In this document: positions 1-47,785 of the stretch, piece by piece
How the letters are laid out: each line of letters opens with the position of its first letter
How positions within the stretch are numbered: position 1 is the stretch's first letter
Assembly: GCA_030689605.1 (NCBI GenBank)
Contig: JAUYFT010000001.1
Span: 1-47,785 of the forward strand
Source of the DNA: a bacterium
GTDB lineage: Bacteria; Patescibacteriota; Patescibacteriia; PEXW01
DNA length: 47,785 nucleotides
Direction of reading: 5' to 3'
The notes under the pieces: generated by a model
The model's input: the letters and a program-made list of their open reading frames with translations, nothing else
Databases searched by the model: none
What the model was told of the DNA's origin: nothing
Position numbers and translations under genes: made by a program

Positions 1-65
1 CTTTTACCCTTAGCCTTGAGCCAAGCCTGAAGGTGTTCCTCGAAAATGCCCTTTTTAGTTGCCAT
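1..65 (-). CDS. Partial CDS running off the window start; N-terminus MATKKGIFEEHLQAWLKAKGK; possibly the N-terminus of an integrase/transposase-like protein
   Basis: Open reading frame on the minus strand from ATG at 65 to the window edge; product is a guess from 21 residues. Confidence 0.4.
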   Translation of the reverse strand, partial: MATKKGIFEEHLQAWLKAKGK

Positions 66-146
66 ATTCATATGGCAACACGGTAACCGATTTCTTATCT
101 ACTCGGGGGTTTTCGGTAACCTTTCTTGTTATCTACAACGCTGCTA

Positions 147-175
147 TTGCAAAAATTCTTAAGACGTGGTATAAT
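147..175 (+). promoter_or_regulatory. Sigma70-like promoter TTGCAA-17-TATAAT upstream of the protease gene
   Basis: Consensus-like -35 and -10 with 17-nt spacer. Confidence 0.55.
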
Positions 176-305
176 AGCTTCAGAAATCAAAGTAATACGC
201 ATACCATGCACAGCCAAGCGGTAGGGAATGGCTTTCGCTAACTAAACTTATAATTTCGGCGCTCCCCAGGGAGCGTTCGAGCTTTCGTCGTAATATAACG
301 CGCAT

Positions 306-3300
306 ATGCCAACGCCAAGTAAGGTTCCCGAGGGTAAGGGTAAGAAGGTTGAAGTGAAAACAAAGGTTGGAACGTATTCGGCGGTGCGTCTCTCAATGGT
401 CGTCATGACCGCGCTCGCCATGGTTAGCACGAGCGTTATTTTAGCCGCGCTCCTCATCCGCCTGGTGCCGGTGAAAGACAGCGGAAGTTCGGGAGCGGCT
501 GGCGCTAAAGTTTCCCGTTCTGCCGATGGGTACGTCACCGGAGAACTGCTGGTTAAATTTGCCGCGAATAGCACACAACTTTCGCGCACGCAGGCGGTAC
601 AGAAAGCCCTTCAGAAACCAGTGAACGTAAGTACGCTCACAACGGTTAAGAAACGACAAGGATTGAAGACAGTCACACAGACAGTTGAAACCATCGCCCA
701 GCGTGTAGCATCGTTGCAGAGCTTAAATCCGGTTGTTAGCAGCGCGATCCAGCTCGCCAGCACGTCGAATGCCATACGGGCGAAACGTGGAGTCACTGCC
801 GACGTTGCGGGAACGAGCAATGCCCTCCGCCAGTGGTATGTGCTTCGGATTACCCCGGCCACTGCCGACCTGAATCAAATTGCTACAGCCCTCCGCCAGC
901 AAACTGGGGTTGAGAAGGTGGAGACTGACCGTCGCGTCAACGTTGCTGCCACGCGTTCGCTCTCTAGCACCAGCGCCGGTGCAGCCGTGAAGCTGGCCGA
1001 GGCGCAGAAAGCAGCAAGCGTCCTGCCAGGCGACCTGAATCGTGATGGCATAGTTGATGGCAAGGATTTGCGGTTGCTCTCGAACTACCTCACCTCGACC
1101 GGGATCCAACCGACGAGCTTGGCCGGTGCGGATGTGAACCGCGACGGCGCAATTGACATTGCGGACTTATCTGCGCTGGTAGATATGCTCGCCACCCTGT
1201 TCCGCGTGCCGGCAAGCGACCTAACTGGTGATGGCATTGTGAACGCAGATGATATTAATTTCTTGACGAAGTATGTAGTTTCGAAGGGTCCTGCGCCGAG
1301 TCCACTCTCGAAAGCTGATTACAATGCTGACGGTGTGGTTGATCTTTCGGACTTAGCGCGCCTCATTGGGATGGTCTATAACAGTTCGGGGTACGAGGCG
1401 CTGAACTACGGGAAAGGCGACGCGAACGCAGACGGGGTGGTGGACAACCGCGACCTTGACTACCTCATCGCGTATCTTAGCGGCAAGGGTCCGGCTCCCG
1501 TCCCGCTCGGTTTAGCCGACATGGATCTTAATGGAAAAGTAGACCTGACTGACTTAAGTTACCTCATGAGCATCTTGTTTGCTGATACTGACGATGTTAC
1601 CGCAGCAGTTATCATCATTTCTGATAGTACGACAACGAGCGTCGCACCAGTTTCTGCGGATGGAGTAAGCGTGCAACCAGTCGTTTTGCCGACGTACCTT
1701 TTGGGCGATAGCAACGCCGATGGTCGCGTGAGTACGGCTGACGTGGCCTACTTGGCTGCGTACATCTACCAGAAAGGCTCAATGCCAAACCCGCTTGGCC
1801 GTGCAGATTTAAACTTTGATGGCGTGCTCGATCTCTCTGATTTTTCCCGCATGGTAAAGCTCGTGTTCGACCAGCTGAAAGCACGCGTGGCACTGGCCGA
1901 CTTGAACGGGGACGGCGTGGTGAATAATGCTGACCTTACGTATTTGTCGAACTACTTAACCGGCAAAGGTCCAGCCCCAGACCTAACGAAAGCCGATGTT
2001 GATGCGAACGGGCGCGTCGACCTTACCGACCTTTCGATCATGGGGGAATTCGTCTATCAAACTTCTACTCCGCCTGTCTGCGCAGACGTGCGCACCGTTG
2101 GAGTAACTACGTTCCTGAATGGGGACGTGAATGCGAATGGCAGCGTTACCACGGCCGACCTCAACGCGCTGGGTAGCATTATTTACGCGAATGCAGCCAT
2201 GCCAACACTACAGGAGCGTGCAGACGTCAACTGTGACAAAGTGGTAACCCCGACGGATGTCCTGGCGCTCGATGCCCGGCTGAATAATACTGCAGTGCTT
2301 ACCCTCCCGGGTGATGCAAATAGTGACGGTGCCGTCAACGCCAGCGACATTGCGGTGAGCGAGGATACGCCCACGGATGTCAACGGTGATGGCAGTGCAG
2401 ACATACGTGATACGTACACGCTCGTGAAATTACTTAAACTTAATCGCGTGATGAACGCGCTGCCGGATCTTGATGCAGATGGCAAGATTGATTGGTCTGA
2501 TGCACGTATTCTCGTTAATGGCGTATTCACCTCGGGCGCCGCGGCGCTCTCAAGCACCGCTGACGTTAATGGCGACGGGACGATTGACGCCGCAGATGCC
2601 TTCTCGTTCGTAAGCGCCCTGGGTGCCAAGCAGTCTACGACGAGTGTCCTCGCGGGCGATGCCAACGCGGACAACCTGGTGGACTGCCGCGACGTGCAGT
2701 ACTTGCATGGGGTGTACTTTAAGAAAACGCCTGCGCCCAACCCGGCGACTCGAGGAGACGTGAATGGTGATGGCGTTGCAAATCTCGCCGATGCAATCCT
2801 CTTGGCGCAGCGTGCCTGCCCGGCAACCGGGGGTGGCGTCCGGTCGGGTGATATCCTGGTGGCCGTGCTGGATAGTGGCGCGCAGGTGAAGGATGCTGAT
2901 GTGCGGGCCGTACTTGCCCCTTCGAAAGAGACAGCAATGAATGCCAAAGATGATGATAAGAACGGCTACATTGATGACGTTGGTGGGTACACGGCACTTC
3001 CCGGTCGCCAGACCACCCAGGACTGCCACGGGCATGGTTCCGCGATTTCCACGGTCGTCGCCGGGAAAACGGGCATTGCCTCATTTGCCCGTATCCTCCC
3101 GGTTCAAGTTGTGGACTGTAAAGGGAGTGGTACCGCACTCACCGTGGCGCAAGGCTTGGTGTATGCCACCGTGCGCGGGGCTGACCTTAGTCTAGTGCCG
3201 CTTAGCGGGGTTGGGTCATCAGCGTTGCTGGCGGATGTGGTGAAGTACGCGAAAGCGCAGGGCATGCTAGTCATCAGCTCGGCCGGGAACGATGCGACGG

Positions 3301-3602
3301 CTATGTCCAGAGTATTTCCGGGCAGCATCGCAGGCGTGTTAAGTGTCGGGGCAACGGTGGCGAATGGGAAGTCACTGGCCGCGTACAGTAACACCGGTGC
3401 TCGTGTATATGCTCCTGGCAGCGCTAGCGGTGTGAAGTTTGAAGGTACTTCGATTAGCTCTGCGTACGTAACCGGGGCGGCTGCCTTGGCACTCGGGAAA
3501 ACGCCGACGCTCACCGTGCAGCAACTAGAGGCGAAGCTTGCGCCGATTGTGGTTAACCCTAAGAATGGGAATGTCCTTGACGCCCTAAAGGCAGTGCAGT
3601 AA
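306..3602 (+). CDS. Membrane-anchored S8 (subtilisin-like) serine protease with propeptide-like N-terminus and a long dockerin type I / EF-hand repeat array
   Basis: N-terminal TM segment (LSMVVMTALAMVSTSVILAALLIRLV); propeptide-like VTGELLVKF...; about 18 DxNxDGxxxxxD loops; S8 motifs VAVLDSG (Asp), CHGHGSA (His), SSAGND (oxyanion Asn), GTSISSAYVTGAAAL (Ser). Confidence 0.9.
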   Translation: MPTPSKVPEGKGKKVEVKTKVGTYSAVRLSMVVMTALAMVSTSVILAALLIRLVPVKDSGSSGAAGAKVSRSADGYVTGELLVKFAANSTQLSRTQAVQKALQKPVNVSTLTTVKKRQGLKTVTQTVETIAQRVASLQSLNPVVSSAIQLASTSNAIRAKRGVTADVAGTSNALRQWYVLRITPATADLNQIATALRQQTGVEKVETDRRVNVAATRSLSSTSAGAAVKLAEAQKAASVLPGDLNRDGIVDGKDLRLLSNYLTSTGIQPTSLAGADVNRDGAIDIADLSALVDMLATLFRVPASDLTGDGIVNADDINFLTKYVVSKGPAPSPLSKADYNADGVVDLSDLARLIGMVYNSSGYEALNYGKGDANADGVVDNRDLDYLIAYLSGKGPAPVPLGLADMDLNGKVDLTDLSYLMSILFADTDDVTAAVIIISDSTTTSVAPVSADGVSVQPVVLPTYLLGDSNADGRVSTADVAYLAAYIYQKGSMPNPLGRADLNFDGVLDLSDFSRMVKLVFDQLKARVALADLNGDGVVNNADLTYLSNYLTGKGPAPDLTKADVDANGRVDLTDLSIMGEFVYQTSTPPVCADVRTVGVTTFLNGDVNANGSVTTADLNALGSIIYANAAMPTLQERADVNCDKVVTPTDVLALDARLNNTAVLTLPGDANSDGAVNASDIAVSEDTPTDVNGDGSADIRDTYTLVKLLKLNRVMNALPDLDADGKIDWSDARILVNGVFTSGAAALSSTADVNGDGTIDAADAFSFVSALGAKQSTTSVLAGDANADNLVDCRDVQYLHGVYFKKTPAPNPATRGDVNGDGVANLADAILLAQRACPATGGGVRSGDILVAVLDSGAQVKDADVRAVLAPSKETAMNAKDDDKNGYIDDVGGYTALPGRQTTQDCHGHGSAISTVVAGKTGIASFARILPVQVVDCKGSGTALTVAQGLVYATVRGADLSLVPLSGVGSSALLADVVKYAKAQGMLVISSAGNDATAMSRVFPGSIAGVLSVGATVANGKSLAAYSNTGARVYAPGSASGVKFEGTSISSAYVTGAAALALGKTPTLTVQQLEAKLAPIVVNPKNGNVLDALKAVQ
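1024..2820 (+). repeat. In-frame array of about 9 dockerin-like repeat pairs (about 18 Ca-binding loops) with recurring GKGPAPxP linkers
   Basis: Repeated [L/G]xGDxNxDGxVxxxDLxxLxxYLxxKGPAPxPLxxADxNxDGxVDLxDLxxL in the translated ORF. Confidence 0.85.
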
Positions 3603-3612
3603 TACTATCGCT

Positions 3613-3756
3613 ATGCCAAGTATTACTACCCAAATTAAGCAAGGCACGAAGCTTACCGTGGGTGCCAAGGTGACTATCGGCATTGCCGTCATTGCCGTCG
3701 TCGCCCTGGGTGTAACCCTCGGGTTTGCGGTCTACCTCGGCGGTTTCGCCAACTAG
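3613..3756 (+). CDS. Small single-TM protein (47 aa) MPSITTQIKQGTKLTVGAKVTIGIAVIAVVALGVTLGFAVYLGGFAN
   Basis: ATG 10 nt after the protease stop, hydrophobic segment, followed by a strong hairpin. Confidence 0.55.
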   Translation: MPSITTQIKQGTKLTVGAKVTIGIAVIAVVALGVTLGFAVYLGGFAN

Positions 3757-3770
3757 ACTCATGTTAAAGC

Positions 3771-3804
3771 AGAACGCCTGTCCCAGGAATGGGGCAGGCG
3801 TTCT
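3771..3804 (+). terminator. Hairpin terminator AGAACGCCTG...CAGGCGTTCT
   Basis: Perfect 10-bp inverted repeat between the small ORF and thrS (convergent). Confidence 0.7.
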
Positions 3805-3833
3805 GGTTAGTCTAGCGTACTGACAAGCGGCAC

Positions 3834-5633
3834 CTACTTCTTCGTCTTGGTCTGGATTTTTTTTAGCAGCTCGGCGATGAATGACTTCTTTGCCACCACA
3901 GCAAGTTTTTCCTTGCCCCGCTCGCGGACGTGGAGCTTGGGTGACTTCAGTTCCTTATCACCAATCACTAGCATGTACGGCGTCTTTTGCTTCTCGGCCG
4001 TGCGGATGCTCTTGCCCACAGACTGGTCAGCCGTGAATACGTCGACGCGCAATCCTGCCTCGCGTAGCTCCTTGCCCAGCTTCTGGCAGGCTTTCTCGTG
4101 CTTCAGGCCGACGGGGATAACGACCACCTGCACGGGGGAAAGCCACAAGGGCAGCTCGCCCGCGTAGTGCTCGATGAGGAAGGCAATGGTGCGCTCCAGG
4201 CAGCCAATGGACGAGCGGTGGATGACAATGGGCCGGTGCATCTTCCCGTCCTTACCCACGTACTCCAGGTTGAAGCGCTCGGGCATGACGAAGTCGTACT
4301 GGACCGTGAACGCAGATTCCTCTTGGCCGTTCACTTTCTTCATCTGCACGTCAATCTTCGGGCCGTAGAAGGCTGCTTCATTCTGGGCTTCGAAAAACGG
4401 CGTCTTCTGGCCTTTTAGCACTTTACGCAGAGCATCCTCGGCGCGTTCCCACGCCGCATCGTCCTTGTAATACTTTTTCGTATCCGTGCGATCGCCCAGG
4501 GAGAGGCGGTAGCGGTAGTCCACGCCCTTTTTCAAGCCCAGGGTTTGGTTCATCTCGTCAATGAGCTTGAGCACGTTGCTGATTTCTTTTTCCGCGTCCT
4601 CGGGCGCGACAAAGATGTGCGCGTCGGCCAGGGTGAACATGCGTACGCGCATGAGGCCGGTTAGCTCACCAGACTTTTCGTAGCGGAACTGGGAAGCTAG
4701 CTCGGCAAGGCGCAAGGGCAGATCGCGGTAGGAGTGCGGCTTGTCATTGTAGAGCATGAAGTGGTGCGGGCAGGTCATGGGCCGCAGGATGAGCTCGTCA
4801 TCGTCCACCTTCATGACTGGGTACATGGTGTCTTTGTAGTACGGGTAGTGGCCCGAGGTCTTGTACAGCTCCGTCTTCGCGAGCGGCGGGGTATAGACGT
4901 GCTGGTAGCCGTGGGCGAGCTCGGTATCCACAGTGTAGCGTTCCAGTTCGCGTCGGATGACCGAGCCCCGGGGCGTCAGGAGGGGTAGGCCCTTCCCCAC
5001 GCTGTCCGAGAACGTGAACAGATCCAAGTCTTGGCCGAGCTTGCGGTGGTCGCGCTTCTTGGCTTCTTCTTGCATCTTCAAGTACTCGTCGAGTTCGGTT
5101 TTCGTCAAAAAGGCCACGCCGTATACGCGCTGCAGCATGGGGTTTGCCTCGCTGCCGCGCCAGTACGCGCCCGCAATGTGCGTCAGTTTGAAAGCGTCCG
5201 CTGGGAGGTCCTTTGTGCTCTCTACGTGCCCGCCGCGGCAGAGGTCAATGAAGGTGCCGGTGGTGTAGGCGGTAATCGTTGCACTGGGTTTATTATTTGC
5301 ATTCTGGAGCTCATCAAAAACCGTCGTGCCTTTCGTTACCAGGTCGTGAATAAGTTCACGCTTAAATTGCTGCTTGGCGAATTTCTCTTTGGCCTGCGTT
5401 TCGGTAAGCTCTTCACGCTCGAACCCCAAGTTTTGGCCAATGCGTTTGCGCATGAGTTTTTCAAGTTTGGGTAGGTCTTGCGGCGTTAGGGGGCGGGGGA
5501 GCAGGAAGTCGTAGTAGAAGCCGTGTTCAATGGTCGGCCCGACGCCGAACTGCGCGTCTGGGAAAAGCTCCAGCACGCTGGCGGCGAGCAGGTGGGCGAG
5601 CGAATGGCGAATGCGGTCGAGTTGGTTAGCCAT
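3834..5633 (-). CDS. thrS: Threonyl-tRNA synthetase
   Basis: RHSLAHLLAASVLELFPDAQFGVGPTIEHGFYYDF; class II motifs (MTCPHHFMLY, HRSSIGCLERTIAFLIEHYAG). Confidence 0.96.
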   Translation of the reverse strand: MANQLDRIRHSLAHLLAASVLELFPDAQFGVGPTIEHGFYYDFLLPRPLTPQDLPKLEKLMRKRIGQNLGFEREELTETQAKEKFAKQQFKRELIHDLVTKGTTVFDELQNANNKPSATITAYTTGTFIDLCRGGHVESTKDLPADAFKLTHIAGAYWRGSEANPMLQRVYGVAFLTKTELDEYLKMQEEAKKRDHRKLGQDLDLFTFSDSVGKGLPLLTPRGSVIRRELERYTVDTELAHGYQHVYTPPLAKTELYKTSGHYPYYKDTMYPVMKVDDDELILRPMTCPHHFMLYNDKPHSYRDLPLRLAELASQFRYEKSGELTGLMRVRMFTLADAHIFVAPEDAEKEISNVLKLIDEMNQTLGLKKGVDYRYRLSLGDRTDTKKYYKDDAAWERAEDALRKVLKGQKTPFFEAQNEAAFYGPKIDVQMKKVNGQEESAFTVQYDFVMPERFNLEYVGKDGKMHRPIVIHRSSIGCLERTIAFLIEHYAGELPLWLSPVQVVVIPVGLKHEKACQKLGKELREAGLRVDVFTADQSVGKSIRTAEKQKTPYMLVIGDKELKSPKLHVRERGKEKLAVVAKKSFIAELLKKIQTKTKK

Positions 5634-5703
5634 AGATTGCTAGTATAGCCTGAATATTGGCAAATTCTCAAATTCCCTCGCGTGCGTTGCATGAGGGTTT
5701 TGT

Positions 5704-5806
5704 TTGTCTTTGCGAGGGGCGTAATCGACCCGAAGCAATCTTGCTAACCATTGGATTACGCAAGATTGCCACGCCCCTCGTTTGGCTCGGGGCCCGCAAT
5801 GACAAT
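5704..5806. repeat. Imperfect palindromic intergenic element (TTGTCTTTGCGAGGGGCG ... CGCCCCTCG ... CGCAATGACAA)
   Basis: Self-complementary ends and internal GCAATCTTG/CAAGATTGC inverted repeat. Confidence 0.55.
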
Positions 5807-5811
5807 TGAGA

Positions 5812-7023
5812 CTACTTCGCCCGCGTTACTTCCAGTTGCAGGTCGTTGGCACTGGAAGGCACGCGGCGGTTCCAGAATGGCGTGAGTGCGACGACGACGT
5901 TCGACGCCGCTTTCTCCTGGGCAAGGAGTGCACGCACTTCGTCGGCGGTTTTGCCAGCGAAGGTTGCTTGCTGCAGGAGCCGGTGGGCAGGAGCGGGGAC
6001 TGTTGTTCCACGAGCGATGAGCGTCACGTCGGCGCGTTGTTTTTTTGTGTCGGTGCTCTTCAGTGTGTAACCGAACGTCGATGGGTTTACGGAGAGCAAT
6101 TGCAGGTCGGGGGAGAGGGAAGTCGTTAGCAGGGCAGTCGCGCTGTCCGTAAGCTTCGTGGAATCCACGGTGACGGCCGTCGTTTTAACCGTGAGTGTGA
6201 GTGTGTACGTCGTTGCCTTATCACCAATGGCTGGTCCAGTCCGCTTCACCGTCGTGGCGTCGACCATGCCGGGGTAGAGCGTGCGACCAGTCGGGACGAG
6301 ATTCTGGAGGTCGGGAAGAGCTTGGGCGATCGCTTCTTGCAGAAGTACTTGTTCAGCATTTGCCAGTTCATTAGCGGTTAGACCCGGAGTTGTTGATGTA
6401 GTTGCCGCCTGGCTTTCACCGTGGAAGTTTTCTGTTGATACGCCGGTAATTTTATCCTGCAACCCAGCCCACAGTGCGGGCAGGATGAAGGTGGTGCCTT
6501 TCGGAAGCGCGCCTTTCTCACCGGCAACGTCTCCCATAACTTCGGTGGTGACCGAGCCACCGACCGGGACGTCCACGCGTTGCTGGGTGCGGAAGATTTG
6601 GCCATCGGGTGACTTAAGCCGAGTGCCCGCGATGAGCGGCTGGGCTTTGCTGTAACGGTTGTAAATAGTAACTTTGCCGCGTGCTTTGCCGGTGAAGGTC
6701 GTAACTGTTGGCGTTGATGGTACTGGTTGCGGTGTCGTTGCTTTGGTTTCGGCGGTGAAGATTTTGCTCACCTCAACACTCTTTTCTAAGAACGCAGCAG
6801 GAATATCGTCACCCGTTGGCGCTGCGGCTACCGTTAGGGTCGTCGTACTCTCGACCGGTTGCGGCGTCCAGGTGAAGGCAATGCGGCTCTTGCCCGTGGC
6901 GAGGAAGAGCACACCGGCGAATAGCACGGCCGCCGCGACCACGAACGCAATGACCCACACGCGTTGGCGGGGGGTGGTGGTGTGGTGCTGGTGGGTTTCG
7001 TGCTTTTCGGCGTGCTTGGCCAT
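5812..7023 (-). CDS. Membrane-anchored protein resembling baseplate J-like proteins
   Basis: Single N-terminal TM after MAKHAEKHETHQHH; ARGKVTIYNRYSKAQPLIAGTRLKSPDGQIFRTQQRVDVPVGGSV pattern; start set at MAKHAEK with a -10-like TACAAT 6 nt upstream. Confidence 0.55.
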   Translation of the reverse strand: MAKHAEKHETHQHHTTTPRQRVWVIAFVVAAAVLFAGVLFLATGKSRIAFTWTPQPVESTTTLTVAAAPTGDDIPAAFLEKSVEVSKIFTAETKATTPQPVPSTPTVTTFTGKARGKVTIYNRYSKAQPLIAGTRLKSPDGQIFRTQQRVDVPVGGSVTTEVMGDVAGEKGALPKGTTFILPALWAGLQDKITGVSTENFHGESQAATTSTTPGLTANELANAEQVLLQEAIAQALPDLQNLVPTGRTLYPGMVDATTVKRTGPAIGDKATTYTLTLTVKTTAVTVDSTKLTDSATALLTTSLSPDLQLLSVNPSTFGYTLKSTDTKKQRADVTLIARGTTVPAPAHRLLQQATFAGKTADEVRALLAQEKAASNVVVALTPFWNRRVPSSANDLQLEVTRAK

Positions 7024-7080
7024 GGGGTTATTGTAGCACTGAACCGTTGCGTGGTCTTTCCTACTCGGTGTTACCGCCGC
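6991..7080. repeat. Direct repeat copy A (90 bp, almost identical to 8150..8239)
   Basis: Direct comparison; three consecutive mismatches near the left end only. Confidence 0.9.
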
Positions 7081-7084
7081 GAGC

Positions 7085-7192
7085 ATGGGGGATAAGCTCA
7101 CGAACCGACCGAACGACTACACCTTTGGCAAGCGCAAGCTTCGCTGGCCGTGGATTGTCGCTGGTTGGCGCGTTTGCGATGCATACTTCTAG
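7085..7192 (+). pseudogene. Truncated remnant of a DUF3048-type gene (MGDKLTNRPNDYTFGKRKLRWPWIVAGWRVCDAYF*)
   Basis: First ~23 residues closely match the intact gene at 14963 (MGQKLTDRPSDYTFGKRKLRWPW), then a stop. Confidence 0.75.
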
Positions 7193-7246
7193 TCCCGTTT
7201 GCGGCGCGTGATAGTATGGTGGGAGAGGCTTGATACAAAACAAAAA

Positions 7247-7270
7247 GGGGGCACATTGTGTGCGCCCCCC
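7247..7270 (-). terminator. GC-rich hairpin with T/A-rich flanks, terminator of the lipoprotein gene
   Basis: AAAATGGGGGGCGCACACAATGTGCCCCCTTTTTG on the minus strand. Confidence 0.6.
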
Positions 7271-7296
7271 ATTTTGCTGATTGTAGTGGCGGGGAA

Positions 7297-7863
7297 TTAT
7301 TGGACTGAATTTTCCGCCCAAAGATCAGTAAAAAATGTCATTGATACGGTTTGCTGAATAGCATCAATATGTGCCTTGATCGGCAAAAGTTGACTCGAAC
7401 CATTGATGCGGATATCACAGGTGAAAACGTCACCCTCCGCGCCTCTGATAGTAATCCAGGCGTCTAAGGTACGATGTTTCCAGGTAGTACCCGGAATGGC
7501 ACGAGTGTTTGGAAGACACGACGTCTCTTTGAGTGCGCCGGCATTTTCGATTTGTTGAAGGTCAAGCGCTTCAGCAAACTGTTGGAATGCCGTTAAAGAA
7601 ACTACGGCCTGAAATTGATGGGATCCATCAATTCGTATATCGAATAGATATGCGCCACTATCGGCGTCACCCCTAGGGATGAGTACCGCATTTCGGTGCA
7701 AATCGGAGTATGACGCTCCGGCTATGAGAAGCGTAGTCGCGCTTGCCGTTGCGGGGGTGTTGATCTGGGGTTGCACCGCTGTCGGCGCGTGCCGCTGGCA
7801 AGCGATGATAATCCCCATGACTAGAAGGATACTTGCTAGCAGTACCACGAGACTTCGTTTCAT
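7297..7863 (-). CDS. Predicted lipoprotein of unknown function
   Basis: MKRSLVVLLASILLVMGIIIAC signal/lipobox-like N-terminus; AAGGAGG Shine-Dalgarno upstream. Confidence 0.6.
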   Translation of the reverse strand: MKRSLVVLLASILLVMGIIIACQRHAPTAVQPQINTPATASATTLLIAGASYSDLHRNAVLIPRGDADSGAYLFDIRIDGSHQFQAVVSLTAFQQFAEALDLQQIENAGALKETSCLPNTRAIPGTTWKHRTLDAWITIRGAEGDVFTCDIRINGSSQLLPIKAHIDAIQQTVSMTFFTDLWAENSVQ

Positions 7864-7876
7864 GTCGCCTCCTTGT

Positions 7877-7996
7877 TCATTTCAGTGTTTTCAGAGGGGT
7901 ATACTGCTCGCGTGCAGCGAGTACAACGGCGCCCTCTGGCGAGATATGCTCATTTGTGCATATCTCAGCAGCACGGATATACACGGATTCGTGCAT
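7877..7996 (-). CDS. Small ORF (39 aa) MHESVYIRAAEICTNEHISPEGAVVLAAREQYTPLKTLK upstream of the lipoprotein gene
   Basis: AAGGAGG Shine-Dalgarno 6-7 nt before ATG; same strand as the lipoprotein gene. Confidence 0.45.
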   Translation of the reverse strand: MHESVYIRAAEICTNEHISPEGAVVLAAREQYTPLKTLK

Positions 7997-8109
7997 GGTT
8001 TTTGCCTCCTTGTAAAGGCGGGTTAGGATTGTCAAAGAGCTACAATCAGCTATATGCACAGTAGCACCAGCTTACATTTTGTCAACTTGCCTCAGTGTCT
8101 AAAAACAGA

Positions 8110-8138
8110 AAATCATCCACATATGTTGGATGATTTTT
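8110..8138. terminator. Hairpin AAAATCATCCA...TGGATGATTTT followed by T-run
   Basis: 11-bp inverted repeat with a T-tract. Confidence 0.55.
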
Positions 8139-8149
8139 TGCTGGGAGTG

Positions 8150-8239
8150 GTGGGTTTCGGGTTTTTCGGCGTGCTTGGCCATGGGGTTATTGTAGCACTG
8201 AACCGTTGCGTGGTCTTTCCTACTCGGTGTTACCGCCGC
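8150..8239. repeat. Direct repeat copy B (90 bp), overlaps dnaE 3' end; carries a truncated copy of the 5812..7023 gene start (MAKHAEKPETHHS...)
   Basis: Direct comparison with 6991..7080. Confidence 0.9.
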
Positions 8240-11200
8240 AGAGCCGAGGCACCGACTAGGTTGGCTAGGTCGCTCCAGGCTGCACCACTGTTCACTTTGT
8301 TTGGTAGAGGCACGCGCTTCCCACCCGTCTGCGACGCCGCTCCGGCGGGCAGGCCATTTCCATTGGCAGCGTGGAGTTCCACCGGCGTTGGGCCAGGATG
8401 TTTGTCGAGGATGGCTTGGATGGCGGCGAGCTGTGCACGGGAGAGGTCGGCTGGCACGTGGATGACCAGCGGCCGGCCAACTTCGTGCGTCGTGGCGTAG
8501 GCTTGGAGCGCGACGGTGTCGAGCTCGCGCACGGCATCGGCCAGGATTTTCGTCTCGCCGTCTTTATCTGACGTCTTACCTTCCACGATCACGAGACGCT
8601 CGAGCGTCCAGAGTGCTTGGCTCTGTTGGTAGAGTTTGGGGAAGACGACGACTTCTACAGCACCCACAGCATCTTCCACCCGGACAAAGAGCATTGGCTC
8701 TTGCCGCTTGGTCATAATTTTCTGCACCTTAGTGATGATGCCACCGACGCGTACACGTTCGTCCTTGCCATGCTCGTGCAGCGTGCTCATGGGCGTGGTG
8801 ATTAGGTTTAGCTGGTCCTGGAACTCTTTTAAGGGGTGGTCCGAGAGGTAGAGACCCAAAAGCTCTTTCTCCCACTGCAGGGCTTCGCGCTTGGCCATTG
8901 GTTCGGCTGGCTTCAGGCTTAAGCTCGGAGCCTTGGCTGCGGGCAGGTTCATGAAGAGTGAGTCCTGGTTGGCGTTCGCGGCCTGGGTGGCGTGCTTGTT
9001 GTACTGCAGGATGGTATCGATGTTCGCTAAAAGCTGGCCGCGCTCGCCGAAGCGATCCAGAGCACCAGCCTTGATGAGGCTTTCTACAGACTTCTTGTTA
9101 AAGTCCTTTACCTGGACGCGGCGGAGCAAATCCTCCAGGCTCGCGAACAGGCCGTTGGCCTTCCGCTCGTGCACGATAGCGCGCACGACATTGTCGCCCA
9201 CGTTCTTGATAGCGTTGAGGCCAAAGCGGATCGTCCGCGTCGGCGCTTTCGTCTCAGAATTGTATACTGCGGTGAATGTTGAGTAGCTCTCATTTATGTC
9301 CGGCGGCAGCACGGTCATACCCATCTGCCGGCACTCATCAATTTCTATAGCAATACGGTCGATACTGCCCTGGTCGCCGGTGAGCAAAGCGGCCATGAAT
9401 GCTTCCGGCTCATTTGCCTTGAAGTACGCTGTTTGGTAGGCAATGAGCGCGTAGCAGGCCGCGTGCGATCGGTTGAAGCCGTAGCGGGCGAATGGCTCGA
9501 TGAAGTCGAAGATCTTTTCGGCCGTCACTTTAGCAATGCCATTCTGCACACAACCATTTATGAACTTGTCGCGCTGCTCTTTTAGGAGTTTGGCAATCTT
9601 CTTGCCCACGGCTTTGCGCAAGACGTCCGCCTCGCCCAGGGTGAAGCCCGCCAGGTCGCGTGCCAGCTCCATGATCTGCTCCTGGTACACGGCTACGCCG
9701 TAGGTCTTGGCTAGGCTCTTCTCCAACTTGGGGTGGATGTACGTAACTTTCTGCTCGCCATGCTTGCGGGCGATGAAGTCCGGGATGAACTCCATCGGCC
9801 CCGGACGGTACAGGGACACCATGGCGATGAGGTCTTCGAGCTCGGTGGGTTTTAGCTCCTTCAGGTAGCGCCGCATGCCGCCAGATTCAAACTGGAAGAC
9901 ACCCGTGGTGTGGCCAGCTTGTAGCAGCGCGAACGCCCCTTTGTCATCTAGGGGTAACTTGTCGAGGTCGTACATGCGGCCGCGACCCTTGCGGGCAATC
10001 TCAATAGTCTGTTCTAGCACCGTGAGGTTGCGCAAGCCCAGGAAGTCCATCTTCAGCAAGCCCAGGTCTTCAATGGGGCGCATGGAGTACTGGCTAATAA
10101 TTGTCTCATCATCCGGGCCGGCGTGCTGGATGGGTACGTGCTCGATGAGCGGGCCTTTGGTTATGACCACGCCGCACGCGTGCACCGAGGCGTGCCGGAC
10201 CACGCCCTCCAAGCGCATGGCAGTTTGCAGCAGACGGCGACCGTCTTCGTCGTGCTCGGCGATTTCCTTGAGTTCGGGGATGGTATCCAGAGCTTCCTGC
10301 AACGTGGTGAACATGGGAATGAGCTTGGCCACGCGGTCGCAGTAGGTGTAGGGGAAGCCTAGGGCTCGGCCGACGTCCCGGATGGCGGCGCGGGCGGCCA
10401 TGGTGCCAAAGGTGATGATTTGCGCGACGTGGTCATGGCCATACCGATCGCCGACGTACTTGAGCACTTCATCTCGGCGGGTGTCGGCGAAGTCCAAGTC
10501 AAAATCCGGCATGGAGATACGCTCGGGGTTTAGGAATCGTTCGAACAGCAGGTCGTAGGCAATGGGGTCGACGTTCGTGATGTTCGTTAGGTACGACACG
10601 ATGGAACCGGCCGCCGAGCCACGACCCGGGCCCACGACTACACCGTGTTCCTTCGCCCAGTTCACGAAGTCCTGCACGATGAGAAAGTAGCCCGCGAAGC
10701 CCGTCTTCTCAATGACGCCAAGCTCGTACTCCAAACGTTGCAGCACGACCGAATCGTGCTCGCGTCCAGGGTAGCGGTGGGGTATGCCTTTCTCGCTAAG
10801 CTGTCGTAAATACGTTTCTGCTGTCTCGCCCCTCGGCACTTCGAAGTGGGGGAGCTGCGTTTTGCCGAGTTCTAGTTTGACGTTGCAGCGGTCGGCAATA
10901 ACAACGGTGTTGGTGATGACCTCGGGGTGGTCGGGGAATGCAGCGGTCATTTCGGCTTCGGTGCGCATGCTCACGTCTATACCCTTGTACGACATACGCT
11001 TGGGGTCGTCCATTGTGGTCTTCGTCTGGATTGCCAGCAGCACATCCTGAATCTCGGCGTCTTCTTTTTTCAAGTAGTGTACGTCGTTCGTCGCCACAAC
11101 CCGTACGCCGTGCTTCTCCGCGAGCGTGAAAATGGCATCGTTGACTTTCACCTGGTCGGGGATGTCTGGATGGGATTGGACTTCGAGGAAGTAGTTCTCC

Positions 11201-11700
11201 TTCCCAAACGTCGCAATGTACTTCTCCACCACCTCGTCTGGCGTGGCGTTAATCTTGCCCAGGATGGCGTTGGCGATTTCACCTTGCAGACAAGCAGATA
11301 AGGCAATGAGACCCTCGCTGTGTTTCTTCAGCAGCTCGTGATCCACGCGCGGGCGATAGTAGAAGCCCTCAAGGTGAGCGACTGAAACGAGCGCGATGAG
11401 ATTCTTGTAGCCCGTGAGGTTCGTCGCCAAGAGCACGAGGTGGAAGGGTCGCTCGTCAATGCGCGCTTCCTTGTCGTGCAGGGTGCGGCGGGCGACGTAG
11501 GTCTCCACCCCGATGATAGGTTTGATGCCAGCTTTCGTAGCTTTCTGGTAAAATTCTACCGCGCCGTAAAGGACGCCATGGTCAGTAAGGGCAACGGCTG
11601 GCGCCCCCAGCTCCTGCACGTGCGCAATCAAATCATCAATCTTCGGCAGGCCGTCGAGGAGGGAGTAGTGGGAGTGGACGTGGAGGTGGACGAATGGCAC
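8230..11700 (-). CDS. dnaE: DNA polymerase III subunit alpha
   Basis: PHP domain start HLHVHSHYSLLDGLPKIDDL; GPGRGSAAGSIVSYLTNITNVDPI; PDFDLDFADTRRDEVLKYV; YGVAVYQEQIMEL. Confidence 0.97.
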   Translation of the reverse strand: MPFVHLHVHSHYSLLDGLPKIDDLIAHVQELGAPAVALTDHGVLYGAVEFYQKATKAGIKPIIGVETYVARRTLHDKEARIDERPFHLVLLATNLTGYKNLIALVSVAHLEGFYYRPRVDHELLKKHSEGLIALSACLQGEIANAILGKINATPDEVVEKYIATFGKENYFLEVQSHPDIPDQVKVNDAIFTLAEKHGVRVVATNDVHYLKKEDAEIQDVLLAIQTKTTMDDPKRMSYKGIDVSMRTEAEMTAAFPDHPEVITNTVVIADRCNVKLELGKTQLPHFEVPRGETAETYLRQLSEKGIPHRYPGREHDSVVLQRLEYELGVIEKTGFAGYFLIVQDFVNWAKEHGVVVGPGRGSAAGSIVSYLTNITNVDPIAYDLLFERFLNPERISMPDFDLDFADTRRDEVLKYVGDRYGHDHVAQIITFGTMAARAAIRDVGRALGFPYTYCDRVAKLIPMFTTLQEALDTIPELKEIAEHDEDGRRLLQTAMRLEGVVRHASVHACGVVITKGPLIEHVPIQHAGPDDETIISQYSMRPIEDLGLLKMDFLGLRNLTVLEQTIEIARKGRGRMYDLDKLPLDDKGAFALLQAGHTTGVFQFESGGMRRYLKELKPTELEDLIAMVSLYRPGPMEFIPDFIARKHGEQKVTYIHPKLEKSLAKTYGVAVYQEQIMELARDLAGFTLGEADVLRKAVGKKIAKLLKEQRDKFINGCVQNGIAKVTAEKIFDFIEPFARYGFNRSHAACYALIAYQTAYFKANEPEAFMAALLTGDQGSIDRIAIEIDECRQMGMTVLPPDINESYSTFTAVYNSETKAPTRTIRFGLNAIKNVGDNVVRAIVHERKANGLFASLEDLLRRVQVKDFNKKSVESLIKAGALDRFGERGQLLANIDTILQYNKHATQAANANQDSLFMNLPAAKAPSLSLKPAEPMAKREALQWEKELLGLYLSDHPLKEFQDQLNLITTPMSTLHEHGKDERVRVGGIITKVQKIMTKRQEPMLFVRVEDAVGAVEVVVFPKLYQQSQALWTLERLVIVEGKTSDKDGETKILADAVRELDTVALQAYATTHEVGRPLVIHVPADLSRAQLAAIQAILDKHPGPTPVELHAANGNGLPAGAASQTGGKRVPLPNKVNSGAAWSDLANLVGASALRR

Positions 11701-11702
11701 GG

Positions 11703-11816
11703 TTACGAATTACGAATAAAATTCTACGAATATACGAATAGATGGTTATGTGAGTAAACAATATATATACGAATTCGTAGTCATTCGTATATTCGTACTG
11801 ATTCGTAATTCGTAAT
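11703..11816. repeat. AT-rich inverted-repeat cluster of TACGAAT/ATTCGTA units
   Basis: Left arm TTACGAATTACGAATAAAATTCTACGAATATACGAAT complementary (with a small indel) to right arm ATTCGTATATTCGTACTGATTCGTAATTCGTAA; internal palindrome TACGAATTCGTA. Confidence 0.85.
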
Positions 11817-11820
11817 CCAA

Positions 11821-12138
11821 CTACTCTAAATCGTCAGCGGGCGGTGTAGCCTTTTTGGTTTTTCGGTTCTTCACCAGGCTGGTTAAATCACCGACGACGC
11901 GGACAATGCTGGCGATGGCCGAGGCGGACGAGGTCACTTTGTTCTGGATGCTATCCAGAAAATCGCCAATGTGGTCCAGCCGCTCCTTCACACTATCTAG
12001 CATCTTGCGGAAGTCCTCAATGGCCTTGTACAGATCCTTCACAATTTGTACTAGGTAGTACAGCAGCCAGACCGTAAAGCCGCCTACTGCAAGAAGGACA
12101 ATGGCGATTACGATGTTGAGGATGTCCCCGGTGGTCAT
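11821..12138 (-). CDS. Small membrane protein with C-terminal coiled-coil, DUF948-like
   Basis: One long TM then KDLYKAIEDFRKMLDSVKERLDHIGDFLDSIQNKV; start reassigned to MTTGDIL. Confidence 0.5.
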   Translation of the reverse strand: MTTGDILNIVIAIVLLAVGGFTVWLLYYLVQIVKDLYKAIEDFRKMLDSVKERLDHIGDFLDSIQNKVTSSASAIASIVRVVGDLTSLVKNRKTKKATPPADDLE

Positions 12139-12205
12139 AGGGAAATAGTATATCATACTGTAATCCCGCTGGTAGGGGAGCGAGCGGGCGCGTATACTAC
12201 AGCCT

Positions 12206-13039
12206 ATGGCAGACACGCTCTCCGATCTTGGGCTCAAACTCAACTACTGGTACCTCACCAACCGCCAGCAGCTCCGCAAGTGGTGGGTGCTAGTCCTCAT
12301 GGCGGTGGACGTTTTTCTGCTCGCGCTCTTCCTCACGCAGGGCATGCTCCTTGTCTTCCGTTTCCGAGATTCCTCGAACGTCGTGGCGACCATTGCCGCG
12401 AGCACCGTCGCAGTCGGCAAGGCTCAAGGAGCAGTTATGCCTACCTCTATTTCCTCCGGGACGGTTGCGACGACCCCGCACGGTCAAGCCCGGTTCGACT
12501 TCTCCTCACGCCTCGAGAATACGAATGTCACCTGGTCGGCAGTGGTGACTGTGCAGTTTGCTGGGGGGGTGAAGCCGCTCACCCCAGTCCGCGTCATCCT
12601 GCCCCCGAAGAGCGTGCGGTACGCCATGGCGCTCAACGTGGAAGGGTCAGCGAATGTGACTATACCAAGCGGAACCATGAGCATCACTGACGTCACGTGG
12701 ACGCGCCTGACCCCGGCAGAAGTTGCCGAGAAGATCGACGTGAAGGCAACGAATGTTACAACGGGATTACGGACGCTCGTCACCGGTGACAATCAGCAAA
12801 GAACGGTCACGCAGGTTACTGGCACTATTATGAACAGCGCGTTCGTTGCACTCGATGGTTTGCGCGTGTCCGTTGTGCTCACGCGAGGTGGGGCAACTGT
12901 CGGCGTTGGCAGCACCATCCTCTCCCACATCAACGCCGAGCAATCGCTTCCATTCTCCGTCGAGTGGGATACGGTCATAGCCAACGTCCAGCAGGCTGAC
13001 GTCTACCCCGAAGTGCACCGGGATATTATTGCGCGCTAG
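12206..13039 (+). CDS. Hypothetical membrane-anchored protein, translationally close to rodA
   Basis: N-terminal TM, stop 4 nt before next start. Confidence 0.5.
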   Translation: MADTLSDLGLKLNYWYLTNRQQLRKWWVLVLMAVDVFLLALFLTQGMLLVFRFRDSSNVVATIAASTVAVGKAQGAVMPTSISSGTVATTPHGQARFDFSSRLENTNVTWSAVVTVQFAGGVKPLTPVRVILPPKSVRYAMALNVEGSANVTIPSGTMSITDVTWTRLTPAEVAEKIDVKATNVTTGLRTLVTGDNQQRTVTQVTGTIMNSAFVALDGLRVSVVLTRGGATVGVGSTILSHINAEQSLPFSVEWDTVIANVQQADVYPEVHRDIIAR

Positions 13040-13042
13040 GCA

Positions 13043-14149
13043 ATGTCGCGGTTAAACCTCCGGTCATTGGCTCAGGTTGACTGGCTCCTGTTTGGCGCCA
13101 GCAGCATCTTGGTTATCGTCGGGTTAGTGGCACTAGCGAGCGTCACCATTGCCAAGTCCCCGCCCGAGTGGAGCACCTTTACCCGGCAGTTACTTTTCCT
13201 CGCCCTCGGCGTCGTGCTATACGTTGTGGCTGTGTTGGTGGACTACCGTACCCTTCGGGGCTGGAGCACGGCAGCGTACGTCGCGGCCGCCATCCTGCTC
13301 GTCGGCGTGCTTTTCTTCGGCACGACCATTCGGAACACAACGGGCTGGTTCGTCGTTGCGGGCGTTAGCTTCCAGCCCGTGGAAATAGTGAAAGTACTCT
13401 GGATAATTGCCTTTGCCGCCTACCTAGCCCGTTACGCTCGGGCGTTCGACCAGTGGCGGCACCTGGGCATCAGCGGGGCGTTCGCGCTCGGGCTCATCGT
13501 GCTCATCCTCCGCCAGCCAGACCTGGGTTCGGCCGTGGTTGTTGCCGGCATCTACGTTGGCCTGCTCCTCACCGCAAACGTGCGCATGAAACAGCTTATC
13601 CTACTCTTCGTACTCTTCATTATTGCGGCGGTAGTGAGTTACATGTTCCTGCTCCAGGGTTACCAGAAGGATCGCATCCGCGTGCTGCTGGATCCGGGTG
13701 CTGATCCACTTAACAGCGGGTACAATGTTACGCAAGCAATCATCGCGGTAGGCTCTGGCCAACTTTTCGGCCGCGGCTTCGGCCAAGGCACGCAGAGCCA
13801 ACTCAACTTCCTCCCCGAGCAGCAGACAGATTTTATTTTTGCCGTGCTCGCCGAAGAGTTTGGCTTCCTGGGTGTGCTCGTACTCCTCGGGAGTTTCGCC
13901 GTGCTGCTGACACGCACCATCGTCATCGCTCGCCAGTCACGCGACGACTTTGGGGCATTCCTGTGCACGGGCATTAGCATTGGCATCGCCATCCATCTCC
14001 TCATCAACGTCGGTATGAACATGGGTTTGTTCCCGGTCACTGGCATTCCGTTGCCGTTCGTGAGTTCGGGCGGCAGCTCGCTCGTCGCCAGCATCATTGG
14101 GCTTGGGCTGGTCCAGAGCGTGGCCGTACGGCGGCGGTCTACGGGGTAG
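13043..14149 (+). CDS. rodA: SEDS-family cell-shape/peptidoglycan polymerase (RodA-type)
   Basis: LPEQQTDFIFAVLAEEFGFLG, GYNVTQAIIAVGSGQLFGRGFGQGTQSQLNFLPE, GIPLPFVSSGGSSL. Confidence 0.88.
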   Translation: MSRLNLRSLAQVDWLLFGASSILVIVGLVALASVTIAKSPPEWSTFTRQLLFLALGVVLYVVAVLVDYRTLRGWSTAAYVAAAILLVGVLFFGTTIRNTTGWFVVAGVSFQPVEIVKVLWIIAFAAYLARYARAFDQWRHLGISGAFALGLIVLILRQPDLGSAVVVAGIYVGLLLTANVRMKQLILLFVLFIIAAVVSYMFLLQGYQKDRIRVLLDPGADPLNSGYNVTQAIIAVGSGQLFGRGFGQGTQSQLNFLPEQQTDFIFAVLAEEFGFLGVLVLLGSFAVLLTRTIVIARQSRDDFGAFLCTGISIGIAIHLLINVGMNMGLFPVTGIPLPFVSSGGSSLVASIIGLGLVQSVAVRRRSTG

Positions 14150-14151
14150 GG

Positions 14152-14180
14152 TTGACGTCCGGCCGTGGCGATGGTATAGT
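14152..14180 (+). promoter_or_regulatory. Promoter TTGACG-17-TATAGT for rplY
   Basis: Near-consensus hexamers with 17-nt spacer. Confidence 0.65.
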
Positions 14181-14238
14181 CGCGTTGGTTTTCCTGCCTG
14201 ACCCCTCGGGTCTTTTCTTTCTTCTTTTACTGACCGTC

Positions 14239-14958
14239 ATGAACTTGCAGCTCACCGCCACGCCCCGTTCGATTAGCAAGCAGGAACGCGCCTCGCTTCG
14301 TCAAGCAGACATGATCCCGGCGGTCGTTTATGGCCATAGTATCACCAACGAGAACGTCGCTGTTCCACGGCCGGTTTTCGAGAAAGCGTATCAAACAGCT
14401 GGCGAATCCACGCTCATCACCCTGGATATCACGGGCAAGAAGCCAGTGCAGGTACTTATCCAAGACGTCGACCGTCACCCTACTTCGGGTGCCATTTTGC
14501 ACGTGGATTTCTACCAGGTACGCATGGATGAGGAAATCACGAATGACGTACCGCTCGTGTTCATCGGAGAATCCGCCGCCGTCAAAGCACTCGGTGGTAT
14601 TCTGGTGAAGAACCTCTCAACCTTGCGGGTGAAGTGTTTGCCAGCCGACCTGCCCCATGAAATTACCGTTGATATAACTGCGCTGGAAAATTTTGAATCC
14701 CGTCTCACGGTCGCAGACATTGTCGTCCCACCGAAAGTAGAAGTTCTGGCAAAACCCGAAGAGATTATTGCCGTTGTTGAGCCCCCACGTTCGGAAGCAG
14801 AGCTGAAAGCACTTGATGAGAAGGTGGAGGAGAACGTTGAAGCAGTGCAGAAGGTGGTGGAGGAGAAGAAGCCAGAGGATATTGCTGAAGAAGTCGCGGA
14901 GCCGAAAGAAGCCAAGAAAGAAGTGAAGAAAGAAGCTAAAGATAAGAAGGAAAAGTAA
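14239..14958 (+). CDS. rplY: 50S ribosomal protein L25 (CTC-type, with charged C-terminal tail)
   Basis: RSISKQERASLRQADMIPAVVYGHSITNENVAV...; VQVLIQDVDRHPTSGAILHVDFYQV; start set at MNLQLTATPR. Confidence 0.93.
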   Translation: MNLQLTATPRSISKQERASLRQADMIPAVVYGHSITNENVAVPRPVFEKAYQTAGESTLITLDITGKKPVQVLIQDVDRHPTSGAILHVDFYQVRMDEEITNDVPLVFIGESAAVKALGGILVKNLSTLRVKCLPADLPHEITVDITALENFESRLTVADIVVPPKVEVLAKPEEIIAVVEPPRSEAELKALDEKVEENVEAVQKVVEEKKPEDIAEEVAEPKEAKKEVKKEAKDKKEK

Positions 14959-14962
14959 ACCC

Positions 14963-16033
14963 ATGGGTCAGAAGCTCACCGATCGGCCAAGTGACTACAC
15001 GTTCGGCAAGCGCAAGCTGCGCTGGCCCTGGCTGATTGCTGCGGGCACGGGGGCGCTGGTGCTAATTGGCATTGGTGGCTATTTGACTTTCCGTGGGAGT
15101 GCAGCGCAAGACGACAGCGCGAACACGAACAGCGAGTTAGACACCCCTACGCTGGTGAGCCGCCAGCTCGACGGCGTTCTCGTGGAATCAGAGAAGTCTA
15201 ACCACCTGCCGCTCATGATGGTCGTCGAGAACCATACCTCGGTGCGGCCGCAGAGTGGGCTCTCAAAAGCCGGGGTTGTCTACGAGGCGCTTGCCGAAGG
15301 CGGCATCACGCGCTTCTTAGCAATTTTTGCCGTGAATGGGACGCTCAACATCGGCCCCATCCGTTCGGCACGGCCGTACTTCGTGCAAATCGCCCGGGCG
15401 TACAATGGCGTTTTTGTCCACGCTGGCCAATCCACGCAGGCGGCCGAGCAAATTACGAAGACCAAGATTATAGATTTCAATCAGTTTTATAAGAAGTACA
15501 ACTTCTACAATATTTCTGGCCGCGCGCAAGAGCACTCGCTCTTCACCAACCTCCACCTCATGGAGCTTGGGTGGCGGGCAATGAAGCTTAAGGATAGAGG
15601 CGATTACGAGAGTTGGTCTTTCAAAGACGAAGCTCCGGTTGCAACCCCGACCACGAAGCCTATTGTGGTTGACTTCTCTACAGCGAGCTATCGGGTTTCC
15701 TACACGTACGACACTGCTAGGAACGTGTATAAACGTAGCCAAGGCGGGACAGTTGCCACGGACAAAGAAAGCGGCGCGATTGAACCTAAGAACGTCGCCA
15801 TAATGTTCACCACCTCGAAGTTGTTCGATAAGCTCCGGCGGGACATTGTTGTCGTTGGCGAAGGGAAGCTCCTCCTTTTCCGGGATGGCGAAATGGTCAC
15901 GGGTACGTGGAAAAAGTCTTTGCCCGAGTCCCAACTACAGCTCCTCGATAGTGCCGGCGCAGTCCTGCAACTCAACCGCGGCCAAACCTGGGTAGAAGTG
16001 GTAGACTTACCGGAGAAGTACGTTACCTACTAA
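14963..16033 (+). CDS. DUF3048 (YerB-like) membrane-anchored protein, copy 1
   Basis: MMVVENHTSVRPQSGLSKAGVVYEALAEGGITRFLAIFA; IGPIRSARPYFVQIA; C-terminal RGQTWVEVV. Confidence 0.85.
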   Translation: MGQKLTDRPSDYTFGKRKLRWPWLIAAGTGALVLIGIGGYLTFRGSAAQDDSANTNSELDTPTLVSRQLDGVLVESEKSNHLPLMMVVENHTSVRPQSGLSKAGVVYEALAEGGITRFLAIFAVNGTLNIGPIRSARPYFVQIARAYNGVFVHAGQSTQAAEQITKTKIIDFNQFYKKYNFYNISGRAQEHSLFTNLHLMELGWRAMKLKDRGDYESWSFKDEAPVATPTTKPIVVDFSTASYRVSYTYDTARNVYKRSQGGTVATDKESGAIEPKNVAIMFTTSKLFDKLRRDIVVVGEGKLLLFRDGEMVTGTWKKSLPESQLQLLDSAGAVLQLNRGQTWVEVVDLPEKYVTY

Positions 16034-16072
16034 TTCTTTCATTCGTTTCATATCCTAATCAACGAAAAATTT

Positions 16073-17269
16073 ATGCCAAAATCAAAATCAAACGCAAAAC
16101 CAGCGTTGAAGAAAAATGAGAATATCAAAGTTATCCCCGTGAAATCCGTCATCCCGCCAGTAAAGCCGCAGCCTGCCCAGCCCACCCCCGTGGGTTTGCT
16201 TGGGCTGGCGCCGTTCTCCCACCACCACTGGACACGGTGGACCTACCTAACCTTGGCTGCAATCCTCGTGGTCACCCTAGGCATGTCACTCGTCACATTC
16301 ATCCACTTCACGCGTAAAGCTGCCCCGAGTCCCGCCCCGGTCATCGCCAAGCCCGTCAGTACCGTGCCCACGGAGTTTGCCCCTGACCTCACCGGCGGCA
16401 ATCGCTACACCCATGGGCACTTTTACCCTGTGGCGGTCATGATTGATAACGCAGCGACCGCGCGACCCCAGTCATCCCTCCAAGCAGCGTCGGTGGTGTA
16501 CGAAGCGCTCGTCGAAGGTGGCATTACTCGTTTCATGGCGGTGTTTGACCAAGGAGAGGTGAAGGAAATTGGGCCGGTACGTTCTGCGCGCCAGTACTTC
16601 TTGGAGTGGCTGGCAGAGTACGAAGCCGCCTACGCCCATGCGGGTGGTTCGCCCGAGGCGCTCTCGAATATCCGTCGTGAGCGTATCCATGACATCAACG
16701 GCATTGGCAGCGCTTCGACGGCGTTTTTCCGGGATAGTACTCGTCCAGCACCGCACAACTTGTACACGACCGGGATGAAGATGTTCCTCACCACGCGGGC
16801 GAACAACCTGAAGTACTCTGACGTCACGCTTACGCCGTGGACATTCGGTTCAACCGTCAGTACGGGTGTCGCTGCCAAGAATGTCACCTTCTACTTCACC
16901 GGTCGGACGAAGAGTACGGAAGTGAGCTACACGTACGATGCAACCAAACTGCAGTGGCTGCGTAGCCAAGCCGGGAAAGAGCACCAGGATCGGCTTACGA
17001 AAGCAACTATTGGCGTCACCAACCTCGTCATTCAGCGCATCTCCAGTAAGATTGCAGTCGGTGAAAAAGGGCGCTTAACGATGTCGGTTACGGGTACTGG
17101 GAAAGCCAAAATTTTTCAGCAAGGACAGGTTCTGGACGTGACATGGAGTAAAGTGAAATCTGAAGACCGAACAGTGTTCACCTTGGCTGATGGAACTCCA
17201 GCGACTTTCCTCCCGGGCAATACCTGGATTGAAGTCTTACCCGAAGATCGCACGCTAACCGTCCAGTAA
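16073..17269 (+). CDS. DUF3048 (YerB-like) membrane-anchored protein, copy 2
   Basis: VMIDNAATARPQSSLQAASVVYEALVEGGITRFMAVF; GNTWIEVLPE; paralogous to preceding gene. Confidence 0.85.
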   Translation: MPKSKSNAKPALKKNENIKVIPVKSVIPPVKPQPAQPTPVGLLGLAPFSHHHWTRWTYLTLAAILVVTLGMSLVTFIHFTRKAAPSPAPVIAKPVSTVPTEFAPDLTGGNRYTHGHFYPVAVMIDNAATARPQSSLQAASVVYEALVEGGITRFMAVFDQGEVKEIGPVRSARQYFLEWLAEYEAAYAHAGGSPEALSNIRRERIHDINGIGSASTAFFRDSTRPAPHNLYTTGMKMFLTTRANNLKYSDVTLTPWTFGSTVSTGVAAKNVTFYFTGRTKSTEVSYTYDATKLQWLRSQAGKEHQDRLTKATIGVTNLVIQRISSKIAVGEKGRLTMSVTGTGKAKIFQQGQVLDVTWSKVKSEDRTVFTLADGTPATFLPGNTWIEVLPEDRTLTVQ

Positions 17270-17271
17270 GC

Positions 17272-18102
17272 GTGCGCCATCGTATTAAACTTCTGGCTAT
17301 TGACCTTGATGACACGCTCATTGGGTCAAATTTTCGTATATCCCAAGCCAACAAGCTGGCGGTGCATCGGGCGATTCGGGCGGGCATGATCGTCACGCTG
17401 GCCACGGGTCGGACGTTTACCACCACGCTGCCTTTCGCCAAGCAGCTCGGGTTAAAGCACACGCTTATGTGTTTCCAGGGAGCGCTGCTGCGCGGGAAGA
17501 GCAAGGTGCTTACCTCCCGCACCATGCCGCCCCAGCACTTTCTAGACGTTGTCGAATTCGGTTTGCGCCACAAGGTGCAGGTCTGCGTCTACGTGCTAGA
17601 CCACGATACGGTGTTCTTTCAGCGCCCGCTCGACCGGTACGGCAAGGAGTACCTTGATCGCATCGAGCAGGTGCGGCAAATAAGCTTGGTTAACCTCCGC
17701 ACGTTCCCATTCTCGCACCCGCCCATCAAAATTATGTTCGTCACCCGGCCGGAGCAGGTTATTAAGCTGGAAGCCTTGGCGCAACGGAAGTGGGGCAAGA
17801 AGCTCTACATAACCCGAACCCGTGCCAACCTGCTAGAGTTCCTCCACCCGCACGTGGATAAAGGTTTCGCCCTGCGGTACTTGGCCGAGCACTACAACCT
17901 GGAAATGGCTCAAACCGCGGCAATTGGTGATGGCTACAATGATATTCCCATGCTGAAAGCTGCAGGCGTTTCGTTCGCCGTAAAGAATGCAGCGGCAAAA
18001 GTTGAGCGTGCCGCGGATCACGTCGTTGCCTCGTGCGACCAGGATGGGGTGGCCGAAGCGATCGATTGGATCTTAGCGAATCGGAATCCGAAGAAAAAAT
18101 AA
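17272..18102 (+). CDS. HAD-superfamily (Cof-like) hydrolase, GTG start
   Basis: LLAIDLDDTLIGSNFRIS; TLATGRTF; AAIGDGYNDIPMLKAAGVSFAVKNA. Confidence 0.92.
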   Translation: MRHRIKLLAIDLDDTLIGSNFRISQANKLAVHRAIRAGMIVTLATGRTFTTTLPFAKQLGLKHTLMCFQGALLRGKSKVLTSRTMPPQHFLDVVEFGLRHKVQVCVYVLDHDTVFFQRPLDRYGKEYLDRIEQVRQISLVNLRTFPFSHPPIKIMFVTRPEQVIKLEALAQRKWGKKLYITRTRANLLEFLHPHVDKGFALRYLAEHYNLEMAQTAAIGDGYNDIPMLKAAGVSFAVKNAAAKVERAADHVVASCDQDGVAEAIDWILANRNPKKK

Positions 18103-18114
18103 TCAGTAACCACC

Positions 18115-19377
18115 ATGTTCACCTCCTTCCACCTCAAGAATGGCGCCCGGGTCATTATCGCTCCGCGGAAAGACACGCAGGCCGTCACGGTCATGGTGTT
18201 CGTCAAAGTTGGCTCACGGTACGAAGCCGTGCCGCTGAACGGCGCGTCGCACTTCTTGGAGCACCTCATGTTCAAGGGCACCAAGCGCCGGCCAGACACC
18301 CTAACCATTTCCAAAGAGCTGGATAGCATCGGCGCGGAGTTCAATGCGTTCACGAGCAAGGATCACACGGCGTACTACATCAAGGCCAGCAAGCAGCACT
18401 TGGACCTCGCCTTGGACATGCTCTCGGACATGCTCATCAACTCCAAGTTCGACGCCAAGGAGCTGGATCGCGAGCGTGGCGTCATCATCGAGGAGATTAA
18501 TATGTATGAGGATAATCCCATGGCGTTGGTGGAGGATGTTTTTGAAAAGCAGCTCTACGGCGGCACGCCGCTCGGCCGGAACATTGCTGGTACCAAGCAG
18601 GGGATTGCAGCCATGAATCGCAAAGCTATGTTGCAGTACAAAGATGCTTACTACGTCGGCAGCAACACCACTATTATCGTTTCGGGTAGCGTGCCGAAAA
18701 ATGTTCGTCCTCTTATCACCTCGTACTTCCAGAAGTATCCCAGCACACGTGTAGGGAAACGATTCGTTGCGCAAACAGGTTTTGCCAAGCCTGGGGTCGT
18801 CCTGCGGCAGAAAGCCACCGAGCAAGTCCATCTCACCATTGGCATGCCGACCTTCGGCTACCTGGACAAACGGAATGACGCATTGGCTCTGCTCTCCATT
18901 ATCCTCGGCGGGACTATGAGCTCGCGGCTCTTCATCGAAATTCGGGAGCGTCGCGGCCTCTGTTACTACATCCGCGCCAGCGTGAACCCGTACGAGCAGG
19001 TAGGGCACTTCGCCATTCAAGCCGGTATCGACAAGCAACGGATTGACCAGGCAATTCCCGCTATCACTGCTGAACTAGCCAAAGTTGTACGTTCTGGGGT
19101 GACAGCAGAAGAGCTCCACCGGGCAAAAGAGTACGTGAAGGGCAAGTTTATTCTTTCCTTGGAAGATTCCGAAAATGTCGCGGGCTGGTTGGGCAAGCAA
19201 GCCCTTTTTCAGCGGCAAGTGAAGACCGACGCAGAAAGGATTGTTGACTTCGAAAAGGTAACGCGACGCTCTGTCGAGCAGGTTGCTCGTCAGGTCTTGC
19301 GTCCGAGCGCGTTCCGGCTGGCCATTGTGGGTCCCTACACCGACCAGGCGCGGTTTGCCCGGCTTTTGCGCGGCTAG
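18115..19377 (+). CDS. M16-family zinc peptidase
   Basis: GASHFLEHLMFKGTKRR (HxxEH motif), ERGVIIEEINMYEDNP. Confidence 0.95.
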   Translation: MFTSFHLKNGARVIIAPRKDTQAVTVMVFVKVGSRYEAVPLNGASHFLEHLMFKGTKRRPDTLTISKELDSIGAEFNAFTSKDHTAYYIKASKQHLDLALDMLSDMLINSKFDAKELDRERGVIIEEINMYEDNPMALVEDVFEKQLYGGTPLGRNIAGTKQGIAAMNRKAMLQYKDAYYVGSNTTIIVSGSVPKNVRPLITSYFQKYPSTRVGKRFVAQTGFAKPGVVLRQKATEQVHLTIGMPTFGYLDKRNDALALLSIILGGTMSSRLFIEIRERRGLCYYIRASVNPYEQVGHFAIQAGIDKQRIDQAIPAITAELAKVVRSGVTAEELHRAKEYVKGKFILSLEDSENVAGWLGKQALFQRQVKTDAERIVDFEKVTRRSVEQVARQVLRPSAFRLAIVGPYTDQARFARLLRG

Positions 19378-19400
19378 GCTACAGGCGGTATACTGCCCAC

Positions 19401-20459
19401 ATGGATATTGGAGACAACCGAAACGTCAACGTCAGCATTTCCACCGCAACCATGCTTCGGCTGGTCGGCGTGGTTTTGCTTTTGGCCTTTGCGTACGCCA
19501 TCCGCGACGTTTTTATTCTCTTCCTCGTCGCCGTGGTTTTGGCCACAGCGCTCGATCCCTGGGTGGACAAGCTGCAATCTTGGCGCGTACCCCGAAGCCT
19601 CGGCCTCATCATTATATTTATCATTCTCTTCGGCGGCATTAGCGTTATTCTCGGCCTGCTTATCCCGCCGCTGGTTACGCAGTTCAACGAGCTTACCCAG
19701 AATTTCCCGGCAATCTACCAGAAGTTCATTGATGAGTTCCAAGCCCTTCGGGATCTCTCCAGCCAAGCTGGCATCCAGCAGAACATTAGCGGCGTCCTGC
19801 AGTCCATTCAGGGCAGCGTCACCAGCGCAGGGAGTAGTGTGTTTTCGGCGCTTAGTGGTTTCTTCGGGGGGGTGATTGCTTTTATCGCCGTGCTCATTAT
19901 CACCTTCTATATGGTGACCGAGGAGAGCGGCATGAAGAAGTTTTTCCGTTCCGTTGCGCCCTTGAAGTTCCAACCCTATCTGCACGAGCTCATAACTAAA
20001 ATCCAATTCAAGATGGGTGGTTGGCTTCGGGGTCAGCTCCTATTGCTGCTCATCGTGGCGATCATGAGTTACATTGGCCTGCTACTACTGGGCGTGAAGT
20101 ACGCCCTTATCTTGGCTTTATTTGCCGGCCTGATGGAGTTCATTCCCATGATTGGCTCCACCATTGCCATGGTGCCGGCGGCATTCATCGCGTTTACCCA
20201 AAGTCCAACGAAGGGTATCCTAACGATTATCCTTTTCATCGTGGTGCAGCAGCTTGAGAACAACTTTATTGTGCCAAAGGTCATGAAGAGCACAACTGGC
20301 CTGCACTCTATTGTGACCATCGTCGTCCTCCTCATTGGGGCAAAGGCTGCCGGGCTTCTGGGGATTATCCTTGCCGTTCCGGTTACGCTCATCGTCATGA
20401 CGGTGTACCAGGACATTTTCGGGAAGCGCCGAGAAGCAGAACTCCAGCTGGAACAGTAA
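19401..20459 (+). CDS. AI-2E family transporter (PerM/TqsA-like)
   Basis: Multi-TM; GGWLRGQLLLLLIVAIMSYIGLLLLGVKYALILALFAGLMEFIPMIGS; VQQLENNFIVPKVM. Confidence 0.93.
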   Translation: MDIGDNRNVNVSISTATMLRLVGVVLLLAFAYAIRDVFILFLVAVVLATALDPWVDKLQSWRVPRSLGLIIIFIILFGGISVILGLLIPPLVTQFNELTQNFPAIYQKFIDEFQALRDLSSQAGIQQNISGVLQSIQGSVTSAGSSVFSALSGFFGGVIAFIAVLIITFYMVTEESGMKKFFRSVAPLKFQPYLHELITKIQFKMGGWLRGQLLLLLIVAIMSYIGLLLLGVKYALILALFAGLMEFIPMIGSTIAMVPAAFIAFTQSPTKGILTIILFIVVQQLENNFIVPKVMKSTTGLHSIVTIVVLLIGAKAAGLLGIILAVPVTLIVMTVYQDIFGKRREAELQLEQ

Positions 20460-20470
20460 ATCCGAATCCT

Positions 20471-21934
20471 ATGCCCAAACGCGTCCCGCTCTTGCTGACG
20501 ACGCCTATTTACTACGCCAACGGGGCACCGCACGTTGGCTCGGCGTACACGACTATTGCAGCCGATGTTATTGCCCGTGCTTGGAAACAGCAGAACCGGA
20601 AAGTTTTTCTGCTTACCGGCACCGACGAGCACGGCCAGAAAGTTGCCGATACTGCGGCAAAGGCCGGCGTCACGCCCCAGGCCTTTGTTGACACGCAAGC
20701 CAAGGCCTTCCAACACGTGTTCCAGCAGCTCAACGTTGGTTTTGACAGATTCATTCGCACTACCGAGGCAGACCACGTTGTTGGCGTTAAGGATTTTTTG
20801 AATAAACTTAAAGCTGCTACCACGCCGCTTGGCCGTCCTGCGGTGTACCAAGGTGAATACAAGGGTTTGTACTGCCAGGGTTGTGAGCGTTTTCTCACCG
20901 AAAAGGAGCTGGTGGATGGGAGGTGCCCCCTGCACAACACCGTGCCGCAGGAGCTCGTGGAGCATAACTGGTTTTTTCGTCTAACCGACTATTTGCCGAA
21001 GCTAAAGAAAGCGCTCACGTCGAATAGCCTCCGCATTTTGCCATCGGCTGCCCGGCAAGAGGTGCTTGGCTACTTCACGCAAGGGATTCAGGATTTCTCT
21101 ATCTCGCGTGAAAACGTGAAGTGGGGCATTCCACTGCCGTGGGACAAGACGCAGACGGCGTACGTGTGGGTCGACGCGCTGCCGAACTACCTCACCGGTG
21201 TTGGCTACGGCAAGAATGCCCGTCAGTACCGGCAGTGGTGGCGTGGCGAAGTGGTGCACTTCATGGCGCGCGATATCCTGAAGTTCCACACTATCTACTG
21301 GCCGGCTCTGCTCATGGCCATCGGTGAGCCGGTGCCGGCAACCATGTTCGCGCATGGTTACTTCACCATTGATGGCCGCAAGATGAGCAAGAGCCTGGGC
21401 AATGTTATCGATCCAGTCGACCTGATTGGCAAGTACGGCGTGGATGGGACACGGTACCTTTTGCTCACGCCGTTTCCGTTCGGCCAGGATGGCGATTTGC
21501 CTGTGCAGCGTTTCATCGAGAAGTTTAATGCCGACCTGGCGAATGGTCTGGGTAACTTGTTGTCACGAACCACTAACATGGTGGAGCAGTACTGCGGGGG
21601 GGTGGTGAAATCTGTGGACGCGCCGAAGCCGCTTACCAAGGCCGAGCAGCAAACGCTCGCATACGACTTCACTGGCTCGCTCGTTACGACGTGGAAAGCA
21701 ATTGCGTGGGCTAATCAGGCGATTGATAGGGCGAAGCCTTGGGCTCTGGCGAAGAGCACAAAGCCAGCGGACGCGAAGAAGCTCGCGCTGCTCCTCGCGC
21801 AGCTCGTTGCGCAGCTATTGGAAATCAGCCACGCGCTCACGCCGTACCTACCCGTCACCAGCGCGACGATGACCAAGGCGCTGCGAGCCAAGAAGATCGT
21901 CAAAGCTCCACCACTATTCCAACGCGTCGTATGA
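20471..21934 (+). CDS. metG: Methionyl-tRNA synthetase
   Basis: TTPIYYANGAPHVGSAYTTIAADVIAR; GTDEHGQK; GRKMSKSLGNVIDP. Confidence 0.97.
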   Translation: MPKRVPLLLTTPIYYANGAPHVGSAYTTIAADVIARAWKQQNRKVFLLTGTDEHGQKVADTAAKAGVTPQAFVDTQAKAFQHVFQQLNVGFDRFIRTTEADHVVGVKDFLNKLKAATTPLGRPAVYQGEYKGLYCQGCERFLTEKELVDGRCPLHNTVPQELVEHNWFFRLTDYLPKLKKALTSNSLRILPSAARQEVLGYFTQGIQDFSISRENVKWGIPLPWDKTQTAYVWVDALPNYLTGVGYGKNARQYRQWWRGEVVHFMARDILKFHTIYWPALLMAIGEPVPATMFAHGYFTIDGRKMSKSLGNVIDPVDLIGKYGVDGTRYLLLTPFPFGQDGDLPVQRFIEKFNADLANGLGNLLSRTTNMVEQYCGGVVKSVDAPKPLTKAEQQTLAYDFTGSLVTTWKAIAWANQAIDRAKPWALAKSTKPADAKKLALLLAQLVAQLLEISHALTPYLPVTSATMTKALRAKKIVKAPPLFQRVV

Positions 21935-22446
21935 GTACCGCGGATATCGTCCTCCTCATCCTCTGGTTCGGCTTTGTGTGGGCCGGATTTTGGTACGGCC
22001 TCATCCAGACGCTCGGCGGGGTTGTGGGTGTCATTGCCGGGGCGATTATCGCCGGCCGGACGTACACGATTGCTGGAGGTTGGTTCGGCGGCGCCGGTGA
22101 TCGGTTAGGCTTGAGTCAGTGGTTGGCCTTTACTATTATTTTCGTAATGGTCAACCGGGCGGTGGCAATTGCTACGGGCAGCGTCGGGAAAATCCTGAAC
22201 GTCGTGAAGGTTGTTCCTGGGGTAGGATCCATTAACCGTCTCGGCGGTGCCATTGTTGGTTTGGTGGAAGGTGCACTCATCCTCGGCTTACTCGTTGGCT
22301 TAGCACAACGGTTAGAAGTTAGCGCGAGTCTCACGGCATACCTCGAGGGCTCTCGCGTCGCCAGCCTGCTCGGTTCAATCGGCAGCAGTCTCATGCCGCT
22401 CTTACCCGAAGCCATTCGCGGGGTGAAAGCAATCATAAATGTCTAG
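21931..22446 (+). CDS. CvpA-family membrane protein
   Basis: Multi-TM; ATGA overlap with metG; VMVNRAVAIATGSVGKILNVVKVVPGVGSINRLGGAIVGLVEGALIL. Confidence 0.8.
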   Translation: MSTADIVLLILWFGFVWAGFWYGLIQTLGGVVGVIAGAIIAGRTYTIAGGWFGGAGDRLGLSQWLAFTIIFVMVNRAVAIATGSVGKILNVVKVVPGVGSINRLGGAIVGLVEGALILGLLVGLAQRLEVSASLTAYLEGSRVASLLGSIGSSLMPLLPEAIRGVKAIINV

Positions 22447-23137
22447 CACACTCTACATTGTCGCTACGCCCATTGGTAATCTGGATGACCTTAGTGTGCG
22501 CGCGAAGGAGACATTGGCGCACGTGAGCGCCATCCTGGCCGAAGATACGCGCGAGGCGGCGAAGATTCTTACGCACATTGGCGCCCAGAAAGAACTGATC
22601 CGCTACGACGAGCATACCCGCGGCGCGCGGGAAGACGCTATCATCGGCCGTCTCCGGAAAGGTGAATCATTTGCGCTCGTGGCCGACCGCGGCACGCCGA
22701 ACATTGCCGATCCCGGTGGGCGGCTGGTGGAGCGGGTGTACCGAGAGTGCCCCGAGGTGAAGGTCGTGCCAATTCCAGGTCCATCAGCCATGGCAACAGC
22801 ACTTTCGGTTTGTGGCTTTCCGCTTCAGCAGTACACGGGCTACGGTTTCCTGCCACTGAAGAACGGTCGGCAGACTATCCTCAAGAATATGGTAGCCGAT
22901 GAGCGTCCAGCAGTATTCTTCGAGTCACCCCATAGGGTTGAAAAAGTCCTTCAATTTTTTATTGATAACTGCCCCGAGCGGGAAGTCTTTGTTGCCCGCG
23001 AGCTTACTAAAACCTTTGAGCACCTCTACCGCGGCAAACCCGCCGACGCCCTCGCCGCGCTGCGTGACGACGCCGTGAAAGGGGAGTTCACCGTGGTGTT
23101 GGGGCCGGGGGGGAGCCAGAAAGCGCTAAAGCCATAG
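22439..23137 (+). CDS. rsmI: 16S rRNA (cytidine1402-2'-O)-methyltransferase
   Basis: LYIVATPIGNLDDLSVRAKETLAHVSAILAEDTREAAKIL; VPIPGPSAMATALSVCGFP; ARELTKTFE. Confidence 0.95.
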   Translation: MSSTLYIVATPIGNLDDLSVRAKETLAHVSAILAEDTREAAKILTHIGAQKELIRYDEHTRGAREDAIIGRLRKGESFALVADRGTPNIADPGGRLVERVYRECPEVKVVPIPGPSAMATALSVCGFPLQQYTGYGFLPLKNGRQTILKNMVADERPAVFFESPHRVEKVLQFFIDNCPEREVFVARELTKTFEHLYRGKPADALAALRDDAVKGEFTVVLGPGGSQKALKP

Positions 23138-23237
23138 AGCTGTAGTTGGGAATGCATCCAATCACTATTGAGGAGATTTAGGCTTGGCAAAGTGCTTTCA
23201 TTCGAGAGCTTTCGGCATAGGCAGGAAAGCCCCTTCC

Positions 23238-23265
23238 TTGACATTTTGGCTTCAATTCATACAAT
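23238..23265 (+). promoter_or_regulatory. Promoter TTGACA-16-TACAAT upstream of the ATP synthase locus
   Basis: Consensus -35, near-consensus -10. Confidence 0.65.
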
Positions 23266-23333
23266 TATTGCGCGCCATATTTTTGGCCGATTCGGCGGAA
23301 TTCCCGCAGAACCACGCATTTTCCGTTCGGTTT

Positions 23334-23597
23334 ATGGCTGATACACTGCAGAAACAGGGGTTCTGGCAAGCCCTGGGCATGGCCTGGGAGTTGGGCTATA
23401 TCATCGCCATTCCCATCGTTATCCTGGGTTTGGGGGGGCGATTCCTGGATAAGCGCTTCGATACCTCGCCTTGGCTGTTCTTGGCCGGCGTCCTCCTCTC
23501 TATCGTTCTCACCTCGTTCGGGCTGGTCTGGAAGTTCAAAAAACTGCTCAAAGATGTCGAGCAGGAAACCACGCCACCCACATCACTAAAGAAGTAA
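23334..23597 (+). CDS. AtpI/AtpZ-like small membrane protein
   Basis: Two TM helices, GGRFLDKRFDTSPWLFLAGVLLSIVLTSFGL; directly upstream of atpB. Confidence 0.75.
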   Translation: MADTLQKQGFWQALGMAWELGYIIAIPIVILGLGGRFLDKRFDTSPWLFLAGVLLSIVLTSFGLVWKFKKLLKDVEQETTPPTSLKK

Positions 23598-24338
23598 ATG
23601 GCCGAAGTCTCCCTCGCTGCCGAAACCGTATTCCACCTGGGGCCAATCCCCATCAACAACAGCGTCCTTACTACCTGGATTGTCGTCGTACTCATCATCA
23701 TTGGTGCATCGTTCCTCCGCAAGGCCAAGCTGGTGCCGCATGGGTTGCAGAACCTGGTGGAGTTTTTGTTCGACGGCGCCCTGGGGATAATGGACTCGGT
23801 CACTGGGAGCCGGGCGCAATCGGAGAAGTTCTTCCCCTTCATCTTCACGTTCTTCATCTTCATCCTCATTGGCAACTGGCTTGGCCTCTTGCCGGGGGTA
23901 GGGACGATTGGCTTCCACGAAGTGCACGAAGGCAAAGAAGTTTTTGTGCCAATCTTGCGTGGTCCAGCAGCAGATTTGAACTTCACCCTGGCGCTCGCGC
24001 TCATCTCTGTGGTGGCGACACAGGTGATTGCGGTATTTACCATCGGTATTGCCAAGCACTTGAAGAAGTACATTAACTTCAAGGATCCCATCATGGGCTT
24101 CGTCGGCGCACTGGAAGCCATGTCAGAGTTTGCCAAGATCCTCTCATTCAGCTTCCGGTTGTTCGGCAACGTTTTCGCCGGGGAAGTGCTACTCATCGTC
24201 ATCGGCCTCATCATCCCGTACATCGTTCCTATCCCATTCATGTTCCTAGAGATTTTCGTGGGTTTTATCCAGGCGTTCATTTTCGCCATGCTCACCCTGG
24301 TCTTCCTAAAAGTCGCCACCACCGCGCACGAACATTAG
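23598..24338 (+). CDS. atpB: F0F1 ATP synthase subunit a
   Basis: FSFRLFGNVFAGEVLLIVI; FIQAFIFAMLTLVFL. Confidence 0.96.
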   Translation: MAEVSLAAETVFHLGPIPINNSVLTTWIVVVLIIIGASFLRKAKLVPHGLQNLVEFLFDGALGIMDSVTGSRAQSEKFFPFIFTFFIFILIGNWLGLLPGVGTIGFHEVHEGKEVFVPILRGPAADLNFTLALALISVVATQVIAVFTIGIAKHLKKYINFKDPIMGFVGALEAMSEFAKILSFSFRLFGNVFAGEVLLIVIGLIIPYIVPIPFMFLEIFVGFIQAFIFAMLTLVFLKVATTAHEH

Positions 24339-24347
24339 CTCCCACCA

Positions 24348-24400
24348 CCCCGTCCCGCTACTGCGGGACACCCCTCCTCCGGCAGGAGGGGAGGCAGCAC
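24348..24400. repeat. Tandem palindromes CGTCCCGCTACTGCGGGACA and CCCCTCCTCCGGCAGGAGGGG in the atpB-atpE spacer
   Basis: Visible inverted repeats. Confidence 0.6.
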
Positions 24401-24520
24401 CTAGCGATGAAGCGTTGAATCCTGAAAGTCAGAACTCAACGTTTCACCACTAACTGTACCGACCGTCCGACGTTAAACACCCAACCCTCGTCGGGGCGCA
24501 GGTACGAAAGGGAAAGTAGT

Positions 24521-24748
24521 ATGGAAGAAGCTTCAGCAAAGTTGTTCGCCGCCGCACTGGCCATTGCTATCGGTGGATTCGGTCCAGCGTTCGCCATCGG
24601 TAAGCTCGCCGCCAAGGCTATGGAAGCCATTGGCCGCAACCCCGAAGCCGCGAGCAAGATCCAGGTGCCAATGCTCATCGCCATGGCGTTCGCCGAAGCC
24701 ATTGCCGTGTACGCGCTGGTCGTTGCCCTCATCATTAAGTTCGTCTAG
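24521..24748 (+). CDS. atpE: F0F1 ATP synthase subunit c
   Basis: Two-helix hairpin with RNPEA loop and [15 protein letters not shown] carboxylate motif. Confidence 0.95.
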
Positions 24749-24813
24749 TTCTTCGCTGACGAATCCCTCGCCAATGCTGGCGGGGGAAGGCTAGCGAGTA
24801 ACACCTCAAATTT

Positions 24814-25317
24814 ATGGAAGAGTTAGTCAAGAAATTCGGCATCGAACCCGCGCTACTCCTGGCGCAAATGCTCAATTTCGGCATTGTCCTCTTTGTGCTG
24901 TGGAAGTTCGCCTACAAGCCCGTGCTGAATGCAATGCGCGAGCGCCGCGAAAAAATCGAGAAGAGCTTAAAGGATGCCAAGGCCGTGGAACAGAAGCTCG
25001 CTGAAGCTGAACAGTTAAAAGAGGTGAAAATTTTGGAAGCTCGGAAAGAGGCGCAGCACATTATGGAGAAGGTGGAGGTAGAGAGCGAACGGTACCGCAA
25101 GCAGCGTATTGAGGAAATTGATGCCGAGCTCGCGAACATACGGAAGCACGCGCGGAACGAAATTGCCGCCGAGAAGCTGCAGGCGCTCACCGAGGCGAAG
25201 ACCGAGCTCGTGAACCTGGTGATTAGTGCTACGCAAAAGGTAGTACCGCAAGGCACAACCAAAGACCTCGACAAGAAACTAGTTGCTGAAGCTGTTGAAG
25301 AAAGTCGAAATGCTTAA
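24814..25317 (+). CDS. atpF: F0F1 ATP synthase subunit b
   Basis: N-terminal TM and long charged helix; operon position. Confidence 0.93.
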   Translation: MEELVKKFGIEPALLLAQMLNFGIVLFVLWKFAYKPVLNAMRERREKIEKSLKDAKAVEQKLAEAEQLKEVKILEARKEAQHIMEKVEVESERYRKQRIEEIDAELANIRKHARNEIAAEKLQALTEAKTELVNLVISATQKVVPQGTTKDLDKKLVAEAVEESRNA

Positions 25318-25433
25318 TACAAACTTCTTCCAATCATTTCGACCCGCCGAAGCGCACCCTCCTACGCTAAAGCTTCGGAGGGTTGCCCACCTGTTTATGC
25401 ATACACTCTCGTCCCTTAACGCGAAGGTGGGCA

Positions 25434-25835
25434 ATGCGTAAAGCCTCTGTCCGCCAGTACGCCGAAGCTTACCTAAGCGCTGCGCAAGTTGCGCCCGTGA
25501 AGGATCGCGTTGCGGTGGCCGACCGGCTCGTACGCGCCTTGGCTCGTCAGCGGCAGCTGCGGCTCATCCCGCGCATTGCTGCCGAGCTCGAACGACTCAT
25601 CGCCGAGCAGGGCGGCCCCCTGATCGTGAAAGTGCGGAGCGCGAAGGCCCTCACAGTAACTGAAGACGCCGAACTCACGGCAAACCTAGAAAAAGCCTTG
25701 AACCAGAAAGTGAAAATCCGGCATGTGCATGAAGCCAAGCTCCTCGCAGGCGTGAAGATCCAGGTGGGGGATCGCCTCATAGATAACGCTCTGTCTAGCC
25801 GATTAACAAATCTCAAAGCTCATTTACTGCAGTAG
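25434..25835 (+). CDS. atpH: F0F1 ATP synthase subunit delta
   Basis: SVRQYAEAYLSAA...; KIRHVHEAKLLAGVKIQVGDRLIDNALSSRLTNLKAHL; operon position. Confidence 0.92.
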   Translation: MRKASVRQYAEAYLSAAQVAPVKDRVAVADRLVRALARQRQLRLIPRIAAELERLIAEQGGPLIVKVRSAKALTVTEDAELTANLEKALNQKVKIRHVHEAKLLAGVKIQVGDRLIDNALSSRLTNLKAHLLQ

Positions 25836-25848
25836 CGATTAGGGATGA

Positions 25849-25902
25849 GGAGTAGAAGCTTTAGCTTCTTGGTTATATACCAGAGGCTGAAGCCTCTACT
25901 CC
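25849..25902. repeat. REP-like palindromic pair REP1 (GGAGTAGAAGCTTTAGCTTCT ... AGAGGCTGAAGCCTCTACTCC)
   Basis: Two internal hairpins within inverted outer ends GGAGTAGA/TCTACTCC; same architecture at 28865 and 29458. Confidence 0.88.
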
Positions 25903-25913
25903 TAGAGAAAAAT

Positions 25914-25943
25914 AAAAAGCGCCACGAGGTTATCGCAGCGCTT
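25914..25943 (-). terminator. Terminator of cassette a: AAGCGCTGCGATAACCTCGTGGCGCTTTTT, overlaps the ORF stop
   Basis: Inverted repeat plus T-run on the minus strand; identical 30 bp at 29574..29603. Confidence 0.75.
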
Positions 25944-26199
25944 TCGAGCGGTTCTCCTGTATCGTTGAAATGGTGAGTACAACGATAAGTCCTAAGAAAC
26001 AGATCAGTGTTATTATCCCAGCATGTAAACGAACATCATGGTTACGGACGCCAAGCACTACAAAAGTAATGCCTACTCCTAGCCAGACTATTAGGACGAG
26101 ACAACAGAAGAGCCCAGAGATCCAATCACAAATTACGTTTACAGTTTTATCGGATTCGCTGCCCTGAAGTTGCTCATTTGAAGCATTGTCAGTGTTCAC
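25930..26199 (-). CDS. Small membrane protein, cassette a (GTG start, ~89 aa, C-terminus ...SKALR)
   Basis: TTTTGGAGGAAAAT-GTG Shine-Dalgarno; two hydrophobic segments; own promoter and terminator. Confidence 0.6.
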   Translation of the reverse strand: MNTDNASNEQLQGSESDKTVNVICDWISGLFCCLVLIVWLGVGITFVVLGVRNHDVRLHAGIITLICFLGLIVVLTISTIQENRSKALR

Positions 26200-26232
26200 A
26201 TTTTCCTCCAAAATCTCGGTTTGTTTGCTTAA

Positions 26233-26263
26233 AACATATTCCCTCTTTCCCTCGCTGTCAACC
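26233..26263 (-). promoter_or_regulatory. Promoter of cassette a (TTGACA-17-TATGTT on the minus strand)
   Basis: GTTGACAGCGAGGGAAAGAGGGAATATGTT. Confidence 0.6.
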
Positions 26264-26317
26264 CCTGAAGGGAAATGCTAGGCGCGAAAGGAATTTCGCC
26301 CCTGACCCACCTCTTCA

Positions 26318-26442
26318 ATTGTCATCCTGAGTCCCGCATGTGCGGGACGACCTGCCCGCCGAACTCGCTATGGCGAGGCAGGCGGGAGGATCTTGCCCGG
26401 AAGGCAGCACAGCAAGATTCCTCGTTGAGCTCGGAATGACAG
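26318..26442. repeat. Intergenic palindromic/MITE-like element (TTGTCATCCTGAG ... CGGAATGACA) containing GTCCCGC...GCGGGAC
   Basis: Inverted termini and internal palindromes. Confidence 0.55.
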
Positions 26443-26472
26443 AATACAATATTTTCATCATTAACCACTCCT

Positions 26473-27963
26473 ATGCCCCATACAATTGTCGACGTTTTGA
26501 AAGCCCAGCTCCAGTCATACACCGCCGCAGCCAGCACTGCTACGGTTGGCCACGTCATTGACGTCGGCGATGGTATCGCGCGCGTGGAAGGTTTAAGTAA
26601 CGTGAAATCTAGTGAAAAAGTTACTTTCGCGTCCGGTGCCACTGGCGTCGCGCTCAATCTGGAGGAAGACACGGTCGGCATCATGATCCTCAACGGCGCG
26701 ACAGACGTGACCGAAGGTGAAGAAGTCCGCGGTACTGGCCAGGTCATGTCCGTGCCTGTGGGCGATGCGCTCATTGGCCGCGTGGTGAACCCGCTGGGCG
26801 AACCAATTGATGGCAAAGGTGCAATCAAAGCCACCGACATTTTTCCTGTAGAGCGCGTGGCGCCTGGGGTCATTACCCGCGAGTCGGTGAAGCAACCCGT
26901 GCAGACGGGTATCAAGGCAATCGACGCACTCATCCCCATCGGTCGCGGCCAGCGCGAGCTCATCATCGGCGACCGTCAGACCGGCAAGACCGCCATTGCC
27001 ATTGATACGATTATCAACCAGAAAAATAGCGGCGTCATCTGCATCTACGTGGCCATTGGTCAGAAGGCGAGTAAGATCGCGCGCATTGTCGCCGAGCTGG
27101 AGAAGCATGGCGCCATGAATCACACTATCATAGTCCTGGCGAGCGCTGCCGACCCTGCTGCGCTCTCGTTCCTCGCGCCGTACGCCGGCTGTGCCATGGG
27201 CGAGTACTTCATGAGTAAGGGCAAGGACAGCCTCGTGGTGTATGACGACCTCTCTAAGCACGCCTGGGCCTACCGCCAAGTCTCGCTGCTGCTCCGCCGC
27301 CCCCCCGGCCGCGAAGCCTACCCCGGTGACATTTTCTACCTCCACTCTCGGCTATTGGAGCGCGCAGCCAAGCTCAACCAGGACAACGGTGGCGGTTCAC
27401 TCACAGCCTTGCCAATCATCGAGACGCAGGCTGGCGACATGAGTGCGTACATTCCCACCAACGTCATCTCCATCACTGATGGCCAGATTATTCTGGAATC
27501 AGACTTGTTCTACCAGGGTCAGCGCCCGGCGTTGAACGTTGGCCTCTCGGTTTCCCGCGTGGGTTCCAGTGCCCAGCGCAAAGCCATGAAGAAAGTGGCG
27601 GGTAAGCTCCGCTTGGACATGGCCCAGTACCGTGAGCTCGCCGCGTTCGCGCAGTTCGGCTCTGACCTGGACGCCGCCACCAAGCAGCAGCTAGAGCGCG
27701 GCAAGCGCACGGCCGAGTTGCTGAAGCAGGGGATTGGTCAGCCCATGCCTATGCCCGAGCAAGTGGCGGTGCTCTACGCAGTCACGCAGGGCTACCTGGA
27801 TGATGTGGAAGTCGAGAACGTCCAAAACTGGGAGAAGAATTTCCTCAAGAGCCTCCGCACGGGTGCCAGCGATTGGATTAAGGCAATTGACGACAAAGGC
27901 GAGCTCACGCCTGAACTGGGAGAGCAGCTGAAGACCGCGCTCACCACTTTCAAGAAAAGCTAA
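26473..27963 (+). CDS. atpA: F0F1 ATP synthase subunit alpha
   Basis: [19 protein letters not shown] (Walker A); operon position. Confidence 0.98.
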
Positions 27964-27965
27964 AC

Positions 27966-28862
27966 ATGGCCAGCACGCTCGACATCCGGCGGCGCATCAA
28001 GTCCGTCGGCAATACCAAGAAGATCACCAAAGCCATGGAACTCGTGGCTGCTTCTAAGATGCGCCGTGCGGTGCAGCAGGCTTTGGCGACACGCGCTTAC
28101 GCCAAGACGGCGTGGGACGTGCTCACCAACGTGAGTGCGGTGACGAACCGTGAGCTCCACCCGTTGCTCATTGAGCGTGAGGTGAAGCGTGTCGCGGTTA
28201 TTGTGGTTAGCTCGGATCGTGGCTTGGCCGGTGGTTTGAACACGAACGTCGTCCGCCAAACCCTCGAAGTCTTGAAAGTGCAGACAGTACCAGTCGATAT
28301 CATCACCGTTGGCACGAAAGCGGCTGATGCGTTGCGCCGCCTCAACGTGAATATCGTTGCAGCTTTCCCGAACGCGCACACCCATCCAACCGTTGCTGAC
28401 CTGCAGCCCGTGGTGAAGATTGCCATCGATGACTACATCACTGGTGTGTACGACAAAATCTTCGTGGTGTACACGGACTTTCGCTCCACACTCGTACAGA
28501 AAGCCTGGAGCCGCCAAGTCCTGCCCATCCGCAAACAGGAGCTCAAAGAAGTGTTGGATGACGTGGATAGTGCAATTAGCATGAAAGAAATTGAAGGCTT
28601 CCAGAACCCCTACCTCTTCGAACCGAATGCCGAAGCCGTGCTGGAGAAGATGCTGCGGAACCTGGTGACGAGCCAGCTGTACCAGGTGGTGCTGGAGTCG
28701 CTCGCGTCCGAGCACGCGGCCCGCATGGTCGCCATGCGCAACGCCACGGACTCGGCCGAAGAGCTCATCGAAGATCTCAATCTCACTTATAACCAAGTGC
28801 GTCAAGCCAGCATTACGCGAGAGATCGCGGAAATATCGGCTGGTAGGGCGGCGTTGGAATAA
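27966..28862 (+). CDS. atpG: F0F1 ATP synthase subunit gamma
   Basis: DIRRRIKSVGNTKKITKAMELVAASKMRRA; ATDSAEELIEDLNLTYNQVRQASITREIAEISAG. Confidence 0.97.
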   Translation: MASTLDIRRRIKSVGNTKKITKAMELVAASKMRRAVQQALATRAYAKTAWDVLTNVSAVTNRELHPLLIEREVKRVAVIVVSSDRGLAGGLNTNVVRQTLEVLKVQTVPVDIITVGTKAADALRRLNVNIVAAFPNAHTHPTVADLQPVVKIAIDDYITGVYDKIFVVYTDFRSTLVQKAWSRQVLPIRKQELKEVLDDVDSAISMKEIEGFQNPYLFEPNAEAVLEKMLRNLVTSQLYQVVLESLASEHAARMVAMRNATDSAEELIEDLNLTYNQVRQASITREIAEISAGRAALE

Positions 28863-28864
28863 AC

Positions 28865-28922
28865 GGAGTAGAGACTTTAGTCTCTTGTCTATCAACTGTG
28901 AAGAGGCTAAAGCCTCTACTCC
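28865..28922. repeat. REP-like palindromic pair REP2
   Basis: GGAGTAGAGACTTTAGTCTCT ... AGAGGCTAAAGCCTCTACTCC. Confidence 0.88.
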
Positions 28923-28931
28923 GCCGGAAAC

Positions 28932-29438
28932 ATGAACCCCTACCACAATCCACCACACCTGTACCTTGATCAATCACTATACTTTGTAAGTGCGAGAACA
29001 TTCGAAGCCCAGCTGTACCTTAAAGATGGTACACGTAAACAATTGTTCGTTAAAAAGTTAAATGATTTGCTGCAAGAGTATCAGTATAAACTTTATGCCT
29101 GGGTTGTGCTTGATAATCATTACCACCTTATCTTTGAGACGAACCAGGGTGCCAAGTTGCCGAAGTTCATGCAAGCATTGCACGGCGGCACCTCTCGCGC
29201 ATTGAACCTTATGGATGGTATCGAAGGCCGGAAGGTATGGTTCAACTACTGGGATCGTTGTTTACGGGATGACGTGGATTTCAATACTCATTGCGATTAC
29301 ATTCATTATAATCCCGTAAAGCATGGTTTTGCAGAACATCCCGAAGATTACCCATTCTCAAGCTATAAAGATTTCTTAAAAAGAAAATATTATGAAATAG
29401 GTTGGGGGTACGCGGAACAAAGAATATTGAAAAATTGA
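28932..29438 (+). mobile_element. REP-associated tyrosine transposase (RAYT; IS200/Y1 transposase superfamily)
   Basis: LYFVSARTFEAQLYL; VVLDNHYHLIFET (HUH-type HxH); CDYIHYNPVKHGFAEHPEDYPFSSYKDF; flanked by REP2 and REP3. Confidence 0.93.
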
Positions 29439-29457
29439 AGGAGTAGAATTCATAGGA

Positions 29458-29510
29458 GGAGTAGAAGCTTTAGCTTCTTTGTTACATACAGAGGCTGAAG
29501 CCTCTACTCC
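29458..29510. repeat. REP-like palindromic pair REP3
   Basis: GGAGTAGAAGCTTTAGCTTCT ... AGAGGCTGAAGCCTCTACTCC. Confidence 0.88.
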
Positions 29511-29514
29511 TAGA

Positions 29515-29535
29515 GGAATAGAGACTTTAGTCTCT
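29515..29535. repeat. REP half-unit GGAATAGAGACTTTAGTCTCT
   Basis: Matches one arm of REP2. Confidence 0.75.
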
Positions 29536-29573
29536 AGTAATAAACCAAAACAAAAATCGTCCATTCCAAAATT

Positions 29574-29603
29574 AAAAAGCGCCACGAGGTTATCGCAGCG
29601 CTT
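29574..29603 (-). terminator. Terminator of cassette b, identical 30 bp to 25914..25943
   Basis: AAGCGCTGCGATAACCTCGTGGCGCTTTTT on minus strand. Confidence 0.75.
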
Positions 29604-29787
29604 GGTCACCAACTTTGCCTAATCGATATTTTTGGAAATGACTTAGAATAACCATCGTCAGTAACCAGATACCAAGGACAAAGAACATAAAGCTCCATAA
29701 ACCCTTGTTGAGGTAAATACCAAGCCCACAACAGCAAAGGCTTATGAAAATGAGCGGCAGTGCTTTCAAGAGAACCTCGATTATCAA
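29590..29787 (-). CDS. Small membrane protein, cassette b (C-terminus ...DQALR); start uncertain (TTG at 29787 or 29769)
   Basis: Two hydrophobic segments; same position relative to the flanking repeats as cassette a. Confidence 0.5.
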   Translation of the reverse strand: MIIEVLLKALPLIFISLCCCGLGIYLNKGLWSFMFFVLGIWLLTMVILSHFQKYRLGKVGDQALR

Positions 29788-29899
29788 TTAGTTTGGTTTA
29801 TGAAGATACATTATCAATAGCTTAAGGTTCCTGTCAACTCCCTGAAGGGAAACGTGAGAAGCGAAAGCAATTTCGCTTCTGACCCACCTCTTCAACTAA

Positions 29900-31297
<1,398 letters not shown>

Positions 31298-31304
31298 GAA
31301 TCTT

Positions 31305-31450
31305 TTCACCCTCATCCGGCCTTCGGCCTCCGGGGCGCTTCCAATGGGTCGCGCCCGCCTAGCGGCCCTTCTCCCAGCGGTAGAAGGGGCAATAAAAAAT
31401 CCTCCTCTCCTCGTAGGAGAGGATGCCCGAAGGGCAGGTGAGGTTTATCA
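31305..31450. repeat. Palindrome-rich intergenic element between atpD and atpC (CCCTCATCCGGCC ... GGTGAGG)
   Basis: CCGGCCTTCGGCCTCCGG, TCCTCTCCTCGTAGGAGAGGA and TGCCCGAAGGGCA palindromes. Confidence 0.55.
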
Positions 31451-31468
31451 GGCTCGCATCAAATATAT

Positions 31469-31897
31469 ATGTCTTCTCCCAAATCCCTCCACCTCACCAT
31501 CACCACCCCCGAACGCATTGTCCTCGAATCCGAGGTCAGCAGCGTGAACGTGCCCACAGTGGATGGGGAAATTGGTTTACTGCCCGATCATATCCCCCTG
31601 GTTTCGCTCCTCGCCCCAGGTGAGCTCCATGCTGTCACCACAGCAGGGGAAGAGCAAATCATGGCAGTGTCTGGTGGTTTTATAGAAGTCCGAGACAACC
31701 AGGTAGTCATCCTGGCCGACACCGCCGAACACGCCCACGAAATCGACGAACAACGCGCGGAAGAAGCTCGGCAGAAAGCCCAGCAAATCATGACCGAGCG
31801 CGCCACAGACGACGTCGGCTTCGCTGACGCGCAGGCTGCTATGGCCAAGGAGCTGGCGCGGTTGAAGGTTGTTAGAAAGAAACGGAAAAACGTGTAA
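31469..31897 (+). CDS. atpC: F0F1 ATP synthase subunit epsilon
   Basis: LHLTITTPERIVLESEVSSVNVPTVDGEIGLLPDHIPLVSLLAPGELH. Confidence 0.96.
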   Translation: MSSPKSLHLTITTPERIVLESEVSSVNVPTVDGEIGLLPDHIPLVSLLAPGELHAVTTAGEEQIMAVSGGFIEVRDNQVVILADTAEHAHEIDEQRAEEARQKAQQIMTERATDDVGFADAQAAMAKELARLKVVRKKRKNV

Positions 31898-31961
31898 TAA
31901 CTATACTATTCGTAGGGAAGCTTTACAAATTCTAGAAGAAATTGTACTCTATTACATAGAT

Positions 31962-32324
31962 ATGCTGTTTAGAAAAAAGCGAAATACTCTCGATAAAGGA
32001 AGCGTACGGTATGTAATTTTTAATGAGGACGGCACTTGGTATGGTGTTGCCCTTGAATTTAATATTGTTGTTGAAGGTGATGATCAGGCAAGTATATATT
32101 TGAATCTTGTTGATGCAGTAAGAGGTTATTTAGCCGCCGCGAGGTCAAGAAAAATTCGACCAACTGTTTTGAATCAGACTGTAAGTCCAGAGTACTTACA
32201 ACTTTGGAGTGATCTTGAAAGTGGGAAAAAAATGCCGACACTCAGGAAATATTCAGAAAAAGAAGACCAGGAAGAAACGCCCGTTCAAGTCGCGACTTAC
32301 GGATTCTTCCCACAACCCGCATAA
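31962..32324 (+). CDS. hicB: HicB-like antitoxin
   Basis: VRYVIFNEDGTWYGVALEFNIVVEGDDQASIYLNLVDAVRGYL; adjacent to HicA-like ORF. Confidence 0.68.
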   Translation: MLFRKKRNTLDKGSVRYVIFNEDGTWYGVALEFNIVVEGDDQASIYLNLVDAVRGYLAAARSRKIRPTVLNQTVSPEYLQLWSDLESGKKMPTLRKYSEKEDQEETPVQVATYGFFPQPA

Positions 32325-32327
32325 GCA

Positions 32328-32561
32328 ATGCCGAGAGGCTTGTTTAATTGGAATTTTAGGGACATCACAGACTTTCTTAAGGAGAGAGGTTTTGTGCATG
32401 TAAGAACCGAAGGAAGTCATTATTACTATCAGAGCCATATCGGAGGTCAGCCAAGACAAGTGCATGTACCATTTCACGGCGCGGGGGCAATTAAACCTCG
32501 AACACTAAAAAGTATTATTCTTCAATCTGGAATACCACAGAATGATTGGAAGAATAGGTGA
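32328..32561 (+). CDS. hicA: HicA-like toxin (mRNA interferase family)
   Basis: ITDFLKERGFVHVRTEGSHYYYQSHIGGQPRQVHVPFHGAGAIKPRTLKSIILQSGI. Confidence 0.82.
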   Translation: MPRGLFNWNFRDITDFLKERGFVHVRTEGSHYYYQSHIGGQPRQVHVPFHGAGAIKPRTLKSIILQSGIPQNDWKNR

Positions 32562-32566
32562 TATAA

Positions 32567-33124
32567 ATGCTTATGACGAAAATCATGAAAGTCACTAGGA
32601 TTGCCAAGAAAAATTTTGATACGAACGATTGGAATTTTCACGTGCTAAAGGTGCGCGAAAATGCATTGGCATTGGCCAAGGCATACAAAGCCAATCGAGA
32701 AGTCGTCTAACTCGCTGCGCTTCTCCACGATGTAGCTCGGGCCAAGAACAAGCACGACGACGAGAACCACCACCTCATCGGCGCGAAGTACGCACAGAAA
32801 CTCCTAACCAGGTTGAAATACTCGCCGAGTACTGTAGCAGCTGTCGTGCACTGCATTGAGGCGCACCGTGGCAACAGAGATTTTCTACCAAGAACCATTG
32901 AAGCTAAAATTTTGGCCAATGCAGACGCCATATCGCACTTTGATATCATGCCGCTGTTCTTCTTCTGGCGGGCGAAGCAAGACTCATTCCCTGGTATCGT
33001 AACTTGGCTTGGAGACAAGTTGAAACGTGACTGGGAGAAGAAGCTTACCTTACCCAAAGCTAAGAAACTAGTTGCAAAGAAGTACGAAGCAATCCAGATG
33101 CTCCTCGCGACGCTCAAGGTGTAG
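32567..33124 (+). pseudogene. HD-domain phosphohydrolase-like gene interrupted by an in-frame TAA at 32708..32710
   Basis: Continuous frame: ...KAYKANREVV*LAALLHDVARAKNKHDDENHHLIGAKYAQKLL...HCIEAHRG...LANADAISHFD. Confidence 0.8.
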
Positions 33125-33184
33125 GAAGTACTAAAAATACCATTTTATGCTAGTTTATAGGTAGAGGCTTCGTCTTTATCCCCA

Positions 33185-33589
33185 ATGTATATGCAAGGAT
33201 TCAACCAGAACATTGAGCAAGCCACGCTCGACAACACCTACTTCCGCAAAGTGCTCTATACGGCCAAGCACAGCCAGCTCGTGCTCATGGCCTTGCAACC
33301 GGGCGAGGAGATTGGCATGGAAGTGCACGCGGACAATGATCAGTTTTTCCGGTTTGAAGCCGGGCAGGGGAAAGTGCTGATTGATGGCAATGAGCATGTT
33401 GTGCAGGATGGATCTGCCGTCATTGTGCCGGCAGGTGCCCAGCACAACGTCATCAACACGTCAGTAACCGAGTCGTTGAAGCTCTACACCCTCTATAGCC
33501 CGGCACACCACAAGGACGGGATTGTACGCACTACGAAGGCCGAAGCAGTTGCCAACGAAGCGGATTTCGACGGACAGACGACGGAGTAA
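33185..33589 (+). CDS. Cupin-domain protein
   Basis: LVLMALQPGEEIGMEVHADNDQFFRFEAGQGKVLIDGNEHVVQDGSAVIVPAGAQHNVINT. Confidence 0.92.
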   Translation: MYMQGFNQNIEQATLDNTYFRKVLYTAKHSQLVLMALQPGEEIGMEVHADNDQFFRFEAGQGKVLIDGNEHVVQDGSAVIVPAGAQHNVINTSVTESLKLYTLYSPAHHKDGIVRTTKAEAVANEADFDGQTTE

Positions 33590-33678
33590 TTGGCGGAGCT
33601 AAGTCCCTGAACCCTTCTCAGCCTTTTTTCAGAAGGTTATTTTATGCTGCATTTCGTTAGGCTTCGCATTAACGAAAT

Positions 33679-34137
33679 GTGCGTATGAAGAGGAAACGTG
33701 TACTCGCAGCAGTGATAGCAGGCGTTGCCCTGGCCGCAGCCAGCGGCAGTGCAGTGTTCGCCAATGGGTGGGGGTTTGGCATGGGTAGTAATGCCACACC
33801 CGATGAAATCGCCCAGCAGCAGACTGATATGTTCCAGTATAAGGCCGATGTGCTGGGGGTAAAGGTCGATGAGGTGAAGGATGCCTGGGCAAAGGGTCAG
33901 ACTCTGGAAGAGCTGGCAAATGCCAAGGGCATTACCGACGAGCAGCTGCAGGATAAAATGCAGGCTTCCCGGAAGACCAAGATGCAAGCACAGCTGAAGA
34001 CACTCGTTGATAAGGGCGTTATTACCCAAGCGCAAGCCGACCAGCGCTTGAAAGTTATGGAAGACCGCATTGCGTCTGGCGAAGGTCCTGGGAAAGGTAT
34101 GCGCGGGATGGGTATGCACCGGGGAATGGAGCTTTAA
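33679..34137 (+). CDS. Secreted/anchored DUF2680-like protein
   Basis: Signal peptide; VLGVKVDEVKDAWAKGQTLEELANAKGITDEQLQDKM; KGVITQAQADQRLKVMEDRI. Confidence 0.65.
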   Translation: MRMKRKRVLAAVIAGVALAAASGSAVFANGWGFGMGSNATPDEIAQQQTDMFQYKADVLGVKVDEVKDAWAKGQTLEELANAKGITDEQLQDKMQASRKTKMQAQLKTLVDKGVITQAQADQRLKVMEDRIASGEGPGKGMRGMGMHRGMEL

Positions 34138-34181
34138 CCGCAGCCGATAGTCAAGGAGAACGTACGACGAGGCGCAAGAAG

Positions 34182-34208
34182 AACACCCATTCAACGTGAA
34201 TGGGTGTT
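34182..34208 (+). terminator. Terminator hairpin AACACCCATTCA-ACG-TGAATGGGTGTT
   Basis: 12-bp perfect stem, T-rich tail. Confidence 0.85.
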
Positions 34209-34239
34209 TGCTTTTATAGGGCATTCCTGGAAAGGGATG

Positions 34240-34503
34240 TTACGCCACAGCCTCGAGGAGTGTTGTCCGCTGGCCAGGGAGTACTACCTTAGCAGTGTTC
34301 CGGATGTGTGGCAGATCGCCAATTGCCTTTATTAGAGCAATGTCTTTGACGATGTAGTACCAGTCGATGTGTGGAGAATTCGCGCGTTCGCGAATTTCTT
34401 TCACGTATGCCTCGATGGCATCTGGATCGTCATGGACAATCCCGGCGATGAGTGACCCCTTTTTCCCAATGTGCGAATCCATGTGTGTGTCTTTAATGTT
34501 CAC
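34240..34503 (-). CDS. Small hypothetical protein (87 aa, GTG start)
   Basis: Own upstream TTGACA box on the minus strand, TTGGAG Shine-Dalgarno-like site. Confidence 0.5.
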   Translation of the reverse strand: MNIKDTHMDSHIGKKGSLIAGIVHDDPDAIEAYVKEIRERANSPHIDWYYIVKDIALIKAIGDLPHIRNTAKVVLPGQRTTLLEAVA

Positions 34504-34610
34504 TTTTTCTCCAAATATAGTAGATGTTTTTTCTTTTTCGAATGTACATAGTTACAGAACATCTCTATCCTGTCAAGTATTGAGAGATTGGTGTGCCAGG
34601 CTCGCGCAGT

Positions 34611-34639
34611 TGCGGAACTTCAAGATAAAAGGTATAGTT
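34611..34639 (+). promoter_or_regulatory. Promoter TTGCGG-17-TATAGT
   Basis: Hexamers with 17-nt spacer upstream of the lipoprotein gene. Confidence 0.5.
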
Positions 34640-34705
34640 TAGGCATCGTTTCCTGGGGTATTAGGGGACTACACCACCTTGCATCTCTTTACACTCTTAA
34701 CCGCT

Positions 34706-35251
34706 ATGCCTATGCGCCTACCTACAATCTTGCGCTCTAGCGCCCTACTAATTTTCGCTGTAGCATTTGGCTTCGGCCTGACCGCCTGCAAGTCTGTAAC
34801 CGATAAAGCCGTTGAGCAGGCTGTTGAAAACACAACCGGCGGGGCTGTAGACGTGGATACGAGTCAGAATAAAGTCTCGGTGAACGTGAATGGTACGAGC
34901 TGGGAAACCGGCGACGCCGTAAGCTTACCGGCTAATTTTCCTGATGACATTTACGTTGTCGAAGGTACGTTGAAAGTGGCTATTGCCAATGATGCGGATC
35001 AAGGCTTCACCGTTTCGCTGGAAACGAGCAAATCGGTGAGCGACGCGAAGGCTTTGTACCAAACCGAACTCAAAGCTGACGGCTGGACAATAACTGGAAA
35101 CGTGGATATTCAGGGTTCTTCGTCTGTCATGGCGACGAAAGCGAAGCGTTCAGTGACAGTAGCCATTGGCCAAAATTCAGAAAAGACAGCTACTGTTGTG
35201 AGTATAAATACCTACACCGATACCACACCTGACGCGCCGACAACGAACTAA
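34706..35251 (+). CDS. Predicted lipoprotein of unknown function
   Basis: Signal peptide with LTAC lipobox; start set at MPMRLPT. Confidence 0.6.
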   Translation: MPMRLPTILRSSALLIFAVAFGFGLTACKSVTDKAVEQAVENTTGGAVDVDTSQNKVSVNVNGTSWETGDAVSLPANFPDDIYVVEGTLKVAIANDADQGFTVSLETSKSVSDAKALYQTELKADGWTITGNVDIQGSSSVMATKAKRSVTVAIGQNSEKTATVVSINTYTDTTPDAPTTN

Positions 35252-35270
35252 TTTTTTACCTGCTTTGCAG

Positions 35271-35292
35271 ACTGCCTACTCATGTGGGCAGT
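35271..35292 (+). terminator. Hairpin ACTGCC...GGCAGT followed by T-run
   Basis: Inverted repeat plus TTTTGCTTT. Confidence 0.6.
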
Positions 35293-35337
35293 TTTGCTTT
35301 CCCAGACACGCTCGGGACTTAGATGTATACTGTTTCC

Positions 35338-35370
35338 ATGGGTGACACAACTCCCATCTTCCTCAAGTAA
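35338..35370 (+). CDS. Upstream mini-ORF (10 codons, MGDTTPIFLK*) before the heliorhodopsin gene
   Basis: TATACT -10 box 6 nt before ATG; stop 11 nt before heliorhodopsin start. Confidence 0.35.
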   Translation: MGDTTPIFLK

Positions 35371-35381
35371 AACCAGTGTGT

Positions 35382-36173
35382 ATGGACATGCCTGCCCTCA
35401 CCCTAGAACAACGAAAGATAAAGAAGCTCCGACGATTCAATATCATTATGGCCTGTCTGCACTTCGGGCAGGGCGTGATTATGCTATACGCCAGCAGCAG
35501 TTTCAGCCTGCCGGTGACGACGGCGTATGTCGAAATGAATTCCGTAACCCAACTGCTCACCCCGGTGCTCAAGACCATAGCTGACCTGCAAATTGGCCCA
35601 CTCGTTGCGGGGTTCTTTTTCCTTTCGGCATTTGCGCATTTTGCCGTGTCCTGCCTGCCGACCGTCCGCGCCTGGTACGAGGCCAACCTGAAGAAAGGCG
35701 CTAACTATGCGCGCTGGATTGAGTACGCATTCTCCAGTTCACTCATGATAGTCATCGTCGTCATGCTCACGGGCATGGCCGACCTTTCCAGCCTTATCCT
35801 CATCTTCTTCCTGAACATGATGATGATTCTGTTCGGCTGGATTATGGAATTGCACAACCAAACCACCAAGACTACCGACTGGACGTCATTCATCTTCGGG
35901 AGTATTGCCGGCTTCATCCCTTGGCTCATCGTCGCACTCTACCTCTTCAACGCAGGGGGTGAAGGTGCCCGCGCACCGTCTTTCGTGTACTGGATTTTCT
36001 TCTCCATCTTCCTCTGCTTCAACGTTTTTGCTATTAGCATGATCCTGCAATACAAGAAGATTGGGAAGTGGAAAGATTACCTCTACGGCGAGCGCACGTA
36101 TATTATTTTAAGTCTGGTCGCCAAGTCGCTGCTAGCCTGGCAGGTGTTCGCGGGAACCCTGCGGCCGGTCTAG
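35382..36173 (+). CDS. Heliorhodopsin
   Basis: 7-TM pattern; RWIEYAFSSSLMIV (counterion Glu), conserved His in ACLHFGQG and FAHFAVS, SIAGFIPWL, GERTYIILSLVAKSLLAWQVFAGTLRP with Schiff-base Lys codon at 36123..36125; closely resembles the heliorhodopsin 48C12 pattern recalled from memory. Confidence 0.94.
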   Translation: MDMPALTLEQRKIKKLRRFNIIMACLHFGQGVIMLYASSSFSLPVTTAYVEMNSVTQLLTPVLKTIADLQIGPLVAGFFFLSAFAHFAVSCLPTVRAWYEANLKKGANYARWIEYAFSSSLMIVIVVMLTGMADLSSLILIFFLNMMMILFGWIMELHNQTTKTTDWTSFIFGSIAGFIPWLIVALYLFNAGGEGARAPSFVYWIFFSIFLCFNVFAISMILQYKKIGKWKDYLYGERTYIILSLVAKSLLAWQVFAGTLRPV

Positions 36174-36188
36174 TCTAATACGTACTCT

Positions 36189-36776
36189 ATGCCCAAGATT
36201 GAACAAGCATTCCCTGACTTCAACCTTGATACCTACCACCCGAACGACGGTAGCCGGAAGGATGTGACGCTAGCTACCTTCAAGGGGAAGTGGCTCGTGG
36301 TGTTTTTCTATCCGGCTGACTTCACGTACGTCTGCCCAACCGAACTTCGCGACATTGCCAGGCAGTACGCGGACATTCAGGCACTTGGTGCAGAGGTTCT
36401 TGCGGTGAGCACAGACACAGTCTACACCCATAAAGCGTGGGTCGAAACCGAGGCGTTACTCAAAGATGTGCGTTTCCCGCTGGCTGCGGATCACGCCGGC
36501 CTCCTTGCCCGGATGCTCGGTATTCTCAATGAAGTTAGCGGCATTGCAGATCGGGGCGTGTATATTGTCGATCCTGATGGTTATCTGCAATCTACAGAAG
36601 TCGTGGCCGAGAACATTGGCCGATCGGCAAGCGAAATAGTTCGGAAGCTCCGGGCTTTGACCTATGTGCGCAATAACCCTGGCCATGCCTGCCCGGTTAG
36701 TTGGGATACCAATGGCAAAGATCTCACGCCAGACCTAAAAATCTCCGGCAAGGTCGGCCAGGCATTAGGAGAGTAG
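36189..36776 (+). CDS. ahpC: 2-Cys peroxiredoxin (AhpC/TSA family)
   Basis: FYPADFTYVCPTEL (peroxidatic Cys), HACPVSW (resolving Cys). Confidence 0.93.
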   Translation: MPKIEQAFPDFNLDTYHPNDGSRKDVTLATFKGKWLVVFFYPADFTYVCPTELRDIARQYADIQALGAEVLAVSTDTVYTHKAWVETEALLKDVRFPLAADHAGLLARMLGILNEVSGIADRGVYIVDPDGYLQSTEVVAENIGRSASEIVRKLRALTYVRNNPGHACPVSWDTNGKDLTPDLKISGKVGQALGE

Positions 36777-36792
36777 TTGTACATAACATCCA

Positions 36793-37896
36793 CTACTGCA
36801 GCGTGAATACGGCAATTGTTGGGCGGTTGCCTATACGCATGGGCGGGCCCCAGCTGCCCACGCCAGGGGACGTGTACTCGTTGAATGTACCTTCGGTGTG
36901 CAGACCATCGTGGAAACCCTTGTACACCCACTTGGTTATTGTCCCGAACGGCCAGAGTTGGCCATCGTGCGTGTGACCAGCGAGGAGCAGGTTTACCCCT
37001 GCATTTTTTATCTGACCCACATACTTTGGTTCGTGCCACAGGACGATGCTTGGTTTGGCGGGTTCGAGTTTTTCCAGCAGAGGCGTAACATCCTTGGTGG
37101 TCGTGCCAATGGGGTAGTCAATGCCTAGTACTTGGATGCCTGCAACATCAACGATTTGGTCGCGGAGAATTGTTAGGGGTAAGTTTTTAATCGCCGCGAG
37201 CGACCGTTCAACACCAACATACGTCTCGTGGTTCCCCGTGATGTAGTAAGTCCCATTGGTTGACCGCAGGTCTTGCAGCGGTTCGGCTAGCGCGTTTAAG
37301 TCTCGGCCACCCCCATCAAAGAGATCCCCGGTGATGAATATTGCAGCTGGTTGCTGATCGTTGACTTGCTGCACGACATCCTGCAAAAAAATTTGCCGGT
37401 GTACCGGCCCGAGGTGAATGTCCGAGAGCTGAACAATTTTCTGCCCCCGCCACGCTTCTGGAAGGTTGGGGATGGTAACGCTGAACTGACGCACCACAGG
37501 GTGCCAAGCGTTCCATACTCCGTACGTTGAAACGCCCAGGGCTGCAGCCAGGAGGACGACGGTAACGGCCATCATGGGCACGTTCGCGCTAAAAATTCTA
37601 CCAAGCAACCATGCCCCCCAGGTAAGCGCTGCCGCAATGGATGCATACCAAACGAAACCCAGCCAGACCGAGGAAATGGTGTAGAGCAGGTTGGTGAGGA
37701 ATGCTTCTTTCCAAAAAACCAGTACGGACGTGATGCTGAAACTCACGGAGAGTACGAGGATTATTGTCAGTAAACTCCGACGGGCGCCACCGGCATGAAT
37801 GCCGAAGAATTTTACCCACGTCCCGTAGAGTCCTAGGTGCCCCAGGATGACGATCACCGTCGCCGTGAGAATGAAGAGTATCATGAGTCGATTCAT
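36793..37896 (-). CDS. Membrane-anchored metallophosphoesterase
   Basis: QKIVQLSDIHLGPVHR; FITGDLFDGGGRD; YITGNHETYVG; LLAGHTHDGQLWP; start trimmed to MNRLMILF. Confidence 0.9.
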   Translation of the reverse strand: MNRLMILFILTATVIVILGHLGLYGTWVKFFGIHAGGARRSLLTIILVLSVSFSITSVLVFWKEAFLTNLLYTISSVWLGFVWYASIAAALTWGAWLLGRIFSANVPMMAVTVVLLAAALGVSTYGVWNAWHPVVRQFSVTIPNLPEAWRGQKIVQLSDIHLGPVHRQIFLQDVVQQVNDQQPAAIFITGDLFDGGGRDLNALAEPLQDLRSTNGTYYITGNHETYVGVERSLAAIKNLPLTILRDQIVDVAGIQVLGIDYPIGTTTKDVTPLLEKLEPAKPSIVLWHEPKYVGQIKNAGVNLLLAGHTHDGQLWPFGTITKWVYKGFHDGLHTEGTFNEYTSPGVGSWGPPMRIGNRPTIAVFTLQ

Positions 37897-37978
37897 GTGT
37901 TCGATGGCAAATATTAGGGTAAAATTAGTATAGCAAGGGAAGTCAGAAAAACACGAATAGAAGTGGTATACTTCTTGT

Positions 37979-38488
37979 ATGCCCGTACAGCCAACTGCCC
38001 CCAAACCCGAACAGGAACCCGTAGATATTTTTGAGGTCGTTGATCGGGTTCCGGAACACGCCCCAGAGGTAAAGCCCGAGAAAGTACGGGAAGCTTTAGA
38101 GCAGCACGGGTCTAGGTTTGAGCAGCACCCCGAAGTTCCGTCCCAGGTGAAAGAGCTGCCCAGCCAAGTCCCACTCGTCACCATGCCCCTGCCAGTGGGC
38201 GCCGAAGAGCAACAGCTTAAGCAGATTGAAACCGTGCTTTCCGAAGGGCTCCACGACATATTCGTTGCCTTGCCACCCGCCGAGCAGCAGAAGTTCAAAG
38301 TAGCAGGGGAGCTAGCCGCTCGCGAAGTGTCTGGTCTCCTGGCGCAGGTTAAGGTGAAGCTAGGTGCAGTCATTGCCGTACTGCGGCGGTGGCTGGGCAC
38401 TCTGCCAGGCGTTAATAAGTTTTTCGTCGAGCAGGAGGCGAAAATTAAGGCCGAGAAGCTCGTCCGGTTAGTAGCGAAAGAAGAATAG
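37979..38488 (+). CDS. Hypothetical protein, upstream partner of VirD4/TraG-like ATPase
   Basis: ORF with TATACT-6 nt-ATG; stop 1 nt before next start. Confidence 0.55.
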   Translation: MPVQPTAPKPEQEPVDIFEVVDRVPEHAPEVKPEKVREALEQHGSRFEQHPEVPSQVKELPSQVPLVTMPLPVGAEEQQLKQIETVLSEGLHDIFVALPPAEQQKFKVAGELAAREVSGLLAQVKVKLGAVIAVLRRWLGTLPGVNKFFVEQEAKIKAEKLVRLVAKEE

Positions 38489-38489
38489 T

Positions 38490-41027
38490 ATGCTGCAGCT
38501 CATATACGCGGCTCAGGCGCAAGCTGGAAATCTCGAAAACGACTATGTGACAGTTTTTCCCTGGGCGCCACTAATCATTGCGGTTGGGGTCGTCCTTGCT
38601 ATCGTGGTTGTTTTCTTGCTCGTCCGCAGACGGCGGGCAAAACCATCTACCATAAAACTCGTGTGTTTAATGGTAACCTTGCCAAAAGAGCAGCAGGAGG
38701 AAGACTCGGGCAAAGGCTCGTCGCGCATCCAGCAGATGCAGGAGCAGATTAGCGTGGGGGAGTCATTCTTATCGTTCCTGGGCAACATGCGGGCGCAGCG
38801 CTGGTACCACACACTCGGCCGCGGGCGCAACGACCATTTCAGCTTAGAAATCGTCGCTGACCGTGAGCTTATTACCTTCTACGTCGTGGTACCGGAGCCG
38901 ATGAAGGAGTTCATGGAGCAGCAGATTCAAGCCCAGTACGCCGACGCCGAAATTCTTGTCACGCCCGAGTACAACCCTTTTCGCCCGACCTCGCACGTCG
39001 CGGCAGCCGCCTTGAGTTTACGCCAACGGTCGCTCTTCCCAATTCTCTCGTACCGACGCATGGATGTGGACCCGCTCAGTGGCTTGACCAATGCATTGTC
39101 GAAGCTAAGTGCTGATGAGTCTGCCGTTATCCAGTACGTTTGTCGGTCTTCGCACCCTCGCTGGCACACGCGGGCAGCAGCAGCGATTCGGAATTTACGT
39201 GCCGGAGGCAAAGCGAACCCCTCTATGGTTGGCAAGATTATTAGCGAACTTTGGAGCATGTTTTTCAGTACCAAAAAAAGCTCGCAGCAAGAGGAAATGC
39301 CAAAGCCCGTCAGCCCTGTGCAAGAGGAGCTTATTCAAAGGTTGCAAGAGAAGAACACTAAGCCCGCGCTCGATGTGAACATCCGCATCGTCGTGAGTAG
39401 CGCCACGCAGCAATTAGCCGCCACGCGATTGCAGAATATTATGTCTGCCTTTGGCCAGTATGCGTCCCCCGAAACCGGAAATCGTTTTTGGAAGAATGCT
39501 TGGCACTCCAACGACACGATCATTCGGAATTTCATATACCGGATGTTCGACGGGAACCGTCTGACGTTGCGCCCTCGGTATGCCACGTTAAGTACCGAGG
39601 AGCTCGCCAGCCTCTGGCACCTGCCGTTGGCGACCACCGAAACCCCGAATATCCGTTGGGTCCTCTCCCGCAATGCACCGCCGCCGGTCAATTTGCCGAA
39701 AACCGGCGTGTTGCTCGGCACCAGCCACTACCGCGGGGAAGAGGCGAAGATTCGCGTGGCGCGGGAAGACCGCCGCCGCCATGTGTACGTTATTGGGAAG
39801 TCTGGCGTTGGCAAGTCGGTGCTTATGACGCAGATGGCCTTGCAGGATATTGCCAATGGTGACGGCGTCTGCGTCGTGGATCCGCACGGTGACCTCATTA
39901 TCGATATCATGGGTCGGATGCCTGCCCACCGTTTGAAGGACGTTATCCACTTCAACCCTTCGGACATGCAAGCACCGGTTGGCTTGAATATGTTAGATGC
40001 AGAGAACCCCGAAGATAAAGACTTCGCCGTGCAGGAGATGATTTCCATTTTCATGAAGCTCTTCCCGCCCGAGATGATTGGCCCAATGTTCGAGCACAAT
40101 ATGCGCAACGTGATGCTCACGCTCATGGCCGATCCGGAAAATCCAGGCACCATTGTCGAAATTCCCCGCATGTTTACTGACCCGGTGTTCCAGAAGTTGA
40201 AAGTTTCGAAAGTGACCGACCCCATTGTCCGGGCGTTTTGGGAAAAGGAAATGGCGAAAACCAGTGACTTCCACAAGTCCGAAATGCTGGGCTACCTCAT
40301 TAGCAAGGTCGGTCGGTTTGTGGAGAATACGATGATGCGCAACGTCATTGGCCAGTCCAAGAGCGGTTTTGACTTCCAGCGCATTATGAACGAAGGCAAG
40401 ATTCTCCTCGTCAACCTGTCGAAGGGGACTACAGGTGAAGTGAATGCCAACCTCCTAGGCCTCATCATTGTGTCGAAGCTACAAATGGCCGCTCTGCGCC
40501 GTGCGTCGTTGCCCCAAGAACAACGCAAAGACTTTTTTCTCTACATTGATGAGTTCCAGAACTTCATTACCGATTCTATTGCCACCATTCTTTCCGAAGC
40601 GCGGAAGTACCGCCTGAACCTAACCATCGCGCATCAGTATGTTGGCCAACTGGTGCAGGGCGCAGACACGAAGATTCGTGACGCCGTGTTTGGCAACGTC
40701 GGCACAGTCGTAGCTTTCCGCGTGGGTGTGGAAGATGCCGAGACCTTTGCCCAGACCTTTGCCCCGACGTTCAGCGCCTTCGATGTAACGAATGTGGAGA
40801 AGTACACGGCCATTGTGAAGCTCCTCATCGACAACACCATGTCGAAGCCATTCACCATGAAGACGTTGCCTTTGGTGCAGCCGACGCCAGGACTCGTCGA
40901 ACACTTGGTTCAGCTCTCACGCAAACAGTTTGGAGTCCCCCGCGAAACCGTAGAAAAAGAAATTCTCGAGCGTTCCCAGCTCGGTGCCGCAGCCCCGCCG
41001 CCTATGGTGGCGGAAAGGAAGGCGTAA
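38490..41027 (+). CDS. VirD4/TraG/HerA-like membrane-anchored ATPase (type IV secretion coupling protein-like)
   Basis: N-terminal TM; HVYVIGKSGVGKSVLMTQMALQDIANGDGVCVVDPHGDL; DFFLYIDEFQNFITDSIATILSEARKYRLNLTIAHQYVGQL. Confidence 0.85.
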   Translation: MLQLIYAAQAQAGNLENDYVTVFPWAPLIIAVGVVLAIVVVFLLVRRRRAKPSTIKLVCLMVTLPKEQQEEDSGKGSSRIQQMQEQISVGESFLSFLGNMRAQRWYHTLGRGRNDHFSLEIVADRELITFYVVVPEPMKEFMEQQIQAQYADAEILVTPEYNPFRPTSHVAAAALSLRQRSLFPILSYRRMDVDPLSGLTNALSKLSADESAVIQYVCRSSHPRWHTRAAAAIRNLRAGGKANPSMVGKIISELWSMFFSTKKSSQQEEMPKPVSPVQEELIQRLQEKNTKPALDVNIRIVVSSATQQLAATRLQNIMSAFGQYASPETGNRFWKNAWHSNDTIIRNFIYRMFDGNRLTLRPRYATLSTEELASLWHLPLATTETPNIRWVLSRNAPPPVNLPKTGVLLGTSHYRGEEAKIRVAREDRRRHVYVIGKSGVGKSVLMTQMALQDIANGDGVCVVDPHGDLIIDIMGRMPAHRLKDVIHFNPSDMQAPVGLNMLDAENPEDKDFAVQEMISIFMKLFPPEMIGPMFEHNMRNVMLTLMADPENPGTIVEIPRMFTDPVFQKLKVSKVTDPIVRAFWEKEMAKTSDFHKSEMLGYLISKVGRFVENTMMRNVIGQSKSGFDFQRIMNEGKILLVNLSKGTTGEVNANLLGLIIVSKLQMAALRRASLPQEQRKDFFLYIDEFQNFITDSIATILSEARKYRLNLTIAHQYVGQLVQGADTKIRDAVFGNVGTVVAFRVGVEDAETFAQTFAPTFSAFDVTNVEKYTAIVKLLIDNTMSKPFTMKTLPLVQPTPGLVEHLVQLSRKQFGVPRETVEKEILERSQLGAAAPPPMVAERKA

Positions 41028-41031
41028 TTAC

Positions 41032-41514
41032 ATGTCAGAACAAGTAGACTTCAATCCAGATTCTACACGGGAGCAGAAGGAAGCCCCAGAATTCGTGTAC
41101 CACGCTTCACCAAGTGGTGACGTTCAGGAGTTAGAACCACGTCGCGGCAGCATACCTGGAGGAGCAAACCCAGAAACCCAGCCACAACTCGTGTACGCTG
41201 GTGATGTACCTGCCTTTGCTGCGGCTCATGGGTTTCCTTGGGGTTCAGATGAGGGATTTGAGCTGGGGGTAGTGGCTGGGCAAGTGCTCTTCCGCGTGCC
41301 ACGAGTACTCAAAGGAAGACTAAGCCAGCCTGTGTATGTCTATACTTTGCCGGGCGCTGGTTTTCGATTCACCCTAGGTGAGGGGACTGGTCATACCTTT
41401 GAATCAGCGGAAAAGGTAAAGCCAACGAAAGTAGAGTCGTTTACCACAGTCCAGGAAGCTATTGAGCATTTTGGTGGTACGGTCGAGTACTACGATCCAC
41501 AAGATTCCGACTAG
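41032..41514 (+). CDS. Hypothetical protein with possible ADP-ribosyltransferase-like pattern
   Basis: EFVYHASPSGDVQELEPRRG...PQLVYAGDVPAFAAAHGFPW; function is speculative. Confidence 0.5.
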   Translation: MSEQVDFNPDSTREQKEAPEFVYHASPSGDVQELEPRRGSIPGGANPETQPQLVYAGDVPAFAAAHGFPWGSDEGFELGVVAGQVLFRVPRVLKGRLSQPVYVYTLPGAGFRFTLGEGTGHTFESAEKVKPTKVESFTTVQEAIEHFGGTVEYYDPQDSD

Positions 41515-42306
41515 CGATTTTTCAGAACGAAGAATCTTGTTCGTCCAGCAAGGTCAGATAGGAATTCGTAATGGTAGCCAGTTAGCCGGTCACCAATACC
41601 TGTCAGCCAGCGCTCTTGGGCGGGGTCAATTTCGAGAATGGCTTTGGGGATATTGCGTTCCGCTACTTGAGCAACGATCTTCTCAACCAGCTCAAGCCCC
41701 CGAGTGCCACCATGCAAAGCGAGCTTGGGTTCGTGCGGGACATTTTTTAACTGCGGCTTGGCGAGGTAGGGGAGATTGGCAACCACTAGGTCGGGAAGTT
41801 CATTTGGTTTGAGAACCGATAATAGCGAGCCGTGACGGAATTGTATGCGGGTTGAAACTTTGTGAGTACGCGTATTTTTCCGTGCAACTTCCAAAGCCTT
41901 TTCGCTAACGTCCGAGGCAATGATTTTCGCCGTGGGCAGGTACTTCGCCAAGGTCACTGCAATGCAGCCAGAGCCAGTGCCAACGTCAATAATTATTGAT
42001 GGTGCCTTCCGATCCGTGTGCGCGAGCACCCAATCAATGAGCTGTTCAGTTTCGGGGCGGGGGATAAGCACGTCTTTCGTCACCATGAAGTCCAAACCAT
42101 AGAAACCTTGGTGGCCGGTTAGGTAGGCAAAGGGGACTCCATGACGTCGTTTTACCACGAGGCCACGAAACTTTTGGAGTTGTACTGGCGTGAGTATCGT
42201 GTCGGGATACGCAATCAGAAAACTGAGTGGTTTACGCAGGACGTGTACGAGCAAGTCTCTTGATTCGCAAAAATCAAGGCCAGCTTGACGCAGTACTGTT
42301 TCGATA

Positions 42307-42332
<26 letters not shown>
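41511..42332 (-). CDS. prmC: Peptide chain release factor N5-glutamine methyltransferase
   Basis: [43 protein letters not shown]; overlaps prfA end. Confidence 0.9.
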
Positions 42333-43371
<1,039 letters not shown>

Positions 43372-43420
43372 GGGGAAAAACCCTACGCGGGTAACGCGGA
43401 AGGGGAGTTGGGTGGGGTTG

Positions 43421-43675
43421 TTACTTGCGTTTCTTCGACTTCTTCACCGATAGCCGAGCGGTTGCCGTCGCAGAAGATTTCTCCTTCAGGCGCTTGAAGC
43501 GGTCAACACGACCCTGCGTGTCTACCATTTTCTGCTTGCCCGTATAGAGCGGATGGCAGTTTGAGCAAACTTCAACACTTAGCTCCTGCAGGGTGGAACC
43601 AGTAACAAACTTGTTGCCGCAACCGCAGCGCACAGCCGCGTCATGGTAGTAGGTTGGGTGGATCTTGTCCTTCAT
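43421..43675 (-). CDS. rpmE: 50S ribosomal protein L31
   Basis: [62 protein letters not shown]. Confidence 0.97.
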
Positions 43676-43710
43676 AGGTTCGTACTATACCACGTTCCCA
43701 AGGAGCGTCA

Positions 43711-43748
43711 ACCCAGTACCACTTTTGGGTCTAAAAGTGGCGCTGGGT
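43711..43748. terminator. Strong hairpin ACCCAG-TA-CCACTTTT...AAAAGTGG-CG-CTGGGT between divergent rpmE and rpsB
   Basis: Long imperfect inverted repeat. Confidence 0.5.
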
Positions 43749-43771
43749 CAAGCGCATATATTGCGTTGCCC

Positions 43772-43800
43772 TTGTCAGGATAAAATTCGTATGGTAGAGT
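43772..43800 (+). promoter_or_regulatory. Promoter TTGTCA-17-TAGAGT for rpsB-tsf
   Basis: Hexamers with 17-nt spacer. Confidence 0.5.
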
Positions 43801-43930
43801 CACGACGCTCACATCTCACATACGTCGTTTTGCCTTTTTGGCAAACTTGGTGCGGATCCTGACCCATGCACATGCCTGGGTTCCCGCAACTATTGCGACG
43901 TAGCGGTTAATTCTTGAAAGGACTACACGT

Positions 43931-44665
43931 ATGCGCGAGGTTACTCTCCTCGAAATGCTCCAGAAGGGCGTGCACTTTGGCCACCAAGAATCGCGGTGGA
44001 ACCCGAAGATGAAGCCCTATATTTTCACGTCTCGGAATGGCGTGCATATCATCAACCTGGAATCGACCCTTGACAAGCTCCAAGCTGCCGCGGCCTTTGC
44101 CGAATCACTTGTCCAGGCGGGTGGCACTATTCTTTTCGTCGGGACGAAACGTCAGGTAAAAGCCATCGTCAAGCAGCAGGCCGAAGCGAGCGGCATGCCC
44201 TACATGACCGAGCGCTGGATTGGCGGGACGCTTACGAATTTCAGTACCATCCATGAACTTATTAAGAAACTTCGTCGGCTGAAGAGTGAGCAAGCGGCTG
44301 GCTTACTAGACCGATACACTAAGAAAGAGCAGGTTGGTTTGCAGAAGGATATAACCAAGCTCCAGACCGAGATTGGCGGCATTGAGCTGGTCGACAAGAT
44401 TCCCCAGGCCCTCTTCGTCGTTGACTGTGCGAAAGAGCGAACGGCTATTCGGGAAGCCCGGAAGATGAACGTACCTATTATTGCCATCTGCGATTCGAAT
44501 GTGAACCCCGACCTGGTGCAGTACCCAATTCCTGGGAACGATGATGCGACGAAGTCTGTAGAACTCTTGACTAGCGTCATTGCCGAGTCCATCAATGCTG
44601 GGAAGCAACGTCAAGCAGCGACGGCGCCCGCCCCGGTTGTGGTTCCGGCAACTGTATCAGTATAA
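43931..44665 (+). CDS. rpsB: 30S ribosomal protein S2
   Basis: LLEMLQKGVHFGHQESRWNPKMKPYIF; ERWIGGTLTNF. Confidence 0.97.
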   Translation: MREVTLLEMLQKGVHFGHQESRWNPKMKPYIFTSRNGVHIINLESTLDKLQAAAAFAESLVQAGGTILFVGTKRQVKAIVKQQAEASGMPYMTERWIGGTLTNFSTIHELIKKLRRLKSEQAAGLLDRYTKKEQVGLQKDITKLQTEIGGIELVDKIPQALFVVDCAKERTAIREARKMNVPIIAICDSNVNPDLVQYPIPGNDDATKSVELLTSVIAESINAGKQRQAATAPAPVVVPATVSV

Positions 44666-44680
44666 TTCTAACGATTTCTT

Positions 44681-45265
44681 ATGCCTACGATTTCCGTTGC
44701 CGATATCCAAGCACTCCGCGAACGCACTGGCGTGGGTATGCTCGATGCGAAAAATGCTCTCGAAGCAGCAAGTGGCGACATTGATGCTGCGGTGACTACC
44801 CTTCGGAAATCTGGACAGAAGGTTGCGGAGAAGAAAGCTGCCCGGGTGACGCGGGAAGGCGTGGTGGGGGTGTACGAGCATAGCAACAAGAAGCTTGTGG
44901 CCGTAGTTGCCGTGGCGTGTGAGACAGATTTTGTTGCCCGGACAGAGGATTTTCAAACCTTGGCGCATGAGCTGGCGATGCACGTCGCGGCAGCCGCACC
45001 GACATACCTTACGGCTGCGGATATCCCCGCTGATGTCCTGGCCACGGAAGAGGATATTGCGCGCAGCCAAGCTAAGGGCAAGCCGGAGAAGATCCTCGCG
45101 TCTATCATTCAGGGGAAATTGAAGAAGTACGCCGAGGAGCACTGCTTGATGGAGCAAAAGTTCTTCAAGGATGATACAAAGACGGTCAGCGGTGTTGTTC
45201 AAGAAGCCATGCAGAAGCTCGGCGAGAACATCCAGGTTAAGGAATTCGTTCGTTTAAGCGTGTAG
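44681..45265 (+). CDS. tsf: Elongation factor Ts (short form, 194 aa)
   Basis: IQALRERTGVGMLDAKNALEAASGDIDAAVTTLRKSG; VACETDFVARTEDFQTLAHELAMHVAA. Confidence 0.96.
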   Translation: MPTISVADIQALRERTGVGMLDAKNALEAASGDIDAAVTTLRKSGQKVAEKKAARVTREGVVGVYEHSNKKLVAVVAVACETDFVARTEDFQTLAHELAMHVAAAAPTYLTAADIPADVLATEEDIARSQAKGKPEKILASIIQGKLKKYAEEHCLMEQKFFKDDTKTVSGVVQEAMQKLGENIQVKEFVRLSV

Positions 45266-45268
45266 CCC

Positions 45269-46159
45269 ATGCTCACCGATTGGATATTCCTAGGAGTATT
45301 TGGTGCCTGCGTGGTTACCTGCGCGGTGGTAGTGTGGCGGAAGTTGCCGCAGCTGGCGAGTATCCGTACGGACGCTATCCCCAAGCACCAACAACAAGCT
45401 CGAAAGCAGCAGATCTTGGATAAGCGCCTTCAGCAGAAGCTCGGGAATGCCGAAGCGGCCATTGTGAGAACGCTGACCAAGGGCTTTCAAGGAATGTGGA
45501 GCGGACTTCAGGTGCTGCTTCGCCGTTTGCGTGAACTTGAACGTGAGTACCGGCGCAAAGTAGTCACCCAGCAATCCATAGAGAATCCCGAAGTGCTGCG
45601 TTCTCGCCTCGCGACCGGGCTCGCCGACGCGCAGACGGCCATGGCGGCTGAAGACTTTCCTCGAGCCGAACAGCTCTTTGTAGATATCGTTGCCCTCGAT
45701 CCGAAGAACGTCGAAGCGTATATTGGGCTTGCGGATGTGGCCATGGCGAAAAAGGATTATACGAATGCCCGTGAGGCACTCCAGTTCGTGCTCAAGCTCC
45801 AGCAGGGGAATGATTCGGTTTATACTCGGCTCGGCCGCATTGCGACTGATGAAGGGAAATTCTCCGAAGCCGAAGCAGACTATCTTAAGTCTGTTAGCTT
45901 GAATGCGTCGACCGCTACCGCACAGTTTGAACTGGCAAATATTGAAGTGAAGCTTGGCAATGTAGAGAAAGCCCAAACTGCCTTTCAAGAGGCGGTTAAG
46001 CTTGAACCGGCAAACCCAAAGTACCTGGATGCATTGCTCGCCTTCGCTATCCAGCATACTCGTAAGGACATCGCCCGTGAAACGCTAGCACGGCTCCGCG
46101 AGGCAAATCCAGAGAATCAGAAATTACCCGAACTTGCAGAAGCCGTGAAGAAGTTGTAG
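45269..46159 (+). CDS. TPR-repeat membrane protein
   Basis: N-terminal TM, TPR-like A/Y/F-rich repeats (PKNVEAYIGLADVAMAKKDYTNAREAL...). Confidence 0.8.
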   Translation: MLTDWIFLGVFGACVVTCAVVVWRKLPQLASIRTDAIPKHQQQARKQQILDKRLQQKLGNAEAAIVRTLTKGFQGMWSGLQVLLRRLRELEREYRRKVVTQQSIENPEVLRSRLATGLADAQTAMAAEDFPRAEQLFVDIVALDPKNVEAYIGLADVAMAKKDYTNAREALQFVLKLQQGNDSVYTRLGRIATDEGKFSEAEADYLKSVSLNASTATAQFELANIEVKLGNVEKAQTAFQEAVKLEPANPKYLDALLAFAIQHTRKDIARETLARLREANPENQKLPELAEAVKKL

Positions 46160-46291
46160 TGTTGTACGTTCTCAATTACATGCCGTTGTAGTCCCGTCCC
46201 GCGCTAGCGAGACGAGGATCCTCGATCCCTTCGGGATCGGGAATCAGCGGAATCGAACACACAAGTACGTTACAGTTTTTCCAAATCGTAT

Positions 46292-46367
46292 GCCGATGTA
46301 GCTCAGCTGGTAGAGCAACTCCATGGTAAGGAGTAGGTCGCCGGTTCAATTCCGGCCATCGGCTCCA
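46292..46367 (+). tRNA. tRNA-Thr(GGT), CCA encoded
   Basis: GCCGATG/CATCGGC acceptor, loop ATGGTAA, T-loop TTCAATT, TCCA end. Confidence 0.93.
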
Positions 46368-46547
46368 TGAACCACTCGCTTCGCTCGGGTTCATGGCGAG
46401 CCACGTATGTGTACAAGGCTTGCCTGAATATAAAGTGCTAATGTGGTTCATGCCCTGCACCGGAGTCCCGTCCGCGGGACGACTGGTACAGGGCAGCCCC
46501 GCAGCCTCGCTTGACCCCAGGGAAATCTGACAATTTTGGAAAATTTT

Positions 46548-46594
46548 CCGGAGTAGCTCAGTGGTAGAGTCCCGATCTGTGAAGCAGATCGAGG
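46548..46594 (+). pseudogene. tRNA 5'-half-like fragment (D-arm AGCTCAGTGGTAGAGT, anticodon-like hairpin GATCT-GTGAAGC-AGATC), no adjacent T-arm
   Basis: tRNA-like 5' portion followed by unrelated hairpin GATAGCCCGATGGGCTATC. Confidence 0.5.
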
Positions 46595-46696
46595 ATGCAC
46601 GATAGCCCGATGGGCTATCGGCACAACGCTTTTGTCCCGCTCGTTTGCTGCTATCATGAAGGCAGACGCGGGATCCTCGTAGTTCTTCAAAATCTT

Positions 46697-46772
46697 GCCG
46701 GAGTAGCTCAGCTGGTAGAGCAACGCTTTGGTAAAGCGAAGGTCGGGGGTTCGAGTCCTCTCTCCGGCTCCA
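46697..46772 (+). tRNA. tRNA-Thr(GGT), second distinct gene, CCA encoded
   Basis: GCCGGAG/CTCCGGC acceptor, loop TTGGTAA, T-loop TTCGAGT. Confidence 0.85.
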
Positions 46773-46801
46773 TCGGCAAGATTTTGTAAGAACTTCGGGA
46801 T

Positions 46802-46842
46802 AAAGCGAAGGTCGTCCCGCCACGGCGGGACGGGTGGCTCCA
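46802..46842 (+). pseudogene. tRNA 3'-half-like fragment (AAAGCGAAGGTCG ... GGTGGCTCCA) with GTCCCGCCACGGCGGGAC palindrome in place of the T-arm
   Basis: Partial match to the 3' half of the tRNA at 46697. Confidence 0.5.
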
Positions 46843-46870
46843 CTCATTATTCCTCTCTAATACCTATTGT

Positions 46871-47026
46871 ATGTCCCAAGACAACCTGATCCACCTGGAG
46901 TGCACGGTTTGCAAGCATGTGAACTACCATTCGAAGAAGAATAAGAAGACGCTTAAAGGTCGATTAGCATTGAAGAAACACTGCACCTGGTGTGGCAAGC
47001 ACACCTTGCACAAGGAAACGAAGTAG
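46871..47026 (+). CDS. rpmG: 50S ribosomal protein L33
   Basis: [51 protein letters not shown] (paired CxxC zinc ribbon); below ORF-track length cutoff. Confidence 0.92.
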
Positions 47027-47038
47027 TTTTCCACGCCT

Positions 47039-47075
47039 GGGGGAATAATTCATCGGTAGAACGACGGTCTCCCCG
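47039..47075 (+). pseudogene. tRNA 5'-half-like fragment (GGGGGAATAATTCATCGGTAGAACGACGGTCTCC)
   Basis: Acceptor and D-arm-like sequence without adjacent 3' half. Confidence 0.5.
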
Positions 47076-47115
47076 CCTGCCGGAGTACAGGGATAACATT
47101 AAGTCGTTAGTTGAT

Positions 47116-47189
47116 GGGGGCGTAGTTCAACAGTAGAACTTCGGTCTCCAAAACCGGTAACGAGGGTGCGACACCTTCCGCCCCCGCCA
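47116..47189 (+). tRNA. tRNA-Trp(CCA)
   Basis: GGGGGCG/CGCCCCC acceptor, loop CTCCAAA, GCCA end; T-loop TGCGACA is non-canonical. Confidence 0.82.
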
Positions 47190-47262
47190 ACTAGCGACAA
47201 TAATGCTGTACAAATTGAAGGAAAATATTTACTTCGTACGGCGGGCAGTCAAAACCGTAGAG

Positions 47263-47290
47263 GAGGGTTCGATTCCTTCTGCCCTCGCCA
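47263..47290 (+). pseudogene. tRNA 3'-half-like fragment (GAGGG-TTCGATT-CCTTC-TGCCCTC-GCCA)
   Basis: Canonical T-arm and acceptor 3' strand plus CCA, no D-arm upstream. Confidence 0.55.
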
Positions 47291-47377
47291 GTACTGCAGG
47301 TGCCTGGTAGGGGCGCATGCAGGATCATGTGGAAAATGGAATCGAACGGGTGCGAGCGAGCGTAGCACCCCGGCCCG

Positions 47378-47403
47378 AAGGGCGATTCCTTCTTCCCCCG
47401 CCA
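47378..47403 (+). pseudogene. tRNA 3'-half-like fragment (GAAGG...CCTTC-TTCCCCC-GCCA)
   Basis: T-arm-like hairpin and acceptor strand TTCCCCC complementary to GGGGGAA at 47039. Confidence 0.5.
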
Positions 47404-47620
47404 GCTCTTTTCCCGAAATTTCATTTGGGGGATTTCCCGAAAAAGCTTTAGATTTTTCGTACTCCGTGTATGCGGAGTGTGCCGCATTGAGAGAGAGGAT
47501 TGCCTCCGCCATCTCGCTACGCTTGAGCGGACAGGCTTGCCTAAAGAAAATAAGTACGCTTGCCCGTCCGTAGTCCACCCCGGGTGGACGTAGGCGGGCG
47601 GGCAAGGAACTCCCAAATCA

Positions 47621-47649
47621 TTGACTTATTAGTGAAAAATTTATATAAG
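47621..47649 (+). promoter_or_regulatory. Promoter TTGACT-17-TATAAG
   Basis: Near-consensus hexamers upstream of the window-end ORF. Confidence 0.6.
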
Positions 47650-47710
47650 ACCCACTGCCCAAACCCCATTCCGCCAGACACCTCAAAGCGGGTGCTTGCT
47701 TGATTTACGC

Positions 47711-47785
47711 GTGCCGCAGATTGTAGAGACCTACCACCGTCTTGAAGATATCATTGTAATCGGAGAGGGTGCTCCTGAATCGGTG
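47711..47785 (+). CDS. Partial CDS running off the window end (...VPQIVETYHRLEDIIVIGEGAPESV); start uncertain
   Basis: Open frame to window edge downstream of a promoter. Confidence 0.3.
   Translation, partial: MPQIVETYHRLEDIIVIGEGAPESV

Follow-up and report, generated by a model that had tools for sequence, protein, structure and literature searches.

A predicted heliorhodopsin–peroxiredoxin bicistron that appears to be a one-species arrangement

The stretch of DNA analysed here (47,785 nucleotides over its full length, hereafter the window) carries a heliorhodopsin gene immediately followed, on the same strand, by a gene for a typical 2-Cys peroxiredoxin, with a predicted lipoprotein gene and part of an ATP synthase operon upstream and a phosphoesterase gene downstream (Table 1). 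The function of heliorhodopsins is still unsettled, and is at present approached mainly through the genes that surround them.

Table 1. Features at the heliorhodopsin locus, with positions counted from the first nucleotide of the window.
Feature	Position	Strand	Details
ATP synthase beta (atpD) and epsilon (atpC) genes	29927..31897	+	~3.5-5 kb upstream of the heliorhodopsin gene
Predicted lipoprotein, uncharacterised family	34706..35251	+	Lipobox Cys; upstream of the heliorhodopsin gene
Predicted intrinsic terminator	35267..35297	+	Boundary between lipoprotein and heliorhodopsin genes; -19.7 kcal/mol, z -5.3
Sigma-70-like promoter candidate for the gene pair	35303..35331	+	CAGACA-17-TATACT; consensus match only
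Heliorhodopsin gene	35382..36173	+	263 aa; Schiff-base Lys248, Glu114, His27, His86
Intergenic gap	36174..36188	+	15 bp, TCTAATACGTACTCT; no terminator, no Shine-Dalgarno-like motif
Typical 2-Cys peroxiredoxin gene (AhpC/Prx1 type)	36189..36776	+	195 aa; peroxidatic Cys49, resolving Cys168
Calcineurin-like phosphoesterase gene	36793..37896	-	Convergent, closes the two-gene unit; syntenic in a same-genus genome

The presence of a heliorhodopsin with a retinal-binding lysine, claimed in an initial annotation of this DNA, was clearly confirmed by profile and structure searches. The protein scored 321.8 bits against the Pfam profile PF18761 (cut-off 26.7), with the whole profile covered, and 328.8 bits against the NCBIfam equivalog NF038020 (cut-off 100). 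In a PDB search, it aligned end to end with TaHeR (6is6) and with the 48C12 heliorhodopsin (6su3), about half of its residues being common to crystallised TaHeR. Read from these alignments, the lysine in the motif SLVAK corresponds to Lys241 of 48C12, Glu114 occupies the counterion position (Glu107 in 48C12), and His27 (His23 in 48C12) and His86 match the conserved histidine pair. The SxxxK retinal lysine in helix 7, the glutamate counterion and the two histidines that mark members of the family are all present, and judged by its sequence the ORF is a bona fide, full-length heliorhodopsin gene. It opens at a GTG codon (35376) and its first ATG stands at 35382; since the homologue from the same genus begins MHMPAL..., the ATG is favoured as the start. 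The sister heliorhodopsin in the tree was that of this congener (contig L027, support 99), while a search of phages gave no match and a search of plasmids two distant ones.

The second gene was likewise correctly recognised as encoding an AhpC-type peroxiredoxin with both cysteine motifs, on the same strand. The protein matched PF00578 with 121.2 bits in a profile search, its peroxidatic cysteine lying in PADFTYVCPTE and its resolving cysteine in GHACPVSW. The AhpC-TSA domain, the PxxxTxxC motif and the C-terminal resolving cysteine of typical 2-Cys peroxiredoxins were all found, in agreement with an alignment to 1we0, and at the level of the primary structure this is a bona fide member of that group. 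Its score against the NCBIfam AhpC equivalog TIGR03137 (204.7 bits) fell under the curated cut-off of 272, so that it is best described as AhpC-like and was not filed as AhpC proper. It was the sole PF00578 protein found in the assembly (33 contigs, 83% complete), its codon usage and GC content agree with those of the host, and it has no obvious signal peptide. Thioredoxin reductase (TIGR01292) gave no match in the same 83% complete assembly (G000), and at least one match in each of the other 23 heliorhodopsin-bearing genomes of the class; the gene may sit in the missing ~17% of the genome.

With regard to transcription, the peroxiredoxin gene does begin exactly 15 bp after the heliorhodopsin stop codon, as had been noted, and the gap between them folds no better than its shuffles (z +0.5). 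By contrast, the hairpin upstream of the heliorhodopsin gene is accompanied by a T-rich run, and none of 200 shuffles was as good. Sigma-70-like sites before the heliorhodopsin gene were no commoner than in shuffled sequence. The pair shows the organisation seen in heliorhodopsin operon partners, namely a common strand, a short gap and no terminator between the genes. A terminator upstream, none in the gap and a convergent gene downstream make a two-gene transcript likely, and the pair is therefore likely to be a bicistron, as predicted here. The two-gene unit suggested in the initial annotation is thus plausible, whereas the coupling of light sensing to peroxide detoxification that it drew from this unit receives no support from conservation, as follows.

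PF18761 was run against three genome sets, made up of 193 relatives, 383 members of the class and 381 members of the phylum, and 75 heliorhodopsin loci of this phylum, 24 in the window's class and 51 outside it, were compared together with their flanks (up to ~9 kb on each side, shorter at contig ends). A peroxiredoxin gene adjacent to the heliorhodopsin gene, or anywhere within the inspected flanks, was found at one of the 75 loci, that of the window itself; the conservation in relatives by which the initial annotation proposed to check its reading was absent from all 74 others, and the recurrence in related genomes that characterises heliorhodopsin operon partners was not observed, even in the congener. 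The latter is indeed informative, as blastn showed contig L027 to be syntenic with the window both before and after the peroxiredoxin gene, with DNA identities of 74% for the heliorhodopsin gene, 65% for the phosphoesterase gene and 71% for the next gene (at 37979). Where the window has the peroxiredoxin gene, this contig has a strong terminator straight after the heliorhodopsin gene (z -4.2) and an unrelated ORF of 120-124 aa. No peroxiredoxin homologue was detected at E <= 1e-15 in the three nearest family members (G001, G002 and G003, 77-98% complete). Because the closest relatives carry the heliorhodopsin without the peroxiredoxin, the pair is, by genome comparison, a one-species arrangement and not a conserved light-to-antioxidant circuit. 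The peroxiredoxin gene was probably gained at this locus in the window's lineage; an alternative history of loss in the relatives is possible, if less economical. No recent named donor was found, the best matches (~50% identity) being to Thermoplasmata and Heimdallarchaeota on long branches.

At the scale of the class, related peroxiredoxins are carried by other families as well (69 of 193 genomes), and none of those adjoins a heliorhodopsin gene. A general association between the two proteins in the class was rejected, peroxiredoxins of this type being present in 7 of 24 genomes with a heliorhodopsin versus 62 of 169 without (p = 0.65). A striking heliorhodopsin–antioxidant pair can thus be an arrangement of one species, and in view of the present case, single adjacencies should not be taken as conserved modules before the syntenic locus has been checked in sister species.

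Close neighbours of heliorhodopsin genes were indeed frequent and diverse. With mechanical ORF calling, a same-strand ORF lay within 60 bp downstream at ~29 of the 75 loci and upstream at ~31, nearly all from different families. Redox genes accounted for two of these ~60 tight neighbours, the peroxiredoxin of the window and, at a locus of the same phylum outside the window's class (L168), a desulfoferrodoxin (superoxide reductase) gene lying 10 bp upstream on the same strand (p ~0.08, a value that rests on an assumed redox fraction of 0.8%). Redox enrichment across the 75 loci was accordingly not significant as counted, individual cases being suggestive, including MsrA near the heliorhodopsin gene at L034 and L049. 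Two loci from two families (L033 and L043) have a pyrimidine-dimer DNA glycosylase gene directly downstream, at 124 and 12 bp respectively (PF03013 in L043, a homologue detected by BLAST in L033), a UV-repair partner comparable to the photolyase of the reported heliorhodopsin–photolyase pair. Stand-alone response-regulator receiver proteins (PF00072) adjoin the heliorhodopsin gene at two loci of the window's family, upstream by ~75 bp in L027 and downstream by 370 bp in L028, in agreement with a published link between heliorhodopsins and two-component systems; no such receiver is adjacent to the heliorhodopsin gene of the window. A conserved protein of 167-172 aa without a Pfam match was also encoded near heliorhodopsin genes at six loci (L178, L203, L205, L181, L176 and L171), directly adjoining them in L178 and L203.

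Within the class, the predicted lipoprotein was a more regular companion. Its gene lies upstream of the heliorhodopsin gene in the window (125 bp), in L029 (19 bp) and in L035 (415 bp); in L043 it is found downstream, at a distance of 1.6 kb. Members of the family were found in 13 of 24 heliorhodopsin genomes versus 2 of 169 others of the class (E <= 1e-20, kinship being ignored), using a query profile built from heliorhodopsin neighbours. This co-occurrence is taken as a lead only, because kinship was uncontrolled and the profile itself came from such neighbours; it is nevertheless a better lead than the peroxiredoxin in these genomes. The family has no Pfam match, and a predicted model of moderate confidence (pLDDT 68) gave weak structural matches, several of them Mog1/PsbP/DcrB-like. 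The heliorhodopsin gene also lies 1-6 kb from the atpD-atpC end of the ATP synthase operon at 5 of the 24 loci of the class (the window, L028, L035, L039 and L040, from four families), a proximity that looks like inherited gene order and whose chance estimate is post hoc; as a general feature of heliorhodopsins this linkage was rejected, since it occurred at none of the 51 loci outside the class. The C-terminus of heliorhodopsins faces outward by published topology. It is conceivable, although we rate this reading as improbable, that the conserved partner in the class is this extracytoplasmic lipoprotein and not the peroxiredoxin, that the heliorhodopsin gene has stood beside F-type ATP synthase genes since ancient times, and that the heliorhodopsin may signal through the lipoprotein or be sensed by it.

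As for the chromophore, the initial annotation had seen no retinal biosynthesis gene in the window, an observation that extends to the assembly (83% complete): neither PF15461 (BCD/Blh) nor PF03055 (RPE65) was matched in it or in the 23 other heliorhodopsin genomes of the class, bearing in mind that no positive control matched PF15461, whereas two matched PF03055. As no enzyme of the BCD or RPE65 type was found in these 24 genomes, retinal is probably imported, and uptake of retinal or carotenoids from neighbours is probably the source, a route proposed for Saccharibacteria (PMC9296517).

From a mechanistic point of view, the reading that we favour, with reasonable though not high confidence, is that of a lineage-specific unit in which the two genes would simply be co-expressed, without dedicated signalling. 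An AhpC-type peroxiredoxin gene would have been inserted between the heliorhodopsin gene and the convergent phosphoesterase gene in the lineage of the window species, at a site occupied in the congener by a terminator and a small gene, and would now be read through from the heliorhodopsin promoter. The peroxiredoxin would clear peroxides in the cytosol, while the heliorhodopsin, carrying retinal taken up from neighbours, would sense light; both activities may fit a sunlit, oxidatively stressed life, and a dedicated signal from one protein to the other would not be required. The adjacency could also be accidental, the genes sharing a transcript or merely a neighbourhood without any joint function, which we consider rather unlikely while giving it due weight. 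Tight same-strand neighbours of heliorhodopsin genes are indeed common and change freely, the two redox genes among them are not a significant number, and the chance that one or more of the loci would have a peroxiredoxin gene following the heliorhodopsin gene is ~3-7%, taking ~1000 genes per genome. On the other side, redox genes near heliorhodopsin genes are reported to be enriched across phyla (PMC8612252), and the peroxiredoxin gene has been kept intact, with the codon usage and GC content of its host. Adjacency alone is in any case weak evidence for joint function.

A more specific relationship may be imagined by analogy, in which the heliorhodopsin would serve as a light-gated regulator, directly binding the peroxiredoxin encoded next to it and modulating its peroxidase activity, which light would raise. 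There are precedents for action on operon neighbours, as heliorhodopsins have been reported to bind glutamine synthetase (PMC9529153), a class 2 CPD photolyase (PMC9769723) and the ABC transporter OmrDE (PMC11109279), each encoded in their operon; the present pair is tight and on one strand, and an encounter of its products on the cytoplasmic side of the membrane is conceivable, since published topology places the heliorhodopsin N-terminus there and the peroxiredoxin has no obvious signal peptide. However, a pair seen at a single locus and absent from the rest of the genus, two proteins that do not co-occur over 193 genomes, and a recently placed peroxiredoxin that had little time for the co-evolution of an interface make such modulation unlikely. 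That the pair might be an ancestral module lost in the relatives appears very improbable: related peroxiredoxins do exist in other families of the class, but none adjoins a heliorhodopsin gene, the closest identities (~50%) equal those of archaeal homologues, and the family would have to have lost the gene repeatedly, if incomplete genomes do not account for its absence. Lineage-specific gain with simple co-expression thus remains our preferred reading.

Compared with known systems, the core of the window heliorhodopsin shows no difference from TaHeR (6is6, 7u55) and 48C12 (6su3), with the same retinal lysine, glutamate counterion and histidines, and differs from them in its gene neighbours. 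Similarly, the peroxiredoxin shares both catalytic cysteines and an AhpC-like length with AhpC/2-Cys peroxiredoxins (1we0, 4o5r), while remaining under the TIGR03137 cut-off. As in the operon-partner systems mentioned above, the heliorhodopsin gene is predicted to share an operon with the gene of a second protein, which in those systems is soluble or membrane-bound; there, binding was demonstrated and the pairing is found again in related genomes, whereas the window peroxiredoxin does not recur and is a putative binding partner. The link between heliorhodopsins and oxidative stress, which the initial annotation mentioned as a proposal, had been published before (PMC8612252, PMC9166423). Bulzu et al. 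(2021; PMC8612252) linked heliorhodopsins with genes for glutaredoxin, glutathione peroxidase (GSHPx), catalase and peroxiredoxin and proposed a role in light-induced oxidative-stress defence. Redox genes beside the heliorhodopsin gene are thus common to their neighbourhoods and to the window, where by contrast the gap is 15 bp (operon criterion <10 bp in their study), the redox gene encodes an AhpC-type 2-Cys peroxiredoxin, the host has a small, Patescibacteria-like genome and conservation of the pair is lacking. The likely placement of the host in Patescibacteria/CPR follows from genome sizes of 0.5-2 Mb in the phylum sample and from the distribution of heliorhodopsins; a saccharibacterial origin was rejected, the TM7-305 probe site being missing from its genome and from 57 related ones. 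Chiriac et al. (2022; PMC9166423) described heliorhodopsins of freshwater CPR bacteria and extended the antioxidant link to this group, with SLVAK-bearing heliorhodopsins in reduced genomes alongside antioxidant enzymes, as here, the co-occurrence being at the level of the genome and not that of a heliorhodopsin–peroxiredoxin pair. Since both the redox link and heliorhodopsins in such bacteria were published before, the pair in the window adds one more example to a type of arrangement already described.
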